This document shows positions 1 to 64,000 of a DNA stretch of 64,000 bases, one piece after another. The stretch comes from Styela clava (lineage: Eukaryota; Chordata; Ascidiacea; Stolidobranchia; Styelidae). Position 1 is the stretch's first letter; each line of letters starts with the position of its first letter. The stretch is taken from assembly GCF_964204865.1 (NCBI RefSeq), contig NC_135258.1, positions 12,143,001-12,207,000 of the forward strand, written 5' to 3'. Below the pieces are notes generated by a model. That model saw only the letters and a program-made list of their open reading frames with translations, was not told the DNA's origin and did no database searches. The translations under genes were made by a program, and so were the position numbers.

Positions 1-733
1 TACAAATATCGAGCCGTAAAAAAATTGCTCAAGGCTGCAAACTCCACACCCATGTAGAAATGATTGGCAATGACCCCAAGATGAATAATCGCAAATAAAA
101 AAACTTTATGTCTGAAATTAAACTTGGGCCAAAAAGGTCCCCTTATCTGCCTGACTATATATAGCAGGGCTGGCCAACCTGCTTTCGACCACGATCGACT
201 AAAATCTTCAAAATAGATCGCGATCGACTTATCGGTAATAAGGTCCTACACAAAAACGAATGGGCACTGAATGTGCGGATAACTGCACACACGCATACAA
301 ATATTTGAAAAATCGACAAAATATTTGTATTTTTTAAGTTCCATTAAAGTTGTTGATTTGAATATTTAATTGTGCCCGGAGTAAATGTTTCATTATTTAT
401 TTAAGATTTATTTAAATCATACAATTAAGATAAAGGACGCCTGATTTTTAGTCGTAAGTGTTGAAAATTCTTCAAGAAACCTTGTCAAGTATTATCCAAA
501 CAGCGAAGAATAAATATTCTCAAACCATGAATGTTACATGACGGCTCAAACTTCAGTATTTAGTTTACAATTTCATCCAAACGCGATTCTTCGCTTGCTT
601 AGAATTAGAACAAATTGTGCATTTTGATGCCACTGCTACCATTACGAATAAAATGTATCACACTACTCTTGGAGTGAGACAATAACTTTCGCATACTGCG
701 GAAGTTATTGTGGGATCGTTTGTCAGTCTAGAG

Positions 734-1807
734 CAGGGGTTCTCAACCTGGGGTTTGCGAACCCCCAGGGGTTCACGAGAAGATTTCTAGGGGTACTTGG
801 ATGACAGTCGAGTTTTTGTATGTTGCTGTTTTTTATCTTTTATTACTACCATGAGAAAATGCGTGCCGATTGAAACTAGACGCCAATCGAAACATAGATT
901 TTCCCAGATCTTACGTTGTTGTGATTGTGACGCATCAATGTGAAATTCAAGGCTTTGCGTACAAACTGTGAAATCTAAGACAGCGTGCTGCGAGCATTGG
1001 AGAAGTGATTATGCTTATTGCAAATTTTTATGTGTTTATTTTACATTCGAGTAGAAGATGCCCCAGGCCCAGAATACATGCAACTTGTATTTATCCAGTC
1101 AAAAACAGAACTGAAATGCTTGATTCAAAGAAATAGAAAACTTGAATTCTACAGTCAGTATATCGATGGAGATAAGTTTCCCATCCTGAGACGCATCATT
1201 GACATGTGATGCGTATTGCGGCGGCATAGGAACAACATATTTGTGCAAATCTTTTCTAAATTGAAAATTATGAAGTCGAAGAACAAGAGTAAGCTGATGA
1301 ATGACAACAATACAACCAGATACGTTGTGCGGTATCAAAACTACCTGTTGATATTAAACAGTTGCGCAATGACATACAAAAACAAGTTTCGCACTATTTG
1401 GGAAAATATTGCTGACGTTTTTCATTTTTTTTGCCAATGTATATTATTGCTTAAAAATTTTGCGTAAAAGTTGAACTTCATGGTTTATGGTCCTTGTGTG
1501 CATGTTGTGTTCAGAAATCCGCAAAAGTGTTATGCAATCCAGGCGTTCGATGGTATTTTAAGTTTGGTAAAAACGTTTGCGGCCCGCAATAAATTTCCTC
1601 ACATGAAAGTGACCCGCGACACTAAAAAGGGTTGGACATGCCTGAACTAGACGTTTTAATTTAGTTACATCTGGTCAATAAATTGGTGTTACAACAAATT
1701 GTTAGTCAGTATATCACAACTTTGTTTCGTGTCTGATTACCGGGGGTTCGCGCTGATTGTTTCGTGACTCAGGGGGTACTTGACAGAAAAAAGGTTGAGA
1801 ACACCTG
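734..1807 (-). mobile_element. hAT-type element nested in the 165-2403 element
   Basis: The left end is CAGGGGTTCTCAACCTGG and the right end is GGTTGAGAACACCTG. The flanks gtctagag and gtctctag match at 6 of 8 positions. The ends and several internal blocks match, in reverse orientation, the outer element at 12796-16308, so both belong to one family. The block around 1660-1735 (with ggtcaataaattggtg) equals the empty site that the inner hAT entered in the other copy. Only short, broken frames remain (for example 1018-1209), so no protein is annotated. Confidence 0.8.
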
Positions 1808-1818
1808 GTCTCTAGACA

Positions 1819-2126
1819 CGCGATAGGATAGAATAGGATTTGCACATTTATTCCGGGGGAGAGGAAAGCCGATATAACGGCTTAACCATATGGCGAACAA
1901 CGGCCTCTCGTCCGGTTACCATTCCATGTCGGGTGTGGGATTAGTTAGTTTTTTGTTTTCGGAAGCATGGACTTGATGGTGAAGGAAACCGACCGACGAG
2001 GAATCCTCTCGCACATAACCATCCCTGCATGGGATTCGAACCTGCAAACCCACGCAGAGTAATCAGAGGTGCGGTGGCGAGCGGATTCCTAACGCTTAGC
2101 ACGATGAGCCACACCGCCGCGCCACG
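1819..2126 (-). mobile_element. tRNA-derived SINE, near full length
   Basis: Read on the minus strand it has a tRNA-like head. A box-A-like TGGCTCATCGTGC lies at about 2099-2111 and a perfect box-B-like GGTTCGAATCC at 2032-2042. A body of about 230 bp follows, ending in a CCTATTCTATCC-type tail at 1821-1840. Related copies lie at 24063-24165, 45828-46085, 56361-56505 and 58850-58916, which defines the family inside this window. The tRNA of origin cannot be assigned by eye. Confidence 0.75.
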
Positions 2127-2411
2127 ATATTCGGCACTTCATTTTTAAACCTTGACAGCGGATAAACTTGCATTTGTTACGTGATAATATGCTTTATCGA
2201 GCTTGCTCAGACTCAAATACTGTATGTGTGTATTGAATTTTGCGCATGTAAAGTACTGTATTCTTCCTGTTGCAAAACAAACAGCTGGTTCGAGACAATT
2301 TTGGGGAGTATTTCAATAAAATTCATTCAACATCAGACGCGATCGACTGCTCGAGACGTGACGATCGACCGGTCGATAGCGATCAACGTGTTGGCCACCC
2401 CTGATATATAG

Positions 2412-5400
2412 TATTAAATTGCTATGACCAAAGCATCATTCAATAGTTGAGGCAACATGTCATGTGTGCGTGAAGTTACCTATGGATTTAGAAAAGCAAC
2501 AACAAGGCCGTCTTTCAATTCTTGGTTATATTGATGAACAGAGTATCAAACAATGATTATTTGCTTCAAAAAAACAACCATTCCAATAATTTTCATTTAT
2601 TTCGTACATACATTGAATACATTTTATTTACATTGCACCGCCATGGTAGTTTCATGAGAATAGCTGTGCGGCTACACTGTCGAGATGTATCAAATCCACG
2701 TGTCCGTGCACATTGTTCGCATCTCCCACGCGATTGCTTCTAAACTTGGGGATAATGAAATTCCAAATTTAACTTGACTAACAATTCATAGCTAAAACAA
2801 TATTATTATCACAACATGAAAAGACAAGAGAGCTATGCTCAAATATATGGACACGTCTAACTCATAAATGTAGTAACACAAGTGATCCGAGTCACACTAT
2901 ACTATAACATCAGTTACCGGTACCGCGCAGATCATCGTTCCCCACAAACAAATCTTAGCGAAGCGAGAATTACGTTGGCTTTTCAGCTGTCCTCGCGGAA
3001 TCGCCACAAGGAATCGCCATCGCTGTTTTTATTCTGATCACATCTTCGCACTCAAAAAACGAATCTCTTAAAGTTCACAGAAATTTTTGAAATAAATAAC
3101 AGTAATAGCCTTTTGGCAAAAAAATCAATCTTCAACTACTGAAATTTTCAAAGCAATTGGTCCAGTATTCGAAGAGAAAAGCGATTTCATCATGACGAAA
3201 GAGAAGAATAATAACAACAACAACAACATAATATTGAAACGATCGTTATGTACACTGACGTTTTCAAAAACAATAAACTTCAACATAATGTTCATATGTA
3301 CAAATGTGTTATTTATCTCCAGTATAGCATGGTAAAAGATGGTTTAATAGTGCTTTTAGACGTTTAATATTTCAGACAAAACCTTACTAATTTAATCCAA
3401 GTAATATTTTTGTAACTTTAGCAAGTTTTACCTAATATTTTCGCATAAAATGACTTTTATGATAAAGAAGATTGAATACGCCAGAAATAAAAAAAAATAA
3501 AGTTTTATAGAAAATTCGCACTTAATGTGATTATAGGTGAGCTACTCAGTGACAAATAGTGCCAAAAGTCTCATTGAAATATCATAAAATGACAATTCGA
3601 ATGCTCTTTTGCATAAAATGAACCTGATAGTTCTAGAGATGGACCGATACCACATTTGTCGCCAATACCAACGAATATAATAAGAAATTGATGTTTGTGT
3701 GATGTATTAATTGAATCGGATGCATTGACGCTAGTAATCCCGGTGTTCAATTGGGAAACTCATAGGGTTTGGCTACTAATGCTGGTAAAATAAATAAATA
3801 TTTACTCATCCAACCAAACTGATTCATTGATCAGTAATCAATAATTTATTTCTTCACCGTGCTGAAAGTACGAACTATAGATACTCAAATTTAATGAAAT
3901 TTAAAAAAAATCGCATTCCAGAGTGAAAGAAGACGTCGAGAACCAATACTGGTTATCGAGCGGCGGCACACTTGGGGAAGGGTGTCTCCAAAATGTCGTG
4001 TCCCACTTTCCCCACATGTCCCACTTGTACCACGTGTCCAACCATGTAATATTAAAAATATCAATATAAAAATTTGGCAGAGGCAAAACCCAAATTAGTT
4101 GAGCTAGTTTGACTGATAAATAGCTAAAAACAGGTCTGAATTCTGTTTCCGTTTCTACTCGCGGGGATGGGGACGAGCATGGCTCAGAATTAAAGAGGCA
4201 AATACCGCGGACATAATCCCTCCACGCGAAAAATAATGTCAACATCTTTATTCTAAATTATTTTTCACAACATTATGGATCACACCAAGAAGCTAAATAT
4301 ATTGAAAATATCTGTGTACATATAGCCAATACAAACAACGATACCGAAAAAATTGCCGATATTACTGTTAACCAATATCGACACATAGTTAGTCCATGTG
4401 AGTAAAATCATGCGTTACTCCATAACCTGGTTTGGAAAGTTGACTTTTATATGAGTTGTTTTGCAAACCTCGCGAGCCGCCAAAATATTTATGTAGACAA
4501 CAATCCGGACGTAAAATATGTATATATTTAGTAGTGTGTCCTCGTTTATCTAAAATCATAATGATCTCATTCACATAACATTGTTTAGCGCAGTGAACAG
4601 TCTATACGCGTACGTGACACATTGCAATAATGTTGCAAATGATTAACTCGCCCTCGAGACCCGGCAAAAATACCAATGGAAACGTTTGTGAGTCAATATT
4701 CATTGGCGTTTTAATATTTTCAGAAATTAAATTTTAAAATATTAAAATAAATTCTTTAACGATTTGGTTTCTGTCGTGCAAGAAAATTTTCCCATGGATT
4801 GATATTCCAACTCAGGAAGTGGGTTTTTTTTCATCTGCTGACAGGAAGTATGCCGAAGATCTTATGGTTTTGGATCTGCTTTCTAAATCGGTGGGAATTA
4901 TCACTCTGTGAACATCACGATAAAGACAGAAAAAACTCATGCATGGTTGGTGAATATTACCAGGCATAACTAGATTTAAACTGGGACTTCAGAGTACATA
5001 TTCATTACCACGCCCGACCATAAGTTATCACATGTGGTCAAATACATTACTATTTCATCATATTGTGGGAGTAATTCCCAAACCGGGGCTAATTAGTCTA
5101 CTCACAAGGTGGTAATTTGACAATTTTCTGAGGCTTATTCAGAGACGTTCACTGTAGAAAGTGTGCATTGTCACTGTGTTGAGTCACGCAGTCAAAGACA
5201 TAATACCAATTTTTCGCCGTGCAGATTCTAAGCTGAAAGACTACAATATGAATATCATCCCATCCTTTCTAATAAGGCATCAAAAATTTGGATTCGATGT
5301 CCTTTAACTTATTGCTATGGAGTTGATTCTCTACAATGACAGCCATTGAAGGACGATGACGATGAGAATCAGATAGGATGTTGAAGTCACGGGTTACACG

Positions 5401-5541
5401 GAAACACAACAAAGCGTAATTTTGCTTACATCATGACTTTTTCCTATTATATATATATATATATAACTAATCTTTGGATTTTTGATAACAATCGAATGCT
5501 ATCGTCTCCATATACAATTATCATCATCAGCACTTCTCACC
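2412..5541. other. Intergenic DNA with dispersed repeats, no gene seen
   Basis: No exon chain with splice sites and conserved protein could be assembled. About 2805-3260 resembles two other places in the window (about 25200-25420 and 57230-57600). Shared features are an 'agagc.atgct.aaatat.tggacac' block, a 'tttcaaagcaattgg' block and a run of aacaacaac ending near 'gaaacgatcg', so it is an interspersed repeat. At 3975-4045 short tgtcccac-like units recur. A short (AT)n run lies at about 5450-5466. Confidence 0.55.
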
Positions 5542-6207
5542 TACCTTGATATATACCGTATCCTTCCAAATAGGCAGAACTAGAGGTTGAAAATTTCCTC
5601 TGTCCCAACTTGTAGCAGAGATAATTCCTATAAATCAGAATCGTCAACAGTCAGTCCACATATTGTAAAATCAACTATAGGAAACTCCACATCACTTCTT
5701 TATCTGCGTTATTTACCATCCAGATCCTAGAACAAAAATGAAAGATTGCATACATCTACTACACAAGGATAGACTAAATATTAACAAAATGAGGTTAATT
5801 ACATATACATGCCGTGTATTAACTTTATTATCCAAATTTTATATACGGGCATTCGACGATTAACGTAATTAATCTTTGATAATAACCCAAATCTAGTTCA
5901 AAACAGAGAGTAAAAATATTAGTTAGACGAACATGGATATTAGTAATACAAATCGCCAGTCGAGGCTTCCATTAATCAGTCATCACATTCACATGGTTTC
6001 ATTTCATTTTAAATTCTCATTCGACCCTGTGCTGTGATGCTCGTGTTAGGATATAGCGGAGCTCACTTAATCAATTTTTCAGTAATTTTGGCTCAACGTG
6101 TATTATGTGATAAATTGGTGCGCTTGGGTGCCATCAATCACAAACTGGTAGTTTTCTGTCTTACGTTGACGCAGTCTACGAAGTCAGCCTCAGGTAAATA
6201 GTTAGAT

Positions 6208-6502
6208 CAGGGGTTCCAAGGCTTCTTTCAGGACGACTCCAAAAACAACTTTTAAGTGATGTCACAATAAGCACCTACATTATTTATAGCATAAGCATAG
6301 AGCGATGCCTATGGACCTGTTTTACAGTAAGCCATGCTACAAACTGCTAAATTTAACATGGTTTGTCAAATCCTAGATGATTTGTACATCCATCCTCTAC
6401 CATACCTCAGCGACCCCACCGACCCCATGACCTGTTTGCGACCCTATCTATTTACCACTCCGACCCAATTTGGGGTCGCGACCTCTGGTTTGGGAACCCC
6501 TG
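6208..6502. mobile_element. hAT MITE in the upstream region of dioxygenase copy 1
   Basis: The ends are CAGGGGTTCCAAGGC and GGTTTGGGAACCCCTG. They are flanked by a perfect 8-bp target duplication agttagat (6200-6207 and 6503-6510). The corresponding place in copy 2 (near 16860) is an empty site, so insertion postdates the duplication. It has no coding capacity. Confidence 0.9.
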
Positions 6503-6888
6503 AGTTAGATATATTAACAAACCGCAAAGCTGTTTACCTCGCTTCACAGTCACATTACTGTTGTCTGACGAAAACAGATTCTCTCCTGGCTAACGTTTCT
6601 GATCACATATTTAATCAGGTCAATAGAATCAAAAGCTGTATCAGTTGGTTGGTAGTATCGCGAGCATGCATATGGTGTTTTGCTATCCAATAATTTATTT
6701 ACTTCTTTAATCTTATATTATTTTATTCACGTTTTATTTTTATATGAGGGTTCATTTCCCTCTCTCGCGACACGACTTGTATTTATACAATATTATTACT
6801 TTCATATGCATGTGGTTTTTATGTAGTGAGACCAAACTTTATTTGATTTCTGGAGAGTAGGCCATAAATGTCAGGTTCATAAACAATT

Positions 6889-9555
6889 ATGACAGATGAA
6901 ATTCCAATAGTTGATCTATCAAAATGTGGACTTCAGGTTGATGATGCAGAAATATGTGATGAAACCATACATGATGTGGGGAAGATCTTATACCGCGCAT
7001 TCACGACATCCGGATTCGTCTACTTGTCAAATCACGGATTACCAAGGTAAAGATGAATATATATTTTATTTAATCACTCCATATATAAGGTCCTCTGTCT
7101 ATCACCCGTTCTATCTGAATCTTAAAAAACGTATTAGGCTTTTTTATCTATCGTATTATCTGAGATGTGACATTGCCGAATTGTGAAAACTAGAAAAGCC
7201 GAGACATTAAATGAAACCGTGCGATTGTAAATGGATAAAGCAGTGTTTCCAACTTTGTGTTTATGTCTAGTGAATCGATTGATGGAGTAAACAAAGTCGC
7301 AGAAGAATTTTACTCACTTCCTCTAGAAGAGAAAAGAAAATTTTACCTTAAAAAATTAGAATTTGGATATGATCCAGTCGGAAGCGGAAAGTAAGCATTG
7401 GCAATTCGCCATTTGGTGAAGTTCTCAAAATATACATGTTGTGGTGCATTAACTAATCGTTAACAAAATTTTTGTTTGATGAACAAAATAGCTGGAGTTC
7501 GAATATTTGATATTAACGATTTTCATCTATTTTTCAACATGGCTAACCCAAAACGAGAGTTCGATTACTACGAAGGATTTCGTATCGCTGGTTCCGCCAT
7601 GGAAGACGAAAGTACACCCTGGCCCAATGTTCCAAAGTTTAAAGAAAAGCTTTTAGCATTAGCTGATATATGTAAAATACTCGAGATGAGACTGTTAAGA
7701 GCTCTCGGAAGTGCAATGCGATTAAAAGTAAGTTCGTTCATCACGCTAGACTTCGCAGAAATACAGTATTAAGATAATAATACGTTTCTAAACTTGCTGT
7801 GTTTCCCCGAAAATGAGAGCTACCCTGAAAATAAGACCTAATCAATAAAACGAATGTTTTTTTTGCAGAGTCGTTAAAAGAAATCTCTCCTATACGTTTT
7901 AAATGATTAATCTGAAACCTGTGCGAGAGGAGAAGGTTCAATGACCTGAGATAGGGTTATTTATAATTAAATGGATATTGCTTTTCATATTTTGTATATT
8001 TAAAAATCTCGTAATTCTCTACTTTGTAATTTTGTTTTTATTAAATGAAAATATAAGGCATTCTCCGAAAATAAGCCCTAGTGTTGTTTTTTGAAAGAAA
8101 ATTCAAAAAAAAAGGGGTTTTATTTTCGGGGAAACATGGTAGTCACTGTAAACAAAGAACTGCACTGTCACTGTAAAAGTCCAACTTTCCTGTTTTTTTT
8201 ATAATACAAAAATAAAAAATTTGAAAGATACCACTTTCATAAGTAACCGACCTCCCACTAGCGTAAGTCATCAGAATTGTCTGAATATATTTCCCAACCT
8301 CCTCTGAGATGAATATGAATGGTTAGGAGAGGAAATCTTACTTTATATTTGCGTGTAGTATTATTATTATTAGTTTCTACCTATTTGGTATTATTGTAAT
8401 GCATATGTATATATATATGCATGATTTATAAACTATTCAAAATGTACAAAAACCAGAGTATAAGTTGCACATATCGCAAGAAAGAATGCGTCAATAAGGG
8501 TTGGGAACATCTAGTCTAATATTTTAATAGATTGATCTAATTTAATGTGATCATACCGCCAGTATGGGCACGGCAGTTTAACTATATAAATTAAACCACT
8601 TTTGATTTCAAAATATTTTTTACAGGATCCTGAATATTTTTGTAAATGCCATTCGCTGATGAATAAAAAGGGAAATATGACAATGATAAAAATTGTGAGT
8701 TATCCGCCAGTTCCCACCGATGATACTCTAAAAGAAAACCAATTCCGTATAGCTGACCATACAGACCATACAACATTGATTCTGTTATTCCAGGATCAAA
8801 ATGGAGGATTACAAGTGAGCGTAGATTCGTAATATTGTTTGCAAATTGTTTAAATGGACCGTAGAAATTTACTGTTAATCAGTTATTAGTCTCTTGCGAG
8901 ACAATGCCAGTATCCAAAATGCAATCGACATTCAAGATTGCTGGTGACAACGAAGTGGGGTCCGTAAACCACGCAGCCTGGAGAAAATTTGACGAAATCG
9001 ATTTGATAAATATATATCACTATTTATTGAGTTTAAGTTACATCAACTATATTAATCCAGATAATTGAGTAACGTTGTACATGATCAATGTTCATTTTAG
9101 GTAATGAATGAGAAAGGAGAATTTACTGATGTTACACCCATACCAGGAACAATAATCGTAAATCCTGGCGAAACGATGCAGAAATGGAGTGGAGGAAGAC
9201 TACGTGCAACGGTATTTACGTATTACTAAATTATTTGTATATGTCATATTATATTAAACTATAAAGCCACTTCATTGTAAGGAAGTATTGATAAATGATG
9301 TTTTTCAATATTCTAAAGAATCTAAAAAGTCGCTTTCTGTTAATTCAGCGTCATCGTGTAATGCCACCTCGCGATCAAAGTAACAGGATGAATACACGAA
9401 GATCAATCGTGTATTTTGGCCAAGCTGATGATAACGCTTTGATGGAGGAATTCGAGTATGAAGATGGGTTTGGTCACAAAACATCTAATGATGAAACCGA
9501 CAAGATTACAGTAAAGGAATACACAGATAGGCGTTTCATGGAAGTATTCCCGTAA
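6889..9555 (+). CDS. 2-oxoglutarate/Fe(II)-dependent dioxygenase, copy 1
   Basis: Soluble oxidoreductase of the isopenicillin-N-synthase-like family, with a DIOX_N domain followed by a 2OG-FeII oxygenase domain. Exons: 6889-7046, 7271-7390, about 7538-7727, 8626-8814, 9101-9211, 9349-9555 (stop TAA), giving about 324 residues, the usual family length. Exon 1 encodes IPIVDLSKCG and the SGFVYLSNHGLP core of DIOX_N. Exon 4 holds the HxD iron ligands in ADHTDHTTLILLFQDQNGGLQ. Exon 6 holds the distal iron histidine (RHRV) and the RxS 2-oxoglutarate site (RRSIVYF). All catalytic residues are present. The start is the first ATG before PIVDLS. All junctions are GT-AG except the start of exon 3: exon 2 ends in phase 2 (AA|gtaagc), but no in-phase AG precedes the conserved NPKREFDYYEGF segment. 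The substrate is unknown. It is one of two tandem paralogues. Confidence 0.88.
7797..8141. mobile_element. MITE with GTTTCCCCGAAAAT inverted ends (intron 3 of copy 1)
   Basis: The left end ctgtgtttccccgaaaat and right end attttcggggaaacatgg are inverted repeats, with a second inner pair (aataagacct and aataagccct). Copy 2 of the gene lacks the block at the same intron position (near 18355), so it inserted after the duplication. A fragment of the same family (ggtcttattttcgggtaaacacgg) lies at about 28120-28172. The target duplication is not clear. The superfamily is uncertain. Confidence 0.7.
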
Positions 9556-9843
9556 TGGTGATAAAAAGATTATGACTCACAATCTTTATTTTGATCAAAA
9601 TCGAACATAAGTATAAAATAGCTAGAGATTACAGCATGGAAAATATGTGAAAATAGCTCATCTGTAGTGAATCTGTGAATAATTTCCGAATAGTGATCTG
9701 ATCTAATCTATCAAGCAACTCGTCTCAGGAGACCTTTTTACTTCTATGATCATCAGTATATCTATCTACTCGATGTTTTTACTTTTAGAATTTGCATTTT
9801 TCAAAATTTTATCTTGTAATCAGCACGTAAATTGTGATTAAAA

Positions 9844-12502
9844 CAGCCATGCAGATGCTAAAATCTGTTGGTGAAAATGTATTGGTGCAAATGTCCGTGA
9901 GTGCAAAAGTATACAAGTGCAAATGTACGCGGGTGCAAACGTGCTGTCACCTACAGCAACTTTTATATGTTGTAAATCCAATTATAGGTTATGTTCAATT
10001 TTCCTCGTCTCTCAGTGGTATTGTGATAAAACGAATATATTCAGAATCACATGTGCATTTTAATTAACCGATAATATTATTTCCGATTCTCAAAAAAATT
10101 TGCAATGCCATCACATGATTATTACAAAATAAAAGTCTCAACACCTGATTACTGTATAGCTGCCCACAGTTTTACTGTCAGCATCCAAGTATTATTACTA
10201 AAGTAAACAATAACGAAAGTATAAACATGCTAAACTGTCAAATAGTTATCAATTCATCATATTTGCACTTGAACCACATGCAGATATGTCTGCCTGTAGG
10301 GTAATTCTGCTTTTGTCAACAGTTGGCATTGCGATGAACGGTATAAAAAAGTATTAGAGGCACACAAGTTTATTTTCGAAACTTTACTTGAGATTTTCAA
10401 GTATGAATCAGCATTAGAATACAGACTTCCAGTTTTAATTTGCTATTCAGTGTTGAACTCATATCAGAATGATGATTTTTGGAATTCGAGTTGATACATA
10501 TAATTAGGTGTTTCACTACAGGCACAGGGCCGCACAGCTGATTCATTTTAGGCGAAGTTGGTTTGTTTTAATTATGTAATTGCATATGCAAGAACTGTTA
10601 GGATTATCTATTGATGATCCGATGATTTCTTCTTTACATTTGGGCATAATGAATTAATTTCTAGCATTGATTTCTCACTACCTGAATCCTGTCATGATAC
10701 CAAATTATTAGCGACATGTACTTCTGATTTTGTCACCTGATGACAATTTTGTGTCTATTTCGTTCAATATTTTTTTTCTTACAGCCTCGCTTATTCAACA
10801 TTCTGAAATTAATGTCCAAAACTCCAATCATTACCGCTAGTTCAAATGAAAGGGATTGTCAGCAAATTCCAGTTGAAAAGTAGCTACCGGCCATGACATT
10901 TTATTCCGTCGGTTCATAGTTAGTATGCTTTTACTGTACTACGCTTCGGACCCCACAGCTGTACATAAACAGAAGATTTAACGGCCCCAATAAGTGCGAC
11001 TTGCCACGAGCCGAATAAGCGCATAAAATTTTATGGCTCCGTCTCCGGATGTCGTCGAGTATAAGCGACGTGATTGTGACCGAATTAGGCGATTTATGGA
11101 TCTTCCCCTGACTTTTGACCAAATTCTTCCCATACTTTACCATTTCAATATTTTCGGTGCTTATTTTAAGAGTGGTTTTGCAAGTTGGGGCCTGTAAAAT
11201 GGGGTATTTTTGTTTCCAACCATCATTCTGATTTATAGCATACAACAATCTGTTTTTGGACACGTAGTGGACATAACGATCGTTTCAATATTATGTTGGT
11301 CTTGTTGTTGTTGTTCTTTGACACTTTTTGGACATCTAGTGGAAAATATAAAAAAAACGCTTTTCTCTTTCATTACTGGACCGATTGCTTCGAAATTTTT
11401 ACTGGTTAAAGATGAAATTTTTCTCCAGAAGGCTATTACTTTTATTTATTTCAAATATTTCTGTTAGCTCTGTGAGATTTCTTTTTGTTTGCTATGACGT
11501 CACCGAACGTTCTGCGGACGCATAGCCGACACTCCTCTTCTTTTTGATCACGTGCCATCGAACGTCGATGGTTCGTAACGAAGTCCTTGCGGTACTTTGC
11601 TACGATTTTTTCCTACGCTGTCCTACTACGGTACCGGTACTGTACCGTACAGTATTGCAATAATGTTAGTTTTCTTTTCTGCGGGGACGTTACCGTACCG
11701 CCTTAGCGAAAGTTTGAAGTCCTACTGTACTGCTTCGCTTGGTGTGAATATATTTGTAGACTGTGATCTGACGGTACGGTAAACCGTACTGCGAACACCC
11801 GTGTCCATATATTTGGGCGTAGCTCTCTTGTATAAAAGTACCGGTAAAGAATTTTAGCTTAGTCTATCACAACTATTTATACACTCATTTTTGATTACTG
11901 CAATTAAACTGAAACTCCTAAGAAGACAAAGTGATCATTGAATTATTTGATATATATTTAAATATCCGAAACTCAACTAAAAACTAACGAATAGATTTCA
12001 AAAACGCGAAAACGAGGTAAAGTTTACGACAACGCCTGAAAATCTGTCTGAGCGAGAAAAGTATCTGGGCGGATGCGGGACTAAGTAACTTTTTGCATCT
12101 TGTTGATTGGCCAATGTCGCGAAAGAAACAAAGAAGTCGATGCTCGGGGAAACATCCATTCGGTCCTCAACTTCCATTTGAAGCCCTTGTTCCTGGCGAA
12201 TCCTGACATATTCAGTTTCGATTTCTAAAAAAAATCCATTCTGTTCTATTCTGTATCACACATAGCAATTTTTTGAACATCAGTTCTCTCAGAAACTCGC
12301 GTTTCGCGGCCTCAGACCAGACCATCTGTTACAGTCAAACTTGGCAATTACAAATTTCAAAACCCCCCTCCCTTTTAAAATTCCTGGCTACGCCCGCGAG
12401 TGGCAGCCCTGACCGTGAAGCCATACGATTTCAATTTCGACAAAGAGAATGAAATAACCAACCAAGTGTTGCAACTTCTACGCATTGTATATATCCTCAT
12501 TG
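9844..12502. other. Intergenic DNA between the duplicated blocks
   Basis: No gene is seen. At 9865-9950 a unit 'gtgcaaatgt.cg.g' repeats several times and resembles the arms of the foldback at 23146-23330. A compact region at 11625-11790 is rich in overlapping palindromes built on tacggtac, taccggtac and ccgtac. A short gttgttgtt run lies near 11300. The small open frames here have no recognisable protein features. Confidence 0.5.
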
Positions 12503-12887
12503 CCTTGATATACGTATCCTTACAAATAGGCAAAACCAGAAGTTGGAAATGCCTTATAAAGTTCTATCCCAGATGAAGGTGATTCCTCTGGATCAGAATC
12601 GCTAACATTCAACTCACAGATTGTAAAATCCAATCCAACTCCATATTATTCCTTTATCTGCGTTAACCATCCAGATTCTGGAACAAAAATGAAAGATTGC
12701 ATCCATCAACTACACGGGGATGGGCTAAACATTAATAAAATTAGATCAATTACATTTGCATATCGTGTATTGATTTTATTGTACACCTTTTATATCAGGG
12801 GTTCTCAACCTTTTTTCTGTCAAGAGTCACGAAACAATCAACGAGAACCCCCAGTATTCTGACACCGAACAAAGTTGTGATATAGTC

Positions 12888-15800
12888 CAGTGGCGGCGCG
12901 TCAATAGGGCCAATGCCCCGGTTGTTTTTTTCGGTATAATAAAAAATATTCGAAAAATACCTCAATATCGGTTGCACAGACGACTGTCTACACTAGCCAT
13001 ATTCTCCCGACATGGTTCATTTTACGCTCGCAAAGCCTTCGCCGAACATCGACGGGGCGACGCCGATTTTGCCCCGGTTGCTCATTGTATATCGTATTCT
13101 CTCTTTTATCTTCCACTCGCCGCGTTTGTCTCGTTTGTTTTCTGTTTCTTATACTAAATCATCGGGGCCGATCGGGGCTAGCCCCGAAATTATGACGACA
13201 CAATGCCGACGTTTCTTACAACAACGTGTTGACATATTCACGCATTCCTTCTCGTTCGTTGGTTGCTTGAAGAGTTGATAGTTTCCTCGCCTTCGTTTTT
13301 GTCGCTTGTTTCGCTATTTGAATCAGTTAGAGACCTTCAGTCCATTTGCTTTCGATTTTCCACATTCCTTTTGAACTCCTCACTTCTTTCCGGCTTCGCA
13401 TTTCTTAGCCTTAGACCTCATAATGAATAAGGTTGATGCACTACTTCGCACTCCGTTTTCGCAGCTGCCGCTGGAACAAAAATTAGAGGCACAACGTCTT
13501 GGGCCTTATCAACCAAAAAATTGTTCACTGGAACAATCCCATGACGGAGGAAAGCGTCGGCGTACATTCTGCGCAGAAACTTGGTATAAAAAACACGAAT
13601 GGTTGTGTTACAGCGAGGACAAAAATGCACTTTTTTGTTTTTATTGCCTACTTTTTGCTACCGCCCGTGGCTCACGTTGGTGTAAATTTGGTTTTAGAGA
13701 TCTTAAACATCTTTCCGAGCGTGCCAGGGATCATCAATCTTCTATGGAGCATCCGGACAATGCAGTAAAATACCGAACATTCGGAAATGTTGATATTGCA
13801 GCACAGTTGGATGAAGGACACGCGGTTTCTATTCGTCGGCACAACCAAAACGTCGAGAAAAACCGCCATGTTCTCGGTCGATTGATAGATGTTTTGAAGT
13901 TCATTGGTTGTCACGAGCTGTCCCTCCGTGGGCACGATAAACGGGCTGGCTCTTCTAATAGAGGGGTATTTTTGGATATGGTGGAATACACCGCATCCCT
14001 AGATACAGTATTGAGAGATCATCTTGATGCCGCAACTGTTTCGAAAGGGACATCTAAGAATATCCAAAATGATTTGCTCGACTCAATGTATAAAATTTAT
14101 TTACAACATTTGGCTCTGGAAATTGAGAATTGCCAGTTCCTTTCGATTCAGTTTGACGAGACAACTGACATCACGTGCGTTTCCCAACTGGCTGTGATTT
14201 TTCGGTTTGTGAAAGATGGTAAACCTACCGAGAGATTTCACAGCTTTGTACCAATCGTTGATCGCACGGCTTGCGGGATATCGGCTGTACTGAAAGAAGT
14301 GTTACAGCCTTACAACGCGAAGTCAAAATTGATAGCTCAAACTTATGACGGCGCGGCAGTCGTGAGTGGGTCGAAACATGGTGTTCAAGTTTATATAAAA
14401 GAAGATTTTCCTCATGCGCATTTTTTACATTGTTATGCACACCTAACCTCGTTATTAAAAATATGTGTCTTGATACCCCTCTCGTCCGTATATTTTTTGC
14501 AAATGTTTCGGGGTTTTCTTCATTTTTTTCTGTTTCGCCGAAGCGCTCTGACCTCCTTCGCCAGATATGTAACCGCCGTCTCCCAGCTTGTGCACCAACA
14601 CGTTGGAACTTCCAATCACGCGTGGTGCAGGGCGTGTCCGAAATTAGGTCTGAGCTCATTGAGTGTTTCAATGGCATTCAGAGCTCTCCGGTTTGGGACG
14701 AACGCTCTGTGAGGAAGGCGGCAGGTCTAAAGCGTTTGCTAGAAGATGGTGAGTTTTCATTTTTTCTCGCTTTTTTCTCCACAATATTCTATCACGTGGA
14801 TGTATTATACGGCGCATTGCAGTCAAGGCTAATGGATGGAGCGTCTGTGCAGTCGTGTATTTCAGACTTCTGCGATGCTGTATCTCGTATCCGGGAAACA
14901 ATAAAATACGACGACACATGGGGTGCTTCTTTACGCCGCGGGCAAACAACGCAGCGTTTGATTTTGTCTGCAGAGGAATGCTGTGACATTCTGGTGAATC
15001 AAATAGGCGATCGTCTGCGCACTGAACACCTTGCCGCGTTCTCTTTGATGAACCCCAGAAAATTTTCAAAATTTGCACGTCAATTTCCCATCCATTTGTT
15101 GGCTACTGTCTCCAAATTTTACCCCATGATAAACGTGGGTAAATTGGAAAATGAATTGCGATGTATATACACCAACCCAACTTTTTTGAACATCACATCA
15201 ACTTGCGCGCTCTATGGGTTCCTCATAGATAACACTCTAGTAACTACCTTTGCGGCGTCTGCAAAATTTCTGGACATCATTTTGACGTCGGCTATTTCTT
15301 CCGCCGACGCAGAGCGAACATTCAGCACGCTGAAGCGTATTAAAACGTATCTCAGAAACACAATGAAGCAAGATAGATTAAATTCCTTGGCTGTTTTATC
15401 CATTCACAGAGACGTTATTTCTGGGATGCATGACTTTAATCAGCGCGTTATTGAGCATTTTGCTTCCAAGAAACCGCGGCGTGTTGCATATATGTTCAAG
15501 CAGTAGAAGTCTAGCAGCATATATATCTATGAGTGAGCGACGCATGTCCTTATCTTTGCATTACCTTTCCTTTCTTCATAGTAACGTTTTAAACCTTATT
15601 TTAGGTTTTGTCTGCTTTCCCGAAGTTTCTGTTAATATGTCATTGTATTTATCTGGGTAAATATTGCCTTTCCTTTTGAAAGAGGTTTCAAAATAAACTA
15701 TGTCTATATTTATTAATCCCTTGACTTGGACCGGTTTTAAAGACACTTTCTTATTGTCGCTTTTGCCGATTGGTTGTTACCGATGGAATGGTTTTTATAC

Positions 15801-15910
15801 TCATAAAATTATGGGAGAACTTACAGCGCTCATCCTGTCCCCGTAGATGGGGGTGACTTGGTCCCGCAGTAGCTTGCCCCGGTTGTCAAAATGACCACGC
15901 GCCGCCACTG
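12888..15910 (+). mobile_element. Transposase-encoding hAT element nested in another hAT
   Basis: The ends CAGTGGCGGCGCG and CGCGCCGCCACTG are inverted repeats. The motif gccccggttg recurs near both ends (about 12915, 13070 and 15875), as subterminal transposase-binding repeats of hAT elements often do. The flanks are tgatatag (12878-12885, separated by two extra bases tc) and tgatatac (15911-15918). The related element at 734-1807 preserves the single uninterrupted site. It is more GC-rich than its surroundings. An AATAAA follows the coding region near 15694. Confidence 0.88.
13423..15506 (+). pseudogene. hAT transposase, TTF zinc-finger/ZMYM1-like, frameshifted
   Basis: Intronless coding region of about 690 codons in two overlapping frames: 13423 to about 14445, then about 14446 to 15506. 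The first frame starts at ATG 13423. It has a TTF-type zinc-binding domain (WLCYSEDKNALFCFYCLLF and a later C/H-rich stretch), then the catalytic-core segment with QFDETTDITCVSQLAV. The frame breaks at HCYAH (14428-14442), where the next residues NLVIKNMCL lie in another frame, consistent with loss of about one base. The second frame continues through the core to the hAT C-terminal dimerisation domain (SSADAERTFSTLKRIKTYL). Apart from the single shift it is intact, so the copy is young but probably not functional. Confidence 0.88.
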
Positions 15911-16456
15911 TGATATACTGTTATATTAACTAACAATTTGTTGCAACACCAATTTATTGACCATATGTAACTAAATTGAATCGTCTTGTTGATATTATTG
16001 CCCTTGTCGTCTGCCTAACTGATGAATTCCTAAAACCTCTCCCAACCAGGTTACAATAAGCATAATCACTTCTCCAATGCTCACAGCACGCTGTCTTTAG
16101 AGATTTCACAGTTTGTACGCAAAGCCTTGAATTTCACATTGTTTCGTCATAATCACAACAACGCAAAATCAGGGAAAATCTACGTCCCCATTGGCGTCTA
16201 GTTTCAATGGATACGCATTTTCCTATGGTAGTAATAAACATACCAGTTCCCCTGGAAATCTTCTCGTGAACCCCTGGGGGTTCGCGAACCCCAGGTTGAG
16301 AACCCCTGTTTCATATATTCGTGGGTTAACGTAATCAATCCTCGATAATAACCCAAATATATTTAAAAATATAAAGTCAAAATATCAGTTAGACCGACAT
16401 GGAGAATAGTAATACAGATGGCCAGCCGAGGCTTCCATTTTAGTCAGTCATCCGAT

Positions 16457-16636
16457 CAGTGGTGGGATTCAATTTTTTTGTCAGCCGGTTCTTTCACAAA
16501 AGTCATGTTTTTCAGCCGGTTCTGTTACAAACAGAACATTGACATCAACCAGTAATGCCAACCGGTTCGCTGATATCATAAAATTCCGTGAGACGGTTCT
16601 ATGTAACCGGTGCGAACCGGCTGAATCCCACTACTG
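16457..16636. mobile_element. hAT MITE, 180 bp (CAGTGGTGGGATTCA ends)
   Basis: The left end is CAGTGGTGGGATTCAATTTT and the right end is GGCTGAATCCCACTACTG. The flanks catccgat and catcagat match at 7 of 8 positions. The interior contains repeated ccggttc motifs. It is the same family as 24413-24586, in opposite orientation. It is absent from copy 1 of the duplication. Confidence 0.85.
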
Positions 16637-17265
16637 CATCAGATCAATATAGTTTCATTCCATTTTTACTTTTTCAGCCTACCCTGGGCGGTGATTCTCA
16701 TGTTAGGATATAGCTAAGCTCACTTGCATTAGGCAATTAATATTTCAGTGAAGTAGTTCAACGTATATTATGTGATGAATTGATGCGTTGATGTGCCATC
16801 AAGCATAAACTTGTGGTTTTTGCCTGACATTTATGCAGACTACGAATTCAGCCTCGGGTAAATAATTGGATTAGCACACCGCAAAGCTGTTTTTGTCGCT
16901 TTACAGTCACATGCCTGTTGTCTAACGCAAACAAGTTGTCTCCTATTTAACGACACGAGTTGTTTGCTGGTTACATATTTTATCAGGTCAACAGAATCTA
17001 AATGCTTGGTCCGCTTGGTTGGTAGTATCGCGAACATGTATATATATGGGTTTTGCTATCCAAGAAATATTATACACCTACATGAAGTTATTATTCAAGG
17101 CAACAGATAGTCCAATAGCGTTCTTCTCTCACTCTTGTGCACGCGTCACGACTTGTATATAGACCATATTATTACCTTCTCATGTCTGAGATTTATAATT
17201 GCAGTGAGGCCCAATTTTATTTGTAGAGTAGTAGTAGAGTATAACTATCAGGTTAATGAACAATT

Positions 17266-19749
17266 ATGACAGATGAAATTCCAATAGTTGATCTATCAAA
17301 ATGCGGACTTCAGGTTGATGATGCAGAAATATGTGACGAAGCTATCCGTGATGTGGGGAAGATCTTATACCGCGCATTTACGACATCTGGATTTGTCTAC
17401 TTGTCAAATCATGGACTACCAAGGTAAAGATGAATATATAATTTATTTTATCATTTCATATATAGGATGTATCCACCCGTTCTGTCTAGATTTAAATAAA
17501 GTATTGAAGAATTAATTTTTTCTATCGTATTACCTAAGATGTGACATTGTCGAATCGTGAAAACTAGAGACGCTTAGACATTAAATGAAATCATGTTCAT
17601 GTCTAGTGAATCGGTTGATGGAGTGAACGAAGTGGCAGAGCAATTTTACTCACTGCCTTTAGAAGAAAAAAGAAAATTTTACTTCAACAAGGCTGAATTT
17701 GGATATGATCCAATCGGAAGCACAAAGTAAGCATTAGCATTTCGGCATTTGGTCGCAAGTTGCTAAAAAATGTACATATGACATATCCATTGTTGACGTC
17801 GCATATAATTGGCCGAGGGAAGCCGATGGCTTGGCTTAATGAATCGAATATATATGTGTAACAAAATATTGTGGTAAATTATTAGCTTGTCATGACCTGA
17901 ATACGATAGTACATCTATTAATCTGAAGTAGGTTTTGATTTAAGTATAAGTGTACAATGTTATCATAAAACAAAAAAATTTTCATGGCGAATAACATCAG
18001 CAACTAGTGTGTATGAAATTGAAAATTTAATTCAAAATAGCTGAAGTTTGAATATCAGGTCGTAATATTTCATATTAACGATTTCTATCTATTTTTCAAC
18101 ATGGCTAACCCAAAACGAGAGTTTGATTACTTCGAGGGATTTCGTATCGCTGGTTCCGCCATAGAAGACGAAAGTACACCCTGGCCCAATGTTCCAAAGT
18201 TTAAAGAAAAACTTTTAGCATTTGCTGATATGTGCAAAGTACTCGAGATGAGACTGTTAAAAGCCCTCGGAAGTGCAATGCGATTAAAAGTAAGTCGTTC
18301 ACCAAACCAGACTTCGCTGAAATACAGTATTAGAGAGTAATAATACAATTCTAGGCATAGTCACTATACACAAAAGACTGTACTGTAACTGTGAAAGTTT
18401 GAAAGATACAATTTCATAAGTTACTGACCCCCCGCTATAGCGCAACTCTTTTTTCGGAGTTTCTTTTTTCGGAGTTTTCGGAGGGGAAATCTCACTTTGT
18501 ATTTGCGTGTATAGTATAATTAATAGTTTTTACTTATTTAGCATTATTATAATGGATATATATATATATACATACATTTTGAACTATTCAAAATGAGAAA
18601 AAAACAGAATACAAGTTCCGTGCATCGCAAAAAATTTGCCGATTAAAATTAAAGATATATATATGCAAATAGAGTTTTTCATAAAAAGCTTGAAAAAACC
18701 GAGAGAGGAATGCGTCAATAAGGGTTGGCAACTACTGGTCTAATATATGAATGAATCGGTCTCATTTTATAACGCCAGTATGGGTACGGCAGTTTAATTA
18801 ACTATATAAATTGAACCACTTTTTAAATTCTAATGATTTTCAATAGGATCCTGAATATTTTTGCAAATGTCATTCGCTGATGAATAAAAAGGGAAATATG
18901 TCAACGATGAAAGTTGTGAGTTATCCGCCAGTTCCCACAGATGATTCTTTGAAAGAAAACCAATTCCGTGTAGCTGACCATACAGATTGGACAACATTGA
19001 TTCTGTTATTCCAAGATCAAAATGGAGGATTACAAGTGAGCATAGATTCGTAATATTGTTTGCCAATTGTAAAAATTCACTGTTAATTGGTTATTAGTCT
19101 CCCGAGAGACAATTCCAGTATTCAAAATGTAATCGACATTCAAGATTGTTGGTGACAACGAAGTGGGGTCCGTAAAATTGTCCTTGATTTATGCCTAATT
19201 GCGACTTCTGACTACTTTATGACAAAGTTCGGACTACAAAACAATATATTATATAAACATTCAATTTGAATATTTATTTATTTTAATAACGTCGTATATG
19301 ATCAATGTTCATTTTAGTCAATAAATGCAAAAGGAGAATTTGCTGATGTTACACCCATACCAGGAACAATAATCGTAAATCTTGGCGAAACAATACAGAA
19401 ATGGAGTGGAGGAAGACTGCGTGCAACGGTATATATCTATTACTAAATGATTTGTGTATGTCCTATTATATCAAACTTTAATTGAAGCCTATAGAAAATG
19501 ATGTTTTTCAATATTCTAAAAAGTCGTTTTCTCTTAATTCAGCTCCATCGTGTTGTGCCACCTCGCGATCAAAGTAACAGGATGAATACACGAAGATCAA
19601 TCGTGTATTTTGGTCAAGCTGATGATAACGCTTTGATGGAGGAATTCGAGTACGAAGATGGGTTTGGTCACGAAGCATCCAATGATCAAACGGACAAGAT
19701 TACAGTCAAGGAATACATGGATAGGCGTTTCATAGAAGTATTTTCGTAA
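17266..19749 (+). CDS. 2-oxoglutarate/Fe(II)-dependent dioxygenase, copy 2
   Basis: Paralogue of the gene at 6889-9555. Exons: 17266-17423, 17607-17726, about 18100-18289, 18847-19035, 19318-19428, 19543-19749, also about 324 residues. DIOX_N (IPIVDLSKCG to SGFVYLSNHGLP), the HxD ligands (ADHTDWTTLILLFQDQNGGLQ), the distal histidine (LHRV) and the RxS motif (RRSIVYF) are all intact, so it should be an active enzyme. Differences from copy 1 include H to W just after the iron aspartate, and RH to LH before the distal ligand, which may alter substrate or product handling. The same problem at the exon 3 acceptor occurs here: donor AA|gtaagc, then no AG in the required phase before NPKREFDYFEGF. 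Confidence 0.88.
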
Positions 19750-20033
19750 TGGTGATAAAAAGATTTTGACATACAATCTTTATTTTTAATCGACACTGCT
19801 TTATCGAATTTGGACATTAGTATAAGATAGCTGAAGATTACAGCATGGAAAAATATGTCACGAGTAGTGAATCTATGAATATTTTCCAAATGGTGATCTG
19901 ATTTAATCATTAAGGTAACTAACTGATCGAATCTTTTATCTTTCATGATCATCTTCTATCTAGCTGCTCGATGTGTTTACTTTAAAATTTTTCAAAACTG
20001 TATCTTGTAAGCAGTATGCGAATTGCGATTGAA

Positions 20034-22600
20034 ATCGAATAAGTTTGAGTCAGATTTCCCACGATATTATCTGTTGAATTTTTAAGTTGAATGTCCACTC
20101 ATGCCATGACTCTATTGCAACCCATTTCCTCGAGAAAAACATGGTTCATTCATCGATTAATAATTTTGGATTACGAACAATTTCACTGTCGTATAAAATA
20201 AGCTTGCAAAATAGCTCTTGTTAAATACTAGCTAACCATTCGTATAAATGTACATACAAAAATGAATCAATACTCCTTTTTAACAAGACAAGAAAATAGA
20301 TTATATAACTGTGGCTGAAAACAAGAATGACAAGTAACAACAGGAATATGCATTAGGAGCCTGGCGTGTGCACGAGCTTATTTGAGGTTACCCGTCGACT
20401 CAGGCACCTTGAAGTCATGTTCTGGCACCTTCTTCATTTTGACAAATTGTCACGCCTTATTGGCCACATTTGTTGAGGAAAAGGTGTAGAGTGTAGACTA
20501 TTTCAAGGAAATACTTGTCAAAATATTGTTGATCAGATGATTCATTCCTAATCCCAATAGTTGTCCATCCTATGACAATATAAACAAGAAGGAATTGAAA
20601 CTGCTGGGGGACACAAGCATTACAACAGCTATTATGGAAGAAAAAATACAGATGGCAAACCTCAAAACTTGCAAAGTACGATTTATTGTTTCGATTAAAC
20701 ATATCATGATTCATCCTGCATTCTCAAACAGCAAACGGGCAGTTCACCATTTGAGTGAGGTAATTGAGGTGCAGACAAAACGTCACAGATTACGACGACC
20801 TCTGTAATTCTGAGACGGATTTTTTGAAATTTCCTTTAATATTAGATAACGCTCTCTCGTTTGGGCGATAGACCAACTTTTACGAGGCGCGTGATGCATT
20901 TCTTATGGCATTTGACAGTAAACAATTATTTGCGTCGATTTTTCTTGCATATTCTGCTGATCTTGATTCGTTTCACGTTATGTATCGAACGCTAATATAT
21001 CCCAGCCCGCCATACGGTGCTAATTTTGGCTGTTTCCTCAATTTGCGTTAAGTCGTGGATTAATAGTATTGCCAACGTATCAGTCAAAAGCGTACAACAA
21101 CAACCACAGAACATTAACCAATATGATTTATCGAAATCGCTCCCTCATTTACCTGTATTTGCCATATCATATCGCCTTAAGTATTTTGCGTGGCGATTTC
21201 AATATCATTGCGTGGCATGGCTCCGTAGTAACCGAGCTATATATATAAATAGAACTAAATGGATCTCCAGAAGTGTGTGTACCAATATGGAGGTAACTAG
21301 TTTTGTTCGCCTACTTTACACCAAGTTGTGTAAAGGGACTGAAACCTATGGGAAGGAGGTATATCCACTTCGCTAACACAAACAGTCCCCGAATTCGTAA
21401 TAGAACTCGTAATGCTTGAATATCTGTTTGAGGGGCCGGGTGCAGGAATTGCAATCGGTATGGTCACGTCATTATTGACTTATTGCTGATTGGTTATGAT
21501 TACGGAAATAAACAAGGGAACTGATGCTTGGAGAAACATCCACAAACACTGTTTAGCGAATACATACACTAAGGAAGATAAAGCTTTGCCGGCATATTTC
21601 AGCCGACTGAAAAGTTTATTGTTGCAATAATTCAAAGCTGCTCGCGTACCCCTTGAAAAGCTCCCGCGTACCACAGGTTGAGAACCACTGATTTATATCA
21701 TCTATTATTCTATTGTGTAAGCTCGTGAACAACCAAATTGTTTCAAGAACGAGATTCACATCAGGCTCTAAATTCATAACTTAAATATAATTGTATTTGA
21801 ATATCCAGTAAATGTCGAATATACATCCATATGCGGATCACTGGGTACTAAAATAGATGAAAAACAGGCCAAAACCAGATGCAGCACGAAGTAACTTTGG
21901 AAGCATAAATGCAAAGATGGCGGAGATCAATTTGTCCCGCTCTGATACAACGCAAAACGAGAGAGATGAACGTTTCATGTATTTTCAGTTCAGTGCTCCC
22001 ACCCCGGAAAAGACGTCAAAAGGCCTCTCAACCACAAAATCATTCGAGTGTGACTTGATTGACAAGTACCCACCTCCAAATCACTAAACTTCCCTACTCT
22101 GTCCTGATCGCAATGAAAAATTTTCGGGGTTATGTGAACCACCCACGTACCAAAATTCGTCCGAATCGGCCCGCCAGTTGCCTGGGAAAGAATTGTGTTC
22201 GCCCTCTAGAATGTATTTTATATTACCGATCAGGACATACGCCCAACGATTTATGACTCTGATTGTGTATACGCGCTATCACATTACCTCATCATCAGGT
22301 TAAAACTAAGGTAAGAACATAATGTTAATTTTGTTGACGCACAAAAGGTAATCTTATATAAGATATCCCAATTGTCTCACGTGTCCCGTTTGTCCCTCGT
22401 GTCCACTTTCCCCTTGGGATACACGAATGTGTGCTGTCCCATCAGTCCTGCCTGTAGAGATGAGTATGTATATAATAGTTGTTGCGAATGCACGATGTTG
22501 AAGCAAGTATGCTTTGTGAGATGAGCAACCTGTCGCGTAAAAATAATCATCAAAATAGTTCGTAGTATTGTTACAATTTGACAGCATTCACTCTCAGCAA
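20034..22600. other. Intergenic DNA, repeat remnants
   Basis: No confident gene. An exon-like stretch at 20561-20675 (plus) is flanked by an AG and a GT and encodes a Cys- and Lys-rich segment, but no partner exon was found. Around 21265-21380 is a block starting ctccagaagtgtgtgtacc, similar to the arm of the foldback at 42615-42840. At 22375-22440 gtgtccc-like units recur, as near 4000. Confidence 0.5.
21430..21690 (-). mobile_element. hAT-type terminal fragment
   Basis: On the minus strand the segment begins CAGTGGTTCTCAACCTGTGG at 21690, a typical hAT end, and continues into a GGTACGCG-rich subterminal region. An open frame of about 64 codons (21674-21480, minus) runs through it but has no recognisable transposase motif. 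The partner end and target duplication were not found, so it may be truncated or longer than drawn. The left limit is approximate. Confidence 0.5.
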
Positions 22601-22618
22601 TGTCAAAACAAAATGCTA

Positions 22619-25600
22619 TCAGCGAAACTCAGGGAATTCTCTTGATCTTGGAGAACAAACGATCTTCAAACGTTTTTGTTTCTTTTGGCAAGTGCATACT
22701 CTTTCCACATCTCGGCGTATCTGGATGAATTTTGAGCCTTCGGGATAATATCTGTTAGTTGTGGTGTCCAGGCAACGTTTTTTGCGGACCCTTTGACTTT
22801 GCCCTGAAAACGCGCAGATTTTTAGTACATATATTTGTACAAACATAGTACACACTGAGCCTAACACAGACAGCACATCAAATACCGATTTACATGTGCA
22901 GACACTTATTCATGTACTCACCTATCTCTCTTCTATCGTGAAGTTGTTCACAAGATCCAATTTTTCCTCTTCCCCCTAAGCACATGCAACTCATCGGCAA
23001 CAATCCGTCAAGTTCGGCAACAAATCGTTCATTCTTTGCTACAAATCTACCAGTTCTTGTGTCACAACATGGTAAATCAACCGCTGTTATTTGATGAAAG
23101 AAATATAGCTATCATAATAACAACAGCCAATGGTGACCGTACATTTGAACCCATGTACATTTGAACCCATGCGTATATCCACGGGTTCAATCTATATGCG
23201 GGTGCTAAAACCCATGGGTTATAGTTAGTATGGGTTTAACTATCCGTGAAACAAAAAAAATTCCATAGGTGCAATAGCATACAGGTGCAATTGCCATGGG
23301 TTCAAATGTACGTGGGTTCAAATGTAATGGAACCGATGCCAATGCCCAATAACAACAGATGCCCAACATGGATGCCTATCAGACCTGCTTTTATCAACAG
23401 GTTATTTGTATCCTAATAAGCATGTGGTCAATTTTTACTATAAGAAAAAAAACGGTCCACTATTATGATAGCGTCACTGACCAGGGCGATTAAAATGTCA
23501 AATTTTTGACAATCGTATTTAATACTTTCTTTCAAATTATTTTAAAATTCTGTGATTACCTGCGCATCTTGACGATAAGTGGTTGCACAAACATTTGTAT
23601 TCTCCGATAATATCTGGAGCATAACTCATAATAACTCTTCGAGTATAAACAACATTGTATGGATGCCAGTCATCAGTATGTCTGTCATAGCACGAACCTG
23701 GGAGTATATAAATCGCATGTCTTATAATCAAAGGTGGGCTTCAGTAGGGTTCAAGCGAATCCGTTGGAATGTCGTGATGATCAGCGAACCCGTTCTTGGG
23801 CTGACAACAAGTGTAATAGTTGGCATTTTGAAAATTACATATTAGATTAATGTAAAGTGGAACCTGCTGTTAGTGAGGTCGATACAAAGAGAACCCGTTC
23901 TTAAGATTTTGAATCCCACCACGGCATATAATGGTGTTCATAAATCGATACTTTGCTGTCATGCTTTCCACGCCCCGATCAGATTATAGGAGCAAACAAT
24001 TTAGAATGAGCAATTTTAGGAACAAATGAAATTAAATAATGAAACTAATCTCAAATCCGTCATGGACTGGTAACCGAACGAGAGACCGTGGTTTGCCATA
24101 TAGTTAAGCCGTCTTATCGGCTTCACTCTCCCCCAGCATGAATATGTAAAACCTATCCTATTCTATCAAAACATATTCTGACCGTTGCGCCGCAGATGAG
24201 AACGTGTCGGAGGCGGAGGAGGGGGAATGACACATTGTGGGGATTTGCACTTGATCTTCAGAGGTCCAATCGAAGAACATGTGCATTGAAGTATTTTTTC
24301 ATTTTTCAAATATCTGACGAATGAGGTTCCACGTGCGTATACCAACCCCGTCTTAGAGTCTCGGCAAGTTTCTCTGGATTCTGCAATAATAAATGTTTTC
24401 ACAGGTTACAGCCAGTAGTGGGATTCAGCCGGTTCGCACCGGTTCTATAGAACCGTCTCACGGAATTGTATGGGATCAGCAAACCGGTCAGTATTATTGG
24501 TTACTGATTTTTTGTGATAAAACCGGGTGAAAAAATATGTCTTTTGTGATGGAGACGGCTGACAAAAAAATTGAATCCCACCCCTGGTTACAGCCAATAA
24601 TGCTGAAATCTTTAATTTAATTAAACGAGTTAGATAAAATTGTGTACAACCGTAAAATAAACAATATTCATCATGTACTTTAAGTGATACTTGCTCCACA
24701 CAAGGTTGTAATGGGGCATTAATTAAATAATTTAGTTTAGTTTAGCGTGTCTGAGAAGATGTATCCTGTTCAAGACAGCCCATTAAACTGGAGGAAAGCT
24801 AACAAACACATTGTCGTGTAAACGATAACTACATACAATGCTCTCATGACTGAGTCTATTACACGACTGATGGTTCTGTTATCTAAACAGATAGTAGGTG
24901 GGCAGAGTGTAGATTATTCTGATATTCTGGTAATGCCCTACCAGGAGTATCCGAAGTGCTTTGGAGAACAATACATGTAATCTGCTCGCAGTCAACCCCA
25001 CGGCAACTGCAATCGTAATTCTTCTGTCCAATTGACGTTATAAATCTTTCTCCACTTTCATAACGAGGAACACTGAAGTCACCTTCGCAAGTCAGATCTT
25101 GACCTAAATATTTTGAAATATCGTTATTAAACTAAAATCTCATTAACTCTACGGCTTCGCTGTTCACCAGATTGCGGAACCGCAACACGGTGCGCAATTT
25201 TTAAATTTGATGAAGTCATCACACAAAACTTCAGGGTTAAAATGAATTCCATACAGTCATCCACCATACAGAAATTTTCGTAATGAGTAAAAATAATAGC
25301 CTTCTAGCGATAACAACAATGTTTAACTACTGAAAATTTAAAAGCAAAGCGATTTTTCACAATAACAACAACAAAAAAGAAAAATACTAACAACAACAAT
25401 TTAACAAAACGATCGTGTTCAATAACAGAAAAGGCCAAAAAATATTATTATTTATCCTATGCCTGAATTTTTTGTCTCATTTCACAATGTGGACATCACT
25501 TCTTTCTTTGAGCAAAACATGCACAATAAAAACAGTTATCAGATATATATGGAATCGTGTCTATTGAGATTAATCACCATCACAAAAAAACGAGAATATC

Positions 25601-26569
25601 GTTCAGAGGCCGAAGACTTATCGATCGAAAGTTAGGGGATCCCAAAACAGCGCTCTTACTCCATAGTGACACCTTGTGTCCCGTCACTAATTAATTAATA
25701 ACTCGCTAATTATACGACATAATTCGGCCAAAATCAATAGGCTTCTGGTCCGAGATAAGATGAATGCGCATGCATCTGGAGCAGATTCAATTTCGCTTTC
25801 GTGAGATATCGCGTGCATCTAACAGACAAACAGACATACAGACAGAAAAATACATATCAACATACTTACCGATTGAAATCGATAAGTAATAAGAATAATT
25901 TTGTTAATGCATTGGTCTAGGGCTCTAGGCATTTGTTAATTGCGCGTGGGAAAAATGTTTTGCCACCAGGATCGAAATGAAATTGCATACAGGTTATGTC
26001 GAAAAGCAAGATGCTTTATGACGTACAATATTACGATACGAGAAATTAAAAATTAATAATTGAAAATTTCGTTTTCAATATTTTATTTTCGCTTGATAAA
26101 TATACGCTAATATTTTGTTTGAATAACTCATTTGAGTGACTTCTTTCGGGGTGGTTGTGCTATAGGTAAATTACCACTTTCATATTTCTAGTTTCAGAGC
26201 AACGATTATTAGCGAAACGTTGCCGAATACCATTTGTGAAATTGTTATGTAATAATTTTGATTCATTCAATAAAGTCGTGTTAATTCTTGCAACAGTATC
26301 CTCGCAGTTAGTACATGCTGTTCCACTAACATGAAGACAGAGATAAAAAAAATACTTTCGGAAAATCGGAACACGGTAATCTAATCAAGCATATTATTAT
26401 ATACATAGATTATTGGTATTCTTACTTCAATTTTGCTTCGACTATACTTCGCAATAATTATTTTCCACTAATAAACTACAAACTAGCAGAATGAAATAAA
26501 ACTCTACTTACATGAACCGATGAGTGAGATGCCAGCCAGTATATAAAACGATATGATAGTTCTTGCCAT
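22619..26569 (-). CDS. Secreted protein with four fibronectin type I-like modules
   Basis: Predicted minus-strand exons: 26569-26512 (signal peptide, starting MARTIISFYILAGISLIGS), 25103-24942, 24380-24183, 23697-23560, 22803-22619 (stop TGA). Every internal junction is phase 1 and the summed length is a whole number of codons (246 residues). Each of the last four exons carries one finger module with the spacing C-x-D-x(6)-Y-x2-G-x2-F...C-x-C...C; for example, exon 3 has CRDSKTGLVYARGTSFVR and then CTC, and exon 5 has CLDTTTNRYYPEGSKF and then CTC. Module 1 has G instead of D after the first Cys; module 3 (CYDRH...) is more divergent, lacking the Gly. Module 1 could also read through to a stop at 24883 (92-residue product) and module 2 to 24166. 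FN1 modules normally bind fibrin or matrix proteins. The role here is unknown. The phase-1 chain is strong evidence, while the donors of exons 2 and 3 (G|gtaggg, G|gtcaga) are weaker. Confidence 0.62.
23146..23330. repeat. Foldback element with repeated 'acatttgaaccca' arms
   Basis: The left arm has two tandem copies of 'acatttgaacccatg'. The right arm has the reverse complement, again twice ('catgggttcaaatgt', 'cgtgggttcaaatgt'). The centre also holds shorter inverted pairs (acccatgggt). The block lies in the last intron of the finger-module gene. It is probably a non-autonomous foldback/MITE. No protein is encoded. Confidence 0.6.
24063..24165 (+). mobile_element. SINE, 3' part
   Basis: Same family as 1819-2126, plus orientation. 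Shared blocks include ggtaaccg.acgagag, gccatat.gttaagccgt, tatcggctt and the tail cctatcctattctat. The tail ends directly at the in-frame TGA that would terminate read-through of finger exon 3 (24166), 17 bases beyond that exon's proposed donor. Confidence 0.7.
24413..24586. mobile_element. hAT MITE, 174 bp, perfect target duplication
   Basis: The ends are CAGTAGTGGGATTCAGCCGG and TTGAATCCCACCCCTG. The 8-bp duplication gttacagc is identical on both sides (24405-24412 and 24587-24594). It is the same family as 16457-16636, inverted. It sits in the intron just upstream of the second finger-module exon. Confidence 0.9.
25575..25893 (-). repeat. Dispersed repeat of about 310 bp, inverted relative to 45005-45315
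   Basis: The block runs from 'cacaaaaaaacgagaatat' through 'ccgaagacttatcgatcgaaag', 'aataactcgctaattatacg' and 'ggcttctggtccgagataag' to a gtctgt-type simple repeat and 'accgattgaaatcgataagt'. The reverse complement of essentially every part occurs in the same order at 45005-45315. This one lies in the first intron of the finger-module gene. Class not assigned; the conserved body next to a CAGA/TCTG microsatellite suggests a non-autonomous DNA element. Confidence 0.7.
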
Positions 26570-29500
26570 CCTCTAATCTAGAGTGGAAACTATTCAAGAA
26601 CGTTGGCCTCAGCTGGTGAAATTTAGTAAGCTAATAAGCTGAGGTATTTGCAAAAATGCAAAACGTTCCATTTTCGGTTCATTTACTCTCAGATTCTTAG
26701 TAACTCAATGGGGCGATTGTTTGACAGAAAACGGGGTAGTACTATGAAAACAACAATAGGTGTTTTGAAATGCCGACGGGTGCCCGACGATGCGTTGATT
26801 TATTACAGTCTGTTGAAAAATTAGGATACAAGCCCATAGTTTTATTACTTGGACTTTTGAGGCATGTTACGTGACTCAGCTATAGGATATTCGGTAATCA
26901 TATAAATAACTAATCAATTGAATTGAATTTTCTGGCGTCCTACAATTATATGCAGTGGTCATCAGTATAAAGATAAAATTGAACCAGTATATCTTCATTT
27001 ATAGAATTAATGCATTCAATTCTGCCGGTATATGACATGTTAACTACAAGCATACTGACATGCATGTATGGATGGATATAAATTGATATATATGCCGATT
27101 TTGTCAGGATATATACCAGTGATACTCAACTCAACAACCTTTCCTGCGGCTCTTGTTAATGCTTTAAAACTTAACTACTTTCAAAGAAATTTGTTCACTG
27201 AAAACTAATAATTTACTTAATCATTGTCTTAATCATTGCCTGTTAGTCGAATGGATTACCCCGTGTTTATTTGCGAGGCGTTGACTAATCTACAAGATGC
27301 AATAGTGACGCAACAGCAAGCGTATTCGCGGCCACTCGGACACTTTTCACATGGAGAGATTTTAGACATGGCTGTAATCATTGACTTGCTTTCGTAGATT
27401 TTTCAGTTTTTATCGCATTTGCGAATATTACGTTTAAATCAAATAACTCAATAATTATTTTAATTTTTGGAGAGTTTTAATTTTGATTCAGTAATCGAAA
27501 ATAGTCCTGAAATATTTGCCAATCAACTGGCGATCATCTCAATCAGCAACTGTACCTTGCATCCTTCACGATTACGGCCCGCTTCGACATACTTAATAGA
27601 AATCAAAGCCAAATTAAATGGCTGTTAGTCTCGGGGTGGGCAAAATCGAATAATTATCTGTATCGAATATTATGAATAATTTTAACGAATACCAAATAGT
27701 CGAATAATGAATATTTTTTTTATACACAACAAGGATCCAGAACGTCGGAGGTCGTTACTCCCGTTTGAAATGAATAGAAACATTGAAACGCAGGCAATAA
27801 AGCGTTTTTTTACTGGTTAATTTCATCATAATCGCTGATTGTTTTTGTCACTGCGATCGTTTCGGCAGCGATATCCTTAAGTTGGTAATCTATATTCCCA
27901 CCCTTTCTCTTTTTTTGCAAAAATAATGGGTCACCGGATATGGAAGTTTTATATTTCCAGTATATCCATGAGCTCACATCAGCGACAGCTGTTGAAGGAA
28001 TTAAGGACTGATTTCAAAACCAAATTAATTTTATTCTGAGTTTTATCCTCTGCCTTGGCTTTGATCTTACTTATCACCGCTTGTAAATGTAACCATGTCT
28101 GTTCAAACAATTTTTAAAATTCAGAGTAAGGTCTTATTTTCAGGCTAGGTCTTATTTTCGGGTAAACACGGTATTTAACCGGAATATAAATGTATTTTTC
28201 CCTGATATATATATATATATATATGTTTCTCTTTTTTGATTCGGTTAAAAATTTACTTTCAGACATACATGACTAACATTTGTTCGTAGATAATAGTTTA
28301 AAATCGAAACGATATTCAATTTATAATTCTCGTGATTGTGAAATATTCGAAATCACATTGATAAGGCCAAAGTATACATTCAAGTTTCGACATACGTTGA
28401 AATGTGATATCACCTCTGACATCATCACTCTTTGTGACATCAACGAGTTGCGTAAATAAGGTCGTTTGAATGACGACTTCATGTTTTTAATCGAACAAGA
28501 TTCTAAGAATTATGAGCTGCTCAATTGTTCTTTGGTTTAATTATAGCAATCAGTTTACACTGAAATTTATACGAATATTATTTATTTTATTCTTCACTTG
28601 AAATTGATAATAGAATACAAGTCTCTAATCTGACCATTGCTTTCGCGCTGATCAAATTGAATGTTATGAGAATGACCACACACTGGAATATTACTCAGTC
28701 CAGTTACTTTGTCCAGATATGGCACCATTCCTGTTCACGCTCGCGTGATTAACATGAAATAAATGTCTGTCACGCCTGATCGTAGTTTTAATCCACCCAT
28801 TTCAATACCCATTTTTGTATGGTCATGTTAATATCTGGGCTTTGTATGTAAAATCAGTTATTAAATACAATATAATTACCGGTAGTACACTAAGCATGCA
28901 TTAAATGTCTGAGGTACAGTGAATAGCTACGACGATAAATATAACTAGCCACAATATAGGTTTACCCATCAATGGCGCTTGGCGCGTTCTGTGCAAAGGC
29001 AGCGATTGTTATATGTACCACGTGTTACGGTGACGCACATTATTTGTTGTACGCTGGGTTACGCGTCGGCTGGTTGTTTCGTAATGTTTATTGGCTTAGC
29101 GGGTATTTTAGCGAGTAGCATCAAAGCATGACTTTGTCACAACATATCTTTATCTATGGAAGTCCAATGTCGGTTATGTTTGGCTTTGAGGCTGGTTAGG
29201 ACAGTAGGAGGTTATGCTTTATCTTTTCATGGGCGTAGTGTATTATAATACCACGCCTTCTGTCCTGAATTTGCACCGTTCTGCAATTCTTCATTGCATC
29301 AGTATCTTATCCATATTCCACAATTCGGCAGTTTGACAGTCACTACTGTGTCATGGTCCTCTGGCAGTCTGGTCTATGTATTCAAGTACAGAAGTATTAC
29401 AGATTGTATAACTGCTGAACTGTGTAAGGACAGAAAAAGATGATAGTCATATACAGACTGCAGACAGACATAGATAGAAGCATCTCTAAACATTGTACAG

Positions 29501-30012
29501 CTGTAAGTCTGTAAGCCAAAGGCTGAAAGGCATGGATCAGACTAGGAATTCTGTCGGTCTGTTGAGACTACACTTTCAGACTTTGAATAATTTGAAATTA
29601 AACAGTTAAATAAACTTAAGTAATGTTTTAATTTTCATTAGTGCAGTAGTGTGAGATATCCAAATTTAAAAAGCTTTGTCCCATGTCAGCATGTACTGAT
29701 GTAGCTTAATAATCTTTAGCAAGTTCCAAGGATAAACTGATAAACATATCTGAATACATAACTTATTTCAGTATTTATGCAAGTACAGAAGTACACAGTA
29801 ATTTAAAATTGGTTTATTGTTCAACAAAATAGTAAGTGTTATTAAGCCTGAGTGTATTTTAAATTTTGACTTCTGTCATTTGAAAAATGTCTGAATGTGA
29901 ATGTCTGCTGCATGTATCAATTGTACATGTTGGATTATTTTGAGATCTTTATTGATAGGATTTTCATATAGTTTTACTCATTAGATATAAATATTGATAA
30001 TGCATCAATAAC
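26570..30012. other. Intergenic region between divergent genes
   Basis: It separates the minus-strand finger gene from the plus-strand PGC-1-like gene, so both promoters should lie here. About 28960-29110 is locally richer in CpG (ggcgcttggcgcg, gttacgcgtcggc, and an E-box cacgtg at about 29019), which is a reasonable candidate promoter zone for the coactivator. An (AT)n run lies at 28206-28226. A MITE fragment (tcttattttcgggtaaac) lies at about 28120-28172. No exon is seen. Confidence 0.45.
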
Positions 30013-33000
30013 ATGAGTATGGCAATGTTGGAAACCAATGATATTCCCGATCTCGATATTTTAATAAACGCAGCAGAAAATGGAGATTCTTCAGAAGGAA
30101 GCTGTCCGGGTATATAAGCTATGTTTCTTTATATTGTGATTGTTTCATTTCTAAAACATTTTTTGAACTAGTGGTGTGATCACACAGTAATGCTACATTT
30201 AGGGATCATCAGACCAACTAGCAATAAGCTTCATGTGATTACATATTTGCTTTAATACTGGAATATCTGGAAATTTCTGTTACTGCAGTACTGCAAGTTA
30301 CAATTTGACCAAAAAAAATATTGGAGCAGTATGTGCAAGTCTATTTGGTAACAGAAATGTATTGATGGATTTTAAACTACTGTTTTCAAGGAAATTCCAA
30401 ATCTCATAAAAACTTGCAATTATTTGTTTGAAGCAAAAACCCCAGTTTACTACCAAAGCTATACCAAAGTAATGCATTGATGTTTTTATTTTAACCAACA
30501 AAATGTTGTTGGTGTTGGCTTGGCATGGCATTTTTGTTGGTCATGGTGTTTTTTACAGCTGGAAAAAATAAACGGATATACTACTTCATTTTACATTATT
30601 ACCAATCGTGACACATGCTGTGTGTATAACTTTCGGGATCCTTAAATCATCAATTTCATCTGCAGTTAACTTTTGTTATTATGTATTATGCTTGAGAGTT
30701 ATCGAGTGGTTTGCCAACTAGATTTACATTGCTTCTATCATTGCAGTTTGTATTGATTACTTTTGCTGAATTCATAGATCACATTGCAATCACAATTTTA
30801 TAATTTTATTTTCCTTGTCCAAACATAAAGCATAATCCAATTTTTAAATTCAAATTTTGAATAGTTCGAGGCATTTTCAAGTCCTATTTTTTTTTCTTCA
30901 GATAAAGTAGCTTTTGATCCTGATGAATATGCTGGTGTGGTACAATGGTATAATCAACAAACACAAAATTTACAGGAACACTACGATACCCATCTCGAGT
31001 ATCAAGTAAGCAATTGTTCTATTATTGAATCACTTTCATTCATAATTGGTAACTAAGGTAGCGGGGGCAATCTGGTTTACTGGCTGGTAACCTAGTGCTT
31101 GGTTCATTAGTCTATGTTGTTTAGTCAAAACAGGGAATGAATGGCTAATGTTTTATGTTACATTTCAGTCTTTATCCATTATATTTTAACATTTCAATAA
31201 GGACAAACATATACAATTTTGAAAAGAAAATCGATTTTGTGTTTTAAACTTGATCTATTTTTATATTCAAAGCCCTATGAATTGTTTGTTATCTTATTTT
31301 TCAATTGACCTAAAAATGGGAGTAGTGGTCCATAAAATTTCTCACGCTCGAAAAAATTCTTAAATGAAGTCATTTTCGTGGATTGTTTTGTTTCCAATTT
31401 GATTGTATTGCTATCACTTGTAAATACGAAAATGAAAATTTTGGGCCTGAAAATTGGTCTCAAAATTAATGTTATGCATCAATATGAGCTAAGTATTCCA
31501 CAACATACAGCAATAATTTTAATGCCATATGTTAATTAATAAGCATAACTATTAGTAGGTTATTAGTTTCTCCTTTGATCAAAAAGTACATCTCGTTCTA
31601 ATATAATTTATATTTTACAAGTAAACAACCGTTCACAATATCCCTGAGTGCAAGCTGTTTTTTCTGTGTCACGAAATCGTGTGTTGGTGTTACATTTTTT
31701 ACTTTTTTTAATCTGTTTATCATTTAAACTTTTCACAATATCTTTGTAAATGTTTTTGGTGGGAAATATCATATTCTGATCATTTTTAATGAATGTTTTC
31801 ATTTAAGTTGATTGTTAAATTTGATCTTATTTTCAATTAACCTTCAAAATAACTTTGCATTTTATCTGATTGCTTGTTAAAATTGTAATTGGGTATTTGT
31901 TCTTATTAGCATAGTTCAAATTTCTAATTAGACTGAATTAAAGTTTACCCAAAGTCCATATTATAAAAGTCGCAACTGGCTATTTCTAAATATATATCAT
32001 CCAGTAATTTGTTTTCAAATTTTTTGAATCCAAGTTAAAATATGTTTCAACCAAGTTATTTGAGATTTTTTTGTTTTGTGTCAACAGAATGGAGAATGTT
32101 ATGGAGATATATCGTATATATATCGAAACAATATTGTTTTTGCATTACAGAAGCAAAAATTAGCTGAAGAAAATGAAGCTGGATTATTAGAAGCGTTACA
32201 ACAATCTCTTGACAATTTTGAATCTGATCACATGTCAGATTTTGCTTGTCTTTCTTCATCATTAGACAATCCATACTCAACATGCACTTTCTCTAACTCA
32301 AGTCCTACTAAAACATATACAAGTCCCAATTCATCATCAGACTTCAACAATCTTTTGGGTCAGCCATCAATGGTAAGGGTTTGTATGTCTTTCGGTTGTA
32401 TGCTGTCAACACAAAGCCACGTGCTTTAATGATTTGTTTGTACAACATTCAAGCAGAGTCATTCATATTGGTTTGTCAGAGGTCAAATTTATGTCGTGTG
32501 TCATCTCACAATTTTCTTTTAATAGCCATTATATTGTCATTTAGTCAATGTGCCCGTATTTGAGCATTGCTCCATTCTTTCTCAAAATAATAGCCTTTTT
32601 GAAGTAAGATTAATTTATTTTATACAGCTATTTTGGGCAAATTTGCATCTATAACCGATTACTATTGAACATCTTTTATTAGTTAAATATGTTTCAACTC
32701 CTGGTATAGCAATCAATGTTTTTTTTACTTTTCTTGTAGCTCAAGAAACTACTTTTGAGTCCTTCAAATGAAAATTATCCAAAGGAAATAGATTCACCGA
32801 ATTCATCAGATGCCTCTTCCAGCAAGGTTAGATATTACTGTATTCTATATTTTGTTGTGAAATTTACCAAAGAGACTTTTGTTGATTTCAGGTATTGCAA
32901 ATTTATAATTTACTCAGCCATTTAGTTTTTATCTTTTTTTCTGAATTCAAGAAATTTTCCCATAAACACTGATGTACTGACCGTGTTATGGTCAACTATT

Positions 33001-36000
33001 CTTCTATAATTGAGTAGGTTCTTCAGGCTCACCACTCAGCAGTAGAATCTATGTTCATTATTTTTATTTATCTTAGTCCAAGGTATCGAGTCCTTCGCAA
33101 AGTTCATCATCAAGTCGTGAAGATGACTTTCGTCCCAAGATTCCTAGAAAAAAGAAACCTTTCGCTGAATTATTAAAGCATATGGAGGCAATAGAAACTG
33201 ATGCTAAAGATGAGATAAATGGTTAGTTTTATCCCTGCTTATGTTTGCACAATAATTTTCTGCATTACATGAGAGTGTTATAGGCACCAGCACCAGGAAC
33301 ACACTTGCCATCACACCTCTACCCTGTATGGTTCGTAGATTGGAATTATGGGAGAGATAATTTTGGTTGCAAGAAGATGGCTGAAGTCCTCGCTGTCATT
33401 TTGTGGTTTTGTAGCTACTGGCTGGTCCTTCATCACAGTAGTCATGGAACAATGGACCTGTAATCTATATCCTATTGGACCTGGACGAACAGGATGATTA
33501 TGTCATCCTATTTCCTTTTTTCTCCGCAGAATTAATATGAAAATCCTGTTCTGTTGATGGTTTGTGCTAAAACCATAGATAGACCTGAAACAGTTATGTG
33601 ATGATTCGAGTTTTTTTTATCTCAATTAGGCACCATAATATTTCACTGTCTGTCTACTTTTGTTACCATTGCACCTAGACTGAGGCAAGTTGATTTAAGG
33701 TAATAAATTTTTTCCAATTGTTTTACTCTGAATAAGGCAAAGCACAAGCAGCTGACTGCTTCGGTTCCAGTGTTATTGGACCAACATGCAAATCACCGGT
33801 AGACTATCACTTCCCACACTCTCAAGAGTCTCAGACTTTCATGAATGTCTGCTCTGGCTTATTTTACTAAAATTTTTAGGATGAAAAAAGTTCAATTTTC
33901 TGAAAGTTGAAAATTAGTAGATTATCTGAATTTATTTGACATTTCTTTCATATTTTTCCATTAGTGGTTGATCCTCCAGTAGTTCAAAAACCAAAACCTA
34001 TACAAACAACAAGATTATTGAACACTAAGCAATACATGAGAAAATATGGATCAGCACCAAACAGCAGGGAAAGAACACCACCCTCGGAAAAGGTGACTGC
34101 AAAACAGCCAAAGAGAGCTAGGTAAGTTGAAAGCAAAAAAAAAAGTAAAAAATATTAAAAAGAATATTGAATTTCTAAATCATTGTATAATAAATTAATT
34201 TTAAATTTTTTATTTGCAAATATAACTTATAAGCGCGCTCACTCGTATTTATATTGATTTTTTATAAAAAAAATTGTAACACAATTGAAGATTTTAATTT
34301 GAAAATAGTAATTTATTCCTCTTGAACTTTTATTAGCACCAAAATTTACATTTGTATAACAGGATAATCCTTCATCCTGTGTCAAAATCCATTAATTCAA
34401 GTGGATTGCAGAATACAAAAAGTAGTGAAATGTGAGTTTGGGTTTTTAATCATTCAAACTCCCAATGTTGTAAATCAGGGGTTCTCGAACTTATTAAGCC
34501 ACACCCCCTTTTTAGATTTTGTCGAGTTTCGCGCTCCACCTCAAAAATAACTAGCTAACAATAACCCTTTTTAGATTTTGTCAAGTTTCGCGCTCCACCT
34601 CAAAAATAACTAGCTAACAATAAGCTACAAATAACAGATAGTAAGGCGAAAGTATGTTTTATTTGAAAAAACAGGTTGAAAATACGTGGATAGAATGTGA
34701 ATAATGAAATAAAGGGAAAGTTTTGAAATGTAAATATCCAAAATAATTCGGGTCTAAATCTAACAAATTTACAGGACTACACCCCCCTCGTGGGCCGCAC
34801 CCCACCGTTTTAAAACCACTGTTCAAAATGCTGTAATTTGTACCCTCTTTCTCAGCCATTTAGAGGCATTTTCATCATGTGTGAATGAACGAGATACCTA
34901 AAACGGGTATGATTTGGTGCCTGGCATTATTCAATTCATGTTAATTTTCATATTTTGTTTAGATCACTAAAACCAAAATTACCAGAATCTGTGAATTTAA
35001 AACAGCAGTTAATCAGCAATATTGCATCGCCAATATCATCTGCAAGTGATTCCTCAGTGTCAATTAAAAGTAAGTTGAATACAATAATCTTTTTATTTTA
35101 TTTTTTCTATAGAATAATCTGTTTTAAAAAGAACAAACTCTTCGGGTAGCCTACCCAGTTTATTACACAATCAGTAAGGTGGAAAGCGTGGAATTTGAAC
35201 ATAAAATTGCTCAATATTATATATTTTTTTAATATTTTTTGTTTCCGTATCGAAGGCAGCAAGAGAGGAGCGAATAGTGAAATTGATTTACTGAAAGTAA
35301 AGAGATCTCGAATTGCAGCTATGAATGATGAAAATGGCCAAAGAAAGTCAGAATCTAAATCTGTGGATCACGATTACTGTAATGGTCAAGATGCAGCTAA
35401 CAATTTAATTACAACAAGTGAGTGTGTTTCATAGTTGATTGGTGTATCTCTTTACATTGGTATGGCAAATTGTTTTAAATCAGCAGACCAATTGGAAATC
35501 AATCACTCATTGTTTTCGTAACTATTTATGCGACCATAGCTGTTGAAAGTCTTTTTTCCTTAGTTTCATGTTCGACTTGGTTGTAGTCATTGTTTTTAGG
35601 ATATCACTGTTTATGGCCATTTGTGCCAGATGAATTATTTCATGTATTACATACTTTAGTGTTTTCCTCACACAAACTCTTTTTTTCACACATCTTTTTG
35701 AATTTTTAAACACATCTGCACGATTCTCCCATCAAACTAATATCTTATCTCAATTTTATAATATGGGTGTCTAATTTCTACTATTTATTATATATTTTCT
35801 AGATTCTGGAACGATTGGCGGATCAGAAAGTAAAGAGTCTGAAGGAAGTTTCACTCAACCTGAGAATCCGCCAGCTTCTCAGTCAAAACTAGCATCACAG
35901 AAAGTTCTTAAGTGGGAAGATTATCTTCAACAAGTTCGAGCGGGAACAAGAAGTGCTCCTAACAGCCCAACATGCTCACCAAAAGTTTTAAGGGGTGCAG

Positions 36001-39000
36001 CTCGAACGCCAAACAATTTTATGGTTGTTTCGATCCCTGCATCTTCGACTCCACAACCAAAAATGATTTTGACATCATCCGCGGAAAATAGAGTACAACA
36101 TCGCTCACAGAAAGTTGTGCATGAAAATGTTCCAGTTCCCTTACCTGAACCTTTACGTAAAACTGTCATCAAGAACCAGTGTGGTTTACTTGAATTTGAC
36201 GAATACATTTCGGTGCTAAAGAACACTTTAAATACGCCGTCATCCATATCTGATACTTTGAGCGATAATGTATCGAGTATAGTAACAGGCACCGATGCTT
36301 TCTTATCCAGTGATCCATCCACTGTGAATGCTTCACGTATGAAGAATTCCGTGTCGACAAAACCACAATGCACAGTCGTTCAGAGAGAACAAAAAACCGA
36401 TAAAGTGCGCAATAACTCTGGATTTATCAAACCAACTACGAAAGCACAACTTCTTAAAATCGGAAATAATTTACGGATTTTGCAGACTAGTATTAATAGT
36501 AATAACACTATCAATGTCAAATCATCGCCAGTTGTTGGCAGTTCAGGACAGATGTTAATGATACAAGTTCCAACAACTGCAACTTCTTCATCAAAACCAG
36601 CGCCGGTTCCAGTCGTATGCAAACTTGTGAGCAGAAATAAGGATTTGAAATCGGTATCAAATGTTAATAGTGATGTTATTCCTATTCAACCTTCATCCGT
36701 CGTTAAAACCATACCGGTATCATCACCAATGAAATTACCCAGCTGTTCAAATGCTTCATCGGTTCCGACTGATCCACGTGATAAACGAAATCCTGTCACC
36801 CCTGTCAAAGATTTAAAAATTCCAGCTATGATGACAAATAGGTCCATGCAACAAAAACAAACCGAATTTGTCGGTACAAAACAACCAGCTTCACCGACTT
36901 TTAAACTTGTTACGTCTAATAAACATGGTGTCGAAACAAAGTCGTTAATTCTTAGCGGTGTGACTGGACAATTGAAAGACATTTTGACTCTTATGGCAAA
37001 GCAGCAAATTAAGAAAAAAGATGAAAGTACTTCTCCGCAAGATATTGCTGATAATAAAGAACAACAAGCAGACGCGTTGAAAAAACTATTATCTGTGATA
37101 GGATCTCTTAAGCAGCCAGGAAATGATCAAGTTCCTGTTGTGAAAGCGGGAAGTTCGCATAGCGAAACAGCAAACTGTCGACAATCTAGTTCAGAAAAAT
37201 CTTCTTTTCCTTCACCATTGACGTTGATTCATGAAATCAAACAAAACTTTAATAAAAAGAAAGAGGCTGAACTACATGAAAAGCAAAGGAACGTTGCAGT
37301 GAATGATAAAAATCAGTCAAGCAAGACTGTTTCATCCATTGCGAAGACTTCTAAACTTATTCAGAATGTTGAACCAATTATGAGTACAAAATTAAAACCA
37401 GTAGTTCAGACAATTATTGATCAACCATCATTTTCTGCATCATCTAAAATGGTTACCAGAAATGAACATAATAACAAAAATTTGAATTCGGAAATGATAC
37501 ACGGGGCATCTTCAACAGAAGCTTCAGATATCAGTACATCGGTTAAAGATTTTCCAAATAATGTTTTACTACCTGTCACCTCACACAAATTGCAGACATC
37601 ATCTGCACAGTCATTGCAATCTGATTCAAATGCAATTATTACAAACTCGTCACCCTGTGTATCTAGTACAACCAGTATGACTATTTCAAGCGAAACACAA
37701 TCCATTTCAAATGTTCCAATTACAAGCACTATTCCTAATTTGATTTTATCCAATCAGACAGTAGTTTCTTCATCTATGTTACAACCAAGCGATTCTGATG
37801 CCTCAACTGTACTTCTTAAATCAAACCACAGGACTAAGGACTCTGGAAATATCCCATCTGACCAAATTGAGCTGAATTGTAATGTTGTTAAAGACTGTCC
37901 TCAGGAATATGTACCTTTCGAACCAGACATTGCACCTGATTCTGCCCTTCCTATTGATTCTAATATAAATACCTCCGTTGCTGGGAACCCTAATAAATCA
38001 AGCACAGAATTCGCCAGCACGCCAGTTCCTATTTTACACCCTGGAGAGGAAATGGAAGTTATTGATGAAGTGCTACCAATATCATCTGTCACTGTCCCCT
38101 CACAACCTTCTGAGAGCATCACAAATACAGATACGGTGCTGTGTGCTAACCAGTCAAAAAGTAAAGCAAAATTTTCAATGACTCGGAGTATGGCGGCTGC
38201 TGAAATGTTAGCTTCTGATGTTATCGACGATGGAACTCAAGAGGTGAGATTGACGTTTTAACTGTTTTTTTTTGTGATGAAACTTAAATATACGGTAACT
38301 TAAACTTAATTTTCTATTTCAAAATTCCTACTGTATTTTTTTGACATAGCTGTTTATCTTAAGAATGACCTAGTGCAGGGCTACTCAACTGGTGGACCGC
38401 GGTCCGAATCCGGACCTTTCGTGTATTAGATTTGGACCGCACCTAATTATTTATTTTGGATCATTAGCCCCACTTTTTGAATTTCCTATTATAAAATGAC
38501 TTTCATAGTTTTGAATATATACGAAAAGAACTATAACACCATAATAAACAAATTTAATTTGCTACTAATCATACTCGTTTAAGGATGCCGAAATATCATA
38601 CCTGGAAAGACCGGACCCAAATAATTTTGAAGTTTTGTTTGCGGACCTTCGATAAATATAGTTGAGTAGCCCTGACCTAGTGCATTTTCCACTTAGGTGT
38701 AAACAATTTTTACAGTTCTTGCTGAAACATTGTTTATAGGCCGCGGACTGGCATGAATAGCTAATCAATATCAACTGATTGTCTTTATAATGACATAACA
38801 TAACAGAGTGTCAGTCAAAATTTGACAGTATATGAGATATAGACGAACTTGTTAAGATATTTCAGTTGATATATAATTAGAACTTGCTAAACAGCTCTTC
38901 ATTATTGAAAACGTATAGAAATGCATTATTAGGTCAGTTTATATAGAACTAAAGTTTATGCAAAACTGTGAATGGCATTTCTTGTAATTTTGGTTATTAA

Positions 39001-42000
39001 TAATCAGTCAAGATAGTATTAATATCATACATGTACATCGTCTGGAATCTGTACCATAAATCTGTATTATGTGCAATCTATGCTACAACCCATTTCCTGA
39101 AACGGTATTATTGAATCAGAAGATGAAAGACTGAAGAACTCTGTTCTTTGATATTCTACTGCTTTCAAGCATACTAAATGGGAAAATTATGCATTCTTCC
39201 AATAATTCAATGGAATCTATGATATTTCTGTATTGGAGAGTTCGTTTTATTTTATCCCTTATTTATAGATTTTGCTCTACAACAAAACAACGGAAAACAC
39301 AAGCCCGGAAGTTGATAATAATAATAATGCAATGGAGTCGACTCCTCTAATCGATGATCCTGATCCAGCTGTTATAACGTTAGAAGATGCAATGGCAAGT
39401 TTAGAAGAAGATCAGTTATTAGGTGGACCAGATGAAACAGGTTTGTTCTGAAAAATGAATTTTTTCAAATGTACATTACTTTTTTAACCTTGTTTGGAAA
39501 CTTTGATTATAACACTAAATTCAGTTTTGCTTCAGCCATCACTTACTGCTTAAATTTATATGATCGTGCAATAGTGTGAAGATAACGGTTCGTGTTTATA
39601 TGTAAAATAATAGGAGAATTTTTTTTATTATCCAATGTGTGTTTTTCATTTACATCTTTCTTATTTCACAGCCGCAACTAATCTATCCACTGCTGATAAG
39701 TTATTCTGCAAACTTCCATCATATTTTTTGACTGGAAAGCTCGTTTCAGAAGGTTAGTAGTTATGTATTTCTGTATATTTCACAGGTATACTTTCATTTG
39801 ATGTGGAATCCCCCCTCAACCTGACTGTTTTCCTGGCCCAGTTGAATTTAATTATCTGTATTGCTGGCCGCTGTCTTAATAAGATTGCGTTTGACACTTC
39901 TATCTATCAGTACGCTTTTTAGTTGAATCCTGGAGATCTTTTTTCGTTGGAAATTCTAGGATAGTCATGCTTTTTTCTTAGCATTTTTCACCTCTGATTG
40001 CAAAAAATTGTATCTAAGGTCTATCTTTTCTATCAGTAATTCAGTTCTTTGATCATACTCAATTCTGTTCTTAAACGAAACCAATTGTACAGAGACTATT
40101 TGTATGGATGTGGAGACTGGACTTGAGGATTAAAACATACCATGCCATTGTCAACATAGTTGTATCATCAACGTCAACGTCAAAGCGGTAGTCTGTAGTA
40201 CTCATGATAGTTAGTTTTCATCCCCTTTTTACATGATGCATGTATAATGCACAATGTGTTGATCATGCACAGGAGTAGTTTAGTGTATATTTTCTATTAG
40301 TTTGATATGTGTATTTGTATATATTTGCCATGTATTTGAGCTGAGGAAGATAATTAGCCTGTTTGTAGATGAACTAGTCGGACTGCTGCCCTTCAGAAGA
40401 CACACTGTCAAAGCAACATGCTTTATGAGAGATGTTCTCTTGTGTAGGTACTAAAGTACAGGAAAAATGTGATTATGTGATTATGATGTGATGATTATGT
40501 GAAAATGTGATGTAAATGAAAAAGTGTTCAGGTTATTGTTTTAAGGTTGGTCCTAACCAGTACTAGAAAATGGAAGCATTATGAGTATTGTATATGTTCA
40601 GATAATGGAATGAGATCCAGTGAAGGTAGTGATTCACGAAGCAGATGGCGTCTAGCAAATATGTGGTCTTATCAACTCAAAAGAGGTGAAATTGTTTAGA
40701 AATAATGCTGCATGGCAATTGGCAAGATTAGTTTATCTGATTTAATTTGGATATTAATAAAACATACAGTCAGTGTAGTAATATTGTGTCAATTACTTCA
40801 GATCAGTTTGTTTACATCAATGATTGCTTTGTCTACACCTATAATTACTGCACCTATTTAGTCTTGTACTGTTCACTGGTCACTTATGTTTTGTCTGTGT
40901 TAAAGTAAGGAGCTAATAAACTCTGTGTTAAGTTAATATTTATCTGCATCCTTGGGAATCAGTACAGTCAGTTTCCAATTTTATAATTTATCATAACATA
41001 TCATTTCGGCCAAGTGCTTTTCTATCTCTCGCGCTGGGTTACCATATTTGTGTTTTGAATTCTTACTCTACTTTCAATATCATGCATTAGTTGAGGGTTT
41101 TTGATTTATGATTCAGCTTAATGTGCCTTATTTGAACTACAATATTACAATTCATTTTTTCAGAAATTTTGGTCTTGCAAAAGTGATACCTCAATTGGCA
41201 ACTTTTCTTCTATTGAATGAATATAAAATCCTATCGTAATTTGCTTCCTTATTTTGTGATTTGGTGTTATCAAATAAAAATATAAACATTAGTCTTTTAA
41301 TGTATAGATATCGTATAAGTGAAGTTTTCACGATTCAATATAAAAAACATGTCTTTAGAAATTAAATCTAAAGGAGATTTTTTTTTAAAATACTTTTGTG
41401 TAATGTTGTCCCAAAATTTTACATTTTTCAGAAAGACAAGAGGATGGTGCGGATGGGTCAAAGAAACGAGGATTGAGGAATGTCATGTGTGATCCACTGA
41501 TTAACACAACAGATAACACTGGAAATGACATTGAACTTGAATTTAACAAATTACCTCATTATTTCAGTTCCGGTAAAACAAGGTATGTGAAGACATAGAC
41601 TTGCAATATGCGCTTAATAATAAGAATATATTAATGGTGTAGCTGTCTTACCTAATATTCAAATGGCTTTTGTCTAAATCAAAATATATACAGAATTGTA
41701 TTACTGTATGTAAAATATTAACATCTAGATTTCACTGATTGAAGGGTTTATTCATCAAAATGTAATTTTTTGTTCTTTTATGTATTTTATTTTTTATGAT
41801 TTATTAATAACTCTGAGAACTCTTCATGTGCAGCCACTGCTACGTAAGAATCTACTAGAGTTTAGAAGACCCTTAATTTCCCTGATTCGGCATTGCCTAC
41901 CCTATGCAAGATTTTACCCTACGATGCCATCGTATTTACGTCTAACATTAACCACTATTGTTGTGAAATCAGAATTTTACTCTATTTAATTCCAACAATA

Positions 42001-45000
42001 CCTGGAAATAATCTTACACCTCTCTGATAGAATATAGCATTCCTTAGAGCAAAGCCACAAAGATCAATGTATTATGAGAGAAAACCTAACGAAATTTGAG
42101 GGTCTACATACTCACTTCAAATGAAGTCAAGTCACTACAAGTCAAATGAAGATAAATTTTTGTCATATCTTCATTTAATTATTTTCTAACAGGCCAAACA
42201 GTGTAACACGAAACAGTGGAAGAACCCAGAACCTGAAAAAATCAAGAAGTAGCAATAATTTTGCTGTGAAATTAACAGCAGTCGGAGAGAGTCAACATTT
42301 AACTCCACAGGGAACTCCAGTCAATGAAACAGAAACATATTATTCAAGGCTTCCTACCTATTACTCGTATGTATTAAACAATGCTTTTGAATTCATATTA
42401 TTGAACGCAAAGAGGACCTATGAATTGTTTTGCCAAATTGGTGAAAAAAACACTTTCCTTTGCAACTAATGCACCAATCGAATATAAATTTTCAATATTT
42501 TGAGATGGAAGAAATGTCTAGAAGGCTATTGCATTCCACGAGTCCTAGTATTTCAACAAATTTTGCTGTTTTTATATTTGTGGAAAGCATGTTGTATGTC
42601 ATCTAGTACAATTCTTGGTGCTCCAGAAGTATGTGCACCAAGATGGCAGACAACGGAACGTAGTATGTGTGCCAGGTTAGGGTTAGGCCATAATTTTATT
42701 CCAATTCCAATTCTCTTTATTTCAGTTCTATTACGAGTCTCGTAGTATTTGTACCTGAAATTATGGCCTAACTCTAACCTGGTACACATACTATGTCCCG
42801 GTGTCCGCCATCTTGGTTCAGATACTACAGGAGTACCCAATTCTTTTTTCATTTGGTTGGAATTTGTAGATATTAGCGGTTATGAGTTTTATCATGCAGC
42901 CTTGGACTGTTCCCTGAAGATGGATTTTGTATTGATATCCATACTGGTCAATCTTACTGTCAAGACTTGACCCATTACTATATTTCTCCATGCATAGAAA
43001 GATGAATGGTCAAAAAATAGTTTACAACATCAGGCCAGAATAATTTGGAAATATTCGTATGGCTTTTCTCCTAATCAGTTTCCTAATCAATAAATCATGT
43101 GCTTTATGGTATTGAATGACCTACATGTTCAAAGATAACTAGGAAATGTTATTTCATTCAGTTATGGACGTCCTCACCCTGCAGTCAAAACTTTCAATGA
43201 TGATGTTGCGGATGCAAAAGATGACACTGTTACTTCTGAAATTCTAACACAGTACGTTTTTGAATTGATCATTTTATTCACTTTTAAATTCATTTGCCCT
43301 CCGTGTTTAATATAGGCTCAAATTAGTAAATAAAAATAGCGTTTGGGCATACCTGATTCAAGAAAATGTAAGTTTATATGAGCTATTTTTAAAATGTAGA
43401 GAAAAATCTATTGTAAATTTTATTTTTTGAATTACCTTGGCTCAGATTTTTTGAAAATTAGAATCCCATATGCTTGTTTTTAGTGATAAGCAAGAACGCG
43501 AAAAGCACAGACATTCAAGAAAAAAGAGAAAAACAAAAAAGAGAAAGAAACACAAAAAACATAAAAGTAGCAAACAGGATGAAGAAACATCACAAAAAGT
43601 TTTATACTCTAAAATTCCAAGTTACTATTTATCTGGTCGAGTAGTAGCAAGTCAAGGTAATGATGATTCTCGCCGCATGTCACCACCTCATCGATCTCCA
43701 TCTGTTCGTTATTCTTCCTCACCAGACTCTCTATATTATTCGTCAAGGAGTAGTCGATCCAGGTCAAGGTCGAGATCTAGGTCACGAAGAAGGTAAAAAA
43801 TTTTGTTTTCAAGACTTTAAAATTTTATACTTTGGAAAAAATTTCCAATCACATGTTAGAGAACTTGGGTCAGAGCCTCACTTCAACCCGGAGTTATACA
43901 AGCTATGTGTTGGGATAGCCATGTTGAATCCTAAAAATTCAAGTGTTTGCTTATCTGGAGTTTTGTTTTGAAAGATAATTTTTAACACTTTGTGGAAATT
44001 TATATTGTGAACATCGAACATTTCGAATATTTTTTCTGAAGACTGAGATTTTTTTTCCAAGTAGAACACCTTAATATTTACCACAGTAACAATTTTATAT
44101 AATTGGTGGTACCCAAAAAATTTGAACTCCTCCCACATCTTGTTCTAGGTAATGTATTTCACCCCAGTGTAGTAATAAGCTTGTCTGAATAGCTAAGCGA
44201 GACCCAACAGTGTCTATCAAAAGTGCAATACCTTGCATATACTGTTTAACTAAACACATTGAATGTATTTGTACAGATCATATTCCAGAGGAAGATCAAA
44301 ACGATCATTCACACCAAGAGAAAGAAGTTATTCTAGAAGTTCACGTTCACCTTCTTATTCATCAAGTTGTAGGTTAGTGATTGAATATGTACTTTTAGCA
44401 TGTGAATTCAAATCACATGCCCTCCACATAAGCATAGGAAATTGGGTAAGTTGAATGATAAACTGGAAGATTTCTAGTCTATCTAAAAACATAGCATCTT
44501 ATACATATGTGTGATTGTGAAATCCTTTATAAAAGCATATCTCTTTGCATTCAATGCCTGGTTGACAACAATTTTCTTATTCAGTGAAAAAGAATATCGT
44601 GGAACATGGGATAACGAAAGAAGGTCAAGGGAGGCGAGACGGAATAGAAGAGAAAGATCAAGAGAAAAAAGAAGAAAAAGTTACGATTCCTCAGATGAAG
44701 ATTCAGATGATTACCGTCGGTAAGTGAATCAACGGTTGTGTTGAAAACATACTTTTAATGCTTCCACATTTGAAATATAGGAAAATCAAACGCGAGTCCT
44801 AATACCCCTTCGATATGTTATAAATAAAATTTAGGATTAGATTAGGATTTTCATCTTTATCCTTGCTAATCAGGTTCCTATATATATTCTTTTTCAGGAG
44901 AAGAGAAAGGGAAGCTTGGAAAGAAAGAAGACTTTACCAGGAAGCTAAAGAAAAGAAGGTAAGTTTAACAGTTTTAAGGTTGTGATTACTAACTCCATTA

Positions 45001-46809
45001 CTTTGTTACTTATCGATTTAATTGGTAAGTATGTTGATAGGTATTTGTCTGTATGTCTGTTTGTCTGTTAGATGCACGCGATATCTCACGAAAGTGAGAT
45101 TGAATCTGCTCCAGATTTTGCGTGTGGATTCATCTTATCTCGGACCAGAAGCCTATTGATTTTGGGCGAAATATGTCGTATAATTAGCGAGTTATTAATT
45201 AACTAGTGATGGGACACATGGTGTCACTATGAGGTAAGAGCGTCGTTTTGGGGAATCCCCTTTCGATCGATAAGTCTTCGGCCTCTGACCAATATTCTCG
45301 TTTTTGTTTCACTCAAATGTCGATGCTGAAGATTTAGTATTTTTGATTTTTGTTGATAAGTTTGTGTATCTGGCTCTGAATGTAGTAACAGAAAGATAGG
45401 AAGATTTTATTGCCAGTTTAAGAAACAGGGTTGTGGAGCCGGACTTTTGACTACGAACTCGAAGCCATTTTAGAATAACTTCAGTTTCAAATTCTCGAGA
45501 AAACCATTCTGATAACAAAAACTTAGTGTAGTATTCAAGCTATCTTCGATTGAAATTGCTGCAATCCAAAATACTTACGTACATAGTCAATTTTACGCTT
45601 TTTGAGTTTCTGTCTGAAATTTTGACTACTACTATAACTAGTGAATGTCTGAAATCCCGAATCCTGGCTTGGGGAAGTTTTAAAATATGACACCAACTTC
45701 TTATTCTACAACCCACTGCTAAGGACAATACTCCGCAAGAGAGAATGTCACCGTTATAGATTAAAATTTGAATCATGTTATGATCGTTTGAAATATAAAA
45801 ATATCATTTAGCAATTGTAAATGTGTGTTCACATATTCATACTAGGGGAAAGGGAATCCGATAAGACGGTTTATTCATATTGCGAAACACGGGCTCTCGT
45901 CCGGTCAGTTCATGTCTGGGGAGTATGGGATTAGTTAGCAAGTTATTTGTTCCAGATGCATAGACTTGATGGCGATGACGAGGGGTCTAGCACTCTTCTC
46001 GCTCATAATTATCCCCGCAGGATTTCACACAGGATGCGATGGCGAGCGTATTCCTAATGCTTAACACGATGCGCCACGTCGTCAAAGCCGTGTTATAACA
46101 ACTAATATCAGTTTTTGATGTTTTTAGCAACAACGTGCAATGGAAGAACGTCGTGTTGTGTATGTTGGTGGTATTGACAAAAAAATGACAAAGCAGCAAT
46201 TGCGACGATTATTTATACGTTTCGGCAATATTGATACAGTAGGACTTTATTTCCGTGAAGATAGGTAAGCACATAGAATATATCTATAGATACGTGTGCT
46301 TATGTATAACTTACTTCTATGACCGTATCATACTGATAGGAAAATAGCTATTTCTCTCTGAAGAATCAACATTTCTGTTTCTCCATTTCTAGTGACAGTT
46401 ATGGATTTGTGACATTTCAACACAAGAATGATGCATGTCGAGCTATAGAGGAAGGAAACAATGGATTGGGACCCAATGAACCTCGTTACACATTGTGCTT
46501 CGGTGGACGAAGACAGTTCTGCAAAACTGCTTATGAAGATTTAGGTAGTTTATTTGACTTTTTATTTGTGTTGTGTTAATTTTTGAGCCACCAATGCATG
46601 ATGAGAAATAGTGACTCTAATTTGTCTGATTTTCCAGATTTATACTTTGTCAAATTTGGTTAATTAACCCCTGTAATAGTTTGAATTAACCCTTTATTTA
46701 TTTATATATAATTACAGATAGTAAAATGCAGGAACCAGAACCGAAGGAAGAAGAACTCGATGATTTTGATGCTCTGTTAAGACAAGCTAAACGTAGCTTA
46801 CATCGTTGA
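30013..46809 (+). CDS. PPRC1-like: PGC-1 family transcription coactivator (PRC/PGC-1-like)
   Basis: Nuclear coactivator expected to drive mitochondrial and metabolic genes. Exons: 30013-30109, 30902-31005, 32088-32372 (or from 32151), 32740-32826, 33077-33221, 33965-34121, 34363-34431, 34963-35069, 35256-35417, 35803-38243, 39269-39440, 39672-39752, 41432-41582, 42193-42366, 43162-43251, 43484-43792, 44277-44372, 44585-44719, 44898-44958, 46128-46264, 46393-46544, 46718-46809. All introns are GT-AG and phases agree: about 1,767 codons, close to vertebrate PRC. Acidic N-terminus (DIPDLDIL), LLEAL, nuclear-receptor box MLKKLLLSP (about residue 162), FAELLKHM, HCF-1-binding DHDYC (about 388), a Ser/Thr-rich 814-residue exon 10, Lys-rich and RS regions (1441-1620), RRM (VVYVGGI and DSYGFVTF, about 1650-1722) and the conserved tail FDALLRQAKRSLHR. 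An in-frame TAA at 29998 lies five codons before the ATG. Confidence 0.93.
34476..34821. mobile_element. hAT MITE in PGC-1-like intron 7
   Basis: The left end is CAGGGGTTCTCGAAC and the right end is GTTTTAAAACCACTG. The flanks ttgtaaat and ttcaaaat match at 6 of 8 positions. Inside, a block of about 59 bp (ctttttagattttgtc...aactagctaacaataa) is tandemly duplicated at about 34505-34622. It has no coding capacity. Confidence 0.75.
38376..38674. mobile_element. hAT MITE, 299 bp, perfect target duplication (intron 10)
   Basis: The ends are CAGGGCTACTCAACTGG and AGTTGAGTAGCCCTG. The flanking 8-bp duplication acctagtg is identical on both sides (38368-38375 and 38675-38682). It lies 132 bases after the donor of the giant exon 10. 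The intact duplication implies a recent insertion. Confidence 0.92.
42615..42840. repeat. Foldback/MITE with long inverted arms (intron 14)
   Basis: The arms of about 75 bp are inverted. The left is 'accaagatggcagacaacgg..cgtagtatgtgtgccaggttagggttaggcc'. The right is the reverse complement with few changes. A short asymmetric loop is at the centre. Opposed open frames exist but are by-products of the palindrome. It is related at its tip to sequence near 21265. Confidence 0.75.
45005..45315 (+). repeat. Dispersed repeat of about 310 bp (intron 19)
   Basis: Reverse-complement copy of 25575-25893. It starts 'acttatcgatttaattggtaagt', contains the microsatellite-like 'tgtctgtatgtctgtttg' and 'gatatctcacgaaagtgag', and ends near 'tcttcggcctctgacc'. 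It lies in the intron before the RRM exons of the PGC-1-like gene. Confidence 0.7.
45828..46085 (-). mobile_element. SINE, near full length (intron 19)
   Basis: Same family as 1819-2126, minus orientation. Shared blocks include 'ggctctcgtccggt', 'gggattagttag', 'agacttgatgg.gatgac' and 'gcttaacacgatg.gccac'. The box-B region is partly deleted (ggatttcacac). The head end lies about 45 bases before the acceptor of the exon carrying the RNP2 motif, very close to the splice site. Confidence 0.7.
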
Positions 46810-48333
46810 ACAAGAATTCTTTCAAAATATGCCAAATTTCTGAATGCACTTTGTGTTCTTAATATTCTATCATTTTGTTTTTTTCGGGTTTAATTTTGAT
46901 TTTAATTTTTTTCTTTGTTTGCAATTTCTATCTATCATTGGCCACTGTGGATGTTTGACATCTGGCCAAAAAATTAGTTTTTTTTTCAGATTTGATTTAT
47001 TTTCTCCCTTTTATGGTTATTTTACCGCAATCAGGTAATTGTTCTATGAATTGAACTGTCATCTATGCTTGGGTGGTTCAAGTGATATGTCCATGGGTAT
47101 CACCAACAAAACATACAACGTCACAAAACTTCAACAATAGTTTAGGACAGGAATTTGATTTTCATACACGCTACAAGCTTTTATGAATACTAATCAATAT
47201 GAACAATTTGGTAAAAGTTTGGCCAATAAATCAGTGATGTGTGCATTGATGTCTTTCGACTAACCAACTCTACTAGTTTAAGGCACTGGCGATAGTTATC
47301 TAATTTCAGGCACCCAAACTAACTGTTACTATTACACTGTTTAATTTTGGAAATTGCTTAAAAACTACTTAAACTTTTTTGGTGCGACCATTGGGGTGCT
47401 ATGCTTAAGGCCCACGCCTCTGAAAAACATCATGGTTGAAATTGGTTATCTCCCATTGTTTTCCAACGCTGCTCATTGAATTGAATGTGAAAAATCATTA
47501 GCCGTTGATGTATGCCCATTCTGTATTGTTGAGTAACAGATTTTTCCTTAATCCACTCGAGGAAGTGAGTGGAGTGCATTGGCACTTTTGTGATTATCCT
47601 ATTTTTGGTGTCGGTTTTTTCAGCTTTTCATATTTGTTCCAGCAACAATTTTTGCGAATATTGAAAAGTGTTTTGATTTATAGCTATGCAGTTTGAGAGA
47701 CCAACCTTGTAGTAAGATCGCAATAATGGGAAAGATTATTTTCCGATATATTGTGTCAGGCGCAAGGTAAGGTACCTTATGCGTACCGGTATGCTGCCGT
47801 GTATGTATGTATGTTTATTCGTCTCGTAAAAGCAATATAAAAGAGTAAGTACTTATAAATACTGAAGACGGGATTCTTGACGGTTTTGGCAGTTCACCTC
47901 CTGCAAAAAGCTACTTTGATGCTTGCTTCTTCAATGTGTTGCCTGGCTTGCTTTTGCACACTACAGTACGCCTGCGATTCATTCAATCCGGTAGGTTTCA
48001 AAGGGGTTGCTAACCAACTCCACGGGCAGTTTCGCAATTGTATGGCATCTGCTCGCCCAGAGCGTTGCGCGAGCTTCTTCCCCAACTCCAACTTGGCCTC
48101 ATTGTCTTGATACAAACGTCCAATGCCAACATTTATACGAATAAGCCGCGGTAACCGGTCCAAGCGTTGGCTTACTGGTATCTGTCCGCTCTCTGAAAAA
48201 ATTATACTGGATGCCTTGTTTACAATAGGTCAAATCCCGCGGATTCAAATCTTTATTTCACGACAAATAAGCCCACTATATGGAGGCGGAATACGGTATC
48301 TGACATTTTAGTTTTATCTTCGTTGCTCTAGAC

Positions 48334-49071
48334 CAGGGTGGTCCAAACCCAGGCCCGTGGTCCAAATGTGGCCCTCGGCCTCATGATCTGTGGCCCGCGT
48401 CGCATTCGGAAATTAGTCAAAGAATTGAATTTGGTGTTGTTTTCATATAAAAATAACCAGAAAAATCTATGGACATATCGTTACATCACTAATGTCGCTG
48501 AATTGATTAGTGTTATTATCGGCAGAGACAACTAGCGAAGTTAATGATGTGCTTGGCAGTCTAAATTTTTTTTTATTTTTTCGGTCAGGAATATATATAT
48601 GCTAACAATTTTGGCATTATAGAAAACTAAAAATCGATTGCGGATTTTATTAGCCTAGGTTGGCTATGCCTAATAACTAAATATTATTGTTATGGCCAAA
48701 CAATATAATTCATGCCGGGTGTTTTTTGCAACCACCCTGAACAGTATTGGAAAAAAGGCTTCCTTGATGTCAGAAAATTAGGTAATTAACCTCCTGTTAG
48801 CTTACATTCGGTAATCAATGAATCTAATGGTATTTACAAGTTATTTCGTTAACATGAGTTTGAAAAGAAAGCAGAAGAAGGCCTTTGCAGGTTTTAGTAA
48901 GTTTTTACATGTTTTAGCTTGATGAATGCCAAATAGTGATCAATGTGTTTGCACAATAAAATGTTTGATTTGTATTGCACTGTTTACCTATATTCTTGGC
49001 ATTATTGTGGCCCGCGAACAATGCAAAAATAATTTTGTGGCCTCCGGAGCCGGTAACCTGGGACCACCCTC
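48334..49071. mobile_element. hAT-type non-autonomous element, 738 bp
   Basis: The left end is CAGGGTGGTCCAAACCCAGG and the right end CCTGGGACCACCCTC. The flanks ctctagac and ttctagac match at 7 of 8 positions. The right duplication unit shows the uninterrupted site (gctccagacaac, about 52388). The interior repeats ggcccgcg and ggccc motifs. No transposase frame. Confidence 0.8.
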
Positions 49072-49649
49072 TTCTAGACTTATTTAACAGGCCATAAACT
49101 TCGTGTTCTGCCAGTACATTCCATATCTGCGTAGTGTTGATTGACAGTGAGCTCTGTCGTGTTCACCATCATCCAAGTAATGAATTCTAACCGAGTTCGT
49201 TTCAAAAGAAGCTCGCTAGAATACGTCATTTATTTTTACTTTAATTAGCTTCATATAACTTTCTTCCCCACGGTGATTATTACTGTACAGAGTCTTAGAT
49301 TTGTTGCAATTCCTTGACGACTAATACTTGAATTTCAACGAAAAATACACTTATCTAGTTGTCTGAAAAAATTGTTTACCTGGGTTTTAATGAGACCGTA
49401 TTCTCGGAAACCAAAATTCCGTACAAACAATCGGCTGAATTTCATTCAATTGGAGGAGAGGGAGAAAAATGGCAAACAAGTTGGTGCATATGTCGGGAGT
49501 CTAAAAACGTCTGACTATAAGAATAATATATTTTAGAGAGGACAGGCGTTTAGAAGGGGATGAGACGACTTTCGATTGTGGAGAACCACTGTCAGTTGTC
49601 AGTGATTCTGTTAAAATAGTTAATTTACCAGTTCATCGTTCCAGACAAA

Positions 49650-49925
49650 GCATTAGTCTCTAAAAGTTTAAACAGCATTTCAACGTAACTTCAATACTGT
49701 TAAAAAGCGTCAGTCGTCAAACATTTAAATGGCATTTCACGATAACTTGAATACTGCTAAAAAGCGTCAATCGTTTAACGTTCAAATGACATTTCATCCT
49801 AACTTCAATACTGTTAAACGCAGCAGTCATTTAACGTTTAAAAATAATCTCGTCGTAACTTCAATACTGTTAAAAATCGTCAGTCGTTACACGTTTGAAT
49901 AGCATTTCACTGTACCTTTAATATA
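49650..49925. repeat. Minisatellite, about 4.5 copies of a roughly 63-bp unit
   Basis: Each unit contains 'cttcaatactgttaaaaa', 'cgtcagtcgt', 'aacgttta' and 'catttcac' in that order, and the copies differ by a few substitutions and small gaps. It occupies the place where the right duplication unit carries the body of the lipocalin-like gene. Confidence 0.75.
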
Positions 49926-50439
49926 TATTGTTAATATTGGATTTCACCGAAAGTATAATTTTGGAACGCAAGACTAACTCTATTTATTATACTGAAGAAT
50001 TTCTATGCGTATAATAATGCACGGATGTTGTAGCCAGGGCTGAATTAATCATTAAGCAAAATAATCACGTGCTTTGGGCACCACAGAAATTTTCATAGCC
50101 GAGATTTCAATAGTGCATCAGTGTTTCATGAAATGATTGGTCAGATTAGTTCGGACCTCAACATTGTCCCGGTTGAAATAAATGAAAAATTTTGCTTGTT
50201 TTTCTTTCTCAAGTATCATCTTAAAGCTCTACTAGTGTGCCTAAGCATAAGAACTATTTTGAAAAAATGCCATGTAAATCAATCATAATTTGACCTTCAA
50301 TCAGTATTGAATACTAAAAATTATTTAATTTCAGATAACACAGAACATTAGTTACTTTTCTATTATTATTATTTTCTATATATCGGGCACCAAAGTCTTA
50401 AGTGCTTGAGAACTCTAAGAGGCCATGATCAGGCTCTGA

Positions 50440-50570
50440 GCACAATCAACATGTACTCTTCCCGGAGAGCTGTGAAACATTTTTTCTGCAGTAACAACAG
50501 AAATACCCATTGCAAGTTAGCAATAAGCATCTTTCTTTTTGCTCTGAGCAAACTTATTAGATTTCAACTT
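50440..50570 (-). pseudogene. Decayed first exon of the lipocalin-like gene
   Basis: On the minus strand this matches exon 1 of the gene at 55738-55637 (shared blocks include 'agagcaaaa.gaaag.tgctt.ttgct', 'atttctg.tgtta.tgcag' and 'ctctcc.ggaa'). The start codon is changed from ATG to AAG, and a TAA follows six codons on in the original frame. No equivalents of exons 2 and 3 were found on this side. Confidence 0.6.
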
Positions 50571-51974
50571 CTGCGGAAAACTAAATAATATGACTATAAA
50601 ATGTCTTTTTAACACATCTATTTAATTATATGTAGTGAGAAACTGATTTTGGTTTTGATTCAATTTTAGTTTGCGCTAGAAAAACTTTGCTCAACGCACT
50701 GCCAGTCAAGTCGTCTGAATGGAAGTTAGTTTATAAAACTCAATACATACTATACTTCTCGAATACAGGGCCGCTGGAAATAATTCTTTTTCTCCGATCT
50801 TTCTAATCTTGAATGATAGGTTGCGATCAGCTTGTTATTATTATGTATTTTAAGCGCAAAAAATCACGAATTGTATCTGAGGCTGATTATGCTGGAAGAT
50901 TAATCCGTTTTAAACTGCTCATTTTGATTGTCGTTGACAACATTCCATATATATATATTATCATATATATACGTCTATGTATATATGTATAACATATTAT
51001 GGTTTGAGAGTTTTATATCTGGTACTGGTATTTGTTCCATAACTTGGACTTTATTATTGAATGATAATCCATATATATATACGCTTTTTCAAATGTATGA
51101 GTTGTTCAAGTTAATGTGCATACAACTTCACAAAACTTCAGCAATAATTTACGACAGAAATCTCATTTTAATCCACACTACTGACCAATATGGTATTAGT
51201 CAATACGGATGGAATGTGCGAATAGATTATAACAAGACATTGTCATAAATCATGAGGGTGCCTACTGCCTATATTCAGGGATGTGCATTAATGTCTTGAC
51301 GCTGACTGTTCCTACTAGTTCAAACCATTGGTGATGCGTTATCTAATAAATCGAAGTAGGCTACTTTAATGATGCCATGTTATTGTTTAATTTGGAATTG
51401 AATTATGCTCATTTAATCCTCAGTTGGAAATGGCTTGAACCACTGAAAGCTGTTCAGTGCTACCATTAAAGTGCTATATCAACGTGTACTATTATACAAC
51501 TGCATATCGCTCTTCAGAAGTATTATGTCCTACATCCTCTTAATCATTAGCTGTTGATGCATGCCAAATCTGTAGGATTGAATTACAGATTCATCTTTGG
51601 GTAATTGGTTTTTAGTGAGGCAGTGCTCTTGGCATTTAGACCTCTGTCCGCATTCTATTATTTGAAGTCATTTGCAGTTTTTTTTTTTTAACTCTGCATA
51701 TTTGTTCCTGCAACAATTATTTAACTATGGAAATGTGTTTTGCATCACAGTTATGTGAAATGAATATTTGTTACAGAATGGCTTGTTATATAGATACGAA
51801 TAGTGGTCAGATTTTGTTTAGAACATATTGCGCTAAAAATAGAGCGTAGCGTTAAGACGTTGGTGCTTGCATGTTAGGTTACTAATCAGTTTTGCTATTT
51901 TGCCTTATTCCTACAGATACCCGTTCTAGCTGTCTTAGTGTCGTTGGTTTGAGCTTGAAATGTTTTGACACAAG

Positions 51975-52250
51975 GTGTCTACGATCTGTTCGATCAGATT
52001 GGTTTGATGATTGCCATTGGTCACCCAATTTTCAGTGGAGGCCCAATTTCATACTTATCTCCATATGTACTCGTCCACAACGGTGCCATATCGAAAGTGA
52101 TACAAGCTCTTACAACAATATCTCGTAATCTTCCCAAAATTCCCGTCCTCCAATATATTAGGCTATATGGATCATTATTTTTATTATTTACTCTAATAGC
52201 TTGGCTCGCATTATTTCGGAAACGACATCATGAGAAACCTAGTGCTTCAG
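51975..52250 (+). CDS. Possible isolated exon encoding a membrane-anchored tail
   Basis: An open stretch of 92 codons is bounded by an AG (acacaag) and a GT (gtttatg), both phase 1. It encodes VYDLFDQIGLMIAIGHPIF near the start and, later, one hydrophobic helix (LYGSLFLLFTLIAWLALF) followed by basic RKRHH, the layout of a single-pass membrane anchor. I do not recognise the family. No partner exons were found and the left duplication unit has no counterpart. The acceptor has a poor pyrimidine tract, so it may be a chance frame. Confidence 0.25.
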
Positions 52251-53539
52251 GTTTATGTTTTATGTAGGAAATTCAGGCCTGATAATGTTTGCATTGGATA
52301 ATTTCTAGTGCGTCAAATCTTTATTTCGCAAAAGCAAGCATATTAAAACAGAATACTGTATCAGACTTTTCAGTTTTCTCTTTCCTGCTCCAGACAACGC
52401 CAAGTATATTCCACAGGCCCATGAACCTGATGTTCTGCCATTGCGTTCCAGATCAGCGCAGTGTGATTAACGGTGGGTTCTGGTGTGTTGACCATCATCC
52501 AAGAAAGAAACCCTTAACGAAATACGATGTTTAGTTTTAATATTACATTAGTAACAAGCTTTCTATAATACAGCATTTTTTTTGCCTCCAATTCGGTATA
52601 TTCGTAGGAATGACAAGTTTCAGTCGCACTATCCCCGACTTTAATATATTCTGTCTACATGGTCTTAGTGTTCATATTTTGTCTACATGGCCTGCGTTGT
52701 CTTCATAAATGACTATTACTTGGTTTTCAATAAAAATATAAGCTCTCTTGTAGAAAGCCCCCCGCTGAAAAAACACCCTCGTCACCGTTCAAATTGAAAA
52801 AAAGAGCCTAACTATCGAGTTGGGACCTGGTATACAGTGGATAATTATTATTATTTTTCATTTTAAAACGTCTCGGGGATGTTTTTCTCTCATTTTTGCA
52901 TTAGTGGCGGGCTTTCTATATCCGAAATATGCTTACCTCCGCTGGTACACATTACGGGAATGAAATAATTTTCTTCGTCTGTTAATATTGCCATCTCTAG
53001 TTGACTGAAAAACTGTTTACCTGGATATGAATGGGAATATATTACCAGTAAGAACTGTAAGACAAATGTTTGTAAAAACAATTTGCCAAACTTCAGTCAA
53101 TTGAACAAAAAATAGGTCTTAACAAGTTGCTTATTTTGATTAATATATTAAAATTGTTTGCTCGGTAAGTTTTTGGTGGTTTTCAGTTTCAGCGCAAATT
53201 TTCAATTTTACTGAAACACTGCATGTTCTCTTGTATTGCGGTATTCTAGCTAGCCTAGCACGTCTGTGCGATTACGACCCAAACAACACCAAATTTGTAA
53301 AGTCAAACAAATGATTGCGTAATGGATATTATATTTGTACTTTCAATAATTCTTTTAACAGCAACGAACCGTGGTATATTATCTGAAATGACTTTATTTT
53401 TCAATCTTAATGATGTAATTGTCAGGACTCAGGAGTATGATAAGAGCTAGCTCAAGTATAATGATAGGGTTGTTCGCTGGTGGAAGTCGGATATAGGGAT
53501 AGTTTATAGTCCAGTTTATCGTTTCAAATAAAGCCTCAA

Positions 53540-55738
53540 CTAACCAGCTTTTAATTTGTCTTCTAAATCGGGCGTGTTCCTATGTTCGTTGGCTTTCATC
53601 ATACTTTCCACCAGTTTGTTTGCTGAAAATACAAGTAGCACTTGATTCCAAATTTCTGGCATTGTATATATACGTGTTTTCAAAAGTTAATAGATTTATA
53701 AGGAAAAAACATGACGCGAAAATATAGTTTACGTACATTAGTGAACATGACGTTTAAAAGTTTGAAACCCACTACATGAATGCAGCCCAAAATGTTTATT
53801 GTTACTAAACTTCAACCATAACTGCTAAATTGAGCAGGATAGTGATTAAGAAATAGACACGATGCGATTTAGCTAATAAGCCTACTTTTTAAATTTCGAA
53901 AACAAAGCATCTGATATCTGCATGGTTTTTTTCTCAATTTTCAAATGACGTTTAAAATGAAGTCGATTTAATAAATAAATACATATTTGAACTTAAAATT
54001 GCACTTACTTCTGATTGGATCCAATGTATAAACACCTGTTCGTACTTTTGTGTAATGAAGTTGATAAGTTTGCTTGTCGTATCTTAAAATCAATCAGAAA
54101 TCAGATATTCGACACAAATCAAATAGGATTTTTTTTAATTTTCAAATTAACTAAGCCTATATATACATAAAGACTTGGATTTTGCTTGCTTTTAGGTTGT
54201 TTTGAGAGTGTGGTACACGTGGTATTATGGATTCATAAATATTTCCGATAAAAACAAGTATTAAGTATTCTAGGAATAACAGAATAAAAAATATAAATAG
54301 GCTATTGGTAAGTGTCACGGAGACGGAATTATGTAGCGAATCACGCCTTTTATTAGATTAGGACTGCCAAATAGGATACTCGTATTACTAGCAAATTAAT
54401 CCTTCCATATTCATAAACTTAAATGGCGGAGAAAGCTGTAATAATAAAGCGTTTATTACACAACCACCCTGCGATGGCGATAGGCTCGACAATGTTTACA
54501 ACGAACAAAGGAGCTTATTAAATTACCCACAAGTCTCCTGTTAACAATTAACGGAAATATGATCATTGTATTCGTTATGCGTGGAAATTGCAATCACAGC
54601 TATCCGAATAAACGAACGACTTTATTTTAAGATATAGAATAGCTAAAATGCGCTCGGTTACCCGGATAATAGAAATCCGGGCAATTCAACCGACCCCACC
54701 CCATGAGGGCCGCGACATATAGCACTTTACATAATTTTCAATTTACAATTGGCAATGAAACATGATATAATAGTAGTAATAAATATATGTTGTTATTAAA
54801 GCGTACAAGTGGTAACTAAATACAGGTCGATAAATAATGCCTGCATATCCACAAGAAAAAACAGATTATCATAATACGATTAATTATAGATGTGTAAATC
54901 ATTACCCGTGATTATTGCGGATACATCAGCATAAAACCCATATTCAGTTCCAGTAACACTTAGCCAATGATAGCAATCCACGCTACCCGCACTTTCTGGC
55001 ATATCAAATATGCTATACCAGGAACTGTTTATCTGAAAAGAAAACAGGAAATATAAACTGTGTAGACATCGTTTTGTTTTCTTTAAGTATGGTGCTTGAA
55101 GTTAATTAAATTTGTTTATTACACCAGACCGTTATGCTCCATATCAAATGACACAAACAAATCAATAGCAAAATAACAGATAATATGAATTAAATTCGTA
55201 ATATCCCAATGTACCCAATAATTGAATAAAAACAGCAAAATTGCTGAATCTAATAACGACCCCGACCCCAAAAGAGTCAAAAAGTGCTCTTCATAACCCA
55301 TAGGTCCACTTTATATCTAATAACTTAAGAGGCCATAAGTAAGAAGGTATATAATCTGAGATAGCCCGCCACAAACACTATCTGGGAATCAAATTATGAT
55401 TGTAACAAGATGTTAATTGTGTTTCTAAATAGAAGGCTAAATAGTATATATATATGTTACTGCTAATTCTACCAACAACTGAATTTTGAAATAAATACCA
55501 AAGAACAACACTACGCCATCCAATTCAAGGCTAATATTGAAATCATTAAATTTAAACTTGAATAACTTAACACAACGTAATTGATAAGCTAATGTTCATT
55601 GTTCTTGCTCCAGCATAACCAACTTGTATTTCATACCTTTGACCAATTGGGATCTTTTCCGGGAGAGATGGTGGAACATTGCCTTTCTGCAATAACAGCA
55701 GAAATCCATATTGTGAATAAGCAACAAGCAGCTTTCAT
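53540..55738 (-). CDS. Small secreted protein, possibly lipocalin-like
   Basis: Minus-strand exons: 55738-55637, 55032-54906, probably one not identified, 54082-54009, 53622-53540 (stop TAG). Exon 1 encodes a clear signal peptide (MKAACCLFTIWISAVIA) and then ERQCSTISPGKDPNWSK. Exon 2 encodes INSSWYSIFDMPES followed by a Cys and GTEYGFYADVSAIIT. The third seen exon encodes TYQLHYTKVRTGVYTLDPI, and the last a helix-like tail NKLVESMMKANEHRNTPDL. The order (Cys after the signal, N-x-x-W-Y segment, strands, C-terminal helix) resembles lipocalins, which bind small hydrophobic ligands extracellularly. The canonical GxW glycine is absent, so the assignment is tentative. Exon 2 ends in phase 1 while 54082-54009 must start in phase 2, so an exon between them is missing from this model. 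A decayed paralogue lies at 50440-50570. Confidence 0.45.
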
Positions 55739-56360
55739 TTTGCTCTTAACTAACTCTTAGCTCTTTACTTCTATTAATATGAAAACGAAATGAACATAAA
55801 ATTTCCTTATCACGTCTTTCTAAATATATATAGCAAAAAAATATGATTTGAAAACAAATATATATTTAGGTTTTGAATTAATTTTAGTTTAAATAAAGAT
55901 ACAAGAAGCTTAATGCCCGCCATTCGCTCTGGATATTTGATTGAAAGTGAATACTTACTGCTGCTCGAATACAAGGCCGTTCAGCATTTCTTATAATCTT
56001 GAATGATAGATTGCCATTATCTTTATATTAAAATGTATTTTAACTTTAAGCCTATAACGTCTCGAATTGAGCTGGTACCGATTACGCGAGCACAATAAGT
56101 GGCTTAAAAATTCTGATTTTGATTGACGACAGCATTTTATCTGTGAGAAATCGAAAAATAATTCTGCCATTTAGTATGCTCTATCAATTGTATACTTAGA
56201 TATACTCTCTTGTATAGAGAGATAAACTATATTAAATATGTACTCAAATAGCTATTTTGTACCATATAAATTGCTCACATGGCAATCACTTGCACACATA
56301 AAAATTTCATGCTACGCAACATCGATATTGGCCAAGGAGGTCAAATCGATAGGAGATAAG

Positions 56361-56505
56361 GATTTCCTTTTTATTCCGAGGGAGTAGAAAGTTGGTAAGA
56401 AGACTTAAGCATATGGCGAGCCACGGCTTTTCGTCCGGTTACCAGTCTATGTTGGATATGAGAATAGCTACCCAGTTATTTGGTTTATATGCATAGACTT
56501 GATGC
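56361..56505 (-). mobile_element. SINE fragment
   Basis: 3' half of the SINE family seen at 1819-2126: 'catatggcgagccacgg', 'cgtccggttacca' and 'gcatagacttgatg' are shared, with divergence. The tRNA-like head is missing. Confidence 0.65.
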
Positions 56506-57064
56506 ACAAAATGAAAAATAATATGCATAAAAACTAATTCTATGAACATAATCAAGAGCCATATCATGCGATTGTTTGAAGTTTAAATTTGGATTTTTTA
56601 TTCTATATATACAGCAACTTACGCACCACAAATAAATAACATTGGCTAATTCAACTACGATAACCTCGTACATAATTTTTGTAAACCATGTGCTCATGGA
56701 CACGACTTCATTACTTGTATTGAGAATTCTGTATGCTGCTATTCTCCGGAAAAAGCTAAGGCCCCAGCGAAACGAAAATAATCATTCAACTGCTATCGGC
56801 AAAATGTAATTCTTAAAAACAAAAGATCGCTCCCGAAGGATGGGAATAAATTCAGAAAAATACTCAATAAGGCTAAAGAGAACTATGCAAAGTCAACAAA
56901 AACCCATATTCCGCTCAGAAATTTGGATACCGGGATTTTTAAAAAATAATGGTATAAATGGCGTAAATCGTCATTTTTTGTATTTAAATAAATAAATTAA
57001 ACAATCACCTAAATACATAGCGTAATTGTTTATCAGATTATCTTCTAGCAATAGTAGATTCGAG

Positions 57065-57097
<33 letters not shown>

Positions 57098-58718
57098 CAT
57101 TCATCTAAATGCAAAACGATTAGAATCAAAATGACCTTCCTGACTTGTCTAAGTCAGGGGTAAGCAAACAACGACCCACTATGATTCCGTGGATTCTATT
57201 GTAAAAATTGGAATGATGACTCTTGCATAACAAGAGAGCGATGCTGAAATATGTGGACATGAAGACCAAAATAAAGTACTTTTCATGCTATACCTGCCAA
57301 TATCAATTAATCTCCGAGTTTTGCGTAGCCTCGCGTCAAATCGGAAACATCCGTCGCGCTTGTGGAATTGAAAACCGTGTTTTCATGAAAAATAAAAATA
57401 TAGCAAAAATTGGATGAAATATCATATCTCATAGGATTGCTAGCAAATTTATGGATAAATATAAGTAATTTCAAAGCAATTGGTTCATTAGTGAATGAAA
57501 AAAGTGATTTTTTTGTAACAACAAGACGAATAATGCCAACAAGAACAAAAATAACATAATAGCCAACCGAACCGTGGGTTCACTTTGTCTACAAAATAAC
57601 GACACAATTTTTTTCTTTTGTTGTGATTATCAATGCCGTTTGGAACACCCAAAATCTTTAAAGATAGATTTCAAAGTTTTCAGACGAAGTAGGTAATCAA
57701 TTACAAGTCACTCTAAAGTCGAAAATCAAAGATCCCCAACCCCTCGATAAACTTTTAATCTCAAGCTTGGGGAGAGATCTTGCACGAATCATTTTAATTT
57801 TGTCTGGTTGGACTTACCACCACTAAGACCTTGATTAGGAATGAGTATATAATGAAACTTCAAAGGCGTCATGGAAGTAGGGAATAAAATGTATTAGTAT
57901 TTATTCACGAAGAATACATTGATTGTGTTACAACTTTTGGAATACATATTTATGTGAATGGTTAATAAAAGGGCAAAAACAAACGAAATTCTGATTTATC
58001 TAGTAACAAGCTATGAGTCACAATTCTCAATAAATTATTGAACATGAATTCGTTCATGTATTGTGTTCCATGGTTTGACAAATAAAAAAATAAACTCTCC
58101 CATTTGAACATCTGCATCTACTTCGTTTTTCTTCTTCGGATAAATCGTAGCTTGTTAGGGACTCCATGCAGCACAATTGTTTTTGAGGCGCGAGGTCGGG
58201 GCTGTGTTGAGCTTTGAGATGTTTTTTTTTTTGTATTTAATATTACAGTACGGTAGATGTCTGTTATAAATTTGTTAATTTAGGAGTCAGAGAACACCGG
58301 TGCAATTATTTATCACCATTGCACTGTTGTACTAGTTTATTAGGCTTACCATATATCTGGGGCAAATTGGGCAAGCCAACCTTTGTTCGATTCCAACGCC
58401 TCGGAGCTTACTGCAAGTACTGGCTTAAACTTTTTCTATATCCTTGTAGGTAGGATACGGGCATCAAAATTAGCTGTAAATCTTAATAAAATATCCTGTA
58501 TTGGTCTTTGATTCAAATGGGCTAATGCCTGAATGCAGTAGGCTACCGGCATGACCGGTAACTGCAGAACTGGGTAATGCAAATCGCTCTTCAACTCATC
58601 AAAAAAAATTTACATTTTGTTTTCGGCATTTTGACGATTCAACGATCTAACGACAGTAGAGTTCAGTGTTAAATTAACGTCTGGCTCATACTTCAGTACT
58701 TCATATCACTGTATCATA
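56506..58718. other. Intergenic DNA, repeats only
   Basis: (AT)n-type microsatellite at 57064-57099. A hAT-like left end (CAGGGGTAAGCAAACAACG) begins at 57155, with no partner end found. About 57230-57600 matches the dispersed repeat also seen near 2805-3260 and 25200-25420. No exon is recognised. Confidence 0.5.
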
Positions 58719-58726
58719 ACTATGGC

Positions 58727-59651
58727 CCAGTCTGGATTTCATGGCCTTTTTGAACGAGAAATCGGGCGTGCAATCAGATTCTCCCGCGTGCAAATAGGAA
58801 TTCCTGGCGTGCAATTATAACTCACGCGTGCATATATGCAACGCGTGCCATATGGATAAGCCGTCTTATCGGCTTTCCTCTCCCCCGGTATAAATATGTA
58901 AATCCTATCCTAACTGACTTCGACATTAGAAATCTCTCAATACCGTACATTCGCGTAAAATTACCGGTACTGAATAAAAAATACGTTGAATCAGAGCAAA
59001 AATGGACGTTTGACCTTTGACCCCCAAACATTATTTTTACAGTTTGTCGCTGTTTGTGCGACTTTGGATACTGTTCAGTACATCCGCGTAAAATTATAGG
59101 GTACAAAATACGTTCAATTAAAGCAAAATGGCCATACTTTGTCAATAATCTTGGAAGTGGGTTTACGTGGTATTATTGGATAAAAAATACGTCAAATCAT
59201 AGCAAGAAATGGATGTTAACCTTTGACATTATTTCTATTCTTTGTTACTAATTTTGAGAAATGTTTGTGCGACTTTAGATATCGGTACTGTTCAGTACAT
59301 GCGTGTAAAATTATTGTATAAATAATTCGCTGAATCAGAGCCGTAACTGGCCAGCGTCAGTGCAGAGGCGAACTTTTCGCCCATCACGGGATTCCTATCA
59401 GTCAACACGATATGGTCTTTTTGCTTCGCATTTTTCGATCAGGTCAAATCTTGCAAACTAGTATTAGTCGAAAATTATGGAGTTACAATTTGTTGGCATC
59501 TTGATATTACTGGATTATTGATTCAAAAACCATTTTAATTTCATTGGTGAGCAATTGCAAATTTTCGGCGTGCAAAATTGAATTCGCTGGCGTGCATTTT
59601 TGCGGAGCGCTAGCGCCCTCGGGCGTGCACCTGCCATGGAATCCAGTCTGG
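58727..59651. mobile_element. hAT-like element, 925 bp, perfect target duplication
   Basis: The terminal inverted repeats are CCAGTCTGGATTTCATGG and CCATGGAATCCAGTCTGG. The 8-bp duplication actatggc is identical on both sides (58719-58726 and 59652-59659). The interior holds repeated gcgtgcaa motifs near both ends, a SINE fragment (58850-58916) and a diverged tandem repeat (58940-59340) built on 'gtacat.cg.gtaaaatta' and 'tgtttgtgcgacttt'. No transposase remains. Confidence 0.88.
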
Positions 59652-60810
59652 ACTATGGCATGACAATTTCTCTATCTGAACCAGGGAAGTGAGTCAAATC
59701 AGTGGTAATAAATAAATATTATTGCAGTATTGGCATATTCTGATATCTTGATATTGTAAGAAGTTATCTTCAGAGTAATCACCCAGCGCCAGTTGACATT
59801 AGCTTTGTATTGGTCTGTTGGTAGACCAATTCTGCAATTGCTGAATTCAGCAATGACCAGCAGACCAGAGTCTTAGAGTACAGAATCAATTGTCTACCAA
59901 TCTACAGTTAGTATCAGTTTCAACGGTTTAATGTTGTCACAGTGCGATATAGCAGCGTTAACTTAACATATACAGTACAGCACACTATCCAAATTTCAAG
60001 GATTTCCCCTTCATTTGGCTCAATAAAACAAAGACTCTATGTGTCTCAAAAACGAGGGGCGTCTGGGACCACGTCAGATGCTTCATATCGCGCCATGCTT
60101 GTCTCAATAATAATCTAAATTAATCGCGGCCGTCACATGACTAAAATTGCCTGTTTTTTCTAAAAACCTTACGAATGCACGGTAAATTTTTTTTTCCTTT
60201 GGTAAATCGGATTATTTTTTCTCAAGGAATTCAATGATGACGTTATTAGATTGCGCTTTTTTATAGTATTTTGGGCAACTTCATTATACTGTATTATTAC
60301 CGATATTGAGGACAACAATGTCCAGACGTCTCCCAACAGAGGGGTGTCTGATCATATGTAAAATGGGTTTTTTTGAAACGGGACAATGTCACCCGATTTG
60401 CATAGTGTGTTGTACTGATATATAGGTAGCCAAAAATTTCCATATTAAGTTGGTACAAAAATAAAATATCATGTTTCATTAATTACAATACTGCAATACG
60501 AGATATATTTTAAGCTTTTTGTCAGGTGTTAGCACTGTAGAAAACAAAATTCCTTTCAGTCTTCTGACCTAACATTATATGATTATAGTTCTCTGTGTTA
60601 AAAAAGGAATTACTGTATTTCATTGCCCAAAAATGTACAGATTTTGAGAAGAAAGAGGAAAATGTAGTTCACTGCATGTCACATTACACCTTACCTCCCA
60701 CATACATAATTCATTCAATGGAAATCTTGACCCTTAATTTAATTTGGTCTCGTGTAGTTTCGTACCTAAAGTCTGAAAGTACTTTCAGTGGGCGTAGCAT
60801 AACGATGTTA

Positions 60811-61128
60811 ATCCTAACCCCCACCTGACTATGCCATCCAAAAATTATGTCACTACTACGTTACAATCACATCATAGAGCTTGTCAATGTATACCTACGA
60901 TTGCCCAAAATGGCATCTGCCCGGCGATAAAGAACTCGCTATCGACAGCGATCTTTCTCTTATCAGGATGGATGCGATGAGAAAACGAGTTTGCTAGGTT
61001 TCGGGTGATTGTCTGCGTGTTTCGTATAACAGTTCGTATTGTTTAAATTTGAAGGGCCTAATTACTTTATTACGTCACTGTGACGTCGCAGTGACATAAT
61101 TTTTGGATGACACGGTGGGGGTTAGGAT
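60811..61128. mobile_element. Foldback MITE immediately upstream of CAND1
   Basis: Inverted arms of about 50-60 bp: left ATCCTAACCCCCACC and, further in, ccatccaaaaattatgtcact; right is the reverse complement. The right arm includes gtcactgtgacgtcgcagtgac, which contains a CRE-like tgacgtc. The end lies 157 bases before the CAND1 start codon, so it is within the probable promoter or 5' leader. Confidence 0.75.
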
Positions 61129-61285
61129 TGACATATGCAAAAATTGTTATGCTATGCCCTCCAGATGTACTTCAGGTATGAAACTACACTAGACCCATTT
61201 AATTTAACTTTCTTTTTTATTGTTTTCATTTATAAAGTATTTGCTAGATCTTATGTTGATATACAGTGGCAAATCATAAATTATC

Positions 61286-63745
61286 ATGGCGAATGTGTCA
61301 TACCATATCTCGAATTTATTGGAAAAGATGACTTCAAGTGATAAGGATTTCAGGTTAATATTTTGATTGAATCTACATGTACTTTGGCTGTTTGTTGCCT
61401 TGCAAGGATTACTATTTATTTGTTTTGATCTCGATAGGGATGACCTGATTTTGTGTTAAATTTTGCAAGCACAAAATTCAGATACTTCTCTATTATGCTA
61501 TGCTAAAGGTTTCATTACCGGAACAAATTTGGCTGTGAAGCACATAGCGGAATGCAATGTTCTCAGTTGCGTGATACATGCTGTTATGTTCTCATTGAGG
61601 AGAAGACTGTCTGCATGTTAGTTATGAATAGAAAATCTGAATTCATATTTGCTTTAACTGTATTTATGTGAACAATTTATTTTAGACAACACACATTTAT
61701 TTACAAGCTTGAATTCCTTCTTCTGAAGCCCCTTTTGCTTCATGAAGTCATTATAGATATTTATAGAAAGAGAATATAAAATAATTTTGTGTTTTTTCTC
61801 ATTGCATAAAATAAATGATTTTTTAGATTCATGGCAACAAATGATCTGATGACTGAGTTACAGAAAGACTCCATAAAATTGGATGATGACAGTGAAAGAA
61901 AGGTTATTAAAATGCTTCTCAAATTGCTGGAAGATAAAAATGGAGAAGTTCAGAATCTTGCGGTGAAGTGGTGAGAATGGATGACTTTTCTACCCATATC
62001 CTAAATTCATAAACATAGTATCCATTAAGCAAACTTGTTTTCAACTTCTTTTCACCCACAGTACCCAAAAATGCAACTACTGTTAGGTTTGTTGAATTTT
62101 TTTTCATACAACAAGGCTTTATACAAGCAGCCACTAGTATCTATTGATATGTAGGAGGCTACTATTTTACAAAGGACTGGAAACTTGGCGTTGCCTGCCC
62201 AACTTAGAACACTCTGTTTAAGATATTGGGCATAGGATTTGAAACTGAGATGAATATGCCAACTCAGTTAGATCGAATTGTTTAACGCCATCAGGATTCT
62301 TGTCCAAAAGATGTTGATAAACAATAGGCTCTTGATCTAGAGCAGGTGAATTTAAACTACGGTAGTTATTATTTTAGCATTTCGAATGTTTAGATACTTC
62401 TGTTACAGTAGCACTATAGAAGGATTTACATATTGGCTAAAATCTCTGAAAATGATCAAAGAAATAGACTGGATAATGTAATAGACACCAGTTGTCGTCA
62501 AACTGTGGTCTTCAAACGACCTCACTTTTACCGTAAATGTGTATATTTGGTCCAGCAATACATTAAGTTTGCTGACCACAGATGCATTCAATTGCTTTTC
62601 GGATTGATGATTGCTGTGTAAACTGTGAATGAATGACCATGGCTGTTTTACTCAGTTGTCAAATTTTTTTTAGTTTATTTACCCTTATGTTGTAATATTT
62701 TCCAGTCTTGGACCTTTGGTTGGTAAGGTGAAGGAATATCAAATTGAATCAATAGTGGACACTTTGTGCAACAATATGTTGTCAGATAAAGAACAACTGA
62801 GAGATATATCAAGGTAATTTGATCATAGAATCAATTTTAATAAAAAACTGATTATGATTTGATTGAGTTTTATTCCATTTTCTGGCAGTCAACTTGAACA
62901 ATACTGAGTTTAAAGTGATTTTTGAACTGCAATTCTGGGGAACCGTAATCACAGGGAACAAAATTGTCCCAACTGCGATAAATGCAGATTTTTAAACAAA
63001 CTACATCAGAATAAACATCCCTCAATGTTTGTAACACTGTGTACTGAAATGAAATTATATTTTGTAATCTTTTGATTAACAATCGTCTAACCTGTTTTTA
63101 GTATTGGTCTGAAGACTGTCATTACCGAACTCCCAACATCAAATTATGGAACAGTTGGAACTATTTGTAAGAAGATAACCAATAGACTTACTTCAGCTAT
63201 TTCTAAACAAACTGATGAATCAGTGCAACTGGAAGCACTTGACATTTTAGGTTTGTTGAGTTTTTTGTATAATACAAATTACGATTAAATAATAAAAATG
63301 TGATTTCCTCAGTGCTACACAAATTTACAAAAGCTATATTGATGTACAGTATAGGTCACCTTTGTGGTTAGTTCTGTGATTCTTACTATTAATAAATAGA
63401 AAGGTTTAAACCCCTTTTATTTGGAAAATTTTGAGATGTTATCTGGTGTGAGCGCAGTCAGCCATTTTTTGTATGAAAAAGTATGGAAATTGTTAATAAA
63501 GTAAACATTAACCATATACAATATGAAAAGCCCTACTACATTTTGTCATCATTCATAATATACAATGATTTAAATCAACAGTATATCTATTTTTTAACCT
63601 CCCATTTTTTTCAGGCGATTTATTGAGCAAGCATGGTGGTCTTCTATCAAATTTTCATTCTCAAGTAAAAGATTCGTTGCTTCCACTTCTGAAAAGCCCT
63701 CGTATGGCTGTTCGCAAAAGGGCTATTACGGCAATCGGACATTTG
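61286..63745 (+). CDS. CAND1: Cullin-associated NEDD8-dissociated protein 1, N-terminal part
   Basis: CAND1 binds unneddylated cullin-RBX1 and exchanges substrate receptors of cullin-RING ubiquitin ligases. Coding exons here: 61286-61353, 61827-61970, 62706-62813, 63102-63250, 63615-63745; the last donor (gtaaga) leads beyond the window. The first 199 residues match the HEAT-repeat N-terminus of animal CAND1 almost residue for residue, for example [75 protein letters not shown] and QLEALDI. All junctions are GT-AG with consistent phases. The start ATG at 61286 (MANVSYHIS) matches the family start. A different-frame open stretch over exon 1 (from 61135) is not the gene. Confidence 0.96.
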
Positions 63746-64000
63746 GTAAGAGGATTGTTGAGCAGTTTTTCAATCAGCAAATGAAGAATAAACTGTGTCT
63801 AAATTAATATTTAAAGTCTCTATCTCACACATAACTAATTAAGGTTTGAGCCAAGAATTTCACTGTGCAGGATGTTTTCTTATCTAACTTTCAAGTACTT
63901 TTTAATACTTTTTAGTACTGTGTGAAATACCCGTTAGCGTGCTTAACCTGGAAAAATCTTGTCCCTAAGTTCTTGCAAGTTATGCTGCTAATCACTGCTA
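63746..64000. other. CAND1 intron 5, cut by the window edge
   Basis: AT-rich sequence after the donor gtaagagg. No further exon begins before the edge. CAND1 proteins are about 1,230 residues long, so roughly five sixths of the coding sequence lies outside the window. Confidence 0.85.

Follow-up and report, generated by a model that had tools for sequence, protein, structure and literature searches.

A probable tunicate gene for a small secreted protein made of five fibronectin type I modules

The fibronectin type I (FN1) module is found in fibronectin and in proteases of clotting and fibrinolysis, and its spread through chordates is unsettled. A locus of the ascidian Styela clava, lying within a stretch of 64,000 nucleotides that was analyzed as a whole (hereafter, the window), raises the question of whether such modules can make up a gene by themselves. 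We consider it likely that this locus is a complete tunicate gene coding for a secreted, disulphide-rich protein composed of five FN1 modules only.

The gene model derived from the window sequence comprises six exons (Table 1) that give, once spliced, 903 nt, that is 300 codons and a stop. It runs on the minus strand from 26569 to 22619 and thus bears out an earlier note on this DNA as regards the strand, both ends, the signal peptide and the terminal stop. The placing of one module per exon (exons 2 to 6) and the phase-1 position of all junctions (5/5 introns) also held, with GT-AG splice sites throughout. That note had, on the other hand, counted four modules in a frame of 246 codons, at variance with the five module exons of our model. 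Leaving out either of the two 162-nt exons (exons 2 and 5) gives exactly 246 codons, so that one exon had been missed, and a four-module gene was rejected since five modules are present. An in-frame TAG is located two codons 5' of the ATG, and the signal peptide is the hydropathy peak of the protein, with an 11-residue mean of 2.1 versus 1.5 for the next peak elsewhere. The four internal exons (2 to 5) are all of the 1-1 type, with lengths divisible by three. Downstream of the signal peptide we counted 24 Cys, of which 20 belong to the module frames; modules 1 and 4 each possess one Cys beyond the four of the frame. Codon-usage scores of the model were mixed and weak. Intron 4 also harbors an inverted repeat around TTTGAACCCA (window 23144-23322), perhaps a small mobile element.

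Table 1. Exons of the gene model, in window positions.
Feature	Position	Strand	Content
Exon 1	26512..26569	-	ATG and signal peptide MARTIISFYILAGISLIGS(C); donor GTAAGT
Exon 2	24942..25103	-	FN1-like module 1, Cys frame 25089-24973; one extra Cys
Exon 3	24183..24380	-	FN1 module 2, 24366-24247, followed by a Pro-rich basic linker; one extra Cys
Exon 4	23560..23697	-	Divergent FN1-like module 3, 23692-23564; Cys frame and phase-1 flanks
Exon 5	22922..23083	-	FN1 module 4, 23069-22950
Exon 6	22619..22803	-	RKKR, FN1 module 5 (22774-22655), stop TGA 22621-22619

The four-Cys frame C...CxC...C is present in 5/5 modules. According to the earlier note, three modules would fit closely, and a fourth less well, an FN1 spacing with Asp at +2 from the first Cys, an aromatic residue at +9, Gly at +12 and Phe at +15. 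This stood for modules 2 and 5, which follow the rule exactly, but not for the other three: module 1 places its Asp at +3; in module 4, positions +9 and +12 are Val and Asn; and in module 3, positions +9, +12 and +15 are His, Asn and Tyr. Tyr occupies position +9 in modules 1, 2 and 5, and Phe or Tyr is found in all five modules where many FN1 modules have Trp. The human fibronectin module aligned by phmmer likewise has Tyr in the Trp position; a core tyrosine and tryptophan are described for FN1 in the passages of PMC3280255 drawn on here.

The pattern C-x(20,32)-CxC-x(4,12)-C, composed after the modules had been seen, occurs at seven distinct places in the six frames of the 64 kb, five of which are these modules, gathered on one strand inside 2.4 kb. 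Sixty simulated windows contained on average 1.8 such places (maximum 5), with at most two per 2.5 kb of one strand, a number reached in 4/60. Phase-1 AG/GT flanks are present at 4/4 internal modules, the terminal one having no donor and needing none, and neither of the two remaining places has both flanks. The clustering of the modules is beyond chance.

We then come to the nature of the modules. A search against Pfam fn1, proposed in the earlier note, succeeded for module 2 (E 9.5e-5, 22.9 bits) and module 4 (E 1.3e-3, 19.3 bits) and failed for modules 1, 3 and 5; both matches, as well as the whole protein (24.3 bits), stay under the curated cut-off of 27, which is an annotation threshold and not a structural trait. 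No Pfam family except fn1 was matched by the whole 300-residue protein up to an E of 10, in agreement with the idea of a protein made only of FN1 modules: the gene as modelled contains nothing else. A human fibronectin FN1 pair was recovered by phmmer (E 0.0026), and a profile of the five window modules gave 8/10 FN1 proteins among its PDB matches (best E 0.0053). With a profile of 11 modules, namely four from this gene, module 3 being left out, and seven from a paralogue described below, 13/16 PDB matches were FN1, including the top 12, with human FN1 structures first (best 5.9e-10). In a leave-one-out analysis over 4038 ORFs of three loci, each profile being built from the other nine of ten seeds (five of the gene, five of the paralogue), E was 8.3e-8 for module 4, 3.2e-5 for module 2, 1.2e-4 for module 5, 0.013 for module 1 and 4.6 for module 3, values that are not wholly independent of the Cys pattern because the seeds were chosen by it. 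By hhalign, module 3 reached a probability of 12.6% (E 0.0023), and alone it gave no significant FN1 match by profile.

Structure prediction pointed in the same direction, since the AlphaFold models of modules 2 and 5 were closest to FN1 modules: Foldseek placed FN1-bearing chains at ranks 1-23 and 1-28, respectively, and ranked no other family above FN1, though that excludes none. The predicted fold displays the five strands of FN1, arranged in A-B and C-D-E sheets. Altogether, the Cys frame, the profiles and, for 2/5 modules, the predicted fold support the assignment of the modules as a set to fibronectin type I. At the level of sequence, four of the five can be regarded as FN1, to differing degrees; module 3 would be a divergent FN1-like module, in view of its Cys frame, its position in the array and its splice sites.

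The protein was also compared with the whole genome (376.6 Mb). It retrieved its own six exons together with two further places: C2:17015219 (6.5e-5) and, on C4, a poor match containing stops (E 2.6). Inspection by eye and by profile of the former revealed a mosaic on the minus strand (C2:17016167-17004615) with the order signal-peptide candidate, five FN1, four EGF, two FN1. This paralogue thus begins like our gene and has phase-1 acceptors and donors available at 10/11 module exons; its last module exon carries the stop, with phase-1 acceptor candidates and no donor needed. It differs by the four EGF and two FN1 modules that follow, and the module order does not correspond one to one. Six of its seven FN1 modules were sent to Pfam, where three matched fn1 weakly (0.0011, 0.0065 and 0.03) and three were unmatched; three of the four EGF modules were sent, all giving strong EGF matches. 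Its module b is the nearest to module 4 (44% identity, blastp 6e-12 among 11 modules), and a profile of the C2 modules recognized the five window modules with a probability of 96.7% (E 4e-10). Genome-wide, module 2 ranks third of the 12 places scored by Pfam fn1, and FN2 occurs at 27 places, 22 of them above the cut-off.

Other FN1-like places were noticed. C4 holds a third kind of FN1 gene, in which an FN1 exon (34.3 bits) stands beside pieces that are VWC-like by eye; the fn1 value of 8.7e-11 obtained there is the score of two exon pieces joined by eye. Two C4 places 33 kb apart (6242019 and 6274990) each combine an FN1-like exon with VWC-like pieces and are perhaps a tandem family. At C17:10177137, where the plus-strand ORFs were viewed, a weak FN1-like exon (E 0.19; module profile E 0.17) precedes exons with YWTD-type and EGF repeats by eye, as in a receptor-like gene.

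Could the locus nevertheless be something other than a complete array of FN1 modules? The C2 paralogue, with its similar beginning and its subsequent EGF and FN1 modules, would suggest that our exons are part of a larger mosaic whose further exons, such as EGF, are located at a greater distance or are included through alternative splicing, and in exon 6 a phase-1 GT indeed overlaps the codon of the last Cys. This GT is however a poor donor (GTTCTC), the sole other GT ahead of the stop falls in phase 2, and the stop itself is reached within 13 codons of that Cys codon. Moreover, the EGF pattern is absent from ORFs of at least 25 residues over 32 kb downstream of the stop on the same strand, and no module was recognized by eye in the downstream minus-strand ORFs with at least four Cys; we thus find a larger mosaic improbable. 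Since each internal exon is of the 1-1 type and a multiple of three in length, any of them can be skipped with the frame preserved, and a four-module form is conceivable on this ground, but unlikely, as the weak donor of exon 3 (GTCAGA) was the sole sign of a skipped site.

This same donor, together with the drift of module 3 and the mixed codon scores, would fit an FN1 gene copy that is unexpressed and decaying. Against such a decay, the frame of 300 codons stays open across the six exons, every junction has GT-AG, 20/20 module Cys are present and no second copy of the gene appeared among the best candidates of the genome search, so that we give this possibility little credit. As for the identity of the modules, they could be N-terminal subdomains of VWC, whose fold is related. 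A VWC module has about ten Cys and a second subdomain, yet each module here has a single C...CxC...C frame and the second subdomain is absent. The fn1 score of module 2 and the Foldseek ranks also favor FN1 over VWC subdomains, whose scores are lower, or another Cys-rich family, an issue raised by the earlier note, and we rejected the VWC assignment as highly improbable.

If we return to the free-standing FN1 array, the mature form would have about 281 residues, a mass of 32 kDa and a pI of 9.0. The net charge of the exons is +10 for module 2, +12 for module 5 (with RKKR, the single R-x-K/R-R site of the protein, located before this module) and -6 for module 1, and the protein contains no RGD, IGD or LDV motif. 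The linkers between module Cys measure 15, 23 and 19 residues, the shortest one, between modules 3 and 4, having 6; those of the vertebrate fibronectin FN1 array are shorter. The relevant passages of PMC3280255 describe strand addition as the way in which FN1 modules of fibronectin, arranged tail to head, bind unfolded peptides, and its reference list includes a title on five type I modules forming a functional unit. Given that 3/4 linkers are long, one long peptide running across all modules is less likely here than for the N-terminal five-module unit of fibronectin. We thus propose that the FN1 modules could hold ligands as separate beads and not as one continuous zipper. The strong basicity of the exons that encode modules 2 and 5 suggests that the protein may bind acidic glycans, or else peptide strands that are acidic, in the tunic, the matrix or the haemolymph, and we read it, from its sequence features, as a putative secreted binding protein of the matrix or haemolymph. 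As to its origin, the gene would most likely have formed when phase-1 FN1 exons, akin to those now seen in the FN1-EGF mosaic on C2, were duplicated.

A parallel can be drawn with the five N-terminal FN1 modules of vertebrate fibronectin and with migration-stimulating factor, a truncated splice form of fibronectin, which are also secreted FN1 arrays acting apart from the FN3 part. Truncated forms of the N-terminal region act alone, according to the same parts of PMC3280255. In contrast, the array described here has its own gene, lacks IGD and is devoid of FN2 and FN3: among the three module types that fibronectin combines, only fn1 was found in the 300 residues. The tPA and factor XII finger domains, with which that of HGF activator is grouped as a related system, have the FN1 fold in common with our modules, as judged by Foldseek of the predicted models. 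Unlike tPA and factor XII, the protein has no kringle, EGF or protease (trypsin) domain detectable by Pfam. In the portions of a plasminogen-system paper used here, FN1 is reported in vertebrate proteases, and the table of lower-chordate matches is without FN1 (PMC6337849).

FN1 is already known in tunicates from fibronectin, and only from deuterostome proteins, as far as the cited sections of PMC5006582 go. The Ciona protein Ci-FN resembles ours in being a secreted tunicate protein with FN1 modules; it has, however, 3698 residues and mixed modules (3 FN1, 2 FN2, 29 FN3 with Ig, 3 FN1; same sections), against 300 residues and FN1 only here. Among the matches listed in the literature searched, made of published papers and not of predicted database proteins and including parts of PMC5006582, PMC6337849, PMC8001218, PMC3280255, PMC1578592, PMC6526912 and PMC2527998, we found no FN1-only protein or gene. 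In our reading, the module itself is known and its architecture, an FN1-only array, is new. The presence in the same genome of a one-exon-per-module, phase-1, FN1-only gene and of a mosaic paralogue offers a concrete case of module movement, and a small natural FN1 protein with which the binding of such arrays could be tested. A further and rather doubtful hypothesis would be that tunicates keep a family of free-standing FN1 arrays, the present one being the smallest, that the family spread independently of fibronectin through the shuffling of phase-1 exons, and that such arrays could be donor units of the N-terminus of chordate fibronectin.

Some features of the surroundings can be mentioned. 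Tunicates are the animals known to possess cellulose synthase. A cellulose synthase exon was found on C9 (2.2e-4), and exons of glycosyl hydrolase 6 come after it on the same strand (Pfam 9.9e-11 and 5.1e-4, the latter below the cut-off); this adjoining arrangement suggests a tunicate. Ascidian cellulose synthase is called a case of horizontal transfer in the abstract of PMC6339383. Within the window, a plus-strand open frame of 828 residues (35775-38258), Ser/Thr-rich by eye, was unmatched in Pfam (E up to 0.1), and its best PDB match, at 0.32, is not significant. Finally, two plus-strand ORFs with a nearly identical core (7464-7769 and 18041-18337), neither matched in Pfam and the second having no match in the PDB either, flank a hAT-type transposon remnant (13375-15503, plus strand) that consists of two overlapping frames, with matches to DUF4371 (1.8e-16) and to the hAT dimerisation domain (2.7e-8).
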